64,000 bases of DNA from Lachnospiraceae bacterium C7 (lineage in GTDB: Bacteria > Bacillota > Clostridia > Lachnospirales > Lachnospiraceae): positions 1 through 64,000 of the forward strand of contig FOPE01000002.1 of the NCBI GenBank assembly GCA_900113385.1, written 5' to 3'. The notes beneath the pieces were generated by a model. It was not told where the DNA came from. It saw only the letters and a program-made list of their open reading frames with translations, and did no database searches. Every line of letters starts with the position of its first letter. Positions within the stretch are counted from its first letter, which is position 1. Of this stretch, positions 1-64,000 are shown piece after piece. A program made the translations under genes and the position numbers.

Positions 1-48
1 AAAGCAATCATGCTTATCCTTAGCAACATCAATTCCTACGTAAATCAT
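1..48 (-). CDS. IS110-family transposase, N-terminal fragment cut by window edge
   Basis: The reverse strand reads ATG at 48 and encodes MIYVGIDVAKDKHDCF up to the window edge. The VGIDVAKDKHD block is the classic start of the RuvC-like DEDD domain of IS110 transposases, and its first Asp is the first catalytic acid. A good ribosome binding site (AAAGGAG) lies 10 bases upstream on that strand. The enzyme is a DEDD recombinase that, in the family, works with a structured guide RNA made from the element. Only 16 residues are visible, so it cannot be judged intact or broken. Confidence 0.8.
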   Translation of the reverse strand, partial: MIYVGIDVAKDKHDCF

Positions 49-84
49 AAAAATAAATCTCCTTTGAAATGTATTAATGCTGTT

Positions 85-345
85 TTAGAACCACAGGGTG
101 CTCTTTGCGATTGTAACCTCGTTCTAAATAAACCGTCATGCGGTATCTAACTGATTAACAAATGAACAAAGAGACTGTGGTTGGAGCCTTTCTTAAACCA
201 TCAAGTGGTAGGAAATAATAACCGATCCACAGCATCCTAAATATCATAGTCGAACCTATAGAAAAGGTAAAGAAAAGACTATGACTTAATAGTTATAAAG
301 ACCTTGGAGAGGGTCTCTAAAAACTACTACTATATAATACGAGGA
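85..345 (-). ncRNA. Candidate IS110 bridge RNA (structured non-coding region)
   Basis: The region just upstream of the transposase start forms several strong stems. Bases 89-96 pair with 175-182 (8 bp) and 101-107 pair with 167-173 (7 bp). They enclose a 59-base loop with an apical 4-bp hairpin (132-135 with 141-144). Bases 244-251 pair with 277-284 (8 bp), and a short GACC/GGTC hairpin lies near 301-317. Stems with large internal loops match the general plan of IS110 bridge RNAs, whose loops specify target and donor DNA. The ends are estimated, and no guide sequence could be assigned because the other element end is missing. Confidence 0.6.
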
Positions 346-401
346 AATGTGGTGATTTTTGCAATTTACACTTGACAAAGGTCACTTCATAACAGGTTTT
401 T

Positions 402-1304
402 ATGCAATTATATATTAAAGGAATTACAGACATATTAATGGCTTGTGCAATTGTCATTATGTCTATTAATGTATATAAATTTTCCAGATTTATGTTTAAA
501 TCTGTTGATGTATTAGCAATTAACCAATTTAAGGATTTTATTCTAGAACATGTGGCAGTTTTTTTGCTGATAGCATTTGACTTAGCATATATTAGTGTGT
601 TTTTGAGTCATAAAGCAAATCTTGTAATAGCTTTAGTCTTTTTGGGTGGTGCAATTTTTGTTACAGTTGTACTGTTATTACTATTAGGTTATGTAGAAAA
701 AGTAAAAGAAAGTAGTCTAGCAATTTCTGAAGCTCTAATCGGTGTAATAGAAGCAAGAGATCCTAATTTAAACGGACACAGTGTGTCTGTTCGAAATATA
801 ACTATGCTTTTTTATCAGTATTTGCCTTTACATATCAAGGCAAAAATTAATCCAGTAAGTCTTGAATATGCGGCACTTTTACATGATGTAGGAAAACTAG
901 GAATCCCAGAATTTATTCTCAATAAACCAGGAAAATTAACAGAAGAAGAATATGAAATCATGAAGTTGCATCCTAGAATTGGAGTGCAGATTTTAGCCCC
1001 TTTGAAGAATTTTGACATTGTAAAAGAGTGGATAGAGTACCATCACGAAAGAATTGATGGTAGAGGATATTATAATTTAAAAGGGGAAGATATACCTTTA
1101 CCAGCAAAAATAATAGCTATTGCAGATACCTATTCAGCTATAACTATGAGAAGATCCTATAAAGAGCCAAGAACTCATGATGATGCTATAAAAATAATAA
1201 GTGAAGTTGCAGGAACGCAGTTAGATAAAGAATTAGTAGAAATTTTTGTTACTATTCCTCGTCAGCAGTTGATAGATTGCACTCCAGAAAATGTATCAAA
1301 GTAG
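402..1304 (+). CDS. Membrane HD-GYP-like domain protein
   Basis: This 300-residue protein has about three membrane segments (residues 8-28, 50-68, 74-96) followed by an HD-type phosphohydrolase domain. The metal-binding pattern is visible: H126, H161-D162, H190, H214-H215 and D242. The HD-GYP hallmark is degenerate: the family reads HHE..DG.GYP, whereas here it is HHERIDGRGYY. Such proteins usually hydrolyse cyclic di-nucleotides such as c-di-GMP, but that activity is uncertain here. There is no good ribosome binding site before ATG 402, and an in-frame stop lies at 390-392. The nearby IS110 end may have replaced the original promoter or 5' end. Confidence 0.75.
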   Translation: MQLYIKGITDILMACAIVIMSINVYKFSRFMFKSVDVLAINQFKDFILEHVAVFLLIAFDLAYISVFLSHKANLVIALVFLGGAIFVTVVLLLLLGYVEKVKESSLAISEALIGVIEARDPNLNGHSVSVRNITMLFYQYLPLHIKAKINPVSLEYAALLHDVGKLGIPEFILNKPGKLTEEEYEIMKLHPRIGVQILAPLKNFDIVKEWIEYHHERIDGRGYYNLKGEDIPLPAKIIAIADTYSAITMRRSYKEPRTHDDAIKIISEVAGTQLDKELVEIFVTIPRQQLIDCTPENVSK

Positions 1305-1399
1305 ATAATAGGAAACGTACAAATAAATTGAAGTAAATGATATTGAATACTAAAATAATAAATTTAGCACAATTACATAAAGAAATTGAAGCATAAGTG

Positions 1400-1408
1400 T
1401 GTTACAAT
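1400..1408 (+). promoter_or_regulatory. Extended -10 promoter for the ABC exporter pair
   Basis: The nonamer TGTTACAAT is an extended -10 element. An alternative is TTGAAG at 1386-1391 with GTTATA at 1409-1414, spaced 17 bases. The same nonamer occurs before several other genes in this window. Confidence 0.45.
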
Positions 1409-1471
1409 GTTATAGGTCGTTTTTAGGTGGAATAAAGAACGAACAACAAAGTTATAGCGGAGGAATACACG

Positions 1472-2368
1472 ATGCAGAATGTATTAATAACGAGTGGACT
1501 TACTAAAATATATAGAGGAGTTCCAGTTGTAAATGGCGTAAATATGACCATTAAGCAGGGGGATATTTATGGCTTTATTGGAAAAAACGGTTCAGGTAAG
1601 ACTACTTTTATGAGAACGATTTTGGGGATGACAGTTCAAGAAAGAGGTAGTTATCAGTTCTTTGATGGAGTGCCAGTAGAAGAAGCAAGAAAAATGGTGG
1701 GTTCTTTAATTGAATACCCAGCATTATATAAAAATGAGACAGTTTATGAAAATATGAAAAGATTTTCAATCCTTTTTGGAAGCAACTCAGAACAAGAGAT
1801 TTTTGAACTTTTAGGTTTTGTGGGATTATTAGAAGCAAAGAAAATGAAAGCCAAAAATTTATCCTTGGGCATGAAGCAAAGGTTAGGAATAGCAATTGCA
1901 CTTATTGGTAATCCAAGTTTTTTGGTTTTAGATGAGCCAATAAATGGTTTAGATCCTGCAGGAATAAAAGAAATTCGAGATGTTATTTTAAGATTAAATA
2001 AAGAATTAAACATAACATTTTTGATTTCAAGTCATTTACTTGATGAGCTTTCTAAAATAGCCACAAGATTTGGTTTAATAGATAGAGGTGTTTTAGTAGA
2101 AGAGTTTACTGCAGAAGAGTTAAATAGAATTAATAATACAAGATTAGAGTTAGTAGTTAGTGATATAGATAGAGCACTTAAATTGCTTAATGAAAGAATA
2201 CCTGCAAATGAAATCTATGTTAATGAAGGAAAAATTATATTACCTAATTTTTCTAGTCAAAGTGGTGCCATTAACAGATATCTTGTAGAAAATGGTGTAG
2301 ATATTTTTGAAATGGCAAGACCAAGAGAAAGTTTAGAGCAACATTTCATAGAAAGAGTAGGTAGATAA
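1472..2368 (+). CDS. ABC transporter ATP-binding protein (ABC-2 exporter type)
   Basis: This 298-residue ATPase has Walker A GKNGSGKT at 37-44, signature LSLGMKQ at 130-136, Walker B LVLDEP at 151-156 and the H-loop His at 188. Its C-terminal 80 residues resemble those of BcrA/CcmA-type exporters, which move peptides or drugs out of the cell. It powers the permease encoded one base downstream. The start has a strong GGAGGA site about 7 bases upstream. The pair resembles bacitracin or lantibiotic self-protection and multidrug ABC-2 systems; the substrate cannot be named. No regulator gene adjoins it directly, but a peptide-sensing module follows at 4.3 kb. Confidence 0.9.
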   Translation: MQNVLITSGLTKIYRGVPVVNGVNMTIKQGDIYGFIGKNGSGKTTFMRTILGMTVQERGSYQFFDGVPVEEARKMVGSLIEYPALYKNETVYENMKRFSILFGSNSEQEIFELLGFVGLLEAKKMKAKNLSLGMKQRLGIAIALIGNPSFLVLDEPINGLDPAGIKEIRDVILRLNKELNITFLISSHLLDELSKIATRFGLIDRGVLVEEFTAEELNRINNTRLELVVSDIDRALKLLNERIPANEIYVNEGKIILPNFSSQSGAINRYLVENGVDIFEMARPRESLEQHFIERVGR

Positions 2369-2369
2369 A

Positions 2370-3140
2370 ATGGGAAATTTAATAAAGTTTGAATTAAGAA
2401 AATTATATAAAAGCAAAGCAATGTACATTATAATGTTGATTCAGTTCTTACTTACAATAGTAGAAGCATTTGCAGTTTCAACAGCAGATTATCTTGTTGG
2501 AGTAGCAGTGGTAGATGCAACATCATTTATAATTTTTGCTCCATCACTTCTTTTTTTACAATTGATTTTATCGATTTTTATACCAATATTTACTTGTATT
2601 GATTATGAAAATGGAGTATCTAGAATAATTGTAGGACATGGCTATAATAGATTAAATTGTATCATAGCAAAGTATATTGCAGCAGCTATTGCAACAGTTA
2701 ATTTGATAGTGTTTGATTTCGTTATAGCAGGAGTAAGTATTTGGGTTGCTCAGGATAAAAATCCTATGAAATATACTGCTATGGAAGTTATAGCATACAT
2801 CCTTGGTGAAATTATAATTGTCATAGCAGAAATGACATTGTATTACGCTATTTCTATGTTAATTAGAAAAAAAGGATTAGCAATTGCAACATGTATAGTT
2901 GGTGTAAAAATTTTTAGTTTTGCATTAATGATAATTGAAAGTTTAATGAAATATTATCATACATTTGGAAGTTTAAATATAGATTTTTCTAAATACTGGG
3001 TAACAGGTCTTTTGACATTATGGACAGGAAGTAAAATGATTGCGGGAGATGGAATGATTATAATTTTATTATTATCTGTAATTTATACAATAATCTTTTT
3101 AAGCGGAGCCATAGGATTTAGTCTTAAACGAGATGAATAA
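2370..3140 (+). CDS. ABC-2 type transporter permease
   Basis: This 256-residue membrane protein has about six hydrophobic segments and a cytoplasmic N-terminus (MGNLIKFELRKLYKSK) typical of ABC-2 permeases such as those of lantibiotic immunity transporters. It starts one base after the stop of the ATPase gene, so the two are co-transcribed and probably translationally coupled. It forms the membrane channel for the ATPase at 1472. The substrate is unknown. Length and topology are normal for the family. Confidence 0.85.
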   Translation: MGNLIKFELRKLYKSKAMYIIMLIQFLLTIVEAFAVSTADYLVGVAVVDATSFIIFAPSLLFLQLILSIFIPIFTCIDYENGVSRIIVGHGYNRLNCIIAKYIAAAIATVNLIVFDFVIAGVSIWVAQDKNPMKYTAMEVIAYILGEIIIVIAEMTLYYAISMLIRKKGLAIATCIVGVKIFSFALMIIESLMKYYHTFGSLNIDFSKYWVTGLLTLWTGSKMIAGDGMIIILLLSVIYTIIFLSGAIGFSLKRDE

Positions 3141-3233
3141 AAATAATATGAATTTAAGAAAAAATCTCAAGCGGTACAATAAAACAATCATTAACAATTT
3201 TTTTTGTGAATTGCAACAAAATTGATGCATAAA

Positions 3234-3253
3234 TGTTACAATTATGTTACAAT
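3234..3253 (+). promoter_or_regulatory. Tandem extended -10 elements
   Basis: TGTTACAAT occurs twice, at 3234-3242 and 3245-3253, upstream of the gene at 3292. Either could be the -10 region; no clear -35 was seen. Confidence 0.4.
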
Positions 3254-3291
3254 ATCACAAGTGGTAATGGTTTTTTAGAGCGAGGGTAATA

Positions 3292-4137
3292 ATGACTATA
3301 GATAGACAGATAATAGACAGAATTATAAAAATTGGGATTTTTGATGTACTTTATTTTTCCAATATGTTTTTATTTATAAGGTTTACTACTTATAGACCTA
3401 TAGTAATACTTCTTTTAATAGGACTATTTTGGGGGCTTCCAGTATTAGATTTTCTACTAATTAGATACGAAGAATTCCTTGAAAAAGTATCAATAGCAGA
3501 TATGTTTTTGGTAGTACTTTTGATAGCACAAGTAGTTTTTATAATGTTATCTATTGATGGAAAGGTAAATACTGTCGGAAATAATTATAATTATTCAACA
3601 TATAAGAGTTTAAGCAACTTGAAAGCTTACAGTTCTGAGGATGAGGCAATTAAAAGTTGTACAGATTCAGATGAATTGCATCGAGTTGCTGTTACAAGAA
3701 GCAATCACTTAAGAATTTATTTTTATAGAAAGTATGATACCGTATATGGTTATGAAATATTAGAGCAAGGCGGTAAATACTACAATATCGGAACAAGAAG
3801 ATGTAAATTTGGTAGAAATTTTGATTATACTTGTGAAGAAACAATAGGAGCAGATACAGCTCAAATTACGCAACGTAATCGCATTTACCCAGATGTAAGT
3901 GGAAATATAGCCTGGGGAGTTATAATGACAGATAGGATGAAAGATATTTATGTAGATTCCCATAAGGCAAGAGTTACACTAGTGGCCAATTTTAATGGCA
4001 AAAATTATTATTTATGGACTATTCTAGATGAAAAAAACTATACATTATTCTATGATACAAAAGTAGAGATAAAGGCCAAAAAGCCAATAGAGGCTAAGGA
4101 TAGTTTAGGAAATAAAATAGAAAAAGAGAAGTATTAA
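3292..4137 (+). CDS. Membrane protein of unknown function
   Basis: I do not recognise this 281-residue protein. Its first 85 residues hold about three membrane segments. The remaining 200 residues are hydrophilic and probably outside the cell, with two cysteines close together (CKFGRNFDYTC) that could form a disulphide. The start ATG has a GAGCGAGGG site. It stands alone, with its own promoter-like sequences and a strong terminator at 4173-4206, between an exporter pair and a BceRS-like system. A link to peptide resistance is possible only by position. Confidence 0.75.
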   Translation: MTIDRQIIDRIIKIGIFDVLYFSNMFLFIRFTTYRPIVILLLIGLFWGLPVLDFLLIRYEEFLEKVSIADMFLVVLLIAQVVFIMLSIDGKVNTVGNNYNYSTYKSLSNLKAYSSEDEAIKSCTDSDELHRVAVTRSNHLRIYFYRKYDTVYGYEILEQGGKYYNIGTRRCKFGRNFDYTCEETIGADTAQITQRNRIYPDVSGNIAWGVIMTDRMKDIYVDSHKARVTLVANFNGKNYYLWTILDEKNYTLFYDTKVEIKAKKPIEAKDSLGNKIEKEKY

Positions 4138-4172
4138 AATATTTAAAATAAAATATTAAAGATATCAAAGAT

Positions 4173-4206
4173 AAATGCTGTTTAAAAAAACGGCATTTAT
4201 TTTTTT
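4173..4206 (+). terminator. Rho-independent terminator
   Basis: An 11-bp stem (4173-4183 with 4188-4198, one G-U pair) with an AAAA loop is followed by a T tract ending at 4206. It ends the transcript of the gene at 3292. Confidence 0.85.
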
Positions 4207-4271
4207 GGAAAAATAAAGAAAAGTTTGGATACTAGAAAAAATCAATTAATTCTATACAATTATTATTTTAA

Positions 4272-4280
4272 TGTTACAAT
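4272..4280 (+). promoter_or_regulatory. Extended -10 promoter for the two-component system
   Basis: TGTTACAAT lies just ahead of an AAAGGAG site at 4281-4287. The close spacing implies a very short leader, or that transcription starts around 4287. Confidence 0.4.
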
Positions 4281-4292
4281 AAAGGAGTAATT

Positions 4293-4328
4293 ATGGTAGA
4301 GCCAACAAAACTCAGGAGAATAATATGA
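4293..4328 (+). CDS. Leader peptide ORF overlapping the response regulator start
   Basis: ATG 4293 with AAAGGAG five bases upstream encodes the 11-residue peptide MVEPTKLRRII. Its TGA stop (4326-4328) overlaps the response regulator ATG (4325-4327) in an ATGA arrangement. The regulator's own site (CAGGAG) lies inside this mini-ORF. That is the layout of translational coupling, though it could be chance. Confidence 0.35.
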   Translation: MVEPTKLRRII

Positions 4329-4993
4329 AAAAAATAATTATTGTAGAAGATGATATAAATTTAAGAAAAGAATTAAAACAATTGTTAGAGACATCAGGAT
4401 ATGAAGTGTTTCTAATAGAAAATTTTAAAAATATACAGGAAAAAATTGTACAGGAAAATGCGGATTTAGTACTTCTAGATATAAATTTGCCAAATGTTAA
4501 TGGAGAAATAGTTTTAAAAGAATTACGTAAACAATCTGCAATTCCTGTAATAATGGTGACAAGTCGTACATCAGAAGTAGATGAAGTTCTTTCTTTAAGC
4601 TATGGTGCAGATGATTATGTAACAAAGCCATATAATCCAACTCTTCTGTTGCTTAGAATAGGGGCAGTTTTAAAGAGATATGACTCAACTGCTGTTGCAG
4701 ATGAACTTTACTACAAGGATGTAAAAGTTAACGTTGCTAAGGGAACTTTACAAAGAAAAGAACAAGAAGTATCCTTAACAAAAAATGAAATGTTAATTTT
4801 TTTACTGCTTTTAGAAAATCAAAATAAAATAGTATCAAGAAATGTGATAATGACAAATCTTTGGGATAATGATGAATTTTTAAATGACAATGCATTAACA
4901 GTAAATATTAGCAGACTTCGAGGAAAGTTAAAGGAATTAGGTTATGAAGATGTGATTGAAACAAAAAAGAAACAGGGATATATTTTGATTTAA
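4325..4993 (+). CDS. OmpR-family response regulator (BceR-like)
   Basis: This 222-residue regulator has a receiver domain with acidic residues near D9-D10, phosphorylation site D52 (LLDINLP) and K101, then a winged-helix DNA-binding domain. It is followed by a short intramembrane-sensing type kinase and a BceAB-type transporter. In that family the regulator activates the transporter operon when the transporter detects a cell-wall peptide antibiotic. The site to which it binds is probably in 6071-6167. The start has CAGGAG upstream and overlaps a possible leader ORF. Confidence 0.9.
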   Translation: MKKIIIVEDDINLRKELKQLLETSGYEVFLIENFKNIQEKIVQENADLVLLDINLPNVNGEIVLKELRKQSAIPVIMVTSRTSEVDEVLSLSYGADDYVTKPYNPTLLLLRIGAVLKRYDSTAVADELYYKDVKVNVAKGTLQRKEQEVSLTKNEMLIFLLLLENQNKIVSRNVIMTNLWDNDEFLNDNALTVNISRLRGKLKELGYEDVIETKKKQGYILI

Positions 4994-5020
4994 AATATCA
5001 TTGTTAAGGAGATAAACTAT

Positions 5021-6070
5021 ATGGACGAGAAAAAAATGAATTTTGGTAGATACACATTAGATAAAAGCGTAGAAATATTTCAGGCAATAGTAATTACAGG
5101 TTGTATCTATATTTTTTTAAAAGCTTATGATAGTGATGTGAAATTAATTCTTACAGTTCTTTTGTTAAAAAGTCTAGGAGATTGCTTTTTGATTTTTTCT
5201 AGATATTTTAAGGAAAAAGTTTTTTTTGAAGAATTGCTAAATAATTTATCAGCACTAGATAAAAAATATTTGGTTTTAGAAACAATCAGAAATCCGCAAT
5301 CTTATGAGGAACAATTAGTATATGATGCCATGTATGAAATAAATAAATCAATGTGTGAAGAAGTAAAAACATATGACATGAAGCTAAAAGAGTTTAAAGA
5401 ATTTGTAGAAATGTGGGTTCATGAAGTGAAAATTCCAGTGGCTAGTATGACTTTGATGGGGGAAAATCTAACTAGTGACGATTTAGAATTTAGCCAAAAA
5501 ATCAATAAGCAGTTAAGAAAAATAGATCATTATTTAGAGCAAATATTGTATTATACTCGTTCAGAGTACAAAGAAAAAGATTATCTTATTAAAGAATTCA
5601 ATCTCCAAAAAATAATTAAAAATGTAGTTATAAACAATAAAGATGATTTACTAGAAAATAAGGTAGATATAGAAGTGTATCCAATGGTTGAGGAGGTATT
5701 TACTGATAGTAAGTGGATGGAATTTATAGTAAATCAAATAATTAATAATGCAATTAAATATAAGGACGAAAATAAAAAACAACAAAAAATCAAAATAAGT
5801 TCGCTAGACACCCCAGACAGCGTAAAACTTTTGATAGAAGACAATGGAATTGGAATTTCTAAAAATGATTTGCCAAGAGTGTTTGAAAAAACTTTTACAG
5901 GAGCAAATGGCAGAGAAAAGGCAAAATCTACAGGAATCGGATTGTATATAGTAAAAGAATTATGCCAATCCCTAGGTCATAAAATAGAAATAGAATCAGA
6001 ATTATTGAAATACACAAGGGTCACTATTACCTTTGGAAAAAGCATATATTCTAATATTACAAAATCGTAA
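5021..6070 (+). CDS. Sensor histidine kinase, intramembrane-sensing (BceS-like)
   Basis: This 349-residue kinase has two membrane segments in the first 62 residues with almost no external loop, a coiled linker, the phospho-acceptor His134 in the box MWVHEVKIP, and a C-terminal HATPase domain with a G1 box DNGIGI and an FEKTFTG segment. The lack of a sensor domain is characteristic of BceS-type kinases, which read the state of their partner ABC transporter rather than bind the drug directly. An AAGGAG site precedes ATG 5021. Its partners are the regulator at 4325 and the transporter at 6168-9144. Confidence 0.9.
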   Translation: MDEKKMNFGRYTLDKSVEIFQAIVITGCIYIFLKAYDSDVKLILTVLLLKSLGDCFLIFSRYFKEKVFFEELLNNLSALDKKYLVLETIRNPQSYEEQLVYDAMYEINKSMCEEVKTYDMKLKEFKEFVEMWVHEVKIPVASMTLMGENLTSDDLEFSQKINKQLRKIDHYLEQILYYTRSEYKEKDYLIKEFNLQKIIKNVVINNKDDLLENKVDIEVYPMVEEVFTDSKWMEFIVNQIINNAIKYKDENKKQQKIKISSLDTPDSVKLLIEDNGIGISKNDLPRVFEKTFTGANGREKAKSTGIGLYIVKELCQSLGHKIEIESELLKYTRVTITFGKSIYSNITKS

Positions 6071-6110
6071 TGTTAGGTAATGATAAAATTGCGACAGGTA
6101 ATATTGTTTT

Positions 6111-6130
6111 TTGTAAGATATCATTGTAAG
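6111..6130 (+). promoter_or_regulatory. Direct repeat upstream of the BceAB-like operon
   Basis: TTGTAAG occurs at 6111-6117 and again at 6124-6130, 13 bases apart, within the 97-base gap before the transporter genes. It is a candidate binding site for the response regulator encoded upstream. It carries part (TGTAA) of the motif I recall for BceR-type sites, but as a direct repeat. Confidence 0.35.
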
Positions 6131-6167
6131 AACGAAAACAATTGAAAGTGAAGAAAGGAATAAAGAT

Positions 6168-6935
6168 ATGAATCCTATTTTAAAAGTTGACAAGATTGAA
6201 AAATATTATGGTAGCAAATCAAATCTTACAAAGGCAATAGATAATATTTCTTTTCAAGTTGAAAAGGAAGAATTTGTTGCAATTATGGGAGCTTCAGGAA
6301 GTGGTAAAACTACATTACTTAATGTGATTTCCACTATTGATAAAGTTACATCAGGTAACATTTACCTAAATGGAGAAGATATAACTAAATTTAAAGGGAA
6401 AAAATTAGATGAAATAAGAAGAAAAGAGCTTGGCTTTATTTTCCAGGATTTTAATTTATTAGATACATTAACAGCATATGAAAATATTGCAGTTGCATGC
6501 TCAATTAACAAAATTCCAGCAAGACAAATCCAAACAATGATAGAAGAAATTGCTCAAAAGCTTGGAATTAAAGAGATTTTGCAGAAATTTCCTTATCAAT
6601 TATCCGGTGGACAAAAGCAAAGAGTAGCAGCAGCTAGAGCAATTATTACAAAGCCATTGCTTATTTTAGCTGATGAGCCAACAGGAGCATTAGATTCAAA
6701 AGCAGCAACAATGTTGCTTCGTCAAATGAAATATCTTAATGAGGAAGAAAAGGCAACTATAATGATGGTTACACACGACGCATTTTCAGCAAGTTACGCA
6801 TCACGAGTTATTTTCATCAAAGATGGAAAAATTTTCCATGAGATTTTACGTGGAGATGATAAAAGAAAAGTGTTCTTTGATAAAATCATTAACGTTATTT
6901 CATTATTAGGAGGAGATGTAAGCGATGCTCTTTAA
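6168..6935 (+). CDS. ABC transporter ATP-binding protein (BceA-like)
   Basis: This 255-residue ATPase of the MacB/LolD type has Walker A GASGSGKT at 41-48, Q-loop FQDFNLL, signature LSGGQKQR and Walker B LILADEPTGALD. It drives the large permease encoded next, overlapping it by 11 bases. BceAB-type transporters protect against peptide antibiotics that bind cell-wall precursors and also signal to the BceS-like kinase. The ATG has AGAAAGGAA upstream. The drug recognised cannot be predicted. Confidence 0.92.
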   Translation: MNPILKVDKIEKYYGSKSNLTKAIDNISFQVEKEEFVAIMGASGSGKTTLLNVISTIDKVTSGNIYLNGEDITKFKGKKLDEIRRKELGFIFQDFNLLDTLTAYENIAVACSINKIPARQIQTMIEEIAQKLGIKEILQKFPYQLSGGQKQRVAAARAIITKPLLILADEPTGALDSKAATMLLRQMKYLNEEEKATIMMVTHDAFSASYASRVIFIKDGKIFHEILRGDDKRKVFFDKIINVISLLGGDVSDAL

Positions 6936-9144
6936 ACTTTCGTATAAAAATATAAAAAGAAGTATAAAAGATTATGAAATATATTTTTTAACATTGCTTT
7001 TTGGTGTATCTATTTTTTATATATTTAATTCGATAGAAACACAAGCAGTTACCCTTGACATTTCAAATAATATGATGCAAATCATAAAGATTATGTCGCA
7101 AGTTTTAAGTGGAATTAGTGTATTTGTATCTATTATATTAGGTTGTTTAATAGTCTATGCAAGTCGATTTTTAATGAAAAGGCGAAAAAGAGAATTTGGT
7201 ATTTACATGACATTAGGAATGAGCAAAAAACAGATTTCATCGTTACTTTTTGTGGAAACTGTAATTATAGGATTAGTGTCATTAGGTATAGGACTTTTAG
7301 TAGGAATTTTTGGATCCTATTTAGTAAGTGGTATAGTAGCAAATTTATTTAAAGCTGATATGACAAGATTTACGTTTGTTTTTTCTGAAAAAGCATGTGC
7401 AAAAACTTGCCTATATTTTGGAATTATTTATATTGTAGTGGCAATGTTTCAAATGTTTATTATTAGAAAATCCAAACTTATTGATTTAATTTCAGCTAAT
7501 AAAAAAGGTGAAAGTAAAAAAAATAAAAATATGCTATGTTGTGTTATTGTGTTTATTCTTGCAGTAGTTACACTAGGAATAGCATACTATTTAGCAATAG
7601 AAAAGACTTTTGGAAATGTTAACGGAGATAAAATGTTATTACTAGCAATTTTTCTAGGATGTCTCGGAACATTTTTGCTATTTTGGTCTATTTCAGGAAT
7701 GGTACTTAAAATCCTTATAAATCATAAAGAACTTTATTATAGAAAGTTAAATAGTTTTACATTTAGGCAGGTTAGTAGCCAAATTAATACAAATGTTGTT
7801 TCAATGTCAGTAATTTGTATTTTACTTTTTATAACTATATGTCTTCTTGCAACAGGTTTTTCTATTAAGAGAAATTTAGATGAAAGTCTTGAAAAGCAAA
7901 CACCTGTAGACTATCAAATGATAATTTCAAATGATAAGTCAGACTATGACTTAGAGGACGTGCAAAAAAAATTAGATAGTTATTTAAGTGGAAACGAAAT
8001 GGATAAATATAAAGTTAAGTCCCACAATTTTCTAAGAGGATTAAAAGGAAAAAGTGCAGGTGACTTAAAATGGTTAGAAGGGGATAATCAATCAATAACA
8101 ACTTTGATTTATGAATATATTTTTCCAGTATCTGAATACAATGAATATTTAAGATATTCAAAGAAAAAAACGTGTGAGTTAAAAGACAATGAATTTATGA
8201 TTTATTCAACTTATGTTCAAAAAGATATTAACAATCAAATTTTAGAACATAATAGACACTTGAGATTTCAGGGAAACAATTTTGATTATGATCTAGTTTG
8301 CAATAGCAAAACAGTTAATGAAGATCAAGATTTCCTTGGACCAGATGCAATGAAAAACGGATATATTGTAGTTCCAGATAATGTATATAAAACTCTAGAA
8401 AAAAATGCAAAAAATACTGGAAACTTAACAATGTATGGAAACAAGGAAATTTCTATTCAACAAATATTTGATAATGAGGAATTCAAAAAAAATGAGGCAT
8501 CAGATTTTTATAAAGTTAATGTAACCAATATTTTATCAAATAGCGAGAGTACATTGGATTCAAGCAAAGTAGAACAAGGGTTGGTGCATGATTTTCAAGA
8601 AGAAATAATAGGAAAAGATAAACTAGAAGCCATAAAAAATGAAAATAAAAATACAAAAGCAGAAAACGATATAGCCCTAGTTCAAGAAGCGACAGGATTA
8701 AATATATACTATATAAATAAAAAAGAAGTAGTAGATAATTCAGTGGGAATTGGAGCAATGTCTGTATTTATAGCCCTTTATTTAGGCATAATTTTTATGT
8801 TATCTAGTGCAGTACTTTTATCATTAAAGAATCTATCAGAAAGTGTTGATAATACAGAAAGATATCGTATGCTTAAAAAAATAGGTGCAGAAAATAAATT
8901 GATAAATGCATCACTGGCAAAACAAATTGGTATATTTTTCTTTGCACCATTTGCAGTAGCTGTAATTCACACAATTTTTGGCATGAAATTTGCTATGTAT
9001 ATTTTAAAAAGTATGGATCAGAAAATAAATTTACCATCTGTAATAGTAGCAATTATAGTAATAATAGTATTTTATAGCGCTTATTATTTAATAACATATC
9101 TTCAAAGCTTAAATATTATAAAAACAGATGAAAATAAGCGATAA
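6925..9144 (+). CDS. ABC transporter permease (BceB-like, FtsX family)
   Basis: This 739-residue permease has the typical ten-segment plan: four membrane segments near 18-175, more near 200-310, a large external domain of roughly 280 residues (about 330-610), and three segments at the C-terminus. The long external loop is the sensory and substrate domain of BceB-type permeases. GGAGG lies in the end of the ATPase gene, and ATG 6925 overlaps that gene by 11 bases, indicating coupling. With the genes at 4325, 5021 and 6168 it completes a four-part detoxification module. Confidence 0.92.
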   Translation: MLFKLSYKNIKRSIKDYEIYFLTLLFGVSIFYIFNSIETQAVTLDISNNMMQIIKIMSQVLSGISVFVSIILGCLIVYASRFLMKRRKREFGIYMTLGMSKKQISSLLFVETVIIGLVSLGIGLLVGIFGSYLVSGIVANLFKADMTRFTFVFSEKACAKTCLYFGIIYIVVAMFQMFIIRKSKLIDLISANKKGESKKNKNMLCCVIVFILAVVTLGIAYYLAIEKTFGNVNGDKMLLLAIFLGCLGTFLLFWSISGMVLKILINHKELYYRKLNSFTFRQVSSQINTNVVSMSVICILLFITICLLATGFSIKRNLDESLEKQTPVDYQMIISNDKSDYDLEDVQKKLDSYLSGNEMDKYKVKSHNFLRGLKGKSAGDLKWLEGDNQSITTLIYEYIFPVSEYNEYLRYSKKKTCELKDNEFMIYSTYVQKDINNQILEHNRHLRFQGNNFDYDLVCNSKTVNEDQDFLGPDAMKNGYIVVPDNVYKTLEKNAKNTGNLTMYGNKEISIQQIFDNEEFKKNEASDFYKVNVTNILSNSESTLDSSKVEQGLVHDFQEEIIGKDKLEAIKNENKNTKAENDIALVQEATGLNIYYINKKEVVDNSVGIGAMSVFIALYLGIIFMLSSAVLLSLKNLSESVDNTERYRMLKKIGAENKLINASLAKQIGIFFFAPFAVAVIHTIFGMKFAMYILKSMDQKINLPSVIVAIIVIIVFYSAYYLITYLQSLNIIKTDENKR

Positions 9145-9179
9145 TTAAAGTTACCGACTGAAAATGCACTTTTTTTGTA

Positions 9180-9193
9180 TGTTAACGTATGCA
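9180..9193 (+). promoter_or_regulatory. Catabolite-response-element-like site
   Basis: TGTTAACGTATGCA, inside a near-palindromic 16-mer, matches the loose cre consensus WTGNAANCGNWNNCW with one mismatch. It lies about 115 bases before a sugar-binding protein gene. HprK and an HPr homologue are encoded in this window, so CcpA-type control is plausible, but the match is imperfect. Confidence 0.3.
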
Positions 9194-9307
9194 TAAAGTC
9201 TGACATTACTGTTAGAATAACCATAAAGGAAAGAAAAATGTGTTTAATATTCGTTATTATAACTAAAAATGACGAAATTCTTTATGGGGAAAACGGAGGA
9301 GACAAAT

Positions 9308-10648
9308 ATGATGAAGAAAAAAGTAGTGTCAGTATTACTTGCAAGTGCAATGGTAGCATCACTTGCTGCCTGCGGAACAGGAGAAGGAAGTGCTAGCAAA
9401 GGTTCTTCAGAAAAAAAGGCTAAAAAGGTTGACGTAACAAAAGAAGATAAAAATACACTTTCAGTTTATGCATGGGACAAAAACTTTAATATTCCAGCTC
9501 TTAAAGCAGCAGAGAAAGCTTATCAAAAGAAAAATCCAAAATTCAAATTAAATATTATTGAGCAGTCTCAATCATCTGATGTTGAGACTGCCATTACAAC
9601 AGCTGGTTCGGCTGGAGATTTCAGCACTTTACCAGATATCGTATTATTCCAAGACCATTATATTCAAAAATATGTAACAGATTATCCAAAAGCATGGATT
9701 AATGTAGATGATGCAGACATTGATTGGAAAGACTTTGGAGAAGAGAAAGTTTCATATTCAACAATTAAAGGAAAACACTATGGAGTACCTGTTGATAACG
9801 GAACTGTAGTATTTGCCTATAGAGTAGATTTACTAGAAAAATGCGGATACACTCTTGACGATGTTACAGGTATTACATGGGACAAATTCATTGAAATAGG
9901 TGAAAAAGTTCATAAAGAGACAGGAAAATATTTACTTTCTATGGATGGAGATGGTAATGATTTACCATATATGATGCTTCAAGCAGAAGGTGCATCCCAG
10001 TTCAAAGATGGCAAAGCATATATTACAGATAACAAAAAATTAGTAGAAGTAATTAATAAAATTGTAGAAATGAAGAAAAAAGATGTTTTATATCTTGCAA
10101 ATGACTGGTCAGATTATACAGATCAGACAATCATTGGAGATAAAGTTGCAGGTGTTATGAATGGTAACTGGATTATTCCAACAATTGAGCAAGTTAAAGA
10201 AAATGAAGGAAAATGGGAAATTACATCAATGCCTACATTAAGTGGTGAAGAAGGATATGCATCAAATGGTGGATCATCTTTATATATCACAAGCAACTGT
10301 CGTAAAGCTGATTTAGCAAAGGACTTCTTAGCTTATACATTTGGTGGTGGAGAAGGCTCTCAGGATACATATGATAACGCACTTAAAGATGGTGGCGTAA
10401 TTACAACATGTATTTCAGCTGGTAAATCAGAGGTATATAATGAAGGCGTAAAATATTTTAAGGACCAGGCAATTTATTCAAAAATCGTAGAAATGGGATC
10501 ACATGTAAAAGTTGTAGAACAAAGCGATTTCCACTATACATGTCGTGAACAGATTGCAGCAGCAATTCAAAATATTTTAAATGGAACAGACACAAAGACA
10601 GCATTAAAAGACGCAGAAAAACAGTTGAAGTTCTCTATGGAAAAATAG
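9308..10648 (+). CDS. Sugar ABC transporter substrate-binding lipoprotein
   Basis: This 446-residue protein begins MMKKKVVSVLL and has a lipobox LAAC with the modified Cys at residue 22, so it is a membrane-anchored solute-binding protein of the CUT1 type (extracellular solute-binding family 1). ATG 9308 is chosen because GGAGGAG lies 7-8 bases upstream; an in-frame ATG at 9269 lacks such a site and would bury the signal peptide. It captures a sugar outside the cell and passes it to the permeases at 10745 and 11712. No ATPase is encoded nearby, so a shared MsmX-like ATPase elsewhere is likely. The neighbouring GH51 enzyme suggests arabino-oligosaccharides. Confidence 0.9.
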   Translation: MMKKKVVSVLLASAMVASLAACGTGEGSASKGSSEKKAKKVDVTKEDKNTLSVYAWDKNFNIPALKAAEKAYQKKNPKFKLNIIEQSQSSDVETAITTAGSAGDFSTLPDIVLFQDHYIQKYVTDYPKAWINVDDADIDWKDFGEEKVSYSTIKGKHYGVPVDNGTVVFAYRVDLLEKCGYTLDDVTGITWDKFIEIGEKVHKETGKYLLSMDGDGNDLPYMMLQAEGASQFKDGKAYITDNKKLVEVINKIVEMKKKDVLYLANDWSDYTDQTIIGDKVAGVMNGNWIIPTIEQVKENEGKWEITSMPTLSGEEGYASNGGSSLYITSNCRKADLAKDFLAYTFGGGEGSQDTYDNALKDGGVITTCISAGKSEVYNEGVKYFKDQAIYSKIVEMGSHVKVVEQSDFHYTCREQIAAAIQNILNGTDTKTALKDAEKQLKFSMEK

Positions 10649-10692
10649 TTATGATATCTTTTCTGATTAAGAAAGATTAAAGTATTTTAGAT

Positions 10693-10723
10693 AAAGGGGA
10701 ATCGTAACTATCGGTTCCCCTTT
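10693..10723 (+). other. Intergenic hairpin between binding protein and permease
   Basis: A 12-bp stem (10693-10704 with 10712-10723, one wobble pair) closes a 7-base loop. It is followed by AAAATC rather than a T tract, so it looks like an mRNA-stabilising or partial-attenuation hairpin. Such hairpins let binding-protein mRNA exceed permease mRNA. Confidence 0.65.
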
Positions 10724-10744
10724 AAAATCAAGGGGGTCAAGAAA

Positions 10745-11653
10745 TTGGGCGAGAGTAGTACAAAGAGAGGTTTAAGTGTAGGACAAAAGCAACATGTAGC
10801 AGGTTGGTTTTTCTTAACACCTGCAACGATTCTTATAACAATTATGAGCTTCTATCCAATGATACAAGCTTTTATCACATCTTTAAAAACAGGTTCAAGT
10901 GCTAATTTAGTATGGACAAAACCAATTTTTCATAATTACACAAGAATGTTTTCAGATGGTTTATTTATTAGATCAATAGGAAATACATTTTTATATTTAA
11001 TCGTAGAAGTTCCAATTATGTTAGTTTTAGCAATTTTGCTAGCACAGATTTTAAATAACAAAGATTTGAAATTTAGAGGATTTTTCCGTACATGCGTATT
11101 TTTACCATGTGCGACATCGTTAGTTTCATATTCATTGATTTTTAAATCACTTTTTGCAACAGATGGATTAATCAATCATATTTTAGTTAAAATAGGAATT
11201 TTAGAATCAAATTACAATTTTCTTGGAACATCATCTAGCGCAAAAGTAGTCATTATACTTGCTCTTATCTGGAGATGGACAGGATATAACATGGTATTTT
11301 ACTTGGCAGGTCTTCAAAACATTGAATACTCAGTGTATGAGGCTGCAAAAATAGATGGAGCAAATGGTTGGAAAACATTTTGGCATATTACAGTGCCTCT
11401 TTTAAAACCAACAATTATTATGACTTTTATCATGTCAATTAATGGTACATTGCAATTATTTGATGAGTCAGTAAACTTAACAAAAGGTGGACCAGCAAAT
11501 ACAACAATTACAATGTCACATTATATATATAACAATTCATTTGGTCAGGGTGTAGCAAACTTCGGTTATGCTTCAGCAATGTCATTCTTTGTATTTGTTT
11601 TAGTAGCAGTCTTAGCAGCTATTAACTTGAAAGTAGGTGATTCTCGTGATTAA
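10745..11653 (+). CDS. Sugar ABC transporter permease (MalF-like)
   Basis: This 302-residue permease has six membrane segments and the EAA loop EAAKIDGANGWKTFW typical of CUT1 importers, which docks with the ATPase. The start appears to be TTG 10745, eight bases after a GGGGG run; no in-frame ATG fits better. It sits between the binding protein and the second permease. Substrate is inferred from context as a plant-derived oligosaccharide. Confidence 0.9.
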   Translation: MGESSTKRGLSVGQKQHVAGWFFLTPATILITIMSFYPMIQAFITSLKTGSSANLVWTKPIFHNYTRMFSDGLFIRSIGNTFLYLIVEVPIMLVLAILLAQILNNKDLKFRGFFRTCVFLPCATSLVSYSLIFKSLFATDGLINHILVKIGILESNYNFLGTSSSAKVVIILALIWRWTGYNMVFYLAGLQNIEYSVYEAAKIDGANGWKTFWHITVPLLKPTIIMTFIMSINGTLQLFDESVNLTKGGPANTTITMSHYIYNNSFGQGVANFGYASAMSFFVFVLVAVLAAINLKVGDSRD

Positions 11654-11711
11654 GGCAAGCGTACATACAATGGCAATGCCTACAACAAACAAAGAGCAGG
11701 AAACGAGCACA

Positions 11712-12548
11712 ATGAAAAAAACAAAAACTAGAACAATATCTTCAATACAAAGAAGATTGATTCCAAGTTATATTTTCCTAATTATTGTGTCATTTATTTC
11801 AGTGTTCCCACTATATTGGATGATTACAGCAGCAACTAATGATACAGTTGATGTAGCAAGAGGAAAAATAGTTTTTGGAACAAAAGCAATGGAAAATCTG
11901 ACAAAACTCCTAGAAGGACAAGACCTATGGGGAGCAATGGGAAATTCATTTTTATATGCAATAGTTCAAACAATAGTATGTTTATTAATTTGTTCTTTAG
12001 CAGGATATGGTTTTGAATTGTATCATGATAAGGCTAAAGATAAACTATTTGGAATACTATTGCTAGCAATGATGGTTCCACAGGTTGCCACAATGATTCC
12101 ACTTTTTAAAATGATGTCAAAACTTGGTTTCTTAAATACAGTATGGGCATTTATTCTACCAAGTATATCTACACCATTTATGATTATGATGTTTAGACAA
12201 AATTCTAGAAACTTCCCAGTAGAAATAATGGAAGCATCTAGAATAGATGGTCTTAGCGAAATAAAAATTTTTTACAAAATGTATATGCCAATAATGAAGT
12301 CAACATATGCAGCAGCTGCCGTAATTACATTTATGAATGCTTGGAATGCATATATGTGGCCAAAGGTAGTAATGTCAGATAACAGAGCACAAACAATGCC
12401 AATGCTTATAGCAAACTTAGCAGCAGGCTATACAATTGATTATGGTGTACTTATGATGGGTGTACTATTCTGCTCAATACCAACAATGGTTGTATTCTTT
12501 GTATTGCAAAAACAATTTGCAGAAGGAATTACAGGAGCAGTTAAATAA
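11712..12548 (+). CDS. Sugar ABC transporter permease (MalG-like)
   Basis: This permease has six membrane segments and the EAA loop EASRIDGLSEIKIFY. It pairs with the MalF-like protein. The reading frame is open from GTG 11637 inside the previous gene, with further starts at 11646, 11670 and 11676. ATG 11712 is preferred because it gives the usual short basic N-terminus (MKKTKTRT) before the first membrane segment at about residue 18, with an AGGA site upstream. The product is 278 residues, normal for MalG-type proteins. GTG 11646, preceded by AGGTGA, is the main alternative. Confidence 0.85.
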   Translation: MKKTKTRTISSIQRRLIPSYIFLIIVSFISVFPLYWMITAATNDTVDVARGKIVFGTKAMENLTKLLEGQDLWGAMGNSFLYAIVQTIVCLLICSLAGYGFELYHDKAKDKLFGILLLAMMVPQVATMIPLFKMMSKLGFLNTVWAFILPSISTPFMIMMFRQNSRNFPVEIMEASRIDGLSEIKIFYKMYMPIMKSTYAAAAVITFMNAWNAYMWPKVVMSDNRAQTMPMLIANLAAGYTIDYGVLMMGVLFCSIPTMVVFFVLQKQFAEGITGAVK

Positions 12549-12595
12549 TACAAATCCTAGTAATAGGAGTATATACCTACACACTAACCCTTAAG

Positions 12596-12631
12596 ATCCA
12601 GTGGTGCAAATAGACGCCACTGGATTTTTTT
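12596..12631 (+). terminator. Rho-independent terminator of the sugar importer operon
   Basis: An 11-bp stem (12596-12606 with 12615-12625) closes an 8-base loop and is followed by seven T residues. Confidence 0.92.
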
Positions 12632-12823
12632 CGTGATTTTAACACTGAAAAAGTATTTTATATTGAAGGAAAATGAAATAATGATTAAAATTATAGATGT
12701 GAAAAAACAAATGAAAACCAATATATAAAACAAATTCATGTAAAATTAATACATAAAAACCAAATATGAAAAAAAATATATAAATTAATATATAAAAAAT
12801 GCGAGAGGATTTAGGTAACTAAA

Positions 12824-13492
12824 ATGGTAAAAATACTATTAGTTGAAGATGAAAAGGCTGTAAGAACCCTTACAAAGGTAAAACTAAGAAATAAATACGA
12901 AATTATTGAGGCAACAGATGGAATAGATGCTTTGTCTAAGTTAGAGCAGACCCAGGTAGATATTATGATTGTAGATGTTATGATGCCAAGAATGGATGGT
13001 TATGAATTTATAAAAGAAGCTAGAGAAGCAGGAGATAATACACCAATTATTATGTTAACAGCAATGGATAGTTTTGCTCATAAGAAAAAAGGATATAATT
13101 TAGGAATAGATGAATATCTAACAAAGCCCATTGATTATGAAGAACTTACATGGCATATAGAAGCAATTCTTAGAAGAGCCAAGATAAATTCAGAAAGTCA
13201 GATTCAGGTTGGAGATTTTAAGATTTCAGAAAAAGAAATGAAAGCTACATGGAAAGATAAGGATATAATTCTCACAGAAAAAGAATTTAAATTGATATAT
13301 AAATTGTTATCGTATCCAGGAGTGCTATTTACAAAACAGCAAATAATGGACGATATTTGGGGTTATGATACAGAAGCAGATTATAATTCCATAAAAACAT
13401 ATATTAATAGAATCAGGAAAAAATTAGATGGTTGTGATGAGTTCCAAATTGTATCAATTCGAGGTATAGGTTATAAAGCGGTAGTTAATTAA
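12824..13492 (+). CDS. OmpR-family response regulator
   Basis: This 222-residue protein has a receiver domain with phosphorylation site D51 (IVDVMMPRMDGY) and conserved K (LTKPID), and a C-terminal winged-helix domain that binds DNA. It is paired with the kinase 13 bases downstream. The receiver contains the MMPRMDG motif common in PhoB/KdpE-like regulators. Targets are unknown; the flanking genes are a sugar importer, a lipid kinase-like gene, a MATE exporter and a GH51 enzyme. Confidence 0.9.
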   Translation: MVKILLVEDEKAVRTLTKVKLRNKYEIIEATDGIDALSKLEQTQVDIMIVDVMMPRMDGYEFIKEAREAGDNTPIIMLTAMDSFAHKKKGYNLGIDEYLTKPIDYEELTWHIEAILRRAKINSESQIQVGDFKISEKEMKATWKDKDIILTEKEFKLIYKLLSYPGVLFTKQQIMDDIWGYDTEADYNSIKTYINRIRKKLDGCDEFQIVSIRGIGYKAVVN

Positions 13493-13505
13493 AAGGGAGA
13501 TTTAA

Positions 13506-14585
13506 ATGAAAAAAAACAATAAAAAAAACAATAAAAAAAATACCAATAAAATTAAAGATAAAGAATTGGAAATAAAAGGTTTTTTCTGGGTTCACGTTGC
13601 GGGAATTGTAGTTGTAGTAGCAGGAGTAATGGGATATGGATTAATAGGAGAATTTATATTTGGTTACGACAATAGTAGTGCATTGTCAATGCTTGCAATG
13701 ATTCCTATAATGTCTATTGCGTATTTATTAATAATGAGACCAATAATTAGGTCAATAAGGCAAAGAATGTATGTTTTGGCAAAAGCAATGGAAGATGTGG
13801 CAGAAGGAGATTTATCTTGCCAAATAGATTTAGAGGGGACACGGGAGTATAGAGAGTTATATAAACATTTCAATATAATGGCAAGTGAATTAAAAAAAAG
13901 CAGAGAAGAAATGGAGAATTTTACAAATGAATTTGCTCATGAATTTAAGACTCCAATAACGGCTATAAGCGGTTTCGCAGATGTGCTTTTAGAATCTGAA
14001 AATGAAATTTCAAGGGAGGAAAGAAGAGAATATTTAGAATTAATTTCTGATGAATCTAAAAGATTATTAAGGTTATCCCAAAATACTTTATTATTGTCAA
14101 AAGTTGAAGCTATGCAAATTGTAATTGAAAAAGTGGATTATGATTTGGCGGAGCAGATAAGAAAATGCTTGATTTTACTAAGTAAAAGCATAGAAAATAA
14201 AAATATAGAAATAGAAATGGATGAAGATTTGAAACTTCCATACTATGGTAATCAGGAAATTATGCAGCATGTTTGGATTAATCTTTTAAATAATGCAATT
14301 AAGTTTACCCCAGAAAATGGAAAGATAACAATTAATGGCAGTGAAAAAAACACTATAACAGTCAGTATAGCTGACACAGGAATAGGAATGGATGAAGCCA
14401 CAATTGAAAAAATATTTGATAAGTTTTACCAAAATGATCCAGTAAGTCTTACAAAGGGAAGTGGAATAGGATTGTCTATTGTAAAAAGAATAGTAACTTT
14501 GTGCGATGGAAATATAACTGTAATAAGTCATCCAGGAAAAGGTAGTGAATTTATAGTTGATTTACCAATTACAAAAAGAAAATAA
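13506..14585 (+). CDS. Sensor histidine kinase with HAMP domain
   Basis: This 359-residue kinase begins with a Lys/Asn-rich cytoplasmic tail, then two membrane segments (about 26-47 and 60-80) with a very short outside loop, a HAMP linker (about 80-135), H145 in the box FAHEFKTPITA and a HATPase domain with DTGIGM and GSGIGLS boxes. The minimal external loop suggests it senses the membrane or a partner protein rather than a bound ligand. It follows its response regulator, with GGGAG upstream of the ATG. Confidence 0.9.
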   Translation: MKKNNKKNNKKNTNKIKDKELEIKGFFWVHVAGIVVVVAGVMGYGLIGEFIFGYDNSSALSMLAMIPIMSIAYLLIMRPIIRSIRQRMYVLAKAMEDVAEGDLSCQIDLEGTREYRELYKHFNIMASELKKSREEMENFTNEFAHEFKTPITAISGFADVLLESENEISREERREYLELISDESKRLLRLSQNTLLLSKVEAMQIVIEKVDYDLAEQIRKCLILLSKSIENKNIEIEMDEDLKLPYYGNQEIMQHVWINLLNNAIKFTPENGKITINGSEKNTITVSIADTGIGMDEATIEKIFDKFYQNDPVSLTKGSGIGLSIVKRIVTLCDGNITVISHPGKGSEFIVDLPITKRK

Positions 14586-14712
14586 ATTTTACCTAATTTT
14601 TACTTTGAATTTACCAAAGCTTAGTATCCTTAATATTGTTAAATGAAACAGTCTAGAAATTAAAGAAAGAACTACAAAACTGTTTCAAATAAATAAGAAA
14701 AGGAATGATATT

Positions 14713-15435
14713 ATGGATGTAAAAATGATTTTAGATGTATTAATTGGTTTTTTATATTTACAATTGCATTTCGCAGTATTAGCAGGTACTACAGTATTTT
14801 TAAGTAAAAAGGTAAAACTTCCAGGAGAATTATATAGGAAAATGCTTCATATGGTTTCAGTATTCTCTATAATGCCTATAGTAATTCCAACAAAACATTG
14901 GATATCAGCAGTCTTAATTTGCGCATTATTTATTACAGAAGCCTATTTAGGAACAAAGTTAACTAATATAGAAAAAGGCGTAGGAATGAAACAAAGATCA
15001 GCCGGTGAACAGCAAAGAAGTATGATGCTTTTGTACGGGACCTACATGCTATTAATACTAATTGGTTGGGGATTATTTAATCAAAAATGGATCGTTGTAT
15101 TATCAGTTTTAGCATGGGGCGTAGGAGATGCAGCAGCAGCCTTAGTAGGGAAAAAATTTGGAAAACACAAATTATCAGGAAAATATATAGAAGGAACAAA
15201 AAGTGTAGAAGGCACAGTAGCAATGTTTGCAGTAAGTTTTGTATCAGTGTTTGCCTTATACCTTAGACATAGCTCAATGTCCACATCTTGGTTCGTAGTA
15301 TTAGTATGTTTTTGGATAGCAGTATTGTCCGCTCTTGTAGAACTATTTTCAAAACATGGTTTAGATACAATAGCTTGTCCAACGATTGCTTTGTTTGGTT
15401 TTTCAATTGTAACAATGGTTGCAGGTAAAATATAA
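14713..15435 (+). CDS. DGK1/SEC59-like membrane kinase or cytidylyltransferase family protein
   Basis: This 240-residue integral membrane protein has about six to seven segments and the signature GVGDAAAALVGKKFGKHKL followed by GTKSVEGT. That motif marks the COG0170 family, which includes dolichol kinase, phytol kinase and CTP-dependent diacylglycerol kinase. It probably uses a nucleoside triphosphate to phosphorylate an isoprenoid or diacylglycerol lipid. Family members are often mislabelled phosphatidate cytidylyltransferase. AAAAGGAATG lies upstream of ATG 14713, and a MATE exporter gene follows 27 bases after the stop. Confidence 0.75.
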   Translation: MDVKMILDVLIGFLYLQLHFAVLAGTTVFLSKKVKLPGELYRKMLHMVSVFSIMPIVIPTKHWISAVLICALFITEAYLGTKLTNIEKGVGMKQRSAGEQQRSMMLLYGTYMLLILIGWGLFNQKWIVVLSVLAWGVGDAAAALVGKKFGKHKLSGKYIEGTKSVEGTVAMFAVSFVSVFALYLRHSSMSTSWFVVLVCFWIAVLSALVELFSKHGLDTIACPTIALFGFSIVTMVAGKI

Positions 15436-15462
15436 TTTAGAAATAGAAAAGGAGATTTTGAT

Positions 15463-16788
15463 ATGAATAAACAGAGCAAACTTGAAGAAGGGAAGGTATG
15501 GTCAGTTATTGCATCCCTTGCTATCCCAACAGTAATAATTACAATGGTTATGGTTGTGTACAACATGGCAGATGTATTTTTTATTGGAAAAACAGGTGAT
15601 GTAAATATGATAAATGCAATTTCAGTTTGTATGCCTATTTTTCCTATAATACAAGCCTTTGGTACATTAATTGGTGCAGGCGGATGTACTGCAATTTCAG
15701 TTGCCCTAGGTGAAAAAAATTTAGAAAAAAGTAAAAAAATATCTAGTTTTTGTTTTTATTTTTGTGTAGTAGCAGGACTAGCAATGACTATAGTATTAAG
15801 CGTTTTTACAGAACCAATAATGTCTTTGTTAGGAGCATCAGAAAGTTACAAAGAATATGGCATGTTATATTTGAGATTTTTAGCACTTGGATGTCCTGTT
15901 ATGATGTTCTCTAATGGATTTGTAAACATAATGAGAGCAGATGGTTCAATGAAAGAGCCAATGATAGCAAATTTATCAGGTACAATTGTAAATATTATTT
16001 TAGATCCAATTTTCATTTTAGGATTTGATATGGGAGTTGCAGGTGCTGCCATTGCAACGGTTTTAGGAAATGTATTAGCAACTGTAATTCTTTTGAAACT
16101 TTTAAGAGGAAAAAAATATTTTTTGTCATTATCTCCTAAAAAATTGGAACTATCCTATGACACAGCACTCCATCCAATGGCTCTTGGATTCCCAATAGCA
16201 TCAGGAACAATTTTAATGAGTTTTTCATACATGGTTTTAAATAATTTGTTATTAACAATAGATGCAAATGCTCAAGGAGCTTTTGGAATAGGCCGTTCTA
16301 TAATGCTTCTTTCAACTATGACACAATTAGGAATCTGTATGGGAGTTCAGCCAGCTGTTTCTTATAACTATGGTCGAGGCGACGGAAAAAGAGTTAGAGA
16401 ATTTGTATTAAAAGCAACTATGGCATGCGTGATTTTTGGACTTGCAATTGCATTCATATGTATAGTAGGACGTGATGCAATATTACGAGCATTTATAGAT
16501 GACATAGCTATTATGGGATACGGAAGAAAAATTATTTTTGGTTGTTTTATAACTGCTCCAATTTATGCTATATATCAGTCTGCAGTAACATTTTTGCAAG
16601 CAACAGATTCAGCAAAATGGAGTGCGATTATAACAGTACTTCGCCAAGGAATTATTTTGATTCCAGCAATGATAATTTTAAATATGTACTGGGGATTTGA
16701 TGGAATAGTATATTGTTTTGCAGTAGTAGATGTTATAGGCGCTTTTATAGGTGTAATAGTATTGTGGAAACGTTTAAAGAAAATCTGA
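15463..16788 (+). CDS. MATE family efflux transporter
   Basis: This 441-residue protein has twelve membrane segments arranged as two similar halves, with the N-terminal signature ASLAIPTVIITMVMVVYNMADVFFIG cut across helix 1 and matching MepA/NorM-type proteins. It exports cationic drugs or metabolites in exchange for Na+ or H+. It follows the lipid kinase-like gene with AAAGGAG upstream. Its substrate is unknown, and being next to a two-component system may indicate inducible expression. Confidence 0.9.
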   Translation: MNKQSKLEEGKVWSVIASLAIPTVIITMVMVVYNMADVFFIGKTGDVNMINAISVCMPIFPIIQAFGTLIGAGGCTAISVALGEKNLEKSKKISSFCFYFCVVAGLAMTIVLSVFTEPIMSLLGASESYKEYGMLYLRFLALGCPVMMFSNGFVNIMRADGSMKEPMIANLSGTIVNIILDPIFILGFDMGVAGAAIATVLGNVLATVILLKLLRGKKYFLSLSPKKLELSYDTALHPMALGFPIASGTILMSFSYMVLNNLLLTIDANAQGAFGIGRSIMLLSTMTQLGICMGVQPAVSYNYGRGDGKRVREFVLKATMACVIFGLAIAFICIVGRDAILRAFIDDIAIMGYGRKIIFGCFITAPIYAIYQSAVTFLQATDSAKWSAIITVLRQGIILIPAMIILNMYWGFDGIVYCFAVVDVIGAFIGVIVLWKRLKKI

Positions 16789-16873
16789 CCAATAAGTTTG
16801 AAAATTTTCGTAATTTCCAACAAAAAAATGATAAAACTTCGTTTACATATACAAATTAAAAAAACTCCATCTG

Positions 16874-16882
16874 TGATATAAT
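16874..16882 (+). promoter_or_regulatory. Extended -10 promoter for the arabinofuranosidase
   Basis: TGATATAAT is a perfect extended -10 element 47 bases before the ATG. No good -35 lies 17 bases upstream, so an activator may be needed. Confidence 0.55.
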
Positions 16883-16928
16883 AATGTTGGAAAATATTAT
16901 TTTTAAGGATTTAAGGAGAAACTAGAAA

Positions 16929-19900
16929 ATGACAAGTTATATGGACAAAATTTTAGCTCACTACGAGTTCAAAAATGGGGAAAACGATTTTAGCGATTCC
17001 TCATGCAATCACTTTGATGGAGTTATAGGGGGAACAAACCCACCAACAATACAAGAAATAGAAGGCAGAAAATGTGCTGTTTTTGAAGGTGGGGATCATG
17101 GTACTAATTTTATTAAGTTACCAGAAAATTTATTATCAGACGTATCAGATAACACAGGATTCACAGTCTCTACATGGGTTTACTACAAAAAAGGTGGAAA
17201 TACATGGGAGAGAATCTTTGATTTCGGTAAATCACAAAACGGCCCATACTCATTTATGACACGAGGCTTTAGAAGCGTATGTTTTAAAGATGCAGAACTT
17301 GCAGCTGATCCAGGAAAATCAGTACCTTTAGGTGAATGGGTTCATGTGGCAATTTCAGTTTCAGGAACAAAACAAGGAACAATGAGTAGTGCAGGACCTG
17401 TAGTTTACGTAAATGGCGAACTTGCTTCAGATGGAAGAATTAGCCAAACTACAAGTGGAAGCTACAAACAGTTAAGAGAATTTTTCGCATGCTTTGACGA
17501 TAAAGAAGTATTTGTAGAAAATATGATAGGATCTTCTAAATTTGCAGTTGATCCAGATTTTAGTGGAGCAATCTCTGATTTTAGAGTATTTAAAACAGCT
17601 CTTTCTCAGGATGAAATCATTGACATGATGTGTGAAACATTATCAGATGAAAACATTATTGCTCTTGCAAGGGATAAATATTTAAATCCTACACCAAAGA
17701 TTATTCAATCAGACATTTCACTTTGCACAAGCTTAGTAAGTGACAAAGTAAAAGTAGATTGGGTATCATCAAAGGAAGATGTTATTTCTAGCGATGGAAA
17801 AGTTAAAGATGTAAAAGAAGCGGATTCAGTAACATTTACAGCAAAACTTTCTATTGGTGATAAGGTAATGGAAAAATCCTTTGAGTCTACAGTAGTTCCA
17901 GCAGATATTGCACCTTATGAAATTACTATTTCTAATGAAAAAGTAGTTGATGTAAGCGAAACACTATTTGGTCTTTTTTATGAAGATATCAATAATGCAG
18001 CAGATGGCGGAATTTACGCAGAACTTATTAAAAATAGATCGTTTGAAGATTTTACATTTAATACATATGATCCTTCTTCAGGAGAAAACGGAAAATCAAC
18101 AGGAAGAAATCATACACCTCTTAATGGATGGTATGGCGATTTAAATAAAGCAACTCCACAAAACACAGAGGGACTTAATGCTTTCTTTGAATTAGAAGAT
18201 CCAGATGCAAGCGCATATTATGTAACAGTAGATAATGGAACTCTTTATAATAGAGGATTTAATGATACTAATAACGGATGTGAATTGTATCAAAAAGCAG
18301 GAGTAACTTATGATTTTACTATTTGGGCAAAATCTAAAAATGGAGGTAAAATTTCAGTTACTTTATTAGATGAAAATAAAAAAGCAAACAGTGATACAGT
18401 AGTTATTGAAGTCCCAGCAAATAGCAACTGGAATAAATACGGTAAAAATGGCGAATATAAATTTGTAGCTAAAGATACATTAAAAGGTCAGATTGAAGTT
18501 AAAATCCAAGGCGAAGTATCTATAGATATGGTATCACTTATGCCAGGTGATGTTTGGGGAGCTAAAGAAGAAAAAACTTCAAAAACAGCTCACAAAAACT
18601 TCTTAGGCAACCCTAACTACAGATTAAGAAGAGATTTAGTAGTAGCATTAAAAGAGGTTGGAGCATCATTTTTACGTTTCCCAGGTGGATGTATTTCAGA
18701 AGGTTCTTACATTTGGGACAATGTATACGACTGGAAAGATTCAGTTGATATTGTTGAAAAACGTAAAGAAAACTACAATGTTTGGGGTTACAACATGACA
18801 ATGGGCTTAGGTTACATGGAGTATTTCCAATTAGCAGAAGACTTAGGATGTACACCACTTCCAGTAATGGCCTGTGGAGTTTTATGCCAGGCAAGAAGTG
18901 ACTATGCTAATCCAGCAGGTGGCGCTTTACAAGAAAAATACATCAACAACTTTATAGATTTAGTAGACTTTGCAATTTCTACTGATTTTGCAAACAATAA
19001 ATGGGCAAAACTCAGAAAAGATATGGGACACGAAGCACCATTTGACTTACATTTACTAGGTGTAGGTAATGAAAACTGGGGACCAGAATTTATGGCAAGT
19101 TTCGAAGTGTTCTACGATAGAATTATGGAACATGTACACAAAACATACCCAGGCTATGATTTTACAATTGTATCAACAGTTGGAGCTCAGGCAGATGACG
19201 ATGCATATCAGACAGGCTGGAAATTCTTAGCAGGTAGAAATACAGGAAAAGAAGTAGTTGCCTTTACTGATGGCGAAAAGAGTGTAGAAAAAGAAGTTAC
19301 ATGGTACAACAAGAAAAAAGACTATATGGACACAATTGCCGATGAACATTACTATAGACCAAATAACTATCTTTTAAATAACTGCGATAGATATAATTAT
19401 TATTTAAGAGCATATAATGCCGATGGAACTTTAAATGAAGACAAAACATCTAAAGTATTTATTGGTGAATATGCATCAACAGACAAAAATACATTAATGG
19501 GAGCTATTTGCGAAGGAGCAATTATGACAAGCTATGAAAATAACTCAGATGTTGTAAGACTTGCATCAACAGCACCATTATTTAATAAAGTACTTACAGA
19601 TGGACAATATAGATGGACACCAGATTGTATTTGGTTTGATAACGAAAAAGTATGGAGAACACCAACATATTATGTACAGCAATTATTTGCAACATATCTT
19701 GGAAAAGAAACACTTCGTACAAGCTATGAATCATATGTAAAAGGTAAAAAACAGCAATTAATGGCTAAAGGTGGAATCGAGATTGCAGCAGGAAAAGCTG
19801 ATATTTTAGTTAAGAGCGTTACAGTAACATCTAACGTAGACGGCAAAGTTTTATATGAAGAAGACTTTACAAATGAAGATAAAATATCAGAAGAATTTTC

Positions 19901-20663
19901 AGTAATTGAAGGTTCACATGTAGAACTTAAAGCTGGACAAGGCCTTGTAATTAAAGGCAGTAGCACAACAAGTGGTATTTATATGTATAAACCACAGTGG
20001 AGCAATTACACAGTAAAAGTAAAAGAAGCTAGATTATCAGGTGAGGACGGATTGTATGTAGGTGTTGGACTTACAGAGATTGCACCAGAAAAGAAAAACG
20101 TAATTGAATATGCTATTGATATGGACAAAGAAATTACAGGACCAAAAGTATTTAAAAATGGTGTAGAAGCATATAAGCTTGGTGATTTTGCTTCAAGTAA
20201 AGTTGCAGGCAATATGCGTTATGCCAACAATAAACCATTAACTGACAATGAAGTTTACGAAGTAACAGTTAACTACGGTGGAGAAGATGCAAAACACTTG
20301 ATTATGAGCTACGAAGGTGGAGCCAATGATGGTTACACATTAGAGTTTAACCTAGAGCCATACAACTTTGATCTATACACATCAGTAACAAGAGATGAAA
20401 AACATGTATATGTAAAAGTTGTAAACCCAGATTTATTTAGTAAAAAAACAAAAATAAATGTAGAGGACCTTAAAGTAGCTAAAAAAGCTAAAATGATTAC
20501 ATTAGCTTCAGAGGCACCAGAATTAATTTCAGCAAATAACGTAAACGAGAAGGAAGTAGAAAGAGTAGTTCCAACAGAAAAAGTTGTTGAATTTAGTGAG
20601 AAAACAGCTACATTTGATTTAAATGCCTGTTCACTTACTGTATTAATTTTTGATAGACAATAA
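16929..20663 (+). CDS. Modular GH51 alpha-L-arabinofuranosidase
   Basis: This 1244-residue glycosidase has an N-terminal concanavalin/LamG-like domain (about 8-235), an Ig-like domain (about 243-325), and a GH51-type region beginning LFGLFYEDINNAADGG near residue 340. This region includes an inserted carbohydrate-binding-like stretch (about 380-540) and the catalytic barrel. The proposed acid/base is E715 in GNENWG and the nucleophile E847 in IGEYAS. A second beta-sandwich follows residue 960. It removes arabinofuranose from arabinan or arabinoxylan fragments. No signal peptide is seen, so it should act in the cytoplasm on imported oligosaccharides. AAGGAG lies upstream of ATG 16929; ATG 16941 is an alternative. 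Confidence 0.92.
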   Translation: MTSYMDKILAHYEFKNGENDFSDSSCNHFDGVIGGTNPPTIQEIEGRKCAVFEGGDHGTNFIKLPENLLSDVSDNTGFTVSTWVYYKKGGNTWERIFDFGKSQNGPYSFMTRGFRSVCFKDAELAADPGKSVPLGEWVHVAISVSGTKQGTMSSAGPVVYVNGELASDGRISQTTSGSYKQLREFFACFDDKEVFVENMIGSSKFAVDPDFSGAISDFRVFKTALSQDEIIDMMCETLSDENIIALARDKYLNPTPKIIQSDISLCTSLVSDKVKVDWVSSKEDVISSDGKVKDVKEADSVTFTAKLSIGDKVMEKSFESTVVPADIAPYEITISNEKVVDVSETLFGLFYEDINNAADGGIYAELIKNRSFEDFTFNTYDPSSGENGKSTGRNHTPLNGWYGDLNKATPQNTEGLNAFFELEDPDASAYYVTVDNGTLYNRGFNDTNNGCELYQKAGVTYDFTIWAKSKNGGKISVTLLDENKKANSDTVVIEVPANSNWNKYGKNGEYKFVAKDTLKGQIEVKIQGEVSIDMVSLMPGDVWGAKEEKTSKTAHKNFLGNPNYRLRRDLVVALKEVGASFLRFPGGCISEGSYIWDNVYDWKDSVDIVEKRKENYNVWGYNMTMGLGYMEYFQLAEDLGCTPLPVMACGVLCQARSDYANPAGGALQEKYINNFIDLVDFAISTDFANNKWAKLRKDMGHEAPFDLHLLGVGNENWGPEFMASFEVFYDRIMEHVHKTYPGYDFTIVSTVGAQADDDAYQTGWKFLAGRNTGKEVVAFTDGEKSVEKEVTWYNKKKDYMDTIADEHYYRPNNYLLNNCDRYNYYLRAYNADGTLNEDKTSKVFIGEYASTDKNTLMGAICEGAIMTSYENNSDVVRLASTAPLFNKVLTDGQYRWTPDCIWFDNEKVWRTPTYYVQQLFATYLGKETLRTSYESYVKGKKQQLMAKGGIEIAAGKADILVKSVTVTSNVDGKVLYEEDFTNEDKISEEFSVIEGSHVELKAGQGLVIKGSSTTSGIYMYKPQWSNYTVKVKEARLSGEDGLYVGVGLTEIAPEKKNVIEYAIDMDKEITGPKVFKNGVEAYKLGDFASSKVAGNMRYANNKPLTDNEVYEVTVNYGGEDAKHLIMSYEGGANDGYTLEFNLEPYNFDLYTSVTRDEKHVYVKVVNPDLFSKKTKINVEDLKVAKKAKMITLASEAPELISANNVNEKEVERVVPTEKVVEFSEKTATFDLNACSLTVLIFDRQ

Positions 20664-20709
20664 AATATTGTATATATTGTTCAAGGACATATAAAAGGAT
20701 TTATGATAT

Positions 20710-20749
20710 AATAGGGATTGTGTTAAAAAAGTTTAACACAATCTCTATT
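20710..20749. repeat. 18-bp perfect-arm inverted repeat
   Basis: Bases 20710-20727 pair with 20732-20749 with one G-U pair around a 4-base loop. The hairpin overlaps an extended -10-like TGATATAAT at 20704-20712. No T tract follows on either strand, so it is a poor terminator and may be an operator, an mRNA 3' end structure or a small palindromic element. Confidence 0.7.
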
Positions 20750-20802
20750 GTTGAATTGTGACAAAATCCCCGCAAGGGTAGACAACATAATTGTAGAATT
20801 TG

Positions 20803-20873
20803 CTAGAATAACAAACCTTAAGAATTCTTAAGGTTATCTTAAGGGAAAATTTAGCAAAAATATGTTATTCTAG
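20803..20873. promoter_or_regulatory. Nested palindromes, operator-like
   Basis: A perfect 22-base palindrome spans 20814-20835 (arms ending CCTTAAG, centre GAATTC). A further half-site CTTAAGG lies at 20838-20844. Both sit inside a 10-bp inverted repeat (20803-20812 with 20864-20873). The block is just upstream of the likely promoter of the PAP2 operon, as expected for a regulator binding site. Confidence 0.55.
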
Positions 20874-20894
20874 AGAAAAGATTTAACACAGTTT

Positions 20895-20903
20895 TGTTAC
20901 AAT
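20895..20903 (+). promoter_or_regulatory. Extended -10 promoter for the phospholipid operon
   Basis: TGTTACAAT lies about 30 bases before the PAP2-type gene and is the fifth copy of this nonamer in the window. Confidence 0.4.
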
Positions 20904-20933
20904 TAAGCAATATTAGTTAAGATAGGAGTTATG

Positions 20934-21641
20934 ATGACGAAAAAGACATGTTTTGGAAGATGGTATCATAAGTGCATTGGTCAATTGATACCAGATTATG
21001 CCTTAGTGCCATTGGTACTGTGTTGGATGTTTAATAGCTTGGTTTACACAGGTACTCAAATATTGTGTGCAGGTGCGAAGCATTACGATTTTACAAGTAA
21101 ATTTGACAGACAAGTTCCATTTGTAAAAGAATGGATATGGATTTATGTAATTTGTTTTGGATTTTGGGGAATCAATTATATATTGATTTCACGAGAAGGT
21201 AAAGACCATTTTTATCGTTTTGTATCAGCGGATATGTTGAGCAGATTTATTTGCGGCATATTTTTTGTTTTAGTGCCAACAACCAATGAACGTCCAGAAG
21301 TACTAGGAACAGATATTAGTAGTCATCTAGTGAGATTCATTTATTCAATGGATAGGCCAACTAACTTATTTCCATCAATTCATTGTTTAGTAAGTTGGTT
21401 TTGTTTTATTGGATTAGCAAGAAGCCAAAAGATTCCTAAATGGTATAAAGCGTTTTCTTTTGTGTTTGCTATTTTAGTTTGCTGTTCAACACAGTTTACA
21501 AAGCAACACTACATGATAGATGTATTTGCTGGAATTGCAATTGCTCAAATGTGTTATATGTTTTCTAAAAAAACTGATTTTTATAAAAAATTAGTAGAGG
21601 CATTTGAAAAAATTAGTAGTATTGTTTTGGGAGAAGTATAA
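20934..21641 (+). CDS. PAP2-superfamily membrane phosphatase/transferase
   Basis: This 235-residue protein has about six membrane segments and a PAP2-type active site: RPTNLFPSIH (C2 motif His) and STQFTKQHYMIDV (C3 motif His and Asp). The FPSIH and FTKQHY forms resemble the AUR1/inositolphosphotransferase-like branch rather than plain PgpB. It could dephosphorylate phosphatidic acid or undecaprenyl pyrophosphate, or transfer a head group. The second ATG (20934) is preferred because AGGAG lies 5 bases upstream; the first (20931) is only 2 bases away. It heads an operon with flippase-like, pssA and probably psd genes. Confidence 0.85.
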   Translation: MTKKTCFGRWYHKCIGQLIPDYALVPLVLCWMFNSLVYTGTQILCAGAKHYDFTSKFDRQVPFVKEWIWIYVICFGFWGINYILISREGKDHFYRFVSADMLSRFICGIFFVLVPTTNERPEVLGTDISSHLVRFIYSMDRPTNLFPSIHCLVSWFCFIGLARSQKIPKWYKAFSFVFAILVCCSTQFTKQHYMIDVFAGIAIAQMCYMFSKKTDFYKKLVEAFEKISSIVLGEV

Positions 21642-21644
21642 GAT

Positions 21645-22676
21645 ATGTCAAGCAAAAAGAAAAATATTTTAAATGTTATTTTTTTAATGCTAGTATTTGG
21701 CCTAACTATATATGGCATTTTTCATGGACAGGATTTAGGACAAGTTTTAAGTTACATAAAAAAATGTGACGTTAGATATTGGCTAGTTGCTATTGTTTTT
21801 GTTATATTTTTTGTTGAAAGTGAATCGGTGATTATATACTATATGATGAGGAATGTAGGACAGAAGGTGAATTTTCTTCATTGTATATTATACTCATTTG
21901 TAGGCTTCTTTTTTAGTTGTATAACACCTTCAGCTACAGGCGGACAGCCGGCACAGATTTATTATATGAAGAAGGATAAGATATCCATTCCAATGGCTAC
22001 AGTTATTCTTATGATTGTAACTATTACATATAAGTTAGTGTTGGTGTTTTTAGGTGTTGGAGTTATGTTATTTCAACCTAGAGAAATAATGCAATATCTT
22101 AGACCAGTTATAGGCTGGTGCTATCTTGGAACATTTTTGAACGTTGTTTGTGTGGGCTTTATGTTATTATTAGTTTTTCATCCTACACTTGCAAAAAGAA
22201 TTCTTTTTTGGGGATTAGATATTTTAGGTAAACTAAAATTCGTAAAGAGAAAAGAATATTATTCAGAAAAATTAAAACGTTCAATGGAACAATATCAAGA
22301 GGTTGCAGGATTTTTTCAAACTCACAAACGTGTAGTTTTTAATGTTGTTGTAATAACTATATTGCAAAGAGTATTCCTTTTCTTTGTAACATGGCTTGTT
22401 TATCGATCATTTGGACTTAATTCAGTTGGTCCAGGAACGATTGTAATTTTACAGGGGATGATTTCAGTGGCAGTAGATATGTTGCCATTACCAGGAGGAA
22501 TGGGAATCAGCGAGACGCTTTTTTTGAAGATGTTTGCACCAATATTTGGCACAATATGTTTGCCAGGAATGGTTGTAAGCAGAGGATTAAGCTATTACAC
22601 GGAATTGATTTTAAGCGCTATATTAACGGTTGTTGCTCAACTCACAATTGGGCGTAGAAAGGATTGCGAAAAATGA
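21645..22676 (+). CDS. YbhN/MprF-like flippase-domain membrane protein
   Basis: This 343-residue protein has about eight membrane segments and matches the lysylphosphatidylglycerol synthase transmembrane (UPF0104) family. Visible family features are SCITPSATGGQPAQIYYM and LPLPGGMGISE. This domain translocates lipids across the membrane in MprF; stand-alone members are less well understood. It starts 3 bases after the PAP2-type gene and overlaps pssA by 4 bases, which ties it to phospholipid metabolism. There is no aminoacyl transferase domain. Confidence 0.85.
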   Translation: MSSKKKNILNVIFLMLVFGLTIYGIFHGQDLGQVLSYIKKCDVRYWLVAIVFVIFFVESESVIIYYMMRNVGQKVNFLHCILYSFVGFFFSCITPSATGGQPAQIYYMKKDKISIPMATVILMIVTITYKLVLVFLGVGVMLFQPREIMQYLRPVIGWCYLGTFLNVVCVGFMLLLVFHPTLAKRILFWGLDILGKLKFVKRKEYYSEKLKRSMEQYQEVAGFFQTHKRVVFNVVVITILQRVFLFFVTWLVYRSFGLNSVGPGTIVILQGMISVAVDMLPLPGGMGISETLFLKMFAPIFGTICLPGMVVSRGLSYYTELILSAILTVVAQLTIGRRKDCEK

Positions 22677-23380
22677 TAGGTTTTTATGATTACACTGTAA
22701 TACTAACGTACGTAAGTTTAATATGTACTTCGTTTGGTATTGTCCAAGCTGTTGAGGGCAATTTTACAATAGCTGTATATTGCTTGGCGGCATCAGGATT
22801 ATGTGATATGTTTGATGGTAAAGTTGCTAGAAGTAAAAAAGATAGAACTTCAGATGAAAAATTATTTGGAGTGCAAATTGATTCATTATGCGATGTTATT
22901 TGTTTTGGAGTATTTCCATCTGTATTATGCTACAGAATGGGTATGAATGGTTTGTTAGGGTCAATAGCTATTGCATATTATTTAGTATGTTCAGTTATTA
23001 GACTTGCTTATTTCAATGTACTTGAAACAAATAGACAGCAGGTAGAAGAAGGGGTAAACAAGTATTACCACGGTTTACCAATTACAAGTATTTCAATCTT
23101 TTTACCAATTGTATATTTATTTAGTTTACACTTTGTTCCATTTGGAGCATGGGGATATGTACTATTTGCATTATTATTTATTGTAGGAAGTTTATTTGTT
23201 ATTGATTTTAGACTTAAAAAGCCAACAAATAGACAACTTGCTTCATTTGTTGCTTTAGTGGCTGTAGCCCTTGTAATTACAGTAGTTGTTCCACATAAAG
23301 GTAACTCAAAGAAACAATATGCTAATGGAAAAGTATTTTCAACAATATTTAAACTAGACAACAATACTACAAGTAAGTAG
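22673..23380 (+). CDS. pssA: CDP-diacylglycerol--serine O-phosphatidyltransferase
   Basis: This 235-residue membrane enzyme carries the CDP-alcohol phosphatidyltransferase motif D45-x2-DG-x2-AR...G-x3-D70-x3-D74. It joins serine to CDP-diacylglycerol to make phosphatidylserine in the membrane. The start is set at ATG 22673, which overlaps the previous stop as ATGA and has AAAGGA upstream; TTG 22664 is possible but less likely. A psd gene follows after a terminator, completing the phosphatidylethanolamine pathway. Confidence 0.9.
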   Translation: MIGFYDYTVILTYVSLICTSFGIVQAVEGNFTIAVYCLAASGLCDMFDGKVARSKKDRTSDEKLFGVQIDSLCDVICFGVFPSVLCYRMGMNGLLGSIAIAYYLVCSVIRLAYFNVLETNRQQVEEGVNKYYHGLPITSISIFLPIVYLFSLHFVPFGAWGYVLFALLFIVGSLFVIDFRLKKPTNRQLASFVALVAVALVITVVVPHKGNSKKQYANGKVFSTIFKLDNNTTSK

Positions 23381-23405
23381 TTTAACTGCCCTAAAAAGGC
23401 AATAA

Positions 23406-23438
23406 AAGCCTGCATTTTATATGTGGGCTTCTTTTTTT
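23406..23438 (+). terminator. Rho-independent terminator after pssA
   Basis: A 10-bp stem with two G-U pairs (23406-23415 with 23421-23430) is followed by C and seven T residues. Confidence 0.85.
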
Positions 23439-23570
23439 GAGTAAATAAAGAAAAGATAAAAGTAGAGATAAAAATAAGAGGCAAAAAAGAGATAGAAAAA
23501 AAGATAAAAAAGAAAAACAAAAATAAAAGATAGAGATTAAAGAAATAAAAAATAAATAAGGAGAAATAAA
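23439..23570 (+). repeat. Purine-rich low-complexity leader
   Basis: About 130 bases before psd are nearly all A and G on this strand, with only two C residues. It ends in the psd ribosome site AAGGAG. It may be an unstructured leader. Confidence 0.6.
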
Positions 23571-24452
23571 ATGAAGTGCATAGACAGAAAAGGAAATATA
23601 GTTTCAGAAAGTAAGGCTCAAGGAAAAGCGTTAGATTTTTTGTATAAAACAAAAATTGGAAATAAAATCTTAAAGATACTTGTCAATCCTACAATATCTA
23701 AAGTGGCGGGAGCATTTTTAGATTCTAGAATGTCTACATTTTTAATTGAACCATTTAGAAAGAAAAACAATATTGATTTAACAGACTTTGAAGAGCAAGA
23801 ATATACATCTTTTAATGATTTTTTCACTAGAAAAATAAAATCTCAGGCTAGACCTATTGATATGGAAGAAAATAGCCTTATTTCTCCATGTGATAGTAGT
23901 TTAAGTGTGTATGATATTACAGAAGATGGAGAGTTTGTAGTAAAAAACACAAAATATACAATGGAAAGCTTATTTAGAAGTAAAAAGCTTGCAAAACATT
24001 ATGAAGGTGGAAAGCTATTGATTTTTAGATTAACAGTAACAGATTATCATCGCTTTCATATGATTGATGATGGAATGTTAAGCAAAAATTATAGAATACC
24101 AGGTGTGTTACATACAGTTAATCCAATTGCAAATGATTTTACACCAATATATAAAGAAAATACTAGAGAATTTTCATTCTTAAAAAGCAAAAACTTTGGA
24201 ACAGTAGCTATGATGGAAGTTGGAGCTCTTATGGTAGGAAGAATTTGTAATTACTACAAACATAATGAACCAAAGGGTATGGAAGTAATGCGAGGAATGG
24301 AAAAAGGTAGATTTGAATTTGGTGGATCTACAGTTATTATTGCATTAGAAAAAGATAAAGCAATTATAGATAGTGATATTTTAGAAAATTCTAAGCATAA
24401 TTTTGAAACAAAAATCAAAATGGGTGAAAAAATTGGAAAAAAATTTAAATAA
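23571..24452 (+). CDS. psd: Phosphatidylserine decarboxylase proenzyme
   Basis: This 293-residue enzyme has the self-cleavage motif GGST at 251-254, where the Ser becomes the pyruvoyl prosthetic group, and the family signature TDYHRFHM near residue 159. It decarboxylates phosphatidylserine to phosphatidylethanolamine. The length fits the longer Psd type. AAGGAG lies 8 bases before ATG. It is separated from pssA by a terminator and a purine-rich leader, so it may be transcribed separately. Confidence 0.93.
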   Translation: MKCIDRKGNIVSESKAQGKALDFLYKTKIGNKILKILVNPTISKVAGAFLDSRMSTFLIEPFRKKNNIDLTDFEEQEYTSFNDFFTRKIKSQARPIDMEENSLISPCDSSLSVYDITEDGEFVVKNTKYTMESLFRSKKLAKHYEGGKLLIFRLTVTDYHRFHMIDDGMLSKNYRIPGVLHTVNPIANDFTPIYKENTREFSFLKSKNFGTVAMMEVGALMVGRICNYYKHNEPKGMEVMRGMEKGRFEFGGSTVIIALEKDKAIIDSDILENSKHNFETKIKMGEKIGKKFK

Positions 24453-24570
24453 AATGCCTTTTAAAATATAAAAAGAGGCTTAAAAAGAAAAAAATAAAGT
24501 CCTAGAATGGTTGAAAATAGTAGCTTTATAAAAAATATATAAAAAATCTAAAAAAAATATAAAAAAGTTG

Positions 24571-24599
24571 TTGACAAAATGCCTTACAGTCAGTATAAT
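24571..24599 (+). promoter_or_regulatory. Sigma-70/SigA promoter of tRNA-Gln
   Basis: TTGACA at 24571-24576 and TATAAT at 24594-24599 are perfect consensus boxes with a 17-base spacer, 20 bases before the tRNA. Confidence 0.95.
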
Positions 24600-24619
24600 T
24601 AATAACTGTCGAAAGGCAA

Positions 24620-24691
24620 TGGCCCATCGCCAAACGGTAAGGCAACGGACTCTGACTCCGTCATTTCAAGGTTCGAATCCTTGTGGGCCAG
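24620..24691 (+). tRNA. tRNA-Gln (anticodon CTG)
   Basis: The 72-base cloverleaf has acceptor TGGCCCA/TGGGCCA, anticodon stem ACGGA/TCCGT with loop CTCTGAC giving anticodon CTG, and T-loop GGTTCGAATCC. CCA is not encoded. An identical copy lies at 62643-62714. Confidence 0.95.
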
Positions 24692-24725
24692 TTTTCAATA
24701 TTCACATTAACATACACATTTCCAT

Positions 24726-24753
24726 AGAGGTAGTTCTTAACTACCTCTTTTTT
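24726..24753 (+). terminator. Terminator of tRNA-Gln
   Basis: A 10-bp perfect stem (24726-24735 with 24739-24748) with a CTT loop runs into a T tract. Confidence 0.92.
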
Positions 24754-24918
24754 GCTGTTTGTATATAAAATGTCTAAAGGTGCTTTTTTAAAAGCATTTC
24801 ATCTCAAGTAGTTACTAATCATTAATTTTTACCCCCTAAAGATAATACCCCTACGCAAAATAGTTGGTATAAATGTGAAAAAAATAAGTTTAAACTATTA
24901 ATACTTTGTTAAAATTAT
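24754..24918. other. Intergenic stretch without a gene
   Basis: Between the tRNA-Gln terminator and the promoter at 24919 I see no ORF with a ribosome site. It holds one AT-rich hairpin near 24780-24800 and otherwise AT-rich sequence. Confidence 0.6.
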
Positions 24919-24947
24919 TTGAAAAAGATGGTTCTTTTATGTATAAT
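24919..24947 (+). promoter_or_regulatory. Promoter of the YARHG/zinc-ribbon genes
   Basis: TTGAAA at 24919-24924 and TATAAT at 24942-24947 are 17 bases apart. About 100 bases of leader precede the ATG. Confidence 0.8.
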
Positions 24948-25050
24948 CTAAATTGTGACTAAATGTTAAGAAAGACCATGATGTCACATTTGTAATTTAA
25001 GAGGGCGAAGTACAATTGACGCAAGTCAAAATTAGAAAGGAGTCAAAAAC

Positions 25051-25611
25051 ATGCAAAATAAGAAAGCACAGCTTTCAATAATGGCGATTCTTGGAGTATT
25101 AATCGTGTTATTTGTGGCAGCATCAGTTGTTATTAAAGTTAATAACAAAAATGCCTCAGATAAGAGATCACAATTAGTTTCGAGTGAGCACAAAGCCAAA
25201 AAATCATCAAAAACAAAGATGGTTAAAGGCTACAAGAAAGATGACGTTACTTTTAAAAGGGGTGAATCATCACAAAAAACAAAGAGTTCAGAGTCAGACA
25301 ATCAAAAAGAAAGTCAGGCAATGAAGGATTCTAACGGATACATTATTGAAAAAAGTAGTACAGTAGAGTTAACAGATTCAGATTTAGAAGGATTAAGTGC
25401 AAAAGAATTAACATATGCACGTAATGAAATTTATGCGAGACATGGACGTAAATTTGAATCTTCTGAACTTAATGACTATTTTTCAAGCAAGTCATGGTAT
25501 ACAGCAAATAGTTCATACGATGACGATTCATTAAGTGATGTAGAAAAAGCTAATGCTGAAGAGATTGCGGATTATCAAGAAGATAATCAATTAGAATATT
25601 CACCACAGTAG
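25051..25611 (+). CDS. Membrane-anchored YARHG-domain protein
   Basis: This 186-residue protein has one N-terminal membrane segment (about 8-27), a long Lys/Ser-rich linker (about 35-105) and a C-terminal YARHG domain containing LTYARNEIYARHGRKF and SKSWY. The domain is extracellular and common in Firmicutes surface proteins; its role is unknown. AAAGGAG lies 7 bases before ATG. The next gene, 12 bases downstream, encodes a zinc-ribbon TcaA-like protein. YARHG domains often occur with such zinc-ribbon proteins, suggesting a shared envelope-stress role. Confidence 0.85.
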   Translation: MQNKKAQLSIMAILGVLIVLFVAASVVIKVNNKNASDKRSQLVSSEHKAKKSSKTKMVKGYKKDDVTFKRGESSQKTKSSESDNQKESQAMKDSNGYIIEKSSTVELTDSDLEGLSAKELTYARNEIYARHGRKFESSELNDYFSSKSWYTANSSYDDDSLSDVEKANAEEIADYQEDNQLEYSPQ

Positions 25612-25623
25612 GGAGGTCAAAAA

Positions 25624-27132
25624 ATGAAAATTTGTCCAAATTGCGGAAATCAAAATGAAGACAATGCAAAGTTTTGTGGCTCATGTGGTACTAAGCTTGT
25701 AGATGTAGCTGTACAAGCCTCACAGGAAGCACAAAGTTTACATAATGAGCAAGTTTCACCAGAAAATCAAACTGCAGAAAGTCACAATGTAGATATAACA
25801 AAAGAAAATGTTGAAGCAAACGCACCAGCACAAGTACAAGGCCAGGCACCAACACAGGGCCAAGCACCAACACAAGGCCAAGCACCAACACAAGGCCAAG
25901 CACCAGTACAGGGCCAAGCACCAGTACAGGGCCAAATGTCAACACAGCCTCAGTTTAATAATTCAAATAACATGAATATGGCTTACGGTAATGGCAACTC
26001 TGCCCCAATACAACAGGCAAAGCCTGCACTTAATTTAGATAAAAATACAATGATCATAATTGGCGAAGCCGTAGCTTTAGTTGTAGCTATTGTTATTTTC
26101 TTCTTTATTGGAAATAGTACATATGGCTACAAAAACACAGCAAAACGTTTCTTCGAAGGTGTTATAAAAGCAGATAGTAAGGCGATTGTTCAAGCATCAG
26201 ATGTAGATGATAAAACATTCCTTACAGATGACATTTTCAAAAAGGTATATGATAAAGATGGAGAATATAAAGCAGACAATTTTGATATGACTTCATCATA
26301 TGCTGATCGTGTGCAAGGTAAAGTATATTTTTCTTATCTTGAAAGCGGAAGCGGTGAAAAATCATCATATACAGTAACTGTTAATAAAAAAAATGGTAAA
26401 TCAATGTTGTTTTTCCCTAAGTGGGAAGTTAAGCCAACTGGCGTAATTATAAGAGATTTTAAATTCAAAGTTCCAACTGGAGCTGATTTAAAAATCGAAG
26501 GTAAAAAAGTAGATAAAAAATATATTACTCAAAAGAACCAAAAGGGTGTAGATGTTTATACAATTAAAGACCTTTTTGTAGGAACATATGAAGTTGAGGT
26601 AAATATAAAAGGTCTTAAATCAGTACCTGAAATGGTTGACGTGTACAGCAATGATGGTGTTTATTATGTTACAAACGTTAGCATGGATGAAAAATCACAA
26701 AATAAATTGTTAGATCAAGGATATGATGATATGACAAAAATTTGTGAGTCAGCTTTACAAGGAAAAAAATTCTCAGACGTGTCAAATCTTTTTGTTAAAG
26801 ATTCAGATACACAAGACGAAGCAAAGAAAGAATACGATGACTTTGTAGATAGCATTTCTACTAGTGATGACGAAAGCGGTATTGTAAGCTTCGACTTAAA
26901 AAATGTAAATGGTAAAGTGAAAGACGTATCAATTGTAGATGGTAGAGTGGTAGTAAGCATTTCATATTCTTTTAAAGAAAATGTCGTGTATAATAGACAG
27001 ATATTCTTTGGAGATGGATGTGAACGTGAAAACTATGATGCATACGATAGTTATGATGTTTCATATTCATTAGAAAATGGTAAATGGAAGATAAGCAATC
27101 CACGTAATATAAGAATGGTTTACTATTACTAA
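25624..27132 (+). CDS. Zinc-ribbon, single-pass membrane protein (TcaA-like)
   Basis: This 502-residue protein starts with a zinc ribbon (C4, C7, C18, C21 in CPNCGNQ...FCGSCGTK), then a linker with five copies of a GQAPTQ/GQAPVQ repeat, one membrane segment (about 141-163) and a 340-residue outside region. The outside part begins TAKRFFEGVIKADSKAI, as in TcaA, and ends in an NTF2-like fold region. TcaA-type proteins influence glycopeptide susceptibility and the cell envelope in staphylococci. The function here is inferred from architecture only. Confidence 0.8.
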   Translation: MKICPNCGNQNEDNAKFCGSCGTKLVDVAVQASQEAQSLHNEQVSPENQTAESHNVDITKENVEANAPAQVQGQAPTQGQAPTQGQAPTQGQAPVQGQAPVQGQMSTQPQFNNSNNMNMAYGNGNSAPIQQAKPALNLDKNTMIIIGEAVALVVAIVIFFFIGNSTYGYKNTAKRFFEGVIKADSKAIVQASDVDDKTFLTDDIFKKVYDKDGEYKADNFDMTSSYADRVQGKVYFSYLESGSGEKSSYTVTVNKKNGKSMLFFPKWEVKPTGVIIRDFKFKVPTGADLKIEGKKVDKKYITQKNQKGVDVYTIKDLFVGTYEVEVNIKGLKSVPEMVDVYSNDGVYYVTNVSMDEKSQNKLLDQGYDDMTKICESALQGKKFSDVSNLFVKDSDTQDEAKKEYDDFVDSISTSDDESGIVSFDLKNVNGKVKDVSIVDGRVVVSISYSFKENVVYNRQIFFGDGCERENYDAYDSYDVSYSLENGKWKISNPRNIRMVYYY

Positions 27133-27169
27133 TAGATTAACTAAAAATATTTAAATTACTTTATATACG

Positions 27170-27246
27170 CTCCGAGAGGATGCATAGGGATTTGCATATA
27201 AAATATATAAGCTAAAGCTTACGCAAATCCCGCATCAAGTCTCGAG
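27170..27246 (+). other. Structured leader hairpin between zinc-ribbon genes
   Basis: Bases 27187-27195 pair with 27223-27231 (9 bp) and 27179-27183 with 27232-27236 (5 bp) around an ATA bulge. An outer CTC-GAGA/TCTC-GAG stem and an inner AAGC/GCTT hairpin extend it. It lies 43 bases before the next ATG with no T tract, so it is a leader or processing structure. Confidence 0.6.
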
Positions 27247-27288
27247 GGTGAGATTTGAATAATGAATTAAAACTAGGAGGAAGATTAA

Positions 27289-28473
27289 ATGGCAAAATTT
27301 TGCACACAATGTGGAAGACCATTACAAGATGGAGAAGTTTGTAATTGTCAGAACCAAGCAAATCAAGTAGTAAACGCAATGACAGAAAATCCAAGCGTAA
27401 TGACAGAAAACCCAAGCGTAATGGCAGAGAACCCAAGCACAATGGAAGAAAATTCAAGCACAATGGAGAATAACGCTAGTGTTAGTTTAGAAAAAAATAA
27501 TACTGAAGCACCTGCTCCAGAAGTAAATACAGCAAACCAGGTTAACTCAAACTTTAACCAAGGAATGCCAAACCAGGTTAATCCAAACTTTAACCAAGGA
27601 ATGCCAAACCAGGTTAATCCAAACTTCAACCAGGGAATGCCAAACCAGGGCAATCCAAACTTTAATCAGGGAATGCCAAACCAGGGCAATCCAAACTTTA
27701 ACCAAGGAATGCCAAACCAGGGCAATCCAAACTTCAACCAAGGAATGCCAAACCAGGGCAATCCAAACTTTAACCAAGGAATGCCAAACCAAGGTAATCC
27801 AAACTTTAACCAAGGTTATGTTAATCAAGGACCTTCAGCAGCTCAGCAGATGATGTCAAAAATCATTCCAACATTTATAAATGTAATCAAACAACCTAAA
27901 ATTGCTGGAAGAGAATTTGTTCAAAATGGGGAAATTGGATTGGCATTTATTTATATTGCAATCCAAGCATTAGTTGCAGCATTAGTAGGTATAGCATCTT
28001 TATTTAAGGTTGAATCAAAAGTGAGCGGCTTATTAAGATCAATGCAAAATGATTTTACAAGGATGATGTTTGGAGAAATTCAATTACCTTACGGAAAATT
28101 GTTCTTTCTTGCATTAATTGGCTCATTTGTCTTAAGTATGGCGTTTGCAGGAATATTAAAAGTTATGCATAGCATTGTAAAAAAAGACACAACTTTTGAA
28201 CAAGAAATTCGTCTTGTAGCAACAAGATCAATTGTTATGCTTCCAGTTATGTTACTTGCCCTTATCATGACATTAATTAGCTTTGGAATTGGATATTTCA
28301 TTTTTAGTGTTGCAGCAATTTATGGTTTATTAGTAATTGCAGAAGTAGATGATTTAAAAGCAACAATAGCTAACAATAATAAAACTTTAGCTATTTTTGG
28401 ATCATATGTAGTATATCTAATTGTATATGCTTTAGTTCTATATTTGGCAAGTAAAATGCTTGTTTCATTATAA
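27289..28473 (+). CDS. Zinc-ribbon and Yip1-like multi-pass membrane protein
   Basis: This 394-residue protein begins with a zinc ribbon (C5, C8, C18, C20), followed by short MTENPSV-type repeats, then seven units of NQGMPNQ(G/V)NPNF (12 residues each) and a C-terminal domain with about five membrane segments resembling Yip1 domains. The repeats form a flexible cytoplasmic arm. The function is unknown. It shares its zinc-ribbon head with the preceding gene, suggesting a common partner. AGGAGGAAG lies 6 bases before ATG. Confidence 0.75.
   Translation: MAKFCTQCGRPLQDGEVCNCQNQANQVVNAMTENPSVMTENPSVMAENPSTMEENSSTMENNASVSLEKNNTEAPAPEVNTANQVNSNFNQGMPNQVNPNFNQGMPNQVNPNFNQGMPNQGNPNFNQGMPNQGNPNFNQGMPNQGNPNFNQGMPNQGNPNFNQGMPNQGNPNFNQGYVNQGPSAAQQMMSKIIPTFINVIKQPKIAGREFVQNGEIGLAFIYIAIQALVAALVGIASLFKVESKVSGLLRSMQNDFTRMMFGEIQLPYGKLFFLALIGSFVLSMAFAGILKVMHSIVKKDTTFEQEIRLVATRSIVMLPVMLLALIMTLISFGIGYFIFSVAAIYGLLVIAEVDDLKATIANNNKTLAIFGSYVVYLIVYALVLYLASKMLVSL
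27556..27807 (+). repeat. 36-bp coding tandem repeat, seven units
   Basis: Seven near-identical 36-base units encode the NQGMPNQxNPNF repeat. The DNA differs mainly at third positions, implying recent expansion. Copy number may vary between strains. Confidence 0.95.
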
Positions 28474-28501
28474 TAAAGAGTACAAATAAAAGAATAAAGA
28501 T

Positions 28502-28539
28502 ATAGCGTAAAGGAAATGTAATAATTTTCCTAAAGCTAT
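28502..28539 (+). other. Hairpin in the 3' region
   Basis: Stems 28502-28506 with 28535-28539 and 28511-28516 with 28526-28531 form a hairpin without a T tract after the Yip1-like gene. Confidence 0.4.
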
Positions 28540-28554
28540 CAAAATAATAAATTA

Positions 28555-28632
28555 ATATCCCAAACAATGTTTAGTTTTTTGAATTAACTAAAATAGTAGT
28601 TTAAAAACATGCATTGATTTGGGATATTTTTT
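28555..28632 (+). terminator. Long-armed rho-independent terminator
   Basis: A 10-bp stem (28555-28564 with 28618-28627), extended by CAATG/CATTG (28565-28569 with 28612-28616), closes a large loop and ends in six T residues. Confidence 0.8.
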
Positions 28633-28709
28633 GCGCATTTATTAGTTAGATAGTTGCGAAAACTAGCTATATGTGGTTAAATTAAAAGATGGGTAATGAG
28701 GAGAGAAAT

Positions 28710-29645
28710 ATGAATAATACTAAAAAAATTAAGAAATTTTTTCAGATTTTTGGAGTGGCATTTTTAATAGGCTGCATTATTGCAAGTGTACTGTATGCAC
28801 AAGGCAGGCTAAAAGGAAAAAACTCTAATAAAAATGAAAAAGAAGTAAAAACAGAGATTAATACTACAGAAAAAAACTCATCTGAAGCTAAAAAAGCTAA
28901 AGCAACTAGTGATAAAGAAGCTAATGATCAAACTGCTAGTAACAAGGTAACAAGTGATAAAACTGCTAGTGATAAAGAAGCTAGTGACAAAACAATTAGT
29001 GATCAAGTGGCTAGTAATGGAAAAATTGTATGTATTGATCCTGGACACCAAACTAAAGCCAATTCAAGCAAGGAGCCGATAGGCCCTGGAGCGTCCACAA
29101 CTAAAGCTAAAGTTACAGGTGGTACAACTGGTAAATTTACAGGATGCACAGAGTATGAACTTAATCTAGAAGTTAGTTTAAAACTTCGAGATGAGTTAAA
29201 AAAAAGAGGGTATACTGTTTACATGACTAGAGAAACAAACGACGTAGACATAAGCAATAAAGAACGTGCTGACTATGCCGCTAGTGTAAAAGCAGATATT
29301 TTTATCCGTATTCATGCAAATGGTGCTGACAGTAGTGCAACTAATGGTGCTTTGGCCCTAGCTCCATCACAAAATAATCCTTATGTTGCTCGTCTTTCAA
29401 ATGAAAGTCAACGATTAAGTAAAAATATGGTGGATGCATATTGTAACGAAACAGGAATAAAAAATTTAGGAGTGGTTGGTTCAAATGACATGTCAGGAAT
29501 TAACTGGAGCATCATGCCAGTGACAATTTTTGAAATGGGATTTATGAGTAACCAAAGTGATGACACCAAAATGGCAGACCCAGCCTTCCAAGACAAAATG
29601 GCACAAGGAATGGCAAACGGAATTGACGTTTACTTTGGCAGATAA
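28710..29645 (+). CDS. N-acetylmuramoyl-L-alanine amidase (Amidase_3), membrane-anchored
   Basis: This 311-residue cell-wall hydrolase has an N-terminal membrane anchor (about 10-30), a Lys/Ser/Asp-rich linker with repeated ASDK-type units, and a zinc amidase domain. The catalytic and zinc residues are visible: His in DPGHQT, Glu in TEYELNLEV, His in RIHANG and Glu in FEMGFMSN. It cuts the bond between N-acetylmuramic acid and L-alanine in peptidoglycan. ATG 28710 is chosen because GAGGAG lies 6 bases upstream; an in-frame ATG at 28689 contains this site inside the gene. Two membrane-protein genes follow closely. Confidence 0.9.
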   Translation: MNNTKKIKKFFQIFGVAFLIGCIIASVLYAQGRLKGKNSNKNEKEVKTEINTTEKNSSEAKKAKATSDKEANDQTASNKVTSDKTASDKEASDKTISDQVASNGKIVCIDPGHQTKANSSKEPIGPGASTTKAKVTGGTTGKFTGCTEYELNLEVSLKLRDELKKRGYTVYMTRETNDVDISNKERADYAASVKADIFIRIHANGADSSATNGALALAPSQNNPYVARLSNESQRLSKNMVDAYCNETGIKNLGVVGSNDMSGINWSIMPVTIFEMGFMSNQSDDTKMADPAFQDKMAQGMANGIDVYFGR

Positions 29646-29670
29646 GTAAAAGAAAAAGGAGAAAGACAGC

Positions 29671-30585
29671 ATGATGACAGGGCTTAATTACGTAATTGGA
29701 GCATTACTTGTTACAAGCTTTTATTATTTGTTTGTAAAAATTTCTATGAAAAAAACAGAGCCGTATTTGGCGGTTGGAATTTTCATGATAGTTGTATTTT
29801 TGTTGAAAAATTCTGCAACTGGAATGGATTTAGTAGGTTTAGCACAAAGCTTTAGTGCAATATCTGCTTCACAAGATACGCTAGTGCAAGCGTTATTAAT
29901 TTCGACTTTATATGCAATCATATGGGTTCTAGTTTTTAAAGGGCTTTCAAAAGCAGCTATTTCAAAATTTGTAATTATTTATTATGGTGTTGGTAAGTTA
30001 AGCGAATATTTAATTAATATTTTTTGGCTTAAAGAACCAACTAATTTAACACAAGGAGTAGCTCTTATAGTTATTTTTGCAGGAGTAGTTTTAGGCGCAG
30101 AATTAAAAGGTGATGCTATAAAAGGATATATTCCTGTGTTTGGTGCTGCAATTGCAATGGCAGCAGTTAAAGTAATCTCAAGTAACTTTACAACAATTAA
30201 TGTAAACGGAGTTGATTCTGTAGAGTTTTTAATGGGAACAATTATGGTGTGGATTTGGATACTGATTTCAGGAACCTTCCAAAAAGCCGGAGAGACCCCA
30301 TTTGTAGGAGCACTATGTGCAATTATAGCTGGAGTGCTTTTTGCATCGTCAGAGAGAATTCCACAAAAAGCCCTTGAGCTTCCAACAGAATTACAAGCAG
30401 ATAGTTTAACAGTGGAAAGACTTAAATGTTTTGACGTAGTATTTATTATTATATTAGCAATGATTTTTTGCAAAGAAAAGATGTCAAAAAATGCATGGAT
30501 TGGTGTGGCGTTATTAGTTGCAGGTAGATATATGCTTACTTTGCCAGATAATTTCATACCATTTGAAATATCTTTTATAGGATAG
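29671..30585 (+). CDS. DMT/EamA-like multi-pass membrane protein
   Basis: This 304-residue protein has ten hydrophobic segments in two halves, similar in layout to drug/metabolite transporters of the EamA type, though no clear EamA motif was read. It starts 25 bases after the amidase gene (AAAGGAG site) and ends 9 bases before the next gene. The operon with an amidase and a large anchored protein suggests a cell-envelope role. A second ATG at 29674 is equally possible. Confidence 0.65.
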   Translation: MMTGLNYVIGALLVTSFYYLFVKISMKKTEPYLAVGIFMIVVFLLKNSATGMDLVGLAQSFSAISASQDTLVQALLISTLYAIIWVLVFKGLSKAAISKFVIIYYGVGKLSEYLINIFWLKEPTNLTQGVALIVIFAGVVLGAELKGDAIKGYIPVFGAAIAMAAVKVISSNFTTINVNGVDSVEFLMGTIMVWIWILISGTFQKAGETPFVGALCAIIAGVLFASSERIPQKALELPTELQADSLTVERLKCFDVVFIIILAMIFCKEKMSKNAWIGVALLVAGRYMLTLPDNFIPFEISFIG

Positions 30586-30594
30586 GAGATTTGA

Positions 30595-33099
30595 ATGAAT
30601 AAGAGATACATCAGACCATTGATTTTGGTAGGACTATTTGTAGTCTTTGCCTTAATCTTTGAAATTCTAACAAATGACATAGAAATAGAAGAAACAAAAG
30701 AGATGAGTGATGCAACATTTCCAGTTGTAGAATTTTCAGAAGATGGAAGCACACTTAATCAACTTTTTGGATATAAAAATAAAATGGATATTCCAGCAGT
30801 AAGAGATGAAATAACTCCAGTTGAAAAATCAGGAAAGCTTTCATCAACAATTAAAGCTGATGAAACAAAAGTAAAACAAATAGAATATCAAGTAACAACT
30901 TTAGATGGGAAAAAACCAATTTCAAAAATCAAAAAAGAAGTAGTTGGAAAAGATGGAACTTTCAATTTTGATATGGAACTTGGAAAATTAAAAACAAACA
31001 AAGAGTATGCTCTAACTATGAAAGTAGAAACAGAGGATATTCCTATTTACTATTACACACGAGTAATAAGAACAAAGGGTTTAAATGAAACAGAATGTTT
31101 AAAATTTGCAAAAGAGTTTCATGATTATACTTTTAAAAAGGAAGAAGCATCTTCGTTTTTACCTAAGTATATGGATCCAACAAAAAACACTAGTCAATCA
31201 TTAGCTCATGTAAATTTAAGTAATTCCATTAATTATTTAACATGGGATAGCTTAGAACCAGAAATAGTTACAGAGCCAGTTTACACATTTAGCGAAATTA
31301 ATGAATCGTACAATATAATTGTTTCAAATTATATTATAAAAGCAAAAAATGAAGCAGGAGCAGAAGAATACTACAATGTAGAAGAATATTATAGATTGCG
31401 CTACTCAGCAACTAGAATGTATGTCATTGATTTTGAAAGAAATATGGATCAAATTTTTTCAAGTGACAATCAGTTTATTGCAAATGATTCACAGATTCGT
31501 TTAGGTATAAGAGATGACAACGTAAATTACAAAGTAAGTGAAGCAGGTGGAGTAATTGCTTTTGTTCAGCAAGGTGATTTATGGTGTTATAGTGTTAATA
31601 AAAATGAAATATCTAAGGTATTTAGCTTTAAAAAGGATGGCAAAATCGATCCACGTTGCAATAACAATCAACATGGAATTATTATAATTAACGTTGATGA
31701 GGCAGGAAGCATTGACTTCTTAGTTGATGGTTATATGAATAGAGGCGACCATGAAGGTGAGGTTGGTATTGCAGAATATCACTACGATGGTTTAGCAAAT
31801 ACAGTAAAAGAAGAAGCGTTTATTCAAATGAATAAATCTTATGAAGTAGTAGAAGCAGAACTTGGAACATTTGCCTACGAGAATAATCAAAATGAATTGT
31901 ATCTAGAAAACAATGGCAATTTACAGCAGATTAATTTATCAACTCTTAAATCAGAAAAAATAGTTTCAGGATTAAGAGATGGCGGATTTATGACATCTGC
32001 AAATAGTAAATATTTTGTTTGGACAGATAAAGACAAAATAAATTCAAGTACCAAGATTCACGTTAGAAATTTGGAAAAGAATAAAAAAGTTGATATCAAA
32101 GCAAAAGCAGGAACATACATTAAGCCAGTAGGTTTCATTGGTAATGATTTAGTGTATGGCATTGCAAACCAATCTGATGTAAGTGTAGATGGAGCAGGAA
32201 ATGTCAATTTCCCAATGACATCTTTTAAAATAGTTAGCTTTAAAAATGGCAAAATAAAAGTCCTAAAGGATTACACACCAAGTGGAGCATATGTAAGTGG
32301 AATTTCTATTGACGATTACACAATTAATGTAACATTAAGCAATGGAACTACTGATTCTATTATGAATAGAGAAGCAGATGCCAATACATTAGCCTCAATT
32401 TCTTATACAACAACTGAGAAAAAGAAAACACAGATTTGTATAAGTTTTAAAAACAAAATGTCTAAGAACGAATTAAAGAAATTTGTTCCAAAACTAGTAG
32501 ACAGTTCAGAAGATAATGAGATTTGTTTAAGTAAAAAGAATGAAAATAAACAATATACAGTTTATGCAAAAGGCCACGTAACACTAGTAACAGGCAACTT
32601 ATCAGAAGCAATAAATAATGCTAATGATTTAAATGGTGTAGTTATTGGTGATGACGGCAATTACGTATGGATGAGAGCTAGAAAAAATTACTATGGACCG
32701 ATTAAAAATATCGGACCAAATCCAGAAGATGCTAATGAAAGTATAGTTACAAAAGCTTTAAGCGCAATGGTTGCTCGAGAGAATCCAAAAGCATCTATAA
32801 AAGAAGATGTGAAAAAAGGAAAAAATGCCAAGGAAATTTTAAGTGACAAATTAAAAGGATATAGAGGTTTAGAACTTCAAGGAGTAAACAGTGACGAAAT
32901 CATATATTATGTAAGTAGTGGATCAACAGTTATGGCTATGACTGGTGGAGACAATGCTGTTTTAGTAGTAGGATATGATGCCCAAAATATTTATGTTTAC
33001 AACCCAGCTAATGGGGTAACAAGCCCAATGTCTTTTGATACTGCAAACGGATTATTTGCAAATGGCAGTTATTCTTTCGTCACTTATATTACAGTCTAA
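30595..33099 (+). CDS. Large anchored extracellular protein with degenerate C39-like end
   Basis: This 834-residue protein has one N-terminal membrane segment (about 7-25) and an extracellular remainder. The middle (about 300-620) has repeated short strands and looks beta-propeller-like. The last 130 residues resemble C39-like cysteine peptidases (GDNAVLVVGYD then IYVYNP), but the position of the catalytic His (usually HAVLVVGYD) is Asn and the DP motif is NP. No catalytic Cys is evident before it. It is probably a binding or scaffold protein. It is the third gene of the amidase operon, with AGGAG 6 bases before ATG. Confidence 0.7.
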   Translation: MNKRYIRPLILVGLFVVFALIFEILTNDIEIEETKEMSDATFPVVEFSEDGSTLNQLFGYKNKMDIPAVRDEITPVEKSGKLSSTIKADETKVKQIEYQVTTLDGKKPISKIKKEVVGKDGTFNFDMELGKLKTNKEYALTMKVETEDIPIYYYTRVIRTKGLNETECLKFAKEFHDYTFKKEEASSFLPKYMDPTKNTSQSLAHVNLSNSINYLTWDSLEPEIVTEPVYTFSEINESYNIIVSNYIIKAKNEAGAEEYYNVEEYYRLRYSATRMYVIDFERNMDQIFSSDNQFIANDSQIRLGIRDDNVNYKVSEAGGVIAFVQQGDLWCYSVNKNEISKVFSFKKDGKIDPRCNNNQHGIIIINVDEAGSIDFLVDGYMNRGDHEGEVGIAEYHYDGLANTVKEEAFIQMNKSYEVVEAELGTFAYENNQNELYLENNGNLQQINLSTLKSEKIVSGLRDGGFMTSANSKYFVWTDKDKINSSTKIHVRNLEKNKKVDIKAKAGTYIKPVGFIGNDLVYGIANQSDVSVDGAGNVNFPMTSFKIVSFKNGKIKVLKDYTPSGAYVSGISIDDYTINVTLSNGTTDSIMNREADANTLASISYTTTEKKKTQICISFKNKMSKNELKKFVPKLVDSSEDNEICLSKKNENKQYTVYAKGHVTLVTGNLSEAINNANDLNGVVIGDDGNYVWMRARKNYYGPIKNIGPNPEDANESIVTKALSAMVARENPKASIKEDVKKGKNAKEILSDKLKGYRGLELQGVNSDEIIYYVSSGSTVMAMTGGDNAVLVVGYDAQNIYVYNPANGVTSPMSFDTANGLFANGSYSFVTYITV

Positions 33100-33191
33100 A
33101 TTAAAATATTATAGAAATAAGTAAAATTGTACAATATTTTAGTATGAAGACATAGCCATTAGTTAAAACTCACAGAAAATTTTTTTGCTTA

Positions 33192-33220
33192 TTGCAAATG
33201 AAATAAAAGTAAATTATAAT
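33192..33220 (+). promoter_or_regulatory. Promoter of the HPr-like gene
   Basis: TTGCAA at 33192-33197 and TATAAT at 33215-33220 are 17 bases apart, giving a leader of about 135 bases before the HPr start. Confidence 0.75.
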
Positions 33221-33302
33221 TTTAAGTGAGTTTTATGAGAGTTAAATAAAGGAAAACTTTAAGTAGCAAATCGTAAATTTATAGAAAGGAGAGTCTACTT
33301 TA

Positions 33303-33323
33303 ATGATTCCTGTGCAGTGTTAA
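33303..33323 (+). CDS. Possible leader peptide in the HPr-like mRNA
   Basis: ATG 33303 follows a strong AAAGGAG site (33286-33292) and encodes MIPVQC then stop. A second mini-ORF (33326-33364, MNAVHKYSSRRT) ends in TAATG, overlapping the HPr start. The HPr ATG itself has only a weak site, so the strong site seems to serve the leader. Confidence 0.35.
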   Translation: MIPVQC

Positions 33324-33363
33324 TTATGAATGCAGTGCATAAGTACAGTAGTAGAAGAACATA

Positions 33364-33612
33364 ATGAAGAAAAGTGTAATAGTTACTAATGCTTATTCAA
33401 GCCATGAAAATCCAGCAGCTGAGTTAGTTCAGAATGCATGTGTATATTCAAGCAATATTGTATTTCATTGTGGAAACGCAATTGTAAATGTTAAGAGTAT
33501 CATGGGGGTTATGGCTTTAAATCTAGTTGAAGGAATGGAAGTAGTCATTGAAGCAACTGGAGTAGATGAAGAAAAAGCTATCGAGGCAATGGAAGAATTT
33601 ATCGCTAAATAA
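33364..33612 (+). CDS. Divergent HPr-family phosphocarrier protein
   Basis: This 82-residue protein has the HPr fold pattern throughout. The active-site region reads SSHENPAAELV in place of the usual GLHARPA: the phospho-acceptor His is kept but the conserved Arg two residues later is Asn. The serine-kinase site context NVKSIMGVM is intact, so the HprK encoded at 46894 could phosphorylate it. It may be a regulatory HPr (Crh-like in role) or a phosphotransferase protein with altered kinetics. No PTS genes flank it. Its start codon overlaps a leader ORF. Confidence 0.8.
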   Translation: MKKSVIVTNAYSSHENPAAELVQNACVYSSNIVFHCGNAIVNVKSIMGVMALNLVEGMEVVIEATGVDEEKAIEAMEEFIAK

Positions 33613-33675
33613 TAATTTCTTAGTACTGGTAGCTTATAAAAACTAAACATGTATTGCAAAAGAGGAGGATTCGTT

Positions 33676-34296
33676 ATGCAGAAAAAGGGTAATAGTATAG
33701 CACCAAAAGTAACTGGATTCAAGTCAGTTACTAAGGCAACAGTAGTTGCGGCTAAGGTAGAAGAACCAAAAGCAACAATTAGTAATACCAAAGCTGCTGA
33801 ATCTTTAATCAAAGCAACATCGATTAAGGAAGCTAGTGTAGATAGTAAGAAAACTGCCGCAAAGACAAGTAAAAGTGAGGCAGAAAGCAAAAGTTTAGCA
33901 ACAAGTAAAGAGGTTGTAGCAAGTGTTGTAGAAAAAGTAGAACCTAAGACAGTAGTCAAAGCACCAGATAAAACATCTGAGAAAAAGACAACTGCTAAGA
34001 CAACTACTAAAGCAACTAAGAAAGCTGCACCAAAAAAGACAACTACAGCTAAAACAACTACAACAAAAGCAAAAGCTACAAGATCTAAGAGTACAAGTAA
34101 AAGCGAGATTATTGTGCAATATCAGAATTGCGAGATTAACATTGAACTCGTAGAAGAACATGTTAAAGCACAATTTATGTCAGAAGGACATAAAGCAAGT
34201 GAATTTAAAAACACAAAGATTTATGTCAAACCAGAAGAATATTCAGCATATTATGTTGTTAATGACAAGTTCAGTGGACGTGTCGATTTATTCTAA
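33676..34296 (+). CDS. Lys/Ala/Thr-rich protein with C-terminal DUF6465-like domain
   Basis: This 206-residue protein has a highly basic, low-complexity first two-thirds (repeated TTAKTT, KAT and KKAA units, like a histone H1 tail) and a conserved C-terminal 65 residues (EIIVQYQNCEIN ... IYVKPEEYSAYYV) that I recall as the DUF6465 family. The tail could bind DNA or RNA, but this is inference. ATG 33676 is chosen because GAGGAGG lies 7 bases upstream; an earlier in-frame ATG at 33649 would place that site inside the gene. The next genes are tRNAs on the other strand. Confidence 0.75.
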   Translation: MQKKGNSIAPKVTGFKSVTKATVVAAKVEEPKATISNTKAAESLIKATSIKEASVDSKKTAAKTSKSEAESKSLATSKEVVASVVEKVEPKTVVKAPDKTSEKKTTAKTTTKATKKAAPKKTTTAKTTTTKAKATRSKSTSKSEIIVQYQNCEINIELVEEHVKAQFMSEGHKASEFKNTKIYVKPEEYSAYYVVNDKFSGRVDLF

Positions 34297-34315
34297 TAAA
34301 CTGACTATATGAAGA

Positions 34316-34399
34316 AAGCTCCAAGAGAGCAAGTGATAATAATTACTAGAGAATAGAATCTAGGTATTATATCATTTGTTATCTTGGAGCTTATTTTTA
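34316..34399 (+). terminator. Very long hairpin terminator
   Basis: An 11-bp perfect outer stem (34316-34326 with 34382-34392) is continued by 34331-34338 with 34370-34377 and 34346-34350 with 34359-34363. A T-rich tail follows. Confidence 0.75.
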
Positions 34400-34494
34400 T
34401 TGTATAAAAAGATATGTAAAAAAATATGTAAAAAGGTACACAAAAAGATACTTAGAAAGATGCAAAAAAATATGCTAAAAAAGCGCATAAAAAA

Positions 34495-34565
34495 AGCGGG
34501 TGATGGGAATCGAACCCACGTATCCAGCTTGGAAGGCTGGTGTTCTACCATTGAACTACACCCGC
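34495..34565 (-). tRNA. tRNA-Gly (anticodon TCC)
   Basis: On the reverse strand the 71-base cloverleaf has acceptor GCGGGTG/CACCCGC, anticodon stem CCAGC/GCTGG with loop CTTCCAA giving TCC, and T-loop GGTTCGATTCC. CCA is not encoded. It lies downstream of tRNA-Phe in the same transcript. Confidence 0.95.
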
Positions 34566-34591
34566 ATGAGTTATATTTAATTCTGTTGTAA

Positions 34592-34664
<73 letters not shown>

Positions 34665-34692
34665 ATTTGTTATGTCGCTCACAACAATTAGT

Positions 34693-34721
34693 ATAATACA
34701 CTAATGTGAAGGATATGTCAA
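34693..34721 (-). promoter_or_regulatory. Promoter of the tRNA-Phe/tRNA-Gly unit
   Basis: On the reverse strand TTGACA (34721-34716) and TATTAT (34698-34693) are 17 bases apart, about 28 bases before tRNA-Phe. Confidence 0.9.
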
Positions 34722-34885
34722 CACTTTTATTAAAAAAAAATAAAAAAAATAATAAAATAATAAATTGAGCCAAAAATCATAAAATTTTAACATAACAAGA
34801 TTAAAATTATGGAAGATTGGAGAAAAACAATGTATAATGTTTAGTAAGCTAGTTAGGAAATCTAGTTGAGAAAGGAATAAGGAAT

Positions 34886-35383
34886 ATGTTAGAAGTATAT
34901 GTTTTAATCGAAAAAGCTAAGACATTACCACAGAAAGTTATTACAGGAATAACAGCAGTAATATTTGCATTATTATTTCTACTTGCGTTAATGTCACCAG
35001 TATTTGTATTAGCTGTAATAGTAATTGGAATAGTGCTTTATTTACAGCTATTTAAATCTTACAGAGAATATGAGTATTCATATTTTGATGGGGAAGTAAG
35101 ATTTGCACTTATTAAAAATAAGAGCAAAAGAAAAAAACTTAAAGGATATACGATGGATGAGGTGATTCAGATTGCCCCTGCTCATGATAGAACTGTTATG
35201 AAGTACGAAAATACATCGGATATTGTAAAAAAAGACTTTACATCTCGTAAAAAAGGTGTACCATATTATGATATGGTTGTTAAGACAGAAGATGGTTTGG
35301 TATTAATTATGTTTGAGCCAGACGAAAAATATCTTAATGCCGTTAACGTAAAATATAGATCTAAGGTAATAATGGCGAGCTAG
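34886..35383 (+). CDS. Small membrane protein of unknown function (DUF6106-like)
   Basis: This 165-residue protein has two adjacent membrane segments (about 20-55) and a cytoplasmic C-terminal domain with a PH-like strand pattern. It resembles the DUF6106 proteins of Lachnospiraceae from memory. It has a GAAAGGAATAAGGA site before ATG and stands alone, ending at a bidirectional terminator. No function can be assigned. Confidence 0.7.
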   Translation: MLEVYVLIEKAKTLPQKVITGITAVIFALLFLLALMSPVFVLAVIVIGIVLYLQLFKSYREYEYSYFDGEVRFALIKNKSKRKKLKGYTMDEVIQIAPAHDRTVMKYENTSDIVKKDFTSRKKGVPYYDMVVKTEDGLVLIMFEPDEKYLNAVNVKYRSKVIMAS

Positions 35384-35424
35384 AGTTGTAAAATAAAAGA
35401 CAAGCTAGAACAATAAAAGCACAA

Positions 35425-35463
35425 AAGCAAGAATGCCTTATTTTTATGAGGCATTCTTGCTTT
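35425..35463. terminator. Bidirectional terminator
   Basis: A 14-bp stem (35425-35438 with 35449-35462) lies between convergent genes, with A-rich sequence on one side and T-rich on the other, so it can end transcripts from both strands. Confidence 0.75.
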
Positions 35464-35499
35464 GCTTAATAAAAATATATTTGCTAAATTGATGTGTTA

Positions 35500-35928
35500 T
35501 CAATTATCAGAATCAAGGAAGTGCATAGAACCGTCTGATTGATTAGGCGACGTAAGTCCGACACCTTTTGAATTTTGCTTTTTCAAACATTGAGGGCACA
35601 AAGTTCCAAAGGTGATAGCTTTTCCACACATTTGGCAGTGCAGACTTTGCATTGTATGGGAACGAAGGCCATCAGTAGAAGTGTCCTTGTACTCGATACG
35701 TCCTTCTCTGATCCATGATTTAACTTTTAATAGAGGAAGCTCAAATTTATCTGCAACGTCAAACTCATTAACATCATTTGAACGAATATATTCCTTGACT
35801 TGTTGGAAAAGGTCATGTTCCTTACATGGAGGGCACATGTCCCCCTCAAAATCATCAGGAAGTGGACGGCCACAAACTATACAAGTTTTTCCATCATTAT
35901 CGAATAAAAAATGTCGTTTATTTTCCAA
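35500..35928 (-). CDS. Double zinc-finger protein resembling YvyF/TIGR03826
   Basis: This 142-residue protein has an N-terminal zinc finger (CIVCGRPLP...CPPC), a central helix-turn-helix-like segment ending in the MerR-like phrase KVKSWIREGRIEY, and a second zinc finger (CQMCGKAI...CPQC). This resembles the flagellar-operon protein YvyF family, but no flagellar genes are in the window, so a flagellar role is not supported. TTG 35928 is the likely start because GAGGT lies 8 bases upstream; GTG 35958 is in frame but has no site. It is divergent from murI. Confidence 0.7.
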   Translation of the reverse strand: MENKRHFLFDNDGKTCIVCGRPLPDDFEGDMCPPCKEHDLFQQVKEYIRSNDVNEFDVADKFELPLLKVKSWIREGRIEYKDTSTDGLRSHTMQSLHCQMCGKAITFGTLCPQCLKKQNSKGVGLTSPNQSDGSMHFLDSDN

Positions 35929-35996
35929 TATTATTACCTCGATCCATAAATGCCTCACGGAGGCAGTGATTATAATTTGTTAGGAGAATTTTTATT

Positions 35997-36806
35997 ATGT
36001 CAAATCAATTGCTAAAAGAAAATCCAATCGCAGTTTTTGATTCCGGAATGGGAGGAATTAGCGTTTTGCGTGAGCTACTAAAAGTGATGCCTAATGAGGA
36101 TTTTGTTTTTTACGGTGACTCAGCAAATGCTCCATACGGAACAAAAACAAGAGAGCAGGTTAGAGCGCTAACCTTCCAACATGCGAAAAATTTTTTTGAG
36201 CAGGGTTGTAAAGCTTTAGTCGTCGCGTGCAATACTGCAACAACAGCTGCCGTACGTGATTTAAGATTGATGTATCCTGATATACCTATTGTTGGAATTG
36301 AACCAGCTGTTAAGCCAGCAGTTTTAAGTAAAGAAAATCCAACGGTTCTAGTATTAGCTACACCAATGACGATTAAAGGAGAAAAATTGCACCGTTTAAT
36401 CGCAAAATACGATGATCAAGCAAATATCATTCCACTAGCATGTCCAGGATTAATGGACTTTGTAGAAAGAGGCGATATTGATAGTGATGAGCTAGAAAAG
36501 TATCTGCAAAATCTTCTATCTATATATCGTCAAAAAAACATAGATGCAATAGTACTAGGCTGTACACATTATCCATTTGTAGCCAAAAAAATAAGCGAAG
36601 TTATGGGAAATAATGTGGCGATTTTTGATGGCGGAGCAGGAACAGCTCGAGAAGCTAAACGAAGACTTCAAGTGAAGGGACTACTTAATCCTAGAACAGA
36701 AAAAGGTAAAGTGTATTTTGAAAATAGTTCAAGTGATCCAAAGATGATAGAGTTAGAAAAAACACTTTGTAAAATGAAATTTGATGACATTGAATTAAAT
36801 AAATAA
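35997..36806 (+). CDS. murI: Glutamate racemase
   Basis: This 269-residue enzyme converts L-glutamate to D-glutamate for peptidoglycan. The two catalytic cysteines are visible in VVACNTATTAA and LGCTHYPF, and the N-terminus reads AVFDSGMGGISVL followed by FYGDSANAPYG. TTAGGAG lies about 8 bases before ATG. It is transcribed alone; a 20-bp-stem terminator follows at 36905. Its stop codon falls in a 15-base tandem repeat. Confidence 0.95.
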   Translation: MSNQLLKENPIAVFDSGMGGISVLRELLKVMPNEDFVFYGDSANAPYGTKTREQVRALTFQHAKNFFEQGCKALVVACNTATTAAVRDLRLMYPDIPIVGIEPAVKPAVLSKENPTVLVLATPMTIKGEKLHRLIAKYDDQANIIPLACPGLMDFVERGDIDSDELEKYLQNLLSIYRQKNIDAIVLGCTHYPFVAKKISEVMGNNVAIFDGGAGTAREAKRRLQVKGLLNPRTEKGKVYFENSSSDPKMIELEKTLCKMKFDDIELNK

Positions 36807-36842
36807 TAGCTAAACAAATAATAGCTAAACAAATAATATCTA
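36801..36842 (+). repeat. 15-bp tandem repeat at the murI stop
   Basis: The unit AAATAATAGCTAAAC occurs twice exactly (36801-36815, 36816-36830) and once partly after that. The first copy contains the murI stop codon. Confidence 0.85.
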
Positions 36843-36904
36843 ATGGATGGGACTAAAAACAAGTGGAAATTGACTTAAGCAAATAAGACTTAAGTAAATA
36901 GGAT

Positions 36905-36987
36905 AAAACGTTTAGGAATGTTAATTGTAGCAAAGACATATAAGATTATGGACTTTCTATAAGTTAATGTTCTTAGGCGTTTTTTTA
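36905..36987 (+). terminator. Terminator of murI
   Basis: A 20-bp stem with several G-U pairs (36905-36924 with 36964-36983) closes a 39-base loop and is followed by a T tract. Confidence 0.75.
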
Positions 36988-37123
36988 GAATAAAAAAAAT
37001 TAAGAATAAAAATAATTTTAGAACAAAAATAATGATAAATCATCTGAATATAATAAAAAGAATAAATTATTAATACAATTCAATACAATTATAAAACCAA
37101 AACTGAAAATTTTAAAATAATAC

Positions 37124-37152
37124 TTGAATTTTCATAAAAAAAGATATAAAAT
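37124..37152 (+). promoter_or_regulatory. Promoter-like boxes, possible small RNA
   Basis: TTGAAT at 37124-37129 and TAAAAT at 37147-37152 are 17 bases apart. A transcript from here would reach the terminator at 37213 after about 80 bases. Confidence 0.4.
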
Positions 37153-37212
37153 AATTAACAAGATATAAAGTCAAAAAATAAAAAACCAAATCAATAGTTT
37201 AGTTATACGCTA

Positions 37213-37237
37213 ATCCCATAAATTTTATGGGATTTTT
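37213..37237 (+). terminator. Terminator-like hairpin
   Basis: Stem ATCCCATA/TATGGGAT (37213-37220 with 37226-37233) is followed by five T residues. Confidence 0.7.
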
Positions 37238-37309
37238 GCGCTTATTTATAAAAAGTTAAGGATTTGTACACACTTTGTACATATTTATGTTGTAGAATAA
37301 TAAATGTAA

Positions 37310-37422
37310 AAGGAAGCAATTCCTTTTCCCAATTATTCCCTTTTTATTAAATAAACATTTTCATAACTAAACTCCTCGAAAGGAAGTCGTATAGAGCCAA
37401 CTATATGGCTTCCTTTCTTTTT
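37310..37422 (+). ncRNA. Candidate small RNA
   Basis: TTGTAC at about 37274-37279 with TAATAA 17 bases on could start a transcript near 37310. It would begin with an 8-bp hairpin capped by a GCAA tetraloop (37309-37328) and end at the strong hairpin 37379-37416 with a T tract. No coding potential or known RNA family was recognised. Confidence 0.35.
37379..37422 (+). terminator. Strong terminator hairpin
   Basis: A 16-bp stem with two G-U pairs (37379-37394 with 37401-37416), 6-base loop, then CTTTTT. Confidence 0.85.
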
Positions 37423-37498
37423 GTAATTTTATAGTAGGTTTTTAATTAAAAAGTTATAAATAAAAGTTATAAATAAAATCTTTTGTAGATAATAGTAG

Positions 37499-37535
37499 AT
37501 TGTTCTGATTTTGGTTAATCAAGAACAATTTTTTT
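37499..37535 (+). terminator. Terminator-like hairpin
   Basis: Stem ATTGTTCT/AGAACAAT (37499-37506 with 37522-37529) with further pairing inside is followed by seven T residues. Confidence 0.75.
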
Positions 37536-37558
37536 ATGTCTAAATTAACGGATATTAA

Positions 37559-37587
37559 TTGATTTTTATTCAATAAAGTAGTATGAT
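37559..37587 (+). promoter_or_regulatory. Promoter of the antiporter gene
   Basis: TTGATT at 37559-37564 and TATGAT at 37582-37587 are 17 bases apart, about 90 bases before the ATG. Confidence 0.65.
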
Positions 37588-37677
37588 TTCTAGTGTTTAG
37601 AGCAAGAAGGAGGGCTTGCACTTAATAAACTTTTCATGGGGTAATATAACAAAAAATAAAGAAAAGAGGAGTGGAAT

Positions 37678-38868
37678 ATGGACTATACATTTATTCTTTT
37701 TCTTGCAATCATCTTAATTGCTACGAAAGCATTGGGGCTTTTTTCTAGGAAAATCAATATGCCTGCAGTAGTAGGATCTTTACTTGCAGGAGTGATTCTC
37801 GGACCATCAGTTTTAAAACTAATTACACTAGAAGGGGACACAGGAACATTTATTGAGTATACTGCAGAAATTGGTGTAATAATGCTAATGTTTGAAGCTG
37901 GTCTAGATACAAATATTAGTGATTTAAAATCCAACGCTAAAGCATCATTTGTAACGGCACTAATAGGAGTTATTTTCCCATTAGTCGGAGGGGCTGTGGC
38001 ATATGCTACATATTTTCACACAGACACATCAGATTTTACAGAAGTTATAAAAGCAATCTTTGTAGGTGTGGTACTTACTGCAACATCAGTTAGTATTACA
38101 GTTGAAACCTTGCGAGAGCTAGGAAAGCTACAAGGAAAAGTAGGAATTACTATTTTAGGAGCTGCTGTAATCGATGACATTTTAGGCATTATAGTGTTGA
38201 CTATAGTCACAAGCATGAAAGATGCAAGCGTCAGCATTATTGGAGTACTATTGAAAATAGTGGTATATTTTGCAGTTATTTTTGCTTTGGCTTTTATTTT
38301 TGTAAAAGCAAAGGATATAATTGAAAAACATAATCGCCAAAGAAGAACAGCTATACTTGCATTGGCGTTTTGCTTTTTGCTAGCCTACATATCAGAAGTA
38401 GCCTTTGGAATAGCAGACATTACAGGTGCTTATTTTGCAGGCCTAATGCTTTGCAATATGAACGTAGAGACATATATAGAAAGGAGAACTTCAATTGCTT
38501 CGTATTTGATCTTCTCGCCTATTTTCTTTGCAAGTGTTGGACTTAAAGTTGCAGTGGATTCAATGACTGCAAATATGTTAGGATTCACAGTAATATTGCT
38601 AGCAATTGCAATCATAACTAAAATTTTAGGATGCGGACTTGGTTCAAAAATTTGTGGATGTACAGGAAAAGAATCTCTACAAGTAGGTTTAGGAATGGTA
38701 TCAAGGGGAGAGGTAGCGCTTATCGTAGCACAGAAAGGCTATCAGTGCCATATCTTAGACGATAAATTGTTTGCACCTATTGTAATTGTTGTAATAGTAA
38801 CAACATTGATAACACCAATTTTATTAAAGCTAGCATTTAATGGTAAAAAAGTAAGTGCAATTGTATAA
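37678..38868 (+). CDS. Cation:proton antiporter (CPA2/Kef type)
   Basis: This 396-residue protein has about twelve membrane segments and the CPA2 features GVILGPSVL near the N-terminus, EIGVIMLMFEAGLDT, and GAAVIDDILGI with the paired Asp residues that bind the ion. It exchanges Na+ or K+ for H+. There is no C-terminal RCK/TrkA domain, so it is a NapA-like rather than a full KefB/C protein. AAGAGGAG lies 6-8 bases before ATG. It is monocistronic. Confidence 0.9.
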   Translation: MDYTFILFLAIILIATKALGLFSRKINMPAVVGSLLAGVILGPSVLKLITLEGDTGTFIEYTAEIGVIMLMFEAGLDTNISDLKSNAKASFVTALIGVIFPLVGGAVAYATYFHTDTSDFTEVIKAIFVGVVLTATSVSITVETLRELGKLQGKVGITILGAAVIDDILGIIVLTIVTSMKDASVSIIGVLLKIVVYFAVIFALAFIFVKAKDIIEKHNRQRRTAILALAFCFLLAYISEVAFGIADITGAYFAGLMLCNMNVETYIERRTSIASYLIFSPIFFASVGLKVAVDSMTANMLGFTVILLAIAIITKILGCGLGSKICGCTGKESLQVGLGMVSRGEVALIVAQKGYQCHILDDKLFAPIVIVVIVTTLITPILLKLAFNGKKVSAIV

Positions 38869-39000
38869 AAATGCGTAAAGATTAAAAAATATAACTCAGA
38901 CGAGATGCCCTCGCTTCTAAACAAAGCAAGCGTAAGCGGTGGCAAGAGAGTTGAAAGTCAAAAATATTTAGATAGATGATTTGGTAAGAAAATGTAAAAA

Positions 39001-39036
39001 AAGGGAGTTGTAGCATAAGCTATGACTTCCTTTTTT
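39001..39036 (+). terminator. Terminator downstream of the antiporter
   Basis: A 14-bp stem with three G-U pairs (39001-39014 with 39019-39032), ATAA loop, then six T residues. Confidence 0.85.
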
Positions 39037-39122
39037 GGTTAAAATAAAATGCCGATAGATTAATATAGGGTACATAAAACCCACGGCGGATAAAATATAT
39101 TGAAAGGTAGGTGAAAACATTA

Positions 39123-39704
39123 ATGAAAAAAACGAGAAAAGAGACATACAACGTAAATGGCTTAGATGTGATTATAACTTATAAAAATATAAAAAATTTA
39201 TATATTCGCATAAAAAATGAAGATGCAAGTGTACAAGTCTCAGCACCTACTAGTATGGCAACAGAAATGGTGTATGGTTTTATAGATGAAAAAGAAGATT
39301 GGATTAGAGGGGCACAAAAAAATATTTTAAACGCTATCGAAAACCGTAAAAATGTACCAAAGATAAATAAGGAAAAGGAAAAAGAGCTTAGGCAATATCT
39401 CGAATATACTATATCAAATTACATAAAAAAATATGAAACTGTAATGAATGTAAAGTCAAATGGTTTCACAATTAGAAGAATGAAAACAAGGTGGGGGTCT
39501 TGCAATATTGCTACGCATCATTTAAACTTTAACTTGTCATTAGCAAGGGTTCCTAGTGAATGCTTAGAGTATGTGGTAGTACATGAACTTACACATTTAA
39601 TAGAGCCAAGCCACAATGACAGATTTTGGAATACCATGGAATATTATTTGCCAGGCACGAAAGCTTTAAGAAAGCGCCTCAATGAATATTCTGCAATTAT
39701 ATAG
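39123..39704 (+). CDS. YgjP-like zinc metallopeptidase domain protein
   Basis: This 193-residue protein carries the zinc-peptidase motif VVHELTHLIEPSH (HExxH plus a following Glu/His) and the conserved RMKTRWGSC segment typical of the DUF45/YgjP family. These are predicted cytoplasmic metallopeptidases of unknown target. ATG 39123 is preferred, with AGGTGA 9 bases upstream; GTG 39111 is in frame but too close to its site. Two small genes follow in the same operon. Confidence 0.85.
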   Translation: MKKTRKETYNVNGLDVIITYKNIKNLYIRIKNEDASVQVSAPTSMATEMVYGFIDEKEDWIRGAQKNILNAIENRKNVPKINKEKEKELRQYLEYTISNYIKKYETVMNVKSNGFTIRRMKTRWGSCNIATHHLNFNLSLARVPSECLEYVVVHELTHLIEPSHNDRFWNTMEYYLPGTKALRKRLNEYSAII

Positions 39705-39719
39705 AAAAAGGAGAAAGAA

Positions 39720-39896
39720 ATGAACGTACCAAAAGATCCAGTAATGTTACTTAGTTTTGTAAACACACAGTTAAGAGATAATTATTCTAGCTTAGAGGAA
39801 TTCACAAAAGCCTATAATCTTTCAGTAGATGAACTAGTTAAAAGTTTAGACGGAATTAATTATAAATACGATGAAAGCCTAAATAAATTTATTTAA
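39720..39896 (+). CDS. Small DUF4250-like protein
   Basis: This 58-residue protein (start MNVPKDPVMLLSFVNTQLRD) matches what I recall of DUF4250, a short family in Clostridia with the pattern DPxMLLSxVNxxLRDxYxSL. It has a strong AAAAAGGAG site 7 bases before the ATG and begins 15 bases after the metallopeptidase gene. It looks like a small helical protein with a possible DNA- or protein-binding helix pair. The function is unknown. Confidence 0.85.
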   Translation: MNVPKDPVMLLSFVNTQLRDNYSSLEEFTKAYNLSVDELVKSLDGINYKYDESLNKFI

Positions 39897-39910
39897 AAAG
39901 AGGTAATTTT

Positions 39911-40081
39911 ATGACATGTGATTATTGTGCATACAATGAGTATGATGAAGAAGATGAAGCATACTATTGTTCAGTAAATATGGATGAAGATGACATGGCT
40001 CGTTTTGTACAAAGCTCATACAAGCAATGTCCATTTTTTAAATCTGGCGATGAATATAAAGTGGTTCGCCATCAGATATAA
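39911..40081 (+). CDS. Small Cys-rich, acidic DUF6472-like protein
   Basis: This 56-residue protein has CDYC near the start and two further cysteines (YYCSV, KQCPFF), a probable zinc- or iron-binding set of four, plus an acidic stretch. The pattern MARF...CPFF...DEYKVVRHQ matches what I recall of DUF6472. It lies 14 bases after the DUF4250-like gene with an AGAGGT site. The function is unknown. Confidence 0.85.
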   Translation: MTCDYCAYNEYDEEDEAYYCSVNMDEDDMARFVQSSYKQCPFFKSGDEYKVVRHQI

Positions 40082-40143
40082 TATATAGTATATAATATAT
40101 AATTTAAAAACTGTAAATAATATAAAAATATAAAAATATAAAT

Positions 40144-40187
40144 AAAAAAGCTCTAACCTTCAAATCGAAGATTAGAGCTTTTTTTTA
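40144..40187. terminator. Bidirectional terminator
   Basis: Stem AAGCTCTAA/TTAGAGCTT with inner CTTC/GAAG is flanked by A and T runs, between the convergent DUF6472-like gene and pyrG. Confidence 0.9.
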
Positions 40188-40250
40188 TTATATGCCAATT
40201 GCCTTACATTGATAAAAATCAATTGCACCGTAAAGAATATCAGCTAATAA

Positions 40251-41855
40251 TTAACGTTCTACTTTTGTAGCTGCCTGAATAAATCCATGGAATAATGGAT
40301 GTGGTCTGTTAGGACGTGATTTAAATTCAGGATGAGCTTGAGTTGCAACAAACCATGGATGATCAGGAATTTCAACCATCTCTACGATTCTTCCATCAGG
40401 AGAAGTTCCGCAAAGTTTCATCCCATGTTCAACTAAAGTTGCTCTGTAATCGTTATTAACTTCATAACGATGACGGTGACGCTCAGAAATTTCGTCTGTA
40501 CCGTAAACTTCTCTAGCTTTTGAATCCTTAGCAAGTACGCATGGGTAAGAACCAAGTCTTAATGTTCCACCAATGTCTTCAACACCGTTTTGATCAGGCA
40601 TAAGTGAAATTACAGGATGAGTTGTATTAGGGTTTAACTCAATACTGTGTGCATCGTGTAAATTGCATACGTGTCTAGCAAACTCAATAATTGAAATCTG
40701 CATACCAAGACAAATTCCAAGATAAGGAATCTTGTTCTCTCTAGCGTATTTAGCTGCAACAACCATTCCTTCGATACCACGGCTACCAAATCCACCAGGT
40801 ACGATGATACCTTGGATATCTTTAAATGTTTCATCAGCGTTTTCTTCAGTTAATAACTCTGAGTCAACCCATTTAATGTTAACTGTAGCATGTTCAGGAA
40901 TTCCACCGTGTTTTAATGCTTCAACTACAGAAATATAAGCATCATGTAAAGTAATATATTTACCAACTAATGCAATGTTTACTTCTTTATTAGGGTTGCG
41001 AAGATTCTCAACCATTGTGCACCAATCAGAAAGATCTGGTTTAGGGCAATCAAGATGTAAACTTTCGCAAGCAACTTTCGCTAAATTCTCTTTTTCCATA
41101 GCAAGAGGTGCTTCATATAAATATTCAACGTCAAGATTTTGTAATACGTGGTCACTAGGTACGTTACAAAATAGTGCGATTTTATCTTTGATACCTTGAT
41201 CAAGTTCTTGCTCAGAACGACAAACAATAATGTCTGGCTGGATTCCAAGTCCTTGAAGTTCCTTAACGCTAGCTTGAGTAGGTTTAGTCTTAAGCTCACC
41301 AGAAGCTTTAAGATAAGGAATCAAAGTAACGTGACAAAGAATAGCGTTTTCATGTCCAACTTCGTGCTGGAATTGACGGATGGCTTCAAGGAAAGGCTGA
41401 CTTTCAATATCACCAACAGTTCCACCAACCTCGATAATAGCGATATGCATATCATCTGAAGTGAAGTTACGATAGAAACGGCTCTTAATTTCATTAGTGA
41501 TGTGAGGGATAACTTGAACAGTTCCTCCACCAAAATCGCCACGACGTTCTTTTTGAAGTACTGACCAGTAAACTTTACCAGTAGTAACATTCGAATTTTT
41601 TGTTAAGCTTTCATCAATGAAACGCTCATAATGACCTAAATCAAGGTCAGTTTCAGCACCGTCATCAGTAACAAAAACCTCACCGTGTTGGATTGGGTTC
41701 ATTGTACCTGGATCGATGTTGATATAAGGGTCAAATTTTTGCATGGTAACTTTATAGCCTCTAGCTTTTAAAAGTCTACCAAGAGAAGCGGCTGTTATTC
41801 CTTTTCCTAGACCGGAAACAACGCCACCTGTGACAAAGACGTATTTTACAGGCAT
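40251..41855 (-). CDS. pyrG: CTP synthase
   Basis: This 534-residue enzyme makes CTP from UTP, ATP and glutamine. The N-terminal synthetase domain starts [16 protein letters not shown]; the C-terminal glutamine amidotransferase domain has the catalytic Cys in GICLGMQ and a downstream His-Glu pair (AHPEF). The length is standard. A GGAGGA site precedes the ATG on the reverse strand. It is monocistronic and divergent from ftsH. Confidence 0.97.
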
Positions 41856-42204
41856 GGTATTCCTCCTAAATAGAATTGCTTTATATTTGTTCTCAAAAAA
41901 TACGAAAACATATTTAAAATATTAATGAAATCAGATAAAATAAAAGAGTAGGTTAAACAACTTACAAATTTATAATATCTAGTTACGAACAACCGTACTT
42001 TTTGATATAACTAAAATATTATAAAGCCTTATAAGAAAAAAATCTAGACTTTTTTTTGAAAAATATTTTGAAAAAAATCTAAAAAATTTATTAAACTTTT
42101 TAAAGAGAGGTTTTATACGGTTGCTTTTATTGTTTTTTTTCAATATAATAAAGGTATTGTAACAGAAAAGGCACAATTTAATTGTGACGTGGAGGACATG
42201 AAGA
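41856..42204. other. Divergent intergenic region pyrG/ftsH
   Basis: These 349 AT-rich bases hold the ftsH promoter (42121-42149), a 15-base palindrome (42172-42186) and an A/T inverted repeat near 42045-42081. No RNA gene or ORF with a ribosome site was seen. I found no pyrG leader element that I recognise. Confidence 0.6.
42121..42149 (+). promoter_or_regulatory. Promoter of ftsH
   Basis: TTGCTT at 42121-42126 and TATAAT at 42144-42149 are 17 bases apart. CACAATTTAATTGTG (42172-42186), a perfect palindrome in the leader, could be an operator. Confidence 0.8.
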
Positions 42205-44823
42205 ATGGATAATCAACAAAATAACTACAACGAATATAACCCAAATGGGTTTAACGACAACAGTGGCGGCAACAACGGGAACCGCAATGGCGGAAATAGA
42301 AATAATAATAAAAAGAATAATCATAATGGCCAAATGGTAATGACTTTTATAATGATAGCTTTAGTGGCCCTTTTTGCTGTTTCATTGTTAAGCAACAGAT
42401 TTACACAAATGAGCTCAAAGGAAACATCATATAATACATTCCTAAGCCATTTAGAAAAAGGAGAGGTTTCAGAAGTAGAAGTAGGAGCTTCAGAAATCGA
42501 CTATAAGTTAACAAAAGACAAAAAGAAAAAATATGACATAACATATTATACAGGTCGTATAACAGATCTTAAGTTAGTAGACAGATTAAAAGATGCAAAA
42601 ACAAAAGATGGAAAAGCTGTTAAATTCTCAGCAACAATTCCAGATAATACATCAACATGGATTGTTAATATTTTAAGTTTCTTAATTCCTATTGCATTAT
42701 TATGGATTTTAATGGCATTCTTAATGCGTCGTATGGAAGGCGGAAGCATGGGCGTTGGAAAGAACAACGCAAAAGTATATGTTGAAAAGAGTACAGGAGT
42801 TACTTTTAGAGATGTAGCAGGACAAGACGAAGCAAAAGAGTCATTACAAGAAGTAGTAGACTTTTTACATAATCCAATGAAGTATAGAGATATTGGTGCA
42901 AAATTGCCAAAAGGTGCCTTACTTGTAGGACCTCCAGGTACAGGTAAAACATTATTAGCCAAAGCTGTAGCTGGTGAGGCAAATGTTCCATTCTTCTCTT
43001 TAGCTGGTTCAGATTTCGTAGAAATGTTCGTAGGTGTAGGTGCTTCTCGAGTAAGAGATTTATTCAAGGAAGCTCAGAAAATGGCACCATGTATCATCTT
43101 TATTGATGAAATTGATGCAATCGGTAAAAGTCGTGACAGCAGATATGGCGGCGGTAATGACGAACGAGAGCAAACACTTAATCAGTTATTAGCTGAGATG
43201 GATGGTTTTGATGCATCAAAAGGAATTTTGATTTTAGCAGCAACAAATAGACCAGAAGTGTTAGACAAAGCCTTACTTCGTCCAGGACGTTTTGATAGAC
43301 GTATTATTGTAGATAAACCAGATCTTAAAGGACGTTTAGAAACATTAAAGGTTCATTCAAAAGATGTACATATGGACGAAACTGTTGATTTAGATGCACT
43401 TGCACTTGCAACAGCAGGATTAGTAGGTTCAGAACTTGCTAACTTAATTAATGAAGCAGCTATTAACGCTGTAAAAAATGGTAGAAACTCAGTAAGTCAA
43501 AGCGATTTATTTGAAGCATTTGAGATAGTAGCTGTAGGTGGTAAAGAGAAAAAAGATAGAGTAATGAGTGATAAAGAACGTCATATTGTTTCATACCATG
43601 AAGTTGGTCATGCACTTGTTACAGCTTTACAAAAGAACTCAGAACCAGTACAAAAGATAACAATTGTGCCTAGAACAATGGGTGCATTAGGATATACATT
43701 ACAGACTCCAGAAGAAGAAAAATACTTACAGACAAAAGATGAATTGTTAGCTAAAATCGTCACATATATGGGTGGACGTGCAGCTGAAATGTTAGTATTT
43801 AATTCAGCAACAAGTGGAGCATCTAATGATATTGAAAATGCATCAAAAATAGCAAGAGCTATGGTTACAATGTATGGTATGTCAGATAAATTTGGAATGA
43901 TGTGCCTAGCAACAGTAGAAAACCAATACTTAGATGGTAAAGCAGGTTTAATCTGTGGTGAAGAAACAGCAAGTGTAGTTGATAAAGAAGTATATAAGAT
44001 GATCAACGACGCTTATACAGAAGCATATAATATGCTAGAAGAAAATAGAGAAATTCTTGATAGAATTTCAGAATATTTATATGAAAAAGAAACAATTACT
44101 GGTAAAGAATTCATGAAGATTTTCAGAGAAATGAAAGGCCTTCCTGAACCAGAAGAAGAGTCAGTAGTTGATAAGCTTCAGTCAGGTAAATCATCTGATG
44201 AAAAGAAAAAAGTAAATATAAGTAAGGATGATGTTCAAAATCCTAATGGAAATATGGGGAACCAACCATATGGTGGCAATGGCATGAATAATCAATCATA
44301 CAATAATCCAAATGGTCAGCCATACAATACCCCAAATGGTCAACCATACAATAACCCAAACGGTCAGCCATATAACAACTTAAATGGTCAGCCATATAAC
44401 AACTTAAATGGTCAGCCATATAATAACGCGCCATACAATAACGGATCATATAACAACACACCATACAACAATGCGCCATACAATAACGGACCATATAACA
44501 ACACACCATACAATAATGGAACATACAATAATGCACCATTTAACCCATATGGTAATAACAACATGGGCAATTATAACAACCCAGCTAATAATGGTAATGT
44601 TGCTAATAATAACGAGGATACATCATATAATAGCGTAAATAACATGAACAACAACATGAATAACAATATAGAAAATAACGCAAATTCTAGTGATAATGAT
44701 TCATATGATGTACCACCAGAATACAGCAATTTATATCCACCATATAAACCAGCTAAAGATAATCAGCAGGATAATGGTCAGGAAAAACAAGAAAACGAAG
44801 ACGATAATAACGAAAATAATTAA
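42205..44823 (+). CDS. ftsH: ATP-dependent zinc metalloprotease FtsH with Asn-rich tail
   Basis: This 872-residue membrane protease has an Asn/Gly-rich N-terminus (about 1-43), two membrane segments around an external region (about 45-65 and 150-175), an AAA+ domain with Walker A GPPGTGKT at 243-250, and the zinc site HEVGH at 465-469. It unfolds and degrades membrane and short-lived proteins. A typical FtsH ends near residue 650; here about 215 extra residues follow, rich in Asn, Pro, Tyr and Gly with NGQPYNN and APYNN repeats. GGAGGA precedes ATG. Confidence 0.96.
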
Positions 44824-44911
44824 CAACTTTTAACTAGGTCGAGGCAAAAGCTTCGGCTTAGTTAATAGCTTTGTAAGAGAATGTACAGTTTTTTTAGAAG
44901 GTAAAAATAAT

Positions 44912-46783
44912 ATGTTCGATATTCAAGAAGAACTTAAAAAACTCCCGGATACACCGGGAGTTTATATTATGCATGATAAAACAGATGCAATAATATACAT
45001 AGGTAAAGCAAAAAGCTTAAGAAAGAGAGTGCGACAGTATTTTCAGCCAAGCCATGACGAAGGCATTAAAAAAAGGCAAATGGTAAAACATATTGCTAGA
45101 TTTGAATATATCATTACAGATTCAGAATTAGAGGCTTTAGTATTAGAGTGCAATTTGATAAAAGAATATACGCCTAAATATAATACAATGCTACGAGATG
45201 ACAAGACATATCCATACATCAAGGTAACAGTAGCAGAACCATTCCCACGAGTTTTATTTTCGAGAAAATTAAAAAAAGATAAGTCAAGATATTTTGGTCC
45301 ATATAGCAGTGCAGGAGCAGTAAAAGACACTATAGATTTAATTAATAAAATATATAAAATCCGCACATGCAATAGAAATTTACCTAGAGATATAGGAAAA
45401 GAAAGACCATGTCTTAATTATCATATTCATCAATGTGATGCACCATGTCAAGGTTATATTTCATCAATGGAATATAGAAAACAGATTGATCAAGTAATCG
45501 AATTTTTAAGTGGTCATTATGAAAAAGTAATAGACATGCTTACTGAAAAGATGCAAAAAGCTTCTGAAGACATGGAATTTGAAAAAGCCATAGAATATCG
45601 TGACCTATTAAGCAGCGTAAAACAAATTGCACAAAAGCAAAAAATCACAAATACAGATGGTGAGGATAAAGATATTATCGCCGCTTCAACTGATGGAGTT
45701 GATGCAGTAGTTCAGGTGTTTTTTATTCGACATGGCAAACTTATTGGACGAGATCATTTCCATGTAAGAGTAGGAACCGATGAAAATAAATCAGATATTT
45801 TATACAATTTTATTAATCAATTTTATTCAGGAACACCTTTTATACCAAGAGAGGTTATGCTTCAAGAAGATATAGAAGATAAAGAGATAATAGAAGAATA
45901 TTTATCCAACAAAAAAGGAAATAAAGTACACATAGTAATTCCGAAAAAAGGAATGAAAGAACGATTAGTAGAATTGGCGTATAAAAATGCACGTTTGATT
46001 TTGACACAAGATAAAGAAAAAATAAAACGTGAAGAAGGCCGAACAATAGGCGCTGTAAAGGAATTAGAAAAGTTAATAGGAATAGAAGGCCTAAATAGAA
46101 TGGAAGCTTACGATATATCAAATATCAGCGGATTCCAGACAGTTGGTTCTATGATAGTCTATGAAAAAGGCAAACCAAAACGAAGTGATTATAGAAAGTT
46201 TAAATTAAAAACCATAACAGGGCCAGATGATTATGCTTCTATGCATGAAGTGTTAACTAGACGTTTTACTCATGGAATGGAAGAGTTAAAACAGATAGAA
46301 AACAATGAGATGGATGCAGAAACAGGAAGTTTTAACAGATTCCCAGATATAATCATGATGGATGGTGGCCGAGGACAAGTTAATATATGCTTGCAAGTGT
46401 TAGATGAACTTAATTTAGATATACCAGTGTGTGGTATGGTAAAAGATGATAACCATAGAACAAGAGGGTTATATTTTAACAATGTTGAAATTCCAATAGA
46501 CACTCATAGTGAAGGATTTAAACTAATAACTAGAATCCAAGATGAAGCCCATAGATTTGCAATAGAATATCACAGAAGTTTAAGGTCAAAAGCGCAAATC
46601 CACTCCATTTTAGATGATATAGAAGGAATAGGACCAACAAGAAGAAAAGCACTTATGAAAAGATATATGTCAATTGACAGAATAAAAGAAGCATCAGTTG
46701 ATGATCTTATGTTGACAGATTCAATGAATTTAAAAAGTGCAACAGCTGTTTACGAATTTTTTCATAATCGAAAACAAAATTGA
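44912..46783 (+). CDS. uvrC: Excinuclease ABC subunit C
   Basis: This 623-residue DNA repair nuclease has an N-terminal GIY-YIG domain ([21 protein letters not shown]), a UVR motif that binds UvrB (about 200-235), a central RNase H-like endonuclease domain ([19 protein letters not shown]) and C-terminal helix-hairpin-helix motifs ([12 protein letters not shown]). It makes both incisions beside damaged bases with UvrA and UvrB. AGAAGGT lies before ATG. The gene follows ftsH by 88 bases. Confidence 0.97.
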
Positions 46784-46893
46784 ATAACCTAGGCGGCTGT
46801 GTTAAAATAAACCTATAATTATGCTTATTAAAAATGATATGATAATGGATATGTCGTAAAAATGATATGTCATAATAATAAAGGAGGATTCCT

Positions 46894-47841
46894 ATGAGTG
46901 GTATTGGTAAGGTAGAAGGTGTGAGTATTGATAAGATTATCAATCTTTTAGAATTAGATAACTACACACCTGAGATTGACACAAAAGAAAGATTAATTAC
47001 AACAGCAGACGTTAACAGACCAGCATTACAGTTAAGTGGCTATTTAGAGCACTTTGAACAATCAAGAGTTCAGATTATTGGTAATGTTGAGTATGCATTT
47101 ATTCAGCAAATGTCTGATGAAGAAAAGAAAAAAAGATATGGAGAATTTTTAAAATTCGATATTCCATGTGTTATTTTCGCAAGGGATTTACATCCAGATG
47201 AGGTATTTTTAGAGGTTGCTAGGGAAAATCAAGTACCATTATTAGGAGCACATAGTTCAACATCATCATTTATGGCTAGACTTATAAGCACATTAGGTGA
47301 GCAATTAGCACCATGTATTACAATTCATGGTGTATTAGTAGATGTTTACGGTGAAGGACTTCTTATAACAGGAGAGAGTGGAATCGGAAAGAGCGAAGCA
47401 GCCCTTGAACTTATTCGAAGAGGACACCGTCTTGTAACAGATGACGTTGTAGAAATTCGAAGAATTAACGATCACACATTAGTAGGAACATCACCAGATA
47501 TCACTAGATATTTTATTGAATTACGAGGAATTGGTATTATTGATGTAAAAGCATTATACGGTGTAGAATGCGTCAAAGAAAAACAGCAGATTGACTTAGT
47601 TATTAAATTAGAGGATTGGAAAAAAGATGCAGAATATGACAGACTTGGCTTAGAAGAAGAGTATATTGAGTACTTAGATACAAAAGTAGTATGTCATTCA
47701 CTTCCAATTCGACCAGGCCGTAACCTTGCTGTTATTTGTGAAACAGCTGCTGTTAACCATAGACAAAAGAAAATGGGATACAATGCAGCACATGAGTTAT
47801 ACAGAAGAGTACAGGCCAACCTTAACAAAAGGAATTTATAA
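46894..47841 (+). CDS. hprK: HPr kinase/phosphorylase
   Basis: This 315-residue enzyme phosphorylates and dephosphorylates a serine of HPr and so sets carbon catabolite control. It has an N-terminal Mur-ligase-like domain and a C-terminal kinase domain with Walker A GESGIGKS at 160-167, His145 and the HprK signature ELRGIGIIDVKALYG. AAAGGAGG lies 6 bases before ATG. It heads a run of genes including murB, rapZ and whiA. A possible substrate is the HPr homologue at 33364. Confidence 0.97.
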   Translation: MSGIGKVEGVSIDKIINLLELDNYTPEIDTKERLITTADVNRPALQLSGYLEHFEQSRVQIIGNVEYAFIQQMSDEEKKKRYGEFLKFDIPCVIFARDLHPDEVFLEVARENQVPLLGAHSSTSSFMARLISTLGEQLAPCITIHGVLVDVYGEGLLITGESGIGKSEAALELIRRGHRLVTDDVVEIRRINDHTLVGTSPDITRYFIELRGIGIIDVKALYGVECVKEKQQIDLVIKLEDWKKDAEYDRLGLEEEYIEYLDTKVVCHSLPIRPGRNLAVICETAAVNHRQKKMGYNAAHELYRRVQANLNKRNL

Positions 47842-47887
47842 GGCTTGACTATAAATTACTAGTTTAGGATAGATAGGAGATTATAGA

Positions 47888-49291
47888 ATGGAAAAGAAAA
47901 ATGCATGGTTAAAATACACAGACCAGGATTCCAAAAAGAAAGTTTTTGATTTTGCAGAAGAATATAGACAATTCTTAAGTAACTGTAAAACAGAAAGAGA
48001 GTGCGTAATTGAATTTTACGACAGAGCAAAAAAAGCAGGTTACAGAGATTTAGAAGAACTTATTGAATCTAATGCAACATTAAAAGCTGGCGACAAAATC
48101 ATTGCAAACAATATGGGAAAAGAAATAGCAATGTTTATCTTAGGTAAGGAAGATTTAGACAAGGGTATGAACATCCTTGGCGCACATATCGACTCACCTA
48201 GAATGGATTTAAAACAAGTACCACTTTATGAAGATACTGAAATGGCACTTCTTGATACACACTACTATGGTGGAATTAAAAAATATCAATGGGTCACACT
48301 TCCACTAGCACTTCACGGTGTGTTTGCTAAAAAAGATGGTACAGTTGTTAAAGTTAATATTGGTGAAAAACCAGAAGATCCAGTATTTGGTGTAAGTGAT
48401 TTATTAATTCACTTGTCAGCAGATCAGCTTAACAAAAAAGGCTCTACAGTAGTTGAAGGAGAGAATCTTGACGTATTAATTGGAAGCATTCCAAAAGAGA
48501 AAAAAGATGACTCTGACGACAAAATTAAAGATAGAGTTAAAGCAAATATTTTAGATATTTTATCAAAAGAATATGGCGTAGATGAAGATGACTTTTTATC
48601 AGCAGAAATCGAAGTAGTACCAGCTGGAGCAGCTAGAGACTTTGGATTCGATAGAAGTATGATAATGGGTTATGGCCATGACGACAGAGTTTGTGCATAT
48701 CCATCATTTATGGCAATGCTTGAAATGAAAGAGATTCCAGAACGCACAAGCGTATGTCTTTTAGTAGATAAAGAAGAAATCGGTAGCGTAGGCGCATCAG
48801 GAATGACATCACGTTTCTTCGAAAATTCAGTAGCAGAGGTAATGAATCTTACACAGAATTATTCTGAATTATTACTTAGAAGAGCTCTTAGAAACTCTAA
48901 AGTATTATCTTCAGATGTATCTGCAGCATTTGATCCAAATTATCCATCTGTTATGGAAAAGAAAAATTCAGCATATTTCGGAAAAGGACTTGTATTTAAT
49001 AAATACACAGGTTCAAGAGGAAAATCAGGCTCAAACGATGCCAATGCTGAGTACGTTGCTAATTTAAGAGCAATTATGGATAAAAACGAAGTTGCATTCC
49101 AAACAGCAGAATTAGGAAAAGTTGACCAAGGTGGCGGCGGCACAATCGCATACATTTTAGCTAAATATGGCATGAATGTAATTGATAGCGGTGTTGCTGT
49201 ACTTAATATGCATGCACCATGGGAAATCATCAGTAAAGTCGACTTATACGAAGCATTGAGAGGATATGTAGCTTTCTTAAAAGAAGCTTAA
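47888..49291 (+). CDS. M18 family aminopeptidase
   Basis: This 467-residue metallopeptidase has the M18 zinc and catalytic motifs: GAHIDSPRMD, DKEEIGSVGASG and GSNDANAEY. It removes N-terminal residues (often acidic or neutral) from peptides in the cytoplasm. The length is usual for bacterial M18 enzymes. It lies 46 bases after hprK with AGGAG before the ATG, and 45 bases before murB. Confidence 0.92.
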   Translation: MEKKNAWLKYTDQDSKKKVFDFAEEYRQFLSNCKTERECVIEFYDRAKKAGYRDLEELIESNATLKAGDKIIANNMGKEIAMFILGKEDLDKGMNILGAHIDSPRMDLKQVPLYEDTEMALLDTHYYGGIKKYQWVTLPLALHGVFAKKDGTVVKVNIGEKPEDPVFGVSDLLIHLSADQLNKKGSTVVEGENLDVLIGSIPKEKKDDSDDKIKDRVKANILDILSKEYGVDEDDFLSAEIEVVPAGAARDFGFDRSMIMGYGHDDRVCAYPSFMAMLEMKEIPERTSVCLLVDKEEIGSVGASGMTSRFFENSVAEVMNLTQNYSELLLRRALRNSKVLSSDVSAAFDPNYPSVMEKKNSAYFGKGLVFNKYTGSRGKSGSNDANAEYVANLRAIMDKNEVAFQTAELGKVDQGGGGTIAYILAKYGMNVIDSGVAVLNMHAPWEIISKVDLYEALRGYVAFLKEA

Positions 49292-49336
49292 GCATTTGCT
49301 TAGGCAATAGACTTTGTATGATTGAGAGTAACATTT

Positions 49337-50260
49337 ATGAGTAAAGAAATTAACACTAAAGAAATTATTGATAGACTCAATAGTTTTTTAACAGAAGAAC
49401 AAATATTAGTAAATGAACCAATGAGCAAACATACAACATTCAGAATTGGTGGAGATGCAGATATACATGTATCTCCATCAGTTGATGAATTGCCAAAAGT
49501 TGTTTCATTGTGTAATGAACTAAATGTACCATATTATGTTGTGGGCAATGGAAGTAACCTTTTAGTTTCAGATAATGGAGTAAGAGGTGTAGTAATTTCC
49601 ATTCGCAGACCAGCAGAATATATTAAGATTGAAGGCAATACAATTGTAGCTGGAGCAGGTACATCATTAGCAAAAGTATCAAATCAGGCCGCTAAAGAAG
49701 GCTTAGGAGATTTATCTTTTGCAGCAGGTATCCCAGGTACAATCGGTGGAGCCGTAGTTATGAATGCAGGCGCTTACGGTGGAGAAATTAAAGACACTTT
49801 AAAAAGCGTTAAAGTATGCACAAAAGATGGTAATGTATTAGAAATTGAGGCCAAAGATTTAGATTTATCATATAGACATAGTTGTATTCCTGAAAAAGGA
49901 TATATTGTATTAGAGGCAACATTTGAAATGCAGCCAATGGAAGAAGAAGAGTTGAGAGCAAAAATGACAGAATATAGAAATAGTCGTGTAGCAAAACAAC
50001 CACTTAATTTTCCAAGCGCAGGAAGCACTTTTAAAAGACCAAAAGATAATTTTGCAGGTAAATTAATAGAAGATGCAGGACTCAAAGGTTACCAAGTAGG
50101 AGGAGCACAGGTATCAGAAAAACATTGTGGTTTTGTTGTTAATGCTAATGGAGCAACAGCAAAAGATGTTTATACACTTATCCAAGATGTGATAAAAGAT
50201 GTAGAAAACAAATACGATGTAACTTTAGAACCAGAAGTGAAAATGATGGGGGAGTTTTAG
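49337..50260 (+). CDS. murB: UDP-N-acetylenolpyruvoylglucosamine reductase
   Basis: This 307-residue flavoenzyme makes UDP-N-acetylmuramate for peptidoglycan. It has FAD-binding motifs (VVGNGSNLLVSD, GIPGTIGGAVVMNAG) and the catalytic segment FPSAGSTFKRP with the proton-donating Ser, and belongs to the shorter type IIa-like MurB. ATG 49337 is preferred over in-frame TTG 49322, although its ribosome site (GAGAG) is weak. It is followed one base later by rapZ. Confidence 0.95.
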   Translation: MSKEINTKEIIDRLNSFLTEEQILVNEPMSKHTTFRIGGDADIHVSPSVDELPKVVSLCNELNVPYYVVGNGSNLLVSDNGVRGVVISIRRPAEYIKIEGNTIVAGAGTSLAKVSNQAAKEGLGDLSFAAGIPGTIGGAVVMNAGAYGGEIKDTLKSVKVCTKDGNVLEIEAKDLDLSYRHSCIPEKGYIVLEATFEMQPMEEEELRAKMTEYRNSRVAKQPLNFPSAGSTFKRPKDNFAGKLIEDAGLKGYQVGGAQVSEKHCGFVVNANGATAKDVYTLIQDVIKDVENKYDVTLEPEVKMMGEF

Positions 50261-50261
50261 C

Positions 50262-51134
50262 ATGAAGTTTTTGATTGTAACAGGTATGTCAGGTGCAGGT
50301 AAGACAACGGCAATGAAAATGCTAGAAGACATGGGTTATTTTTGTATAGATAACTTACCAATACAATTATTGGATAAAATAGTTGGTCTATCTTCAGAAA
50401 CAACCGAGATGCAAAAAGTTGCTGTTGGAATTGATGCGCGAAATGGAGCAAGTTTATCAGAAATCCCAGATGTTTTTGAGAAATTAGATAAACTAAAAGT
50501 AGAAACAGATGTATTGTTTTTAGATGCAGAAGATGATATTTTAATAAAACGATACAAAGAATCTAGAAGGAATCATCCATTAGCCCCAGGCGAGAGAGTA
50601 GACAAAGGTATCACTCGAGAGAGAGAAGAATTATCTTATTTGAAATCTCATGCAGATTACATAATTGATACCAGCAGACTTTTAACTCGAGAGCTAAAAG
50701 TCGAAATGGAAAATATATTTGTAGAAAATCAAAATTACCAAAACATGTTTGTAACCATTTTATCATTTGGTTTCAAATATGGCATTCCAGCAGATTCAGA
50801 CATGGTAATGGATGTGAGGTTTTTGCCTAATCCATACTATATCGATGAGTTGCGTCCAAAAACAGGTAATGATAAGGAAATCCAAGACTATGTCATGCAA
50901 TTTGAAGAAGCTGGAGTATTCTTAGAAAAACTAGAAGATATGATTGACTTTTTGCTTCCAAAATATAGTAAGGAAGGAAAAAATCAGTTAGTAATATCTA
51001 TTGGATGTACAGGCGGAAAGCATCGTTCTGTTACACTAGCAAATGAACTTTATAAACGTCTTCAAACGAGAACAGATTTCGGAGTGAAGATAGAACACAG
51101 AGACATTGGTAAAGATGTATTAAGGGGCAAGTAA
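50262..51134 (+). CDS. rapZ: RNase adapter/nucleotide-binding protein RapZ (YvcJ)
   Basis: This 290-residue P-loop protein has Walker A GMSGAGKT at 8-15 and the conserved C-terminal segment IGCTGGKHRSV. Family members bind nucleotides and, in enterobacteria, RNA and UDP-GlcNAc pathway signals; in Firmicutes YvcJ affects competence. The classic rapZ-yvcK-whiA order is shortened here: no yvcK lies between rapZ and whiA. GGGGGAG sits at the end of murB, so translation is coupled. Confidence 0.95.
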   Translation: MKFLIVTGMSGAGKTTAMKMLEDMGYFCIDNLPIQLLDKIVGLSSETTEMQKVAVGIDARNGASLSEIPDVFEKLDKLKVETDVLFLDAEDDILIKRYKESRRNHPLAPGERVDKGITREREELSYLKSHADYIIDTSRLLTRELKVEMENIFVENQNYQNMFVTILSFGFKYGIPADSDMVMDVRFLPNPYYIDELRPKTGNDKEIQDYVMQFEEAGVFLEKLEDMIDFLLPKYSKEGKNQLVISIGCTGGKHRSVTLANELYKRLQTRTDFGVKIEHRDIGKDVLRGK

Positions 51135-51138
51135 TATT

Positions 51139-52068
51139 ATGTCGTTTTCGGGCAATGTAAAAGAAGAATTAAGAAACAAGTACCCTAAAAGTCGCCATTG
51201 TATGTTGGCTGAACTTGCGGGAATTGTTTCTACAGAAGGAGTAATACAAGGCGACTTTCACAACCTTGTATTATCTACAGATAACATAATACTTATTGAA
51301 AAATATGCCACTTTAGTAAAAGAAATATTTCATTTTGACATTTCAAAGCCTTTAGGAAAAGGGAATTGTCTTAAAATCCTAGAGGCTTTAAAATTTGATT
51401 TAGATGAGATAAAAAAAATAGTAGAATCTAGTAATAATGCAGCCTGCGAAATAAAAGGCTGCATTGTTAATGGAATGCTAATTCAACAGGATTGTTGCAA
51501 GAGAGCCTTTTTAAGAGGAACATTTCTAGCGGTGGGAACAGTATCAGATCCTAACAAGTCGTATCATTTAGAATTGGTATGTCTTAATGAAAGGCAAGCA
51601 AAACAAGTTCAAAAGACTATAGATTTTTTCAAATTAGATGCAAAAATTGTACAAAGAAAAAATCATCATGTAGTATACTTAAAGGAAGGCTCACAAGTTA
51701 GTGATTTTTTAAATATAGTAGAGGCATATAATTCGCTTTTAGCTTTAGAAAATGTGCGAATTCTAAAGGATATGCGAAACAGTGTGAATAGAAAAGTTAA
51801 TTGTGAAACCGCTAATATAAGCAAAACTGTAAATGCGGCGGTTAGACAGATAGAAGATATTGAGTTTATAATAGATACAATAGGTTTAGATAAAATTCCA
51901 AAACAACTTAAAGATATTGCAGTTGTTAGAATGGATAATCCAGATATGTCATTGAAAGGATTAGGAGACTTACTCGATCCACCGGTGGGGAAATCTGGAG
52001 TAAATCATAGACTTAGGAAAATATCAGTAATAGCAGATGACTTACGAGCAAAACAATGCGACATTTAA
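51139..52068 (+). CDS. whiA: DNA-binding protein WhiA
   Basis: This 309-residue protein has an N-terminal LAGLIDADG-homing-endonuclease-like fold (ELAGIVSTEGVI) without nuclease function and a C-terminal helix-turn-helix domain (MSLKGLGDLLDPPVGKSGVNHRLRK, given in part) that binds DNA. It influences cell division and chromosome segregation in Gram-positive bacteria. It starts 4 bases after rapZ. The length is standard. Confidence 0.95.
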   Translation: MSFSGNVKEELRNKYPKSRHCMLAELAGIVSTEGVIQGDFHNLVLSTDNIILIEKYATLVKEIFHFDISKPLGKGNCLKILEALKFDLDEIKKIVESSNNAACEIKGCIVNGMLIQQDCCKRAFLRGTFLAVGTVSDPNKSYHLELVCLNERQAKQVQKTIDFFKLDAKIVQRKNHHVVYLKEGSQVSDFLNIVEAYNSLLALENVRILKDMRNSVNRKVNCETANISKTVNAAVRQIEDIEFIIDTIGLDKIPKQLKDIAVVRMDNPDMSLKGLGDLLDPPVGKSGVNHRLRKISVIADDLRAKQCDI

Positions 52069-52094
52069 AATAAGACTCAAAGAAGAGGTAAAAT

Positions 52095-53075
52095 ATGAAT
52101 AGAAAAAAGATATTATTTGTGTTTAATCCATTTTCCGGTAAAGGATTAATAAAAAATTATTTAGTAGATATTGTAGATATTATGGTAAAAGCAGGATATG
52201 AAGTTACAATATATCCAACTCAAAGCAGTGGAGATGCTACTGATAAAATTATTAAAGATGCAAAAGGATATGATAGAATTATATGCAGTGGTGGAGATGG
52301 AACTCTAGATGAAGTTATAACAGGACTACTAAAATCAAAACTAGACATTCCAGTAGGTTATATTCCAGCAGGAAGTACTAATGATTTTGCTAATTCTCTT
52401 GGCATTCCAAAAGTTATGACACAGGCAGCAAAAACTGCAGTAACAGGTGCAGAATTCCCATGTGATATGGGTGATTTTAATGGTGACACATTTGTATACG
52501 TAGCCGCATTTGGCATTTTTACAGAGGTATCATATCAAACACCACAGCAGTTGAAAAATATCTTAGGACATTTAGCGTATATCCTTGAGGGAGCAAAACA
52601 CTTAAGCGATATAAAATCATATAATATGCAGATAGAATATGATGATCACGTTATTCAAGATAAATTTATCTATGGAATGGTTACAAACTCAGTATCAGTA
52701 GGTGGTTTTAAAGGAATGACAGGAGATGATGTTAAGTTAGATGATGGAGTATTTGAGGTGACACTTATTAAAACACCAAAAAATCCAGTAGAGCTTAGCG
52801 AAATCCTTACTTGCTTAACAAACCTAAGAGATGATTCTGATTTAATTTATTCATTTAAAGCCAAGAAACTTCATATTATAACAAAAGAAAAAGTTGCTTG
52901 GACTTTAGATGGAGAGTATGGTGGAGAGCATGACGATCTTACAATCAACAATCTTAACAGAGCAGTGCCTTTAATTGTAGATGCAGCAGAGATTGTTGGA
53001 ATTACAGCTCATCCAACAGAAGTTTTTGAAGATCCATATGAAAATCTTTCATTGGAAGAAATTGAAAAATTATAG
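52095..53075 (+). CDS. Diacylglycerol/lipid kinase family protein
   Basis: This 326-residue kinase has the DAGK catalytic motifs NPFSGKG near the N-terminus and SGGDGTLDEVITGL around residue 60. It phosphorylates diacylglycerol or a related lipid (DgkB/YegS family) on the inner membrane face to recycle lipids. It follows whiA by 26 bases with AGAGGT before ATG, and ends the gene run that began with hprK. A terminator lies at 53189. Confidence 0.92.
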   Translation: MNRKKILFVFNPFSGKGLIKNYLVDIVDIMVKAGYEVTIYPTQSSGDATDKIIKDAKGYDRIICSGGDGTLDEVITGLLKSKLDIPVGYIPAGSTNDFANSLGIPKVMTQAAKTAVTGAEFPCDMGDFNGDTFVYVAAFGIFTEVSYQTPQQLKNILGHLAYILEGAKHLSDIKSYNMQIEYDDHVIQDKFIYGMVTNSVSVGGFKGMTGDDVKLDDGVFEVTLIKTPKNPVELSEILTCLTNLRDDSDLIYSFKAKKLHIITKEKVAWTLDGEYGGEHDDLTINNLNRAVPLIVDAAEIVGITAHPTEVFEDPYENLSLEEIEKL

Positions 53076-53188
53076 AAATTAATAGATAGTGTTTGAAAAA
53101 TAAAATATAGAATTTTTTGAAAAGAATGTATTTTCAGAAAATGATAAACTGAGAAAATATTTTCAGAAAATAACATATTAACTATACT

Positions 53189-53228
53189 TATAAGCAGTGC
53201 ACATTTGAGTGTAACTGCTTATATTTTT
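53189..53228 (+). terminator. Terminator after the lipid kinase gene
   Basis: A 10-bp stem (53189-53198 with 53214-53223) is followed by five T residues. Confidence 0.85.
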
Positions 53229-53363
53229 ATGATTATGCAAAGAAAATCTTAAAATAAGCAAAGATTGTCAATTAATTAACTTTATTTTTTCGCCGAAATA
53301 TACTATAATAAAAACTGTTAGTAGAAACTTTTAAAGCAGTTTTTAAAATAACACTGTTAAGAG

Positions 53364-53384
53364 ATGTTTGCGCGAACATTTTTT
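53364..53384 (+). other. Short T-tailed hairpin in the fba leader
   Basis: Stem 53364-53369 with 53374-53379, loop GCGC, then six T residues. It lies downstream of the likely promoter and could act as a weak attenuator. Confidence 0.4.
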
Positions 53385-53420
53385 AGCAAATAGTATTTTT
53401 TATTCATAGGAGGAAAAAAA

Positions 53421-54290
53421 ATGTTAGTATCCGCAAAGGAAATGCTTGATAAAGCAAAAGCAGGCCACTATGCAGTAGGTCAATTCAACATCAACAACTT
53501 AGAGTGGACAAAATCTATCTTACTTACAGCAGAGGAATTACAGTCACCAGTTATCTTAGGTGTATCTGAAGGTGCTGGAAAATACATGACAGGTTTTGAG
53601 ACAGTTGCAGCTATGGTTAAAGCTATGGACAAAGAATTAGGAATTACAGTTCCTGTAGCTCTTCACTTAGATCATGGTTCATATGAAGGATGTTACAAAT
53701 GCGTAAAAGCTGGTTTCACTTCAATCATGTTCGATGGTTCACACTACCCAATCGAAGAGAACGTAGCTAAAACAACAGAATTAGTTAAAGTTGCTCATGC
53801 AATGGGAATGTCTATCGAAGCTGAAGTTGGTTCAATCGGTGGAGAAGAAGATGGAGTAATCGGTGCAGGTGAGTGTGCTGATCCTAACGAATGTAAAGCA
53901 GTAGCAGATCTTGGTGTAGATATGCTTGCAGCTGGTATTGGTAACATCCACGGAAAATACCCAGCAAACTGGAAAGGTCTTTCATTCGAGACTCTTGATG
54001 CTATTCAGCAGCAGACTGGTGTTATGCCATTAGTACTTCACGGTGGTACAGGTATCCCAGCTGATATGATTAAAAAAGCTATCACTTTAGGTGTTGCTAA
54101 AATCAATGTAAATACAGAATGTCAGCTTGCATTCCAGGAAGCTACACGTAAATACATCGAAGAAGGCAAGGACTTAGAAGGTAAAGGATTCGATCCACGT
54201 AAATTATTGGCTCCAGGTGCTCAGGCTATCAGAGATATGGTTAAAGAGAAAATGGAATTATTCGGATCAGTTGGAAAAGCTAACGCTTAA
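53421..54290 (+). CDS. fba: Fructose-bisphosphate aldolase, class II
   Basis: This 289-residue zinc enzyme splits fructose 1,6-bisphosphate in glycolysis. The zinc and active-site motifs are clear: ALHLDHGSYE, EAEVGSIGGEEDG and VLHGGTGIP. AGGAGG lies 8-9 bases before ATG. Codon use is more restricted than in neighbouring genes, as expected of a highly expressed gene. It is monocistronic with a strong double hairpin downstream. Confidence 0.96.
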   Translation: MLVSAKEMLDKAKAGHYAVGQFNINNLEWTKSILLTAEELQSPVILGVSEGAGKYMTGFETVAAMVKAMDKELGITVPVALHLDHGSYEGCYKCVKAGFTSIMFDGSHYPIEENVAKTTELVKVAHAMGMSIEAEVGSIGGEEDGVIGAGECADPNECKAVADLGVDMLAAGIGNIHGKYPANWKGLSFETLDAIQQQTGVMPLVLHGGTGIPADMIKKAITLGVAKINVNTECQLAFQEATRKYIEEGKDLEGKGFDPRKLLAPGAQAIRDMVKEKMELFGSVGKANA

Positions 54291-54311
54291 TTTTTCCTTT
54301 TTTAAATTTGT

Positions 54312-54400
54312 AGGATGTATTACACAGCAATGTGTATAATATCCTATGTAAAAAGAGCTTGCGATATCACGCATATGTGTGGTGTCCAAGCTCTTTTTTT
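54312..54400 (+). terminator. Double hairpin and terminator after fba
   Basis: A first hairpin with a GCAA tetraloop (54312-54326 with 54331-54345) is followed by an 18-bp two-part stem (54352-54361 with 54387-54396 and 54363-54370 with 54379-54386) and seven T residues. Confidence 0.9.
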
Positions 54401-54625
54401 GTCTTTATTTTAGCAACACAATCAAAATGCAAAATTAAAATATAAATGCAAAATTAAAATAAGATAAATTAAAAGGAAGAAAATCATTATAATTATATTT
54501 AATGATATAAATTAGCTACGGTAATTACTTGAAAAAAATTAGTGGTTATTTTGTATAAAAATCAAAAAATTAGTTATGGCTTATCAGTTAAAATTAATAA
54601 AATGCAAAAAAAAAGGAAAAACGTA

Positions 54626-54654
54626 TTGATTTTTTAGGTGATATGAGTTATTCT
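54626..54654 (+). promoter_or_regulatory. Candidate upstream promoter of glnN
   Basis: TTGATT at 54626-54631 and TATTCT at 54649-54654 are 17 bases apart. A second possible pair, TTGGCC near 54739 with TATTAT 18 bases on, lies beyond the hairpin, so the start site is not settled. Confidence 0.45.
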
Positions 54655-54685
54655 TACATCAGTTGATTGATAGATGAGAGAACAA

Positions 54686-54721
54686 GGGCGTTCCAACAAT
54701 GGTTGGAGTGCCCATTTTTTT
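54686..54721 (+). terminator. Terminator-like hairpin in the glnN leader
   Basis: A 12-bp stem with two G-U pairs (54686-54697 with 54702-54713), AATG loop, then seven T residues, 145 bases before the glnN start. If the upstream promoter is used, transcription must read through it. Confidence 0.85.
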
Positions 54722-54865
54722 ATGCATAGGATATATTAGTTGGCCTTATGTGTTTAATAATTTTATTATATCAATTAGTTTAGTTATAGCTGCTAGGTAG
54801 CAGAAAAAATCACACCATCAGGGTATTTGGAGATTTAGTGTGATAGTTAAGAAAGGATGTAAAGT

Positions 54866-56989
54866 ATGAGCGAGACAGAGTATTTCAACGTAGCGGATAT
54901 CTTTGGAGAGGACGTTTTTAACGATGCTACAATGCAGGCACGTTTACCAAAGAAAGTCTACAAAAAACTTCATGAAGTAATGGACGAGGGCAAAGAACTT
55001 GATTTAGAAACAGCCGACGTAGTTGCTCACGAAATGAAGGAATGGGCTATAGAAAAAGGGGCAACACATTATACACATTGGTTCCAGCCACTTACAGGTG
55101 TAACTGCTGAGAAACATGATTCATTTGTTTCAGCACCAATGGAAAACGGAAAAGTTTTAATGAGCTTTTCAGGAAAAGAGTTAATCAAAGGTGAGCCAGA
55201 TGCTTCTTCATTCCCATCAGGTGGATTAAGAGCAACATTCGAAGCTAGAGGATATACAGCATGGGATTGTACATCACCAGCATTCGTAAGACATGATGCA
55301 GCAGGAGCAACACTTTGCATTCCAACAGCATTCTGTTCATACACAGGAGAAGCCCTTGATCAAAAGACACCACTTCTTAGATCAATGGAAGCTATTAGCG
55401 AGCAGGCTATTAGATTAGTTAGATTATTCGGTAATACAACATCTACAAGCGTAGCTCCTTCAGTAGGACCAGAACAGGAATATTTCATTGTAGATAGAGA
55501 AAAATACTTACAGAGAAAAGATTTAATTTTTACAGGCCGTACTTTATTCGGTGCTATGCCACCAAAAGGTCAGGAAATGGACGACCATTATTTTGGCTCA
55601 ATTAGAGAAAGAATTGCAGCTTACATGCGTGATTTAAATAAAGAGTTATGGAAGCTTGGCGTATCTGCAAAGACACAGCATAACGAAGTAGCTCCAGCAC
55701 AGCACGAGCTTGCACCAATTTACGCAAAATGTAATATTGCAGTAGATCACAACCAACTTACAATGGAGACACTTAAGAAAGTGGCAGGACGTCACGGATT
55801 ACAGTGCTTACTTCATGAGAAACCATTTGATGGAGTAAACGGATCAGGAAAACACAACAACTGGTCACTTACAACAGATGATGGCATCAATCTTTTAGAG
55901 CCAGGACAGACACCACACGAAAACATCCAATTCTTACTTGTTTTAACATGTATTTTAAAAGCAGTAGACGAGCATGCAGACTTACTTAGAGCATCAGCTG
56001 CAGATGTGGGAAATGACCACAGATTAGGAGCTAACGAAGCACCACCAGCTATCCTTTCAGTATACCTTGGAGATCAGTTACAAGACGTTGTTAACCAGTT
56101 AGTAAGTACAGGTGAAGCAACAAGAAGTATCGAAGGTGAGAGATTACACACAGGTGTTAAGACATTACCAGACTTTATGAAAGATGCTACAGACCGTAAC
56201 AGAACATCACCATTTGCATTCACAGGTAACAAATTTGAATTCCGTATGGTAGGCTCTCAGGATTCAGTAGCACAGGCAAATATCGTATTAAATACAATCG
56301 TTGCTGAAAGCTTTTCAGAAGCTTGTGATATTCTTGAGAAAGCAGATAATTTTGATTTAGCTGTACATGATTTAATTAAGAAATTAGCAGTAGATCATGA
56401 GAGAATTATCTTCAATGGAGATGGATATTCAGATAAATGGGTTGAGGAAGCAGAGAGAAGAGGACTTCCTAATATCCGTTCAATGGTTGATGCGATTCCA
56501 GCATACATTAAGGCCAACAATGTTGCAGCATTTGAAAAATTCCATGTATTCACAAAACCAGAACTTGAGTCACGCGTAGAAATCGAATTTGAAAAATATG
56601 CTAAGACAATCAATATCGAAGCTAAGACAATGATAGATATGGCTGGAAAACAAATTATACCAGCTGTTATTAAATATACAACAGCAGTTGCTAATTCAAT
56701 TAATGCTGTTAAAACTGCTATGCCAGATGCAGATGTATCAGCTCAAAGTGATATTTTAAAGAAAGCTTCAGCTTTACTTGGAGATGCGCAGAAAGCTCTT
56801 CTTAAATTAATTGAGATTACTGACAAAGCATCATCAATTTCTGATGAAAAAGCAAAAGCTGAAAGTTACAGAGATGATGTTATGACTGCAATGGCAGAAT
56901 TAAGAAAACCAGTAGATGAGCTTGAAATGATGGTTGGTAAAGAATACTGGCCAATGCCATCATATGGTGATTTATTATTTGAAGTTTAA
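54866..56989 (+). CDS. glnN: Type III glutamine synthetase
   Basis: This 707-residue enzyme makes glutamine from glutamate and ammonia using ATP. The length and motifs ([49 protein letters not shown]) are those of the GSIII group found in Bacteroidetes, cyanobacteria and some Clostridia. AGAAAGGATG lies before ATG. It is followed by the ammonium transporter gene, and both have hairpin-containing leaders, so they probably answer to nitrogen supply. Confidence 0.96.
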
Positions 56990-57049
56990 TATCAATAATT
57001 GCGATATTAAATTGTAATTAAATATTTTAATATAATATACACACAATGC

Positions 57050-57114
57050 AAAGCGATGCATTTTTCAAGAAGCCACAAAGCTGTGGCAAACAAGGAAAAT
57101 GTGTCGCTTTTTTT
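57050..57114 (+). terminator. Long terminator-like hairpin between glnN and amt
   Basis: A 17-bp stem with G-U pairs (57050-57066 with 57094-57110) encloses a perfect 6-bp hairpin (57072-57077 with 57082-57087) and is followed by seven T residues. Only 36 bases separate it from the amt start, too few for a separate promoter, so it lies in the amt leader as well as after glnN. Confidence 0.85.
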
Positions 57115-57150
57115 ATTGGGAAGAGTTTGTGTGAAACGGAGGAGAATATT

Positions 57151-58911
57151 ATGACAAAAGAAGTAGTAAACAGCATAGTAAATGAGCAAGGATTTGCCAT
57201 TTGGTTTTTATGTGGTGCAGCTCTTGTCTTTTGGATGCAGGCAGGATTTGCAATGGTAGAAGCAGGATTTACTCGAGCTAAAAATAGCGGAAATATTATT
57301 ATGAAAAACCTAATGGACTTTTGCATAGGTACAGTTATGTTTATTTTAATAGGATTTTCACTTCTTTTAGGCGAAGATTTTATGGGAATTATCGGAAAAC
57401 CTGGATTTGACTTATTGACAAGTTATGAAAATTTTAACTACTCACAATTTGTTTTCAATTTAGTGTTTTGTGCTACAACAGCTACTATAGTATCAGGTGC
57501 TATGGCTGAAAGAACTAAATTCTTAGCATATTGTATTTATTCAGCAGTAATCTCAGGATTAATCTATCCAATAGAAGCTCATTGGATTTGGGGCGGTGGT
57601 TGGCTTGCTCAAATGGGATTTCATGATTTCGCAGGATCATGTGCAATTCACACAGTAGGAGGAGTATCAGCTCTTATCGGAGCAAAAATATTAGGAGCTA
57701 GAATCGGAAAATTCACCAAAAACAAGGATAATAGTATAAAAGTTAATGCATTTCCAGGCCACAATATTCCACTTGGAGCACTAGGCGTATTTATTTTATG
57801 GTTTGGTTGGTACGGATTTAATGGGGCAGCAGCAACATCAGTAAAACAGTTAGCTTCAATCTTTTTAACAACAACAATCGCACCAGCAATAGCAACAGTA
57901 GTATGCATGATTTACACATGGATAAGATATAAAAAACCAGATGTATCAATGTGTCTAAATGCATCATTAGCAGGATTAGTAGCTATTACAGCACCTTGTG
58001 ATATAACAGATGCAATAGGAGCAGTAATTATAGGTGCAGTATCAGGACTATTAGTAGTATTTGGTGTATGGCTCCTAGATAATAAATTACATATTGATGA
58101 TCCAGTAGGCGCCGTAGCAGTTCATATGTTAAATGGTATCTGGGGAACTATAGCTGTAGGCCTATTTGCCACAAAAACAGCACCAGGAAACACAGAATAT
58201 GTAGGCCTTTTTTATGGAGGAGGATTTAAATTATTAGGAATTCAAGCACTTGGATTAGTTGCAGTAGTTGCATGGACTACAGTAACGATTACAATTGCTT
58301 ATAAGATTATTGATGCAACAGTAGGCTTAAGAGTTTCAGAGGAAGAGGAAATAACAGGATTAGACGAAACAGAGCACGGCTTAGCATCAGCATACTCAGG
58401 TTTTTCAATAATGGACGTATCAAATACACTTATGATGGAAGTAAATGAAAATACAGACCTAGGTGAAAGCGAATACGAAAAAGCAAGCAAAATCCAAAGA
58501 GATGCAGCTGTATCAGTCGTAAGAATGCCAGAAGTAAGCGCAAGCAAAGGCATAGGAAAAATGCATAAAGTGGTTATTATTTCCAAACTTGCAAAATACG
58601 AAAAACTTAAAAAAGCTATGAACTCCCTTGGAGTAACAGGAATGACAGTAACTCAGGTAATGGGTTGTGGAATTCAAAAAGGAGCCGGCGAAAGATACCG
58701 TGGCGTCGAAACAGATGCAACATTATTACCAAAAGTTAAAGTAGAAATAATAGTATGTAAGATTCCAGTAGAAAAAGTAATTGAAACAGCTAAAAAGGTC
58801 CTATATTCAGGTCACATTGGTGATGGAAAGATTTTCATCTACGATGTAGATAGAGTAGTAAAGATTAGAACAGGTGAAGAAGGCATGGAAGCCTTAGCTG
58901 ATGTGGAATAG
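57151..58911 (+). CDS. amt: Ammonium transporter fused to a P-II (GlnB) domain
   Basis: This 586-residue protein has eleven membrane segments of Amt type with the twin-His pore residues in EAHWIWGGGW and AVHMLNGIWGT, then a linker (about 405-470) and a full P-II domain (about 471-586: HKVVIISKLAKYEKL, GMTVTQVMGCGIQKG, IGDGKIFIYDV, IRTGEEG). Fusing the sensor to the channel should let it block or open ammonium uptake directly in response to nucleotides. The T-loop keeps Tyr46 (ERYRG) but has Thr where enterobacterial GlnB has Tyr51, so uridylylation there is not possible. ATG 57151 is chosen because GGAGGAG lies 7 bases upstream. Confidence 0.95.
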   Translation: MTKEVVNSIVNEQGFAIWFLCGAALVFWMQAGFAMVEAGFTRAKNSGNIIMKNLMDFCIGTVMFILIGFSLLLGEDFMGIIGKPGFDLLTSYENFNYSQFVFNLVFCATTATIVSGAMAERTKFLAYCIYSAVISGLIYPIEAHWIWGGGWLAQMGFHDFAGSCAIHTVGGVSALIGAKILGARIGKFTKNKDNSIKVNAFPGHNIPLGALGVFILWFGWYGFNGAAATSVKQLASIFLTTTIAPAIATVVCMIYTWIRYKKPDVSMCLNASLAGLVAITAPCDITDAIGAVIIGAVSGLLVVFGVWLLDNKLHIDDPVGAVAVHMLNGIWGTIAVGLFATKTAPGNTEYVGLFYGGGFKLLGIQALGLVAVVAWTTVTITIAYKIIDATVGLRVSEEEEITGLDETEHGLASAYSGFSIMDVSNTLMMEVNENTDLGESEYEKASKIQRDAAVSVVRMPEVSASKGIGKMHKVVIISKLAKYEKLKKAMNSLGVTGMTVTQVMGCGIQKGAGERYRGVETDATLLPKVKVEIIVCKIPVEKVIETAKKVLYSGHIGDGKIFIYDVDRVVKIRTGEEGMEALADVE

Positions 58912-58954
58912 TTAAATAGGAAAAAGTAAAGAGTTATACTAGAAAAAATAAATT

Positions 58955-58992
58955 AAAAGAGCGTTGTCCCAAAAAGGATTAACGCTCTTTTT
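58955..58992. terminator. Bidirectional terminator
   Basis: An 11-bp stem AAAAGAGCGTT/AACGCTCTTTT (58955-58965 with 58981-58991) lies between the convergent amt and PBP genes. Confidence 0.9.
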
Positions 58993-59025
58993 ATATTTAA
59001 ATTTAATTAATAAGATACACCAAAA

Positions 59026-61647
59026 CTAAAGCGGATGCTTATGTACAAGAGTTTGTTTATCGTACTGGGACAATGTAGCAGATGTAGGTACCGCTGGAGC
59101 CACAGGAGCCGCAGGTGGCGTTGCTGGGGCAGGTGGTGCAGGATTTCCTCCACCGTGTGGACAAGTTTCACTAGGTGGTCCATATTTCGCCTCAGGCGAC
59201 CCGGGAGCGAATCCCGTTAGCCTGACCGAAATAAAAGTTTGTGACTTTGGACAATTTGCACCAGCTTTTTTACCAGTAGCATTACAAATTCTAACTCCTA
59301 CGTGATGATTACAAGTCGCAGTAGGAACAGTACCTTCAGCAAAGAATTCTTGATAAACCATAGAACCACGTTGATCCTTGTCGCACAGATTGTCGACAGG
59401 GAGTAGACCAGATTTCTTGCAAACATTTGCAGTGACAATTCCTGCAGGTTGAGTAAATTCTTTTCTTTCAAGTCCTTGATGTATTCTAAGCATTACATTA
59501 CGCCAAATATTTTTTGTATATACAGTTCCAGCACTTGTTTGTACAGAGTTGTCATCATTACCACCCCACACAACACAAGTATAATATGGTGTGTATCCAG
59601 CAAATAAACTATCTCGGTTTGCTGTAGTTGTACCTGATTTTCCGGCTTGAGGCATAACTTCATTTCCGAAGTATGCTCGTTTACCAGTACCATTTGTAAG
59701 TACATCTTGCATAGCACTTGTAAGTAGCCAAGCTGTTGTTTCTTTTATTGCACGATGTCGTGATTTGTCAGAAATATCTAAAATAACTTTTCCTTTGTGA
59801 TCATAAACTTTTGTATAAAAACTTGGCTTTATATATGTTCCGCTATTTGCAATTGAAGAATAAGCAGCGGTTAACTCTAGATTAGTAACACCGTGGTCAA
59901 GTCCACCAAGTGCAAGACCTAAAGTCTTATCTGTATCTGAAAGAGTTGTAAAACCAAATTTCTTTGCATAATTGTAACCAGTATCAATACCGATTTCATT
60001 TAAATTTTTAACAGCAACGATATTAATAGAACCAGCAATTGCATCACGTACAGTAGTGAAACCACCATATTTACCATTGGCATTTCTATAAGTTTTAGAG
60101 CCTACAGTATAAGGAGCATCATCTTGCACAGAAGCAAGTGTCAATTTACCAGTATCAATACCAGGTGCATAACAGGCGATTATTTTAAAAGTAGAACCAG
60201 GTTGTCGAGTTGTCTTAGTAGCACGATTCCAAGTTCTGTTGCCTTCTTTTTGACCACGTCCACCAACTAAAGCTTTAACAGCTCCAGTCTTTTGGTCCAT
60301 AATCGTCATAGCAACCTGAGGCTGAAGAGTTATATTGATAGATTCAGAACCATCTAAAATGGTATCGCCATCTCCAAGCATTTCATTCTCGTAAACTGCA
60401 ATAGCATTACGACATTCTTCCTCAGAGTTAAAATTAATTGAATAATTTTGATCATTTAACTTCTTTTTGTAGTAGCTAAGCATGGTTTGGTTAGAATATT
60501 TAGTAACCGTTCCATCAGGGTGCTTAACTGAAAACGCCAAAAAGAACGAATATTTTGGTGGAGTAGGATAGTTAGCTAAATTATTGGCTTCTTCATCAGC
60601 AATAGATTGCATATGCAAGTCTTGAGTAGTGTGAATAGTCAAACCACCTTGATAAATAGCCTTGGTAGCCTCTTCTGATGAGTATCCTTTTTTCTCTACC
60701 AAATCGTTGTAAACATCATCAATCATGGCATCTACAAAGTATGAATTAACATTTGCACTAGAAGTCGAATTATATTCTGAAATTCTATCGTAAACATTAT
60801 CAGCTAAAGCTTCATTATAATCCTTTTGTTTAATGTAACCCTGGTCTAGCATGTTCTTTAGAACTTTTTGCCTACGCTTAGCATTAGAATCCGGATGAGT
60901 TATTGGGTTATAAGCCACAGGATTCTGAGTGATTCCAGCAATAACAGCACATTCTGAAAGAGTAAGTTCAGAAACATCCTTGCCAAAATATTTATTAGAT
61001 GCAGCTTGTACACCTAAAGTGTTAGCTCCAAGGTTAATAGAATTTAGATAATTCTCTAAAATCCAATCTTTGTTGTGCACCTTTCTCTCTAATTGAATAG
61101 AAAGATATTGTTCTTGAATTTTTCGTTTAAGACTATCAAAAATAGTTTTTTCATCAGTCCAGGTAGTAAGAACATTATTTTTTATCAACTGCTGGGTTAT
61201 TGTACTAGCACCTTCAGAAAGATGGCCAGTAGAGAGACCAACAGATGTTGCACGTAAAATACCTTGTAAATCAATTCCGTTATGTTTATAAAAACGAGCA
61301 TCTTCGATTGCTACAAAAGCATGTTGAAGATTTTTTGGTATTTTGTCCATGGAGACGTATTGCCTGTTAGAACCACTAGCAACTAAAGTTGCCGTTTGTG
61401 TGCCATCGCTAGCAAGAACAGTAGTGGAATATCCAGTTGGCGTAACATCGTCTTTAGTAATGTCAGGTGCCGAATCAAGGATACCTTGTATCACACCTAT
61501 TCCAGCACATACACCGATGATAGTTATAAACATAAAGCAGATAACAGTCAGCTTTATAAGTATAAGCTCTATTTTATGATGAATCTTAACGGATTTCGCA
61601 TCTATTAGCTTCACTCGAAGTTGAGTATTGCGTTTTCCATAGTTCAT
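59026..61647 (-). CDS. Class A penicillin-binding protein (PBP1A-like)
   Basis: This 873-residue bifunctional enzyme has an N-terminal membrane anchor (about 28-55), a GT51 transglycosylase domain (EDARFYKHNGIDLQGILRA, STITQQLIKN) and a transpeptidase domain with the serine motif STFK (RQPGSTFKII), GSIN and KSGTT. It polymerises and cross-links peptidoglycan outside the membrane. The last 110 residues hold two Cys-containing segments and a Pro/Ala-rich tail (about 830-860) that is GC-richer than the rest. AAGGAGG lies 7-8 bases before ATG on the reverse strand. It is monocistronic. Confidence 0.94.
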   Translation of the reverse strand: MNYGKRNTQLRVKLIDAKSVKIHHKIELILIKLTVICFMFITIIGVCAGIGVIQGILDSAPDITKDDVTPTGYSTTVLASDGTQTATLVASGSNRQYVSMDKIPKNLQHAFVAIEDARFYKHNGIDLQGILRATSVGLSTGHLSEGASTITQQLIKNNVLTTWTDEKTIFDSLKRKIQEQYLSIQLERKVHNKDWILENYLNSINLGANTLGVQAASNKYFGKDVSELTLSECAVIAGITQNPVAYNPITHPDSNAKRRQKVLKNMLDQGYIKQKDYNEALADNVYDRISEYNSTSSANVNSYFVDAMIDDVYNDLVEKKGYSSEEATKAIYQGGLTIHTTQDLHMQSIADEEANNLANYPTPPKYSFFLAFSVKHPDGTVTKYSNQTMLSYYKKKLNDQNYSINFNSEEECRNAIAVYENEMLGDGDTILDGSESINITLQPQVAMTIMDQKTGAVKALVGGRGQKEGNRTWNRATKTTRQPGSTFKIIACYAPGIDTGKLTLASVQDDAPYTVGSKTYRNANGKYGGFTTVRDAIAGSINIVAVKNLNEIGIDTGYNYAKKFGFTTLSDTDKTLGLALGGLDHGVTNLELTAAYSSIANSGTYIKPSFYTKVYDHKGKVILDISDKSRHRAIKETTAWLLTSAMQDVLTNGTGKRAYFGNEVMPQAGKSGTTTANRDSLFAGYTPYYTCVVWGGNDDNSVQTSAGTVYTKNIWRNVMLRIHQGLERKEFTQPAGIVTANVCKKSGLLPVDNLCDKDQRGSMVYQEFFAEGTVPTATCNHHVGVRICNATGKKAGANCPKSQTFISVRLTGFAPGSPEAKYGPPSETCPHGGGNPAPPAPATPPAAPVAPAVPTSATLSQYDKQTLVHKHPL

Positions 61648-61757
61648 ATCAAGTCCTCCTTGAGTTATGTTGTTCTAGTCAGATAAGAATAGAGCCCAAA
61701 AAGGCACTATACTCATGATATGCTTTATCATGGTATATTATAACAAAAAAAAGTAAT

Positions 61758-61786
61758 ATAATACAGTATAAATTTTAACTTTACAA
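61758..61786 (-). promoter_or_regulatory. Promoter of the PBP gene
   Basis: On the reverse strand TTGTAA (61786-61781) and TATTAT (61763-61758) are 17 bases apart. Confidence 0.7.
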
Positions 61787-61808
61787 ACATTTGTTCATAC
61801 TATATAAT
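61780..61808 (+). promoter_or_regulatory. Promoter of the YigZ gene
   Basis: TTTACA at 61780-61785 and TATAAT at 61803-61808 are 17 bases apart. Its -35 box overlaps the -35 box of the divergent PBP promoter. Confidence 0.75.
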
Positions 61809-61907
61809 GAAAAAAGGATTTTTTGCATATATTTATATAGAAGAAAGGAGAGCCCTCTCGGAAAATGTTTTCCATAAACATGTAGATACGAGTGGCAAAA
61901 AGCAGAT

Positions 61908-62546
61908 TTGAAGATTGTGTACGAAGGCGGAGAAGGCGAGATTGTAGAAAAGAAATCTAGATTTATAGCTACAGTTCGTCCAGTTAAAAGTGAAGAAGAA
62001 GCAGTTACATTTATTAATGAAATGAAAAAGAAATACTGGGATGCGAGACACAATTGCTCTGCTTTTGTTGTAGGCGATAATAATGAAGTGACTCGCTGTT
62101 CAGATGATGGAGAACCATCCCAGACAGCAGGACGTCCAATGCTTGATGTCTTACTAAAGGAAGATATCCATAATGTAGCAGTTGTAGTAACTAGATATTT
62201 CGGCGGAGTGTTATTAGGTACAGGTGGGCTAGTAAGAGCATATCAAGGTGCCACTAAAGAAGGGCTAGCGCAAAGTACTGTCATAGAGAAAAATAAGGGA
62301 GTACTCTTTAATATAGGAATAGATTACAACGGTTTAGGTAAATTACAATATTATTTTGCTCAGAACAATTTGACGATAACTAATTCAATATACGAAGCTG
62401 ATGTTAAATTAGAAGTAATGGTTCCTATAGATCTTAAAGATAAAGTTAACAAAGACATTATAGAACAGACTAATGGTGTAGCTAAAATAGAGTTTGGAGA
62501 TGTTATAGATTATGGCATTTATGAGGGAGAAATAATTAATTTATAA
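61908..62546 (+). CDS. YigZ/IMPACT family protein
   Basis: This 212-residue protein has the IMPACT domain signature ARHNCSAFVVG...DDGEPSQTAGRPML and VVVTRYFGGVLLGTGGLVRAY, then a C-terminal ferredoxin-like domain. The family may bind nucleic acids or ribosomes; its bacterial role is not settled. An in-frame stop lies upstream and no ATG fits, so TTG 61908 is the likely start, although its ribosome site is poor (GTG 61914 is the alternative). It is read from a promoter that overlaps the divergent PBP promoter. Confidence 0.88.
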   Translation: MKIVYEGGEGEIVEKKSRFIATVRPVKSEEEAVTFINEMKKKYWDARHNCSAFVVGDNNEVTRCSDDGEPSQTAGRPMLDVLLKEDIHNVAVVVTRYFGGVLLGTGGLVRAYQGATKEGLAQSTVIEKNKGVLFNIGIDYNGLGKLQYYFAQNNLTITNSIYEADVKLEVMVPIDLKDKVNKDIIEQTNGVAKIEFGDVIDYGIYEGEIINL

Positions 62547-62572
62547 AAAAATAATTTTTTTCAAAAAAAGTG

Positions 62573-62601
62573 TTGACAAAATCATAAATGATGTCTATAA
62601 T
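62573..62601 (+). promoter_or_regulatory. Promoter of the second tRNA-Gln
   Basis: Perfect TTGACA (62573-62578) and TATAAT (62596-62601) boxes with a 17-base spacer. Confidence 0.95.
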
Positions 62602-62642
62602 AAATACTGTTGTTGCGACATATTAAAAATGTCAAGCAGTAA

Positions 62643-62714
62643 TGGCCCATCGCCAAACGGTAAGGCAACGGACTCTGACTCCGTCATTTCAAGGTTCGAA
62701 TCCTTGTGGGCCAG
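62643..62714 (+). tRNA. tRNA-Gln (anticodon CTG), second identical copy
   Basis: This is base-for-base identical to the tRNA at 24620-24691, including the discriminator base; the flanks differ. The anticodon is CTG. CCA is not encoded. Confidence 0.95.
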
Positions 62715-62720
62715 TTATAT

Positions 62721-62752
62721 AGCACTATGCGTCAGCGCGTAGTGCTTTTTTT
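62721..62752 (+). terminator. Terminator of the second tRNA-Gln
   Basis: An 11-bp stem with one G-U pair (62721-62731 with 62736-62746), TCAG loop, then a T tract. Confidence 0.9.
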
Positions 62753-62792
62753 AGTATTATCTAGTTTTAAAACCGGAATTGGAGGAATGCAT

Positions 62793-63497
62793 ATGTTTCA
62801 AATGAAAAATAAAGTTCGTTACAGTGAAGTCGATAAAGATGGAGTTCTTACATGGCCAGCGTTACTTAATTATTTTCAAGATTGTAGTGTGAACCATTCA
62901 GAGTCATTAGATATAGGTTTAGACTATTTAAAAGAACGTAATTTAGCATGGGTATTATCGTCTTGGCAGATTAGGATGGATGAGATTCCTAAGTTTGGTG
63001 ACGATATAGTAGTTGGAACATGGGCATATGACTTTAATATGTTTTATGGTTATAGGAATTTTGTGTTAGATGATGCTAATGGCAAGCGAAAAGCAGTTGC
63101 CAATTCCATATGGGTATTGATGGATACAAAAATCAGAAAACCAGTATTAGATCAGCCAGAGGTCTTAGAAGCATATACTTTAGAGCCTAAACTTGATTTT
63201 GGAACTAAACAGCGCAAAATCAAAGAACCTAAAGAATATGTTGAGAAAGAACCAGTTAAGGTTTTAAGCTTTTTTATAGATACTAACGGCCACATGAATA
63301 ACGAAAAATATGTATTTTTGGCAATAGACGTATTACCAAAAGACTTTAAATTTAATGAGCTTAAAGTAGAGTATCGCAGGGAAGCAATGTTAAATGACAT
63401 TATGTATCCTAGACTTACATTAGAACAAGATAAAGCTACAGTAGCTTTTGTAGATGAAAAGGGCAAAGCCTACGCAGTACTAGAATTTAAAAGCTAA
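62793..63497 (+). CDS. Acyl-ACP thioesterase
   Basis: This 234-residue enzyme of the bacterial FatA/FatB-like family has two hotdog domains and the catalytic segment DTNGHMNNEKY (Asn and His). It releases free fatty acids from acyl carrier protein. ATG 62793 is chosen because GGAGG lies 7 bases upstream; upstream in-frame codons run into the tRNA-Gln gene, and ATG 62787 is too close to the site. It follows the tRNA terminator and starts a probable operon with the CvfB-like gene. Confidence 0.92.
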   Translation: MFQMKNKVRYSEVDKDGVLTWPALLNYFQDCSVNHSESLDIGLDYLKERNLAWVLSSWQIRMDEIPKFGDDIVVGTWAYDFNMFYGYRNFVLDDANGKRKAVANSIWVLMDTKIRKPVLDQPEVLEAYTLEPKLDFGTKQRKIKEPKEYVEKEPVKVLSFFIDTNGHMNNEKYVFLAIDVLPKDFKFNELKVEYRREAMLNDIMYPRLTLEQDKATVAFVDEKGKAYAVLEFKS

Positions 63498-63568
63498 ATT
63501 TAAACCATTGGTAAACAAATTGTTTTATAAACAGATTATTTTAATAAGAAGAATTAAGAGGTAAAAAT

Positions 63569-64000
63569 ATGAAATTAGGTGAATTTCAAGAATTATATTA
63601 TGTAAAGAAAGTAGATTTTGGCATTTATCTTGCTGAAGATAAACAGACAGAGACACATGTCCTTCTTCCAACAAAGCAAGTACCAGAAGATGCAAAATTA
63701 GGAGAAAAGATTAGAGTATTTTTATATCGAGACTCAAAAGATAGACTTATTGCAACAACTAACGAGCCAAAGCTTACTCTAGGTGGATTTGCAACACTTA
63801 CAGTAAAAGAGGTTAATAAAATAGGTGCATTTTTAGATTGGGGATTAGAAAAAGACTTGTTCTTACCATATCATGAAATGCTTAGCCATGTAGAAGAAGG
63901 CGATGAGATTATCGTTACTTTATACATTGATAAAAGTAATAGATTGTGCGCAAGTATGAAACATATCTATGATTTATTATCAAAAGATTCTCCATACCAA
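63569..64000 (+). CDS. CvfB/YitL-like S1 RNA-binding protein, cut by window edge
   Basis: The first 144 residues are visible, with no stop before the window edge. They contain two S1-like modules (MKLGEFQELYYVKKVDFGIYL, given in part, and LTVKEVNKIGAFLDWGLEKDLFLP), the order seen in CvfB, a virulence-linked RNA-binding protein of about 280 residues with three S1-like and one winged-helix domain. AAGAGGT lies 7 bases before ATG. It is 71 bases after the thioesterase gene. Confidence 0.85.
   Translation, partial: MKLGEFQELYYVKKVDFGIYLAEDKQTETHVLLPTKQVPEDAKLGEKIRVFLYRDSKDRLIATTNEPKLTLGGFATLTVKEVNKIGAFLDWGLEKDLFLPYHEMLSHVEEGDEIIVTLYIDKSNRLCASMKHIYDLLSKDSPYQ

What the first reader, a model, noticed from the sequence alone, without database searches (positions are those of the whole stretch)
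49..345. Bridge-RNA-like structure of an IS110 element
The sequence between the transposase start and the element end forms multi-part stems with large internal loops (89-107 with 167-182, and 244-251 with 277-284 on the transcript strand). IS110 recombinases are known to use such RNAs to choose target and donor DNA. This element could be a new programmable recombinase variant in a gut Clostridium.
Basis: partly seen in the sequence, partly recalled or inferred. Interest (0 to 1): 0.75.

Follow-up and report, generated by a model that had tools for sequence, protein, structure and literature searches.

The report
IS110 bridge RNA aimed at ribosome-binding sites
The window begins inside a jumping gene of the IS110 family, and the flagged stretch encodes its guide ("bridge") RNA; in this lineage the guide carries the sequence that ribosomes use to find gene starts, so the element tends to insert just in front of genes.

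Summary
Window 1-48 (-) is the first 16 codons of an IS110 DEDD recombinase, cut by the contig end. A covariance model built from relatives scores it 188.5 bits, and base pairs covary.

Guides match the flanks of their own insertion sites far better than permuted guides (LT 0.69 vs 0.46, RT 0.66 vs 0.41, 0/5000 each). The occupied site is the best or tied-best guide match among nearby CT sites in 47 of 58 loci.

So this is a member of the known IS110 bridge-RNA system (IS621-like, CT core). The new part is the address. The consensus guide copies the 16S rRNA 3' (anti-Shine-Dalgarno) tail, and 60 of 86 left flanks place a start codon at Shine-Dalgarno distance, against 80 of 256 control CTCCT sites and 5 of 81 right flanks. 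My literature searches found no report of this. Expression and recombination are inferred.

The parts
1..48 (-). first 16 codons of the IS110 DEDD recombinase (contig end cuts the gene)
   Evidence: translation; full-length relative L010 hits PF01548 and PF02371, NF033542, IS621 8wt6
59..65 (-). AAAGGAG, likely ribosome-binding site of the recombinase
   Evidence: sequence; similar sequence in the alignment
49..341 (-). left non-coding end (LE) of the element
   Evidence: LE boundary from comparison of junctions and empty copies of the host repeat
342..343 (-). CT core dinucleotide
   Evidence: shared by LE and RE junctions and by the empty site CACATTTC-CT-TTCTTTT
334..339 (-). TATTAT, -10 half of a promoter completed only when RE and LE are joined in the circle (TTGACT, 17 bp, TATTAT)
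   Evidence: of 56 RE-LE junctions of relatives, 54 have 17-bp spacing, 55 TTGAC[TA], 52 TATTAT
296..319 (-). 5' stem-loop of the bridge RNA (TAGAGACC/GGTCTTTA)
   Evidence: covarying arms, 2 of 5000 swaps
   Evidence: compensatory arm variants but not significant overall; absent from short-LE relatives
175..232 (-). target-binding loop (TBL): CTGTGG/CCACAG, TCGG/CCAA and apical ACCA/TGGT stems
210..221 (-). left target guide TTATTATTTCCT (ends with the CT core)
   Evidence: covaries with left flanks; matches ATTTCCT of the empty site
188..196 (-). right target guide TTAAGAAAG (complement CTTTCTTAA)
   Evidence: covaries with right flanks; the three own right flanks start CTTTC
101..173 (-). 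donor-binding loop (DBL), outer stem CTCTTTG/CAAAGAG, apex ACCG/CGGT
118..122 (-). right donor guide ACGAG, complement of CTCGT at the element's own left end (339-343)
   Evidence: ACGAG/CTCGT versus ACAAG/CTTGT co-change
147..152 (-). candidate left donor guide AGTTAG (right end reads AGTTAGT-CT)
   Evidence: register imperfect, weak
91..96 (-). CTGTGG copy that can pair with CCACAG and open the TBL (possible alternative fold)
344..397 (-). left target flank = end of a second, IS1111-type multicopy element into which this IS110 is inserted

Best explanation
The stretch is the left end of an IS110-group insertion sequence and encodes its bridge RNA. Proposed cycle: the recombinase excises the element as a circle; joining right and left ends creates a promoter (TTGACT-17-TATTAT) that transcribes a roughly 250-nt RNA from the left end, followed by the recombinase gene. 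The RNA's donor-binding loop pairs with the element's own junction (right donor guide ACGAG with CTCGT). Its target-binding loop pairs with a chromosomal site around a CT core, and the recombinase exchanges strands there. In this lineage the target-binding loop carries a copy of the anti-Shine-Dalgarno sequence (consensus CCTCCTTTCT over the guide positions), so the element inserts antisense at ribosome-binding sites, cutting just 5' of AGG(AG) and leaving the Shine-Dalgarno and start codon attached to the gene. Shown by sequence: anatomy, covariation, guide-target matching, address, promoter spacing. Inferred: transcription, RNP formation, recombination, activity of this particular copy (its full recombinase gene is not assembled), and tolerance by the downstream gene.
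For: Recombinase; DEDD residues and the C-terminal serine invariant in 26 of 26 aligned relatives (D7, E60, D103, D106, S312 of L010). RNA: model R1 finds window 76-238 at 188.5 bits; covariation. Guides: 76 unique LT-guide pairs match at 0.689 vs 0.457 permuted and 68 RT pairs at 0.655 vs 0.411 (0/5000 each); occupied site best or tied best in 47 of 58, mean 9.7 of 13 vs 3.65 background. Own copies: empty site ATTTC-CT-TTCTT in the host repeat equals the own guide over 12 consecutive positions, core included. Address: over 73 distinct guide sets the commonest base at -4 to -1, core, +1 to +4 reads CCTC-CT-TTCT, the 3' tail of 16S rRNA; 60 of 86 left flanks have a start codon plus ORF of 50 codons or more at 6-18 nt from the first core base (53 ATG), versus 80 of 256 CTCCT control sites (50 ATG; Fisher 5e-10, ATG 1e-12) and 5 of 81 right flanks. 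Junction promoter. Donor.
Against: The element in this genome is only known as pieces: 5 left ends and 3 right ends, no complete recombinase. The core structure alone does not fold clearly better than chance (z -1.75), and the outer TBL stem competes with another conserved pairing. The left donor guide is only a 6-nt match with an imperfect register, and the donor loop was not parsed in 14 loci, including the seven with CTACTATT-type left ends. The own left guide matches its four distinct left flanks at only 5, 7, 4 and 6 of 8 non-core positions (C36/C33, C67, C90, C37). In 11 of 58 loci some other nearby site matches the guide better. Outside -4 to +4 the guide does not follow the 16S tail (match 0.16-0.47 at -8 to -5). 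Of 86 left flanks, 26 have no qualifying ORF start, including two of the four distinct own flanks. No RNA or activity data exist here.
Confidence: 0.9

Rival explanations
1. The conserved CTCCT in the left guide is a structural constraint of the RNA, and the Shine-Dalgarno sites are hit only because a fixed CCT next to the core is common in front of genes; there is no special address.
For: CCT ends 68 of 73 guides and CTCCT 51 of 73, so part of the guide hardly varies.
Against: Start codons are much commoner beside occupied sites than beside CTCCT control sites in the same flanks (53/86 vs 50/256 ATG). Guides that change this stretch have sites that change with it: the four copies in Galacturonibacter records with guide ...ACCTTCT (L072, L073, L075, L076) all sit at sites ending CTTCT, three of the four at ACCTTCT; and of six elements whose guides end CCTCACT, CCTCGCT or CCTCTCT, four sit at CCTC-N-CT sites (L067, L096, L097, L114) and two do not (L039, L113).
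Confidence: 0.12
2. The guides were originally directed at the 3' end of 16S rRNA genes (same sequence as the anti-Shine-Dalgarno), and Shine-Dalgarno sites are by-products.
For: The consensus guide equals part of the 16S tail.
Against: None of the 86 left flanks has the 16S context GATCACCTCCT. rRNA genes assemble poorly from short reads, so this is weak.
Confidence: 0.07
3. The left end is a regulatory leader of the recombinase gene (an attenuator or switch), and the matches to flanks arise because the element's ends were mis-assigned.
For: Two mutually exclusive conserved pairings and a ribosome-binding site downstream.
Against: Guide-flank covariation on both sides with 0/5000 permutations and the uninterrupted host repeat defining the boundary.
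Confidence: 0.03

Closest known systems
IS621 bridge RNA system (IS110 group; Durrant et al. 2024, PMC11208160; sections 5, 6, 7, 12, 20 and passages read)
   Different: recombinase 391 aa against 328 in the IS621 PDB chain, with the unaligned middle about 60 residues longer; longer RNA with an extra hairpin; targets mostly Shine-Dalgarno sites, not REP elements
IS1111/IS110 seekRNA systems (Siddiquee et al. 2024, PMC11187229; section 13 and passages read)
   Same: non-coding-region RNA that selects the target, natural retargeting between relatives
   Different: IS1111 members carry the RNA downstream of the gene; here it is upstream
ISCro4 recombinase (PDB 9t56, seen only)
   Same: second solved structure with sequence and fold similarity
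   Different: not examined further

Membership tests
IS110 group of the IS110 family | DEDD RuvC-like N-terminal domain and C-terminal Transposase_20 domain with conserved serine | tested here: met
   L010 relative: PF01548 2e-41, PF02371 2e-20; DEDD and S invariant in 26 of 26. In this genome only the N-terminal 16 residues and 3' pieces are seen
IS110 group of the IS110 family | bridge RNA in the left end, upstream of the gene | tested here: met
   window 76-238 (-), 188.5 bits, 27 bases upstream of the start codon
IS110 group of the IS110 family | 5' stem-loop followed by target- and donor-binding internal loops | tested here: met
IS110 group of the IS110 family | target-binding loop complementary to the insertion site | tested here: met
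IS110 group of the IS110 family | donor-binding loop complementary to the RE-LE junction | tested here: inconclusive
   right donor guide met (ACGAG/CTCGT; 4 of 6 CTTGT elements carry ACAAG, the other 2 keep ACGAG, a G-T wobble; 14 loci not parsed); left donor guide only AGTTAG
IS110 group of the IS110 family | promoter reconstituted across the circular junction | tested here: met
   of 56 joined ends: 17-bp spacing in 54, TTGAC[TA] in 55, TATTAT in 52; activity not tested
IS110 group of the IS110 family | scarless circular excision | tested here: inconclusive
   a 1563-bp circular record is one such element (L040), but its junction is 5 nt longer than expected
IS110 group of the IS110 family | RNA is expressed, binds the recombinase and is needed for recombination | not testable with these tools
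   needs experiments
IS1111 group | long non-coding end and RNA downstream of the gene | tested here: not met
   the RNA lies upstream; the neighbouring second element does have its long non-coding end downstream

The most novel reading that the evidence does not exclude
A clade of IS110 elements in Lachnospiraceae and other Clostridia has turned its bridge RNA into a mimic of the 16S rRNA 3' tail. This gives it a near-universal genomic address, the Shine-Dalgarno sequence, and it inserts antisense one step upstream so that the Shine-Dalgarno and start codon stay intact. The outer part of the left guide drifts (some, 10 of 73, even include CAT, a start codon read antisense) while the anti-Shine-Dalgarno part is kept. 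In this genome an IS1111-type element independently sits in front of start codons in 8 of 8 examined ends, so translation-initiation sites may be a recurrent address of RNA-guided DEDD elements.
Probability: 0.6. Interest if true: 0.75.

Novelty: new variant of a known kind. Interest (0 to 1): 0.6.

Why it matters
Bridge RNAs are a recently described class of natural programmable DNA recombination guides, and how natural elements choose and change addresses is poorly known. A clade whose guides copy the anti-Shine-Dalgarno sequence would show an RNA-guided mobile element using the translation signal itself as a landing site present in front of very many genes, with consequences for host range, survival of insertions and gene regulation. 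It also supplies 76 left and 68 right natural guide-target pairs for learning guide rules, including mismatch tolerance.

Tried and rejected
Rfam at gathering thresholds found only tRNAs in the window, so no known-family model could be used; I built my own. The plasmid and phage collections gave only five relatives. My first parse of the donor loop 3' strand failed and was redone with a looser pattern (14 loci still unparsed). From the first few flanks I considered TC as the core; the wider set showed CT. I looked for an outward promoter at the left end by eye: TATAAT is present on the outward strand but I saw no matching -35, so no claim is made. The AlphaFold model was poor (mean pLDDT 65.7, pTM 0.45); Foldseek still ranks IS621 and ISCro4 chains in the first 11 places, which adds little to the sequence match.

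Rows dropped before counts: of the 123 loci parsed, 101 gave a guide and 22 did not (recounted). Unique guide-flank pairs only were kept. One search used distinct left flanks of 200 nt or more (86). One search used 58 loci with both flanks and a parsed guide. One search covered 98 sources and 91 gave a match (7 none: L001, L002, L008, L033, L035, L037, L102; the window and L003 are the same DNA). The search for related loci kept the best 80 of 360 relatives. In some searches the genomes were drawn evenly from a larger family group (299 and 200). L052 (about 30 nt missing in the target loop) was left out of A1 (40 of the 41 distinct left ends). A3 holds only the 23 long-left-end rows and was not used for a count. 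For the second element, 8 of the 9 places were given as loci and examined.

Literature: no report of IS110 or IS1111 guides aimed at Shine-Dalgarno sites was found in the listings of searches or in the parts read of PMC11208160 and PMC11187229. Bridge-RNA searches (one found nothing) and seekRNA search 44 listed the known papers, reviews and unrelated ones. The library holds no preprints and not most subscription papers. PMC11208158 was seen only as a search listing with the start of its abstract.

Full report
What is there. The window is the first 64 kb of contig C36 of a 91-contig genome. On the - strand, window 48->1 encodes MIYVGIDVAKDKHDCF, the start of an IS110-family recombinase, and the contig ends inside the gene. 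The same left end occurs at five contig ends in the genome (C36, C67, C33, C90, C37; a sixth hit on C74 is a 51-base, 86% match), and three contigs carry the right end (C58, C68, C39). The element is therefore multicopy and probably collapsed in assembly, and its full gene is not assembled. Complete relatives come from unnamed family members (L010, L011) and from 80 named loci whose record titles are mainly Lachnospiraceae and other Clostridia. The L010 recombinase (391 aa) hits PF01548 and PF02371, the NCBI model for IS110 RNA-guided transposases and IS621 in the PDB. The DEDD residues and the serine are invariant in 26 of 26 aligned relatives.

Boundaries. Comparing left and right junctions gives [left target] CT | CGTATTATATAG ... 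TTGACTTTTAATAGTTAGT | CT [right target], that is, a CT core with element proper from window 341 inward. Direct evidence comes from the flank itself. The bases outside the core (window 344-397) belong to a second repeat, a 26-nt piece of which is found at nine places. Of the eight copies given as loci, two carry this IS110, five read across the site uninterrupted as CACATTTC-CT-TTCTTTT (one as CGCATTTC) and one is cut short by its contig end. The own guide predicts ATTTC-CT-TTCTT.

The RNA. The left end aligns across 41 distinct left ends with an almost invariant frame and two variable patches. Mean column identity in A1 is 0.65 in the left guide, 0.80 in the right guide and 0.92 elsewhere. A covariance model from 40 sequences finds the window at 188.5 bits and gives a match in 91 of 98 sources searched, some of them cut short by contig ends. 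Covariation: 5 pairs changed on both sides against 1.6 shuffled on A1, and 14 against 4.4 on A2 (A2 is fitted to the structure and contains 9 weak opposite-strand rows). Limits: the 163-nt core alone folds only at z -1.75, and an alternative pairing (GATGCTG/CAGCATT with AACCACAG/CTGTGGTT) is also conserved, with one covarying outer pair. The two may be alternative states, for example guide RNA versus messenger; this is untested.

Guides meet targets. From 123 loci, 101 guides were parsed. Left guides match left flanks at 0.689 of 8 positions against 0.457 when guides are permuted among guide groups. Right guides match at 0.655 of 7 positions against 0.411; both 0 of 5000. Signal is present at -8 to -1 and +1 to +5 and absent at +6 and +7, close to the layout described for IS621 (PMC11208160). 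Right guides change cleanly with right flanks, for example GTAAG with CTTAC, GTTAG with CTAAC, AACGGAG with CTCCGTT and AGAATAG with CTATTCT. When the empty site is rebuilt from both flanks and every CT in the flanks is scored, the occupied site is best or tied best in 47 of 58 loci (31 strictly), mean 9.7 of 13 against a background of 3.65; in 11 loci some other site scores higher. For the own element the matches are uneven: the host-repeat site fits over 12 consecutive positions including the core, but over the 8 left non-core positions the four distinct own flanks score 5 (C36/C33), 7 (C67), 4 (C90) and 6 (C37).

Donor side. The donor loop carries ACGAG, complementary to CTCGT at the left end. 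Four elements with CTTGT carry ACAAG, and two others with CTTGT keep ACGAG, a wobble; 14 loci, including those with CTACTATT-type left ends, were not parsed. The left donor guide is weaker (AGTTAG). Of 56 joined right and left ends of relatives, 54 have 17-bp spacing, 55 a TTGAC[TA] box and 52 TATTAT, a promoter layout across the junction as reported for circles of this family (PMC11208160).

The address. Among 73 distinct guide sets the commonest base from -4 to -1, through the core, to +4 reads CCTC-CT-TTCT; further out (-8 to -5) the guide does not follow the tail. The sequence CTGGATCACCTCCTTTCT occurs 3 to 6 times in each of four complete relatives, and in the two checked with Rfam it lies at the end of 16S rRNA, so the guide copies the anti-Shine-Dalgarno tail. 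No 16S tail was found in the own draft assembly. Of 86 distinct left flanks, 75 read AGG and 38 AGGAG from the core in gene sense. Sixty have a start codon with an ORF of 50 codons or more at 6-18 nt from the first core base, 34 of them at 11-13 nt, and 53 have an ATG. Controls: 80 of 256 CTCCT sites in the same flanks and orientation (50 ATG; Fisher 5e-10 and 1e-12), 247 of 1108 TCCT sites (135 ATG), 2103 of 11387 CT sites (1046 ATG), and 5 of 81 right flanks (3 ATG). The remaining 26 sites lack such an ORF. ORFs here are mechanical calls, not annotated genes. In the own genome the neighbouring genes are an ABC ATPase that I read as SufC-like (recalled; Pfam says ABC_tran), an HxlR regulator and, 28 nt away, a transporter permease.

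Interpretation. By membership this is an IS110-group element with a bridge RNA. What distinguishes it is the anti-Shine-Dalgarno address, which I have not found in print (searches; no preprints held). The geometry leaves AG(GAG) and the start codon with the gene and replaces what lies upstream by the element's left end; whether the gene stays expressed is unknown.

The neighbour. The repeat that hosts this copy is the right end of an IS1111-type element: a relative has a 371-aa DEDD recombinase whose 3' side faces this end; the subterminal repeats typical of IS1111 were not tested. All 8 ends examined in this genome (of 9 places) have an ATG 8-12 nt from the A of AGG that opens an ORF of at least 70 codons. 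One of them is the HD-domain gene at window 402-1304.

Noticed in passing
window 344-397; L124-L131: End of a second multicopy element (IS1111-type by position of its non-coding end; relative L132 has PF01548 + PF02371). In 8 of 8 examined ends an ATG with an ORF of at least 70 codons starts 8-12 nt from the A of AGG, in sense orientation, so two different DEDD elements in this genome sit at translation starts. The IS110 is nested inside it.
   Followed up: partly
L040 1-1563: A 1563-bp circular plasmid record of Monoglobus pectinilyticus (NZ_OY725734.1) consists of one IS110 element, probably its excised circle; the junction carries 5 nt more than a clean RE-CT-LE join.
   Followed up: partly
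window 76-98 and 175-238: Copies of CTGTGG/CCACAG allow two mutually exclusive conserved folds, one with the target loop's outer stem closed and one with it open, upstream of the recombinase start.
   Followed up: partly
L080, L085, L098 (guides and right flanks); L093 (right flank only): Right target guides ATACGAG, with right flanks CTCGTAT, equal the family's own donor sequence CTCGTAT; L093 has such a flank but no parsed guide.
   Followed up: no
L052 2841-2973: Element with about 30 nt missing in the target-binding loop, which removes the right guide.
   Followed up: no
L001 1108-2070 (G000:C79, - strand): A different, shorter IS110-type recombinase frame (320 aa) in the same genome, with no R1 bridge-RNA hit.
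   Followed up: no
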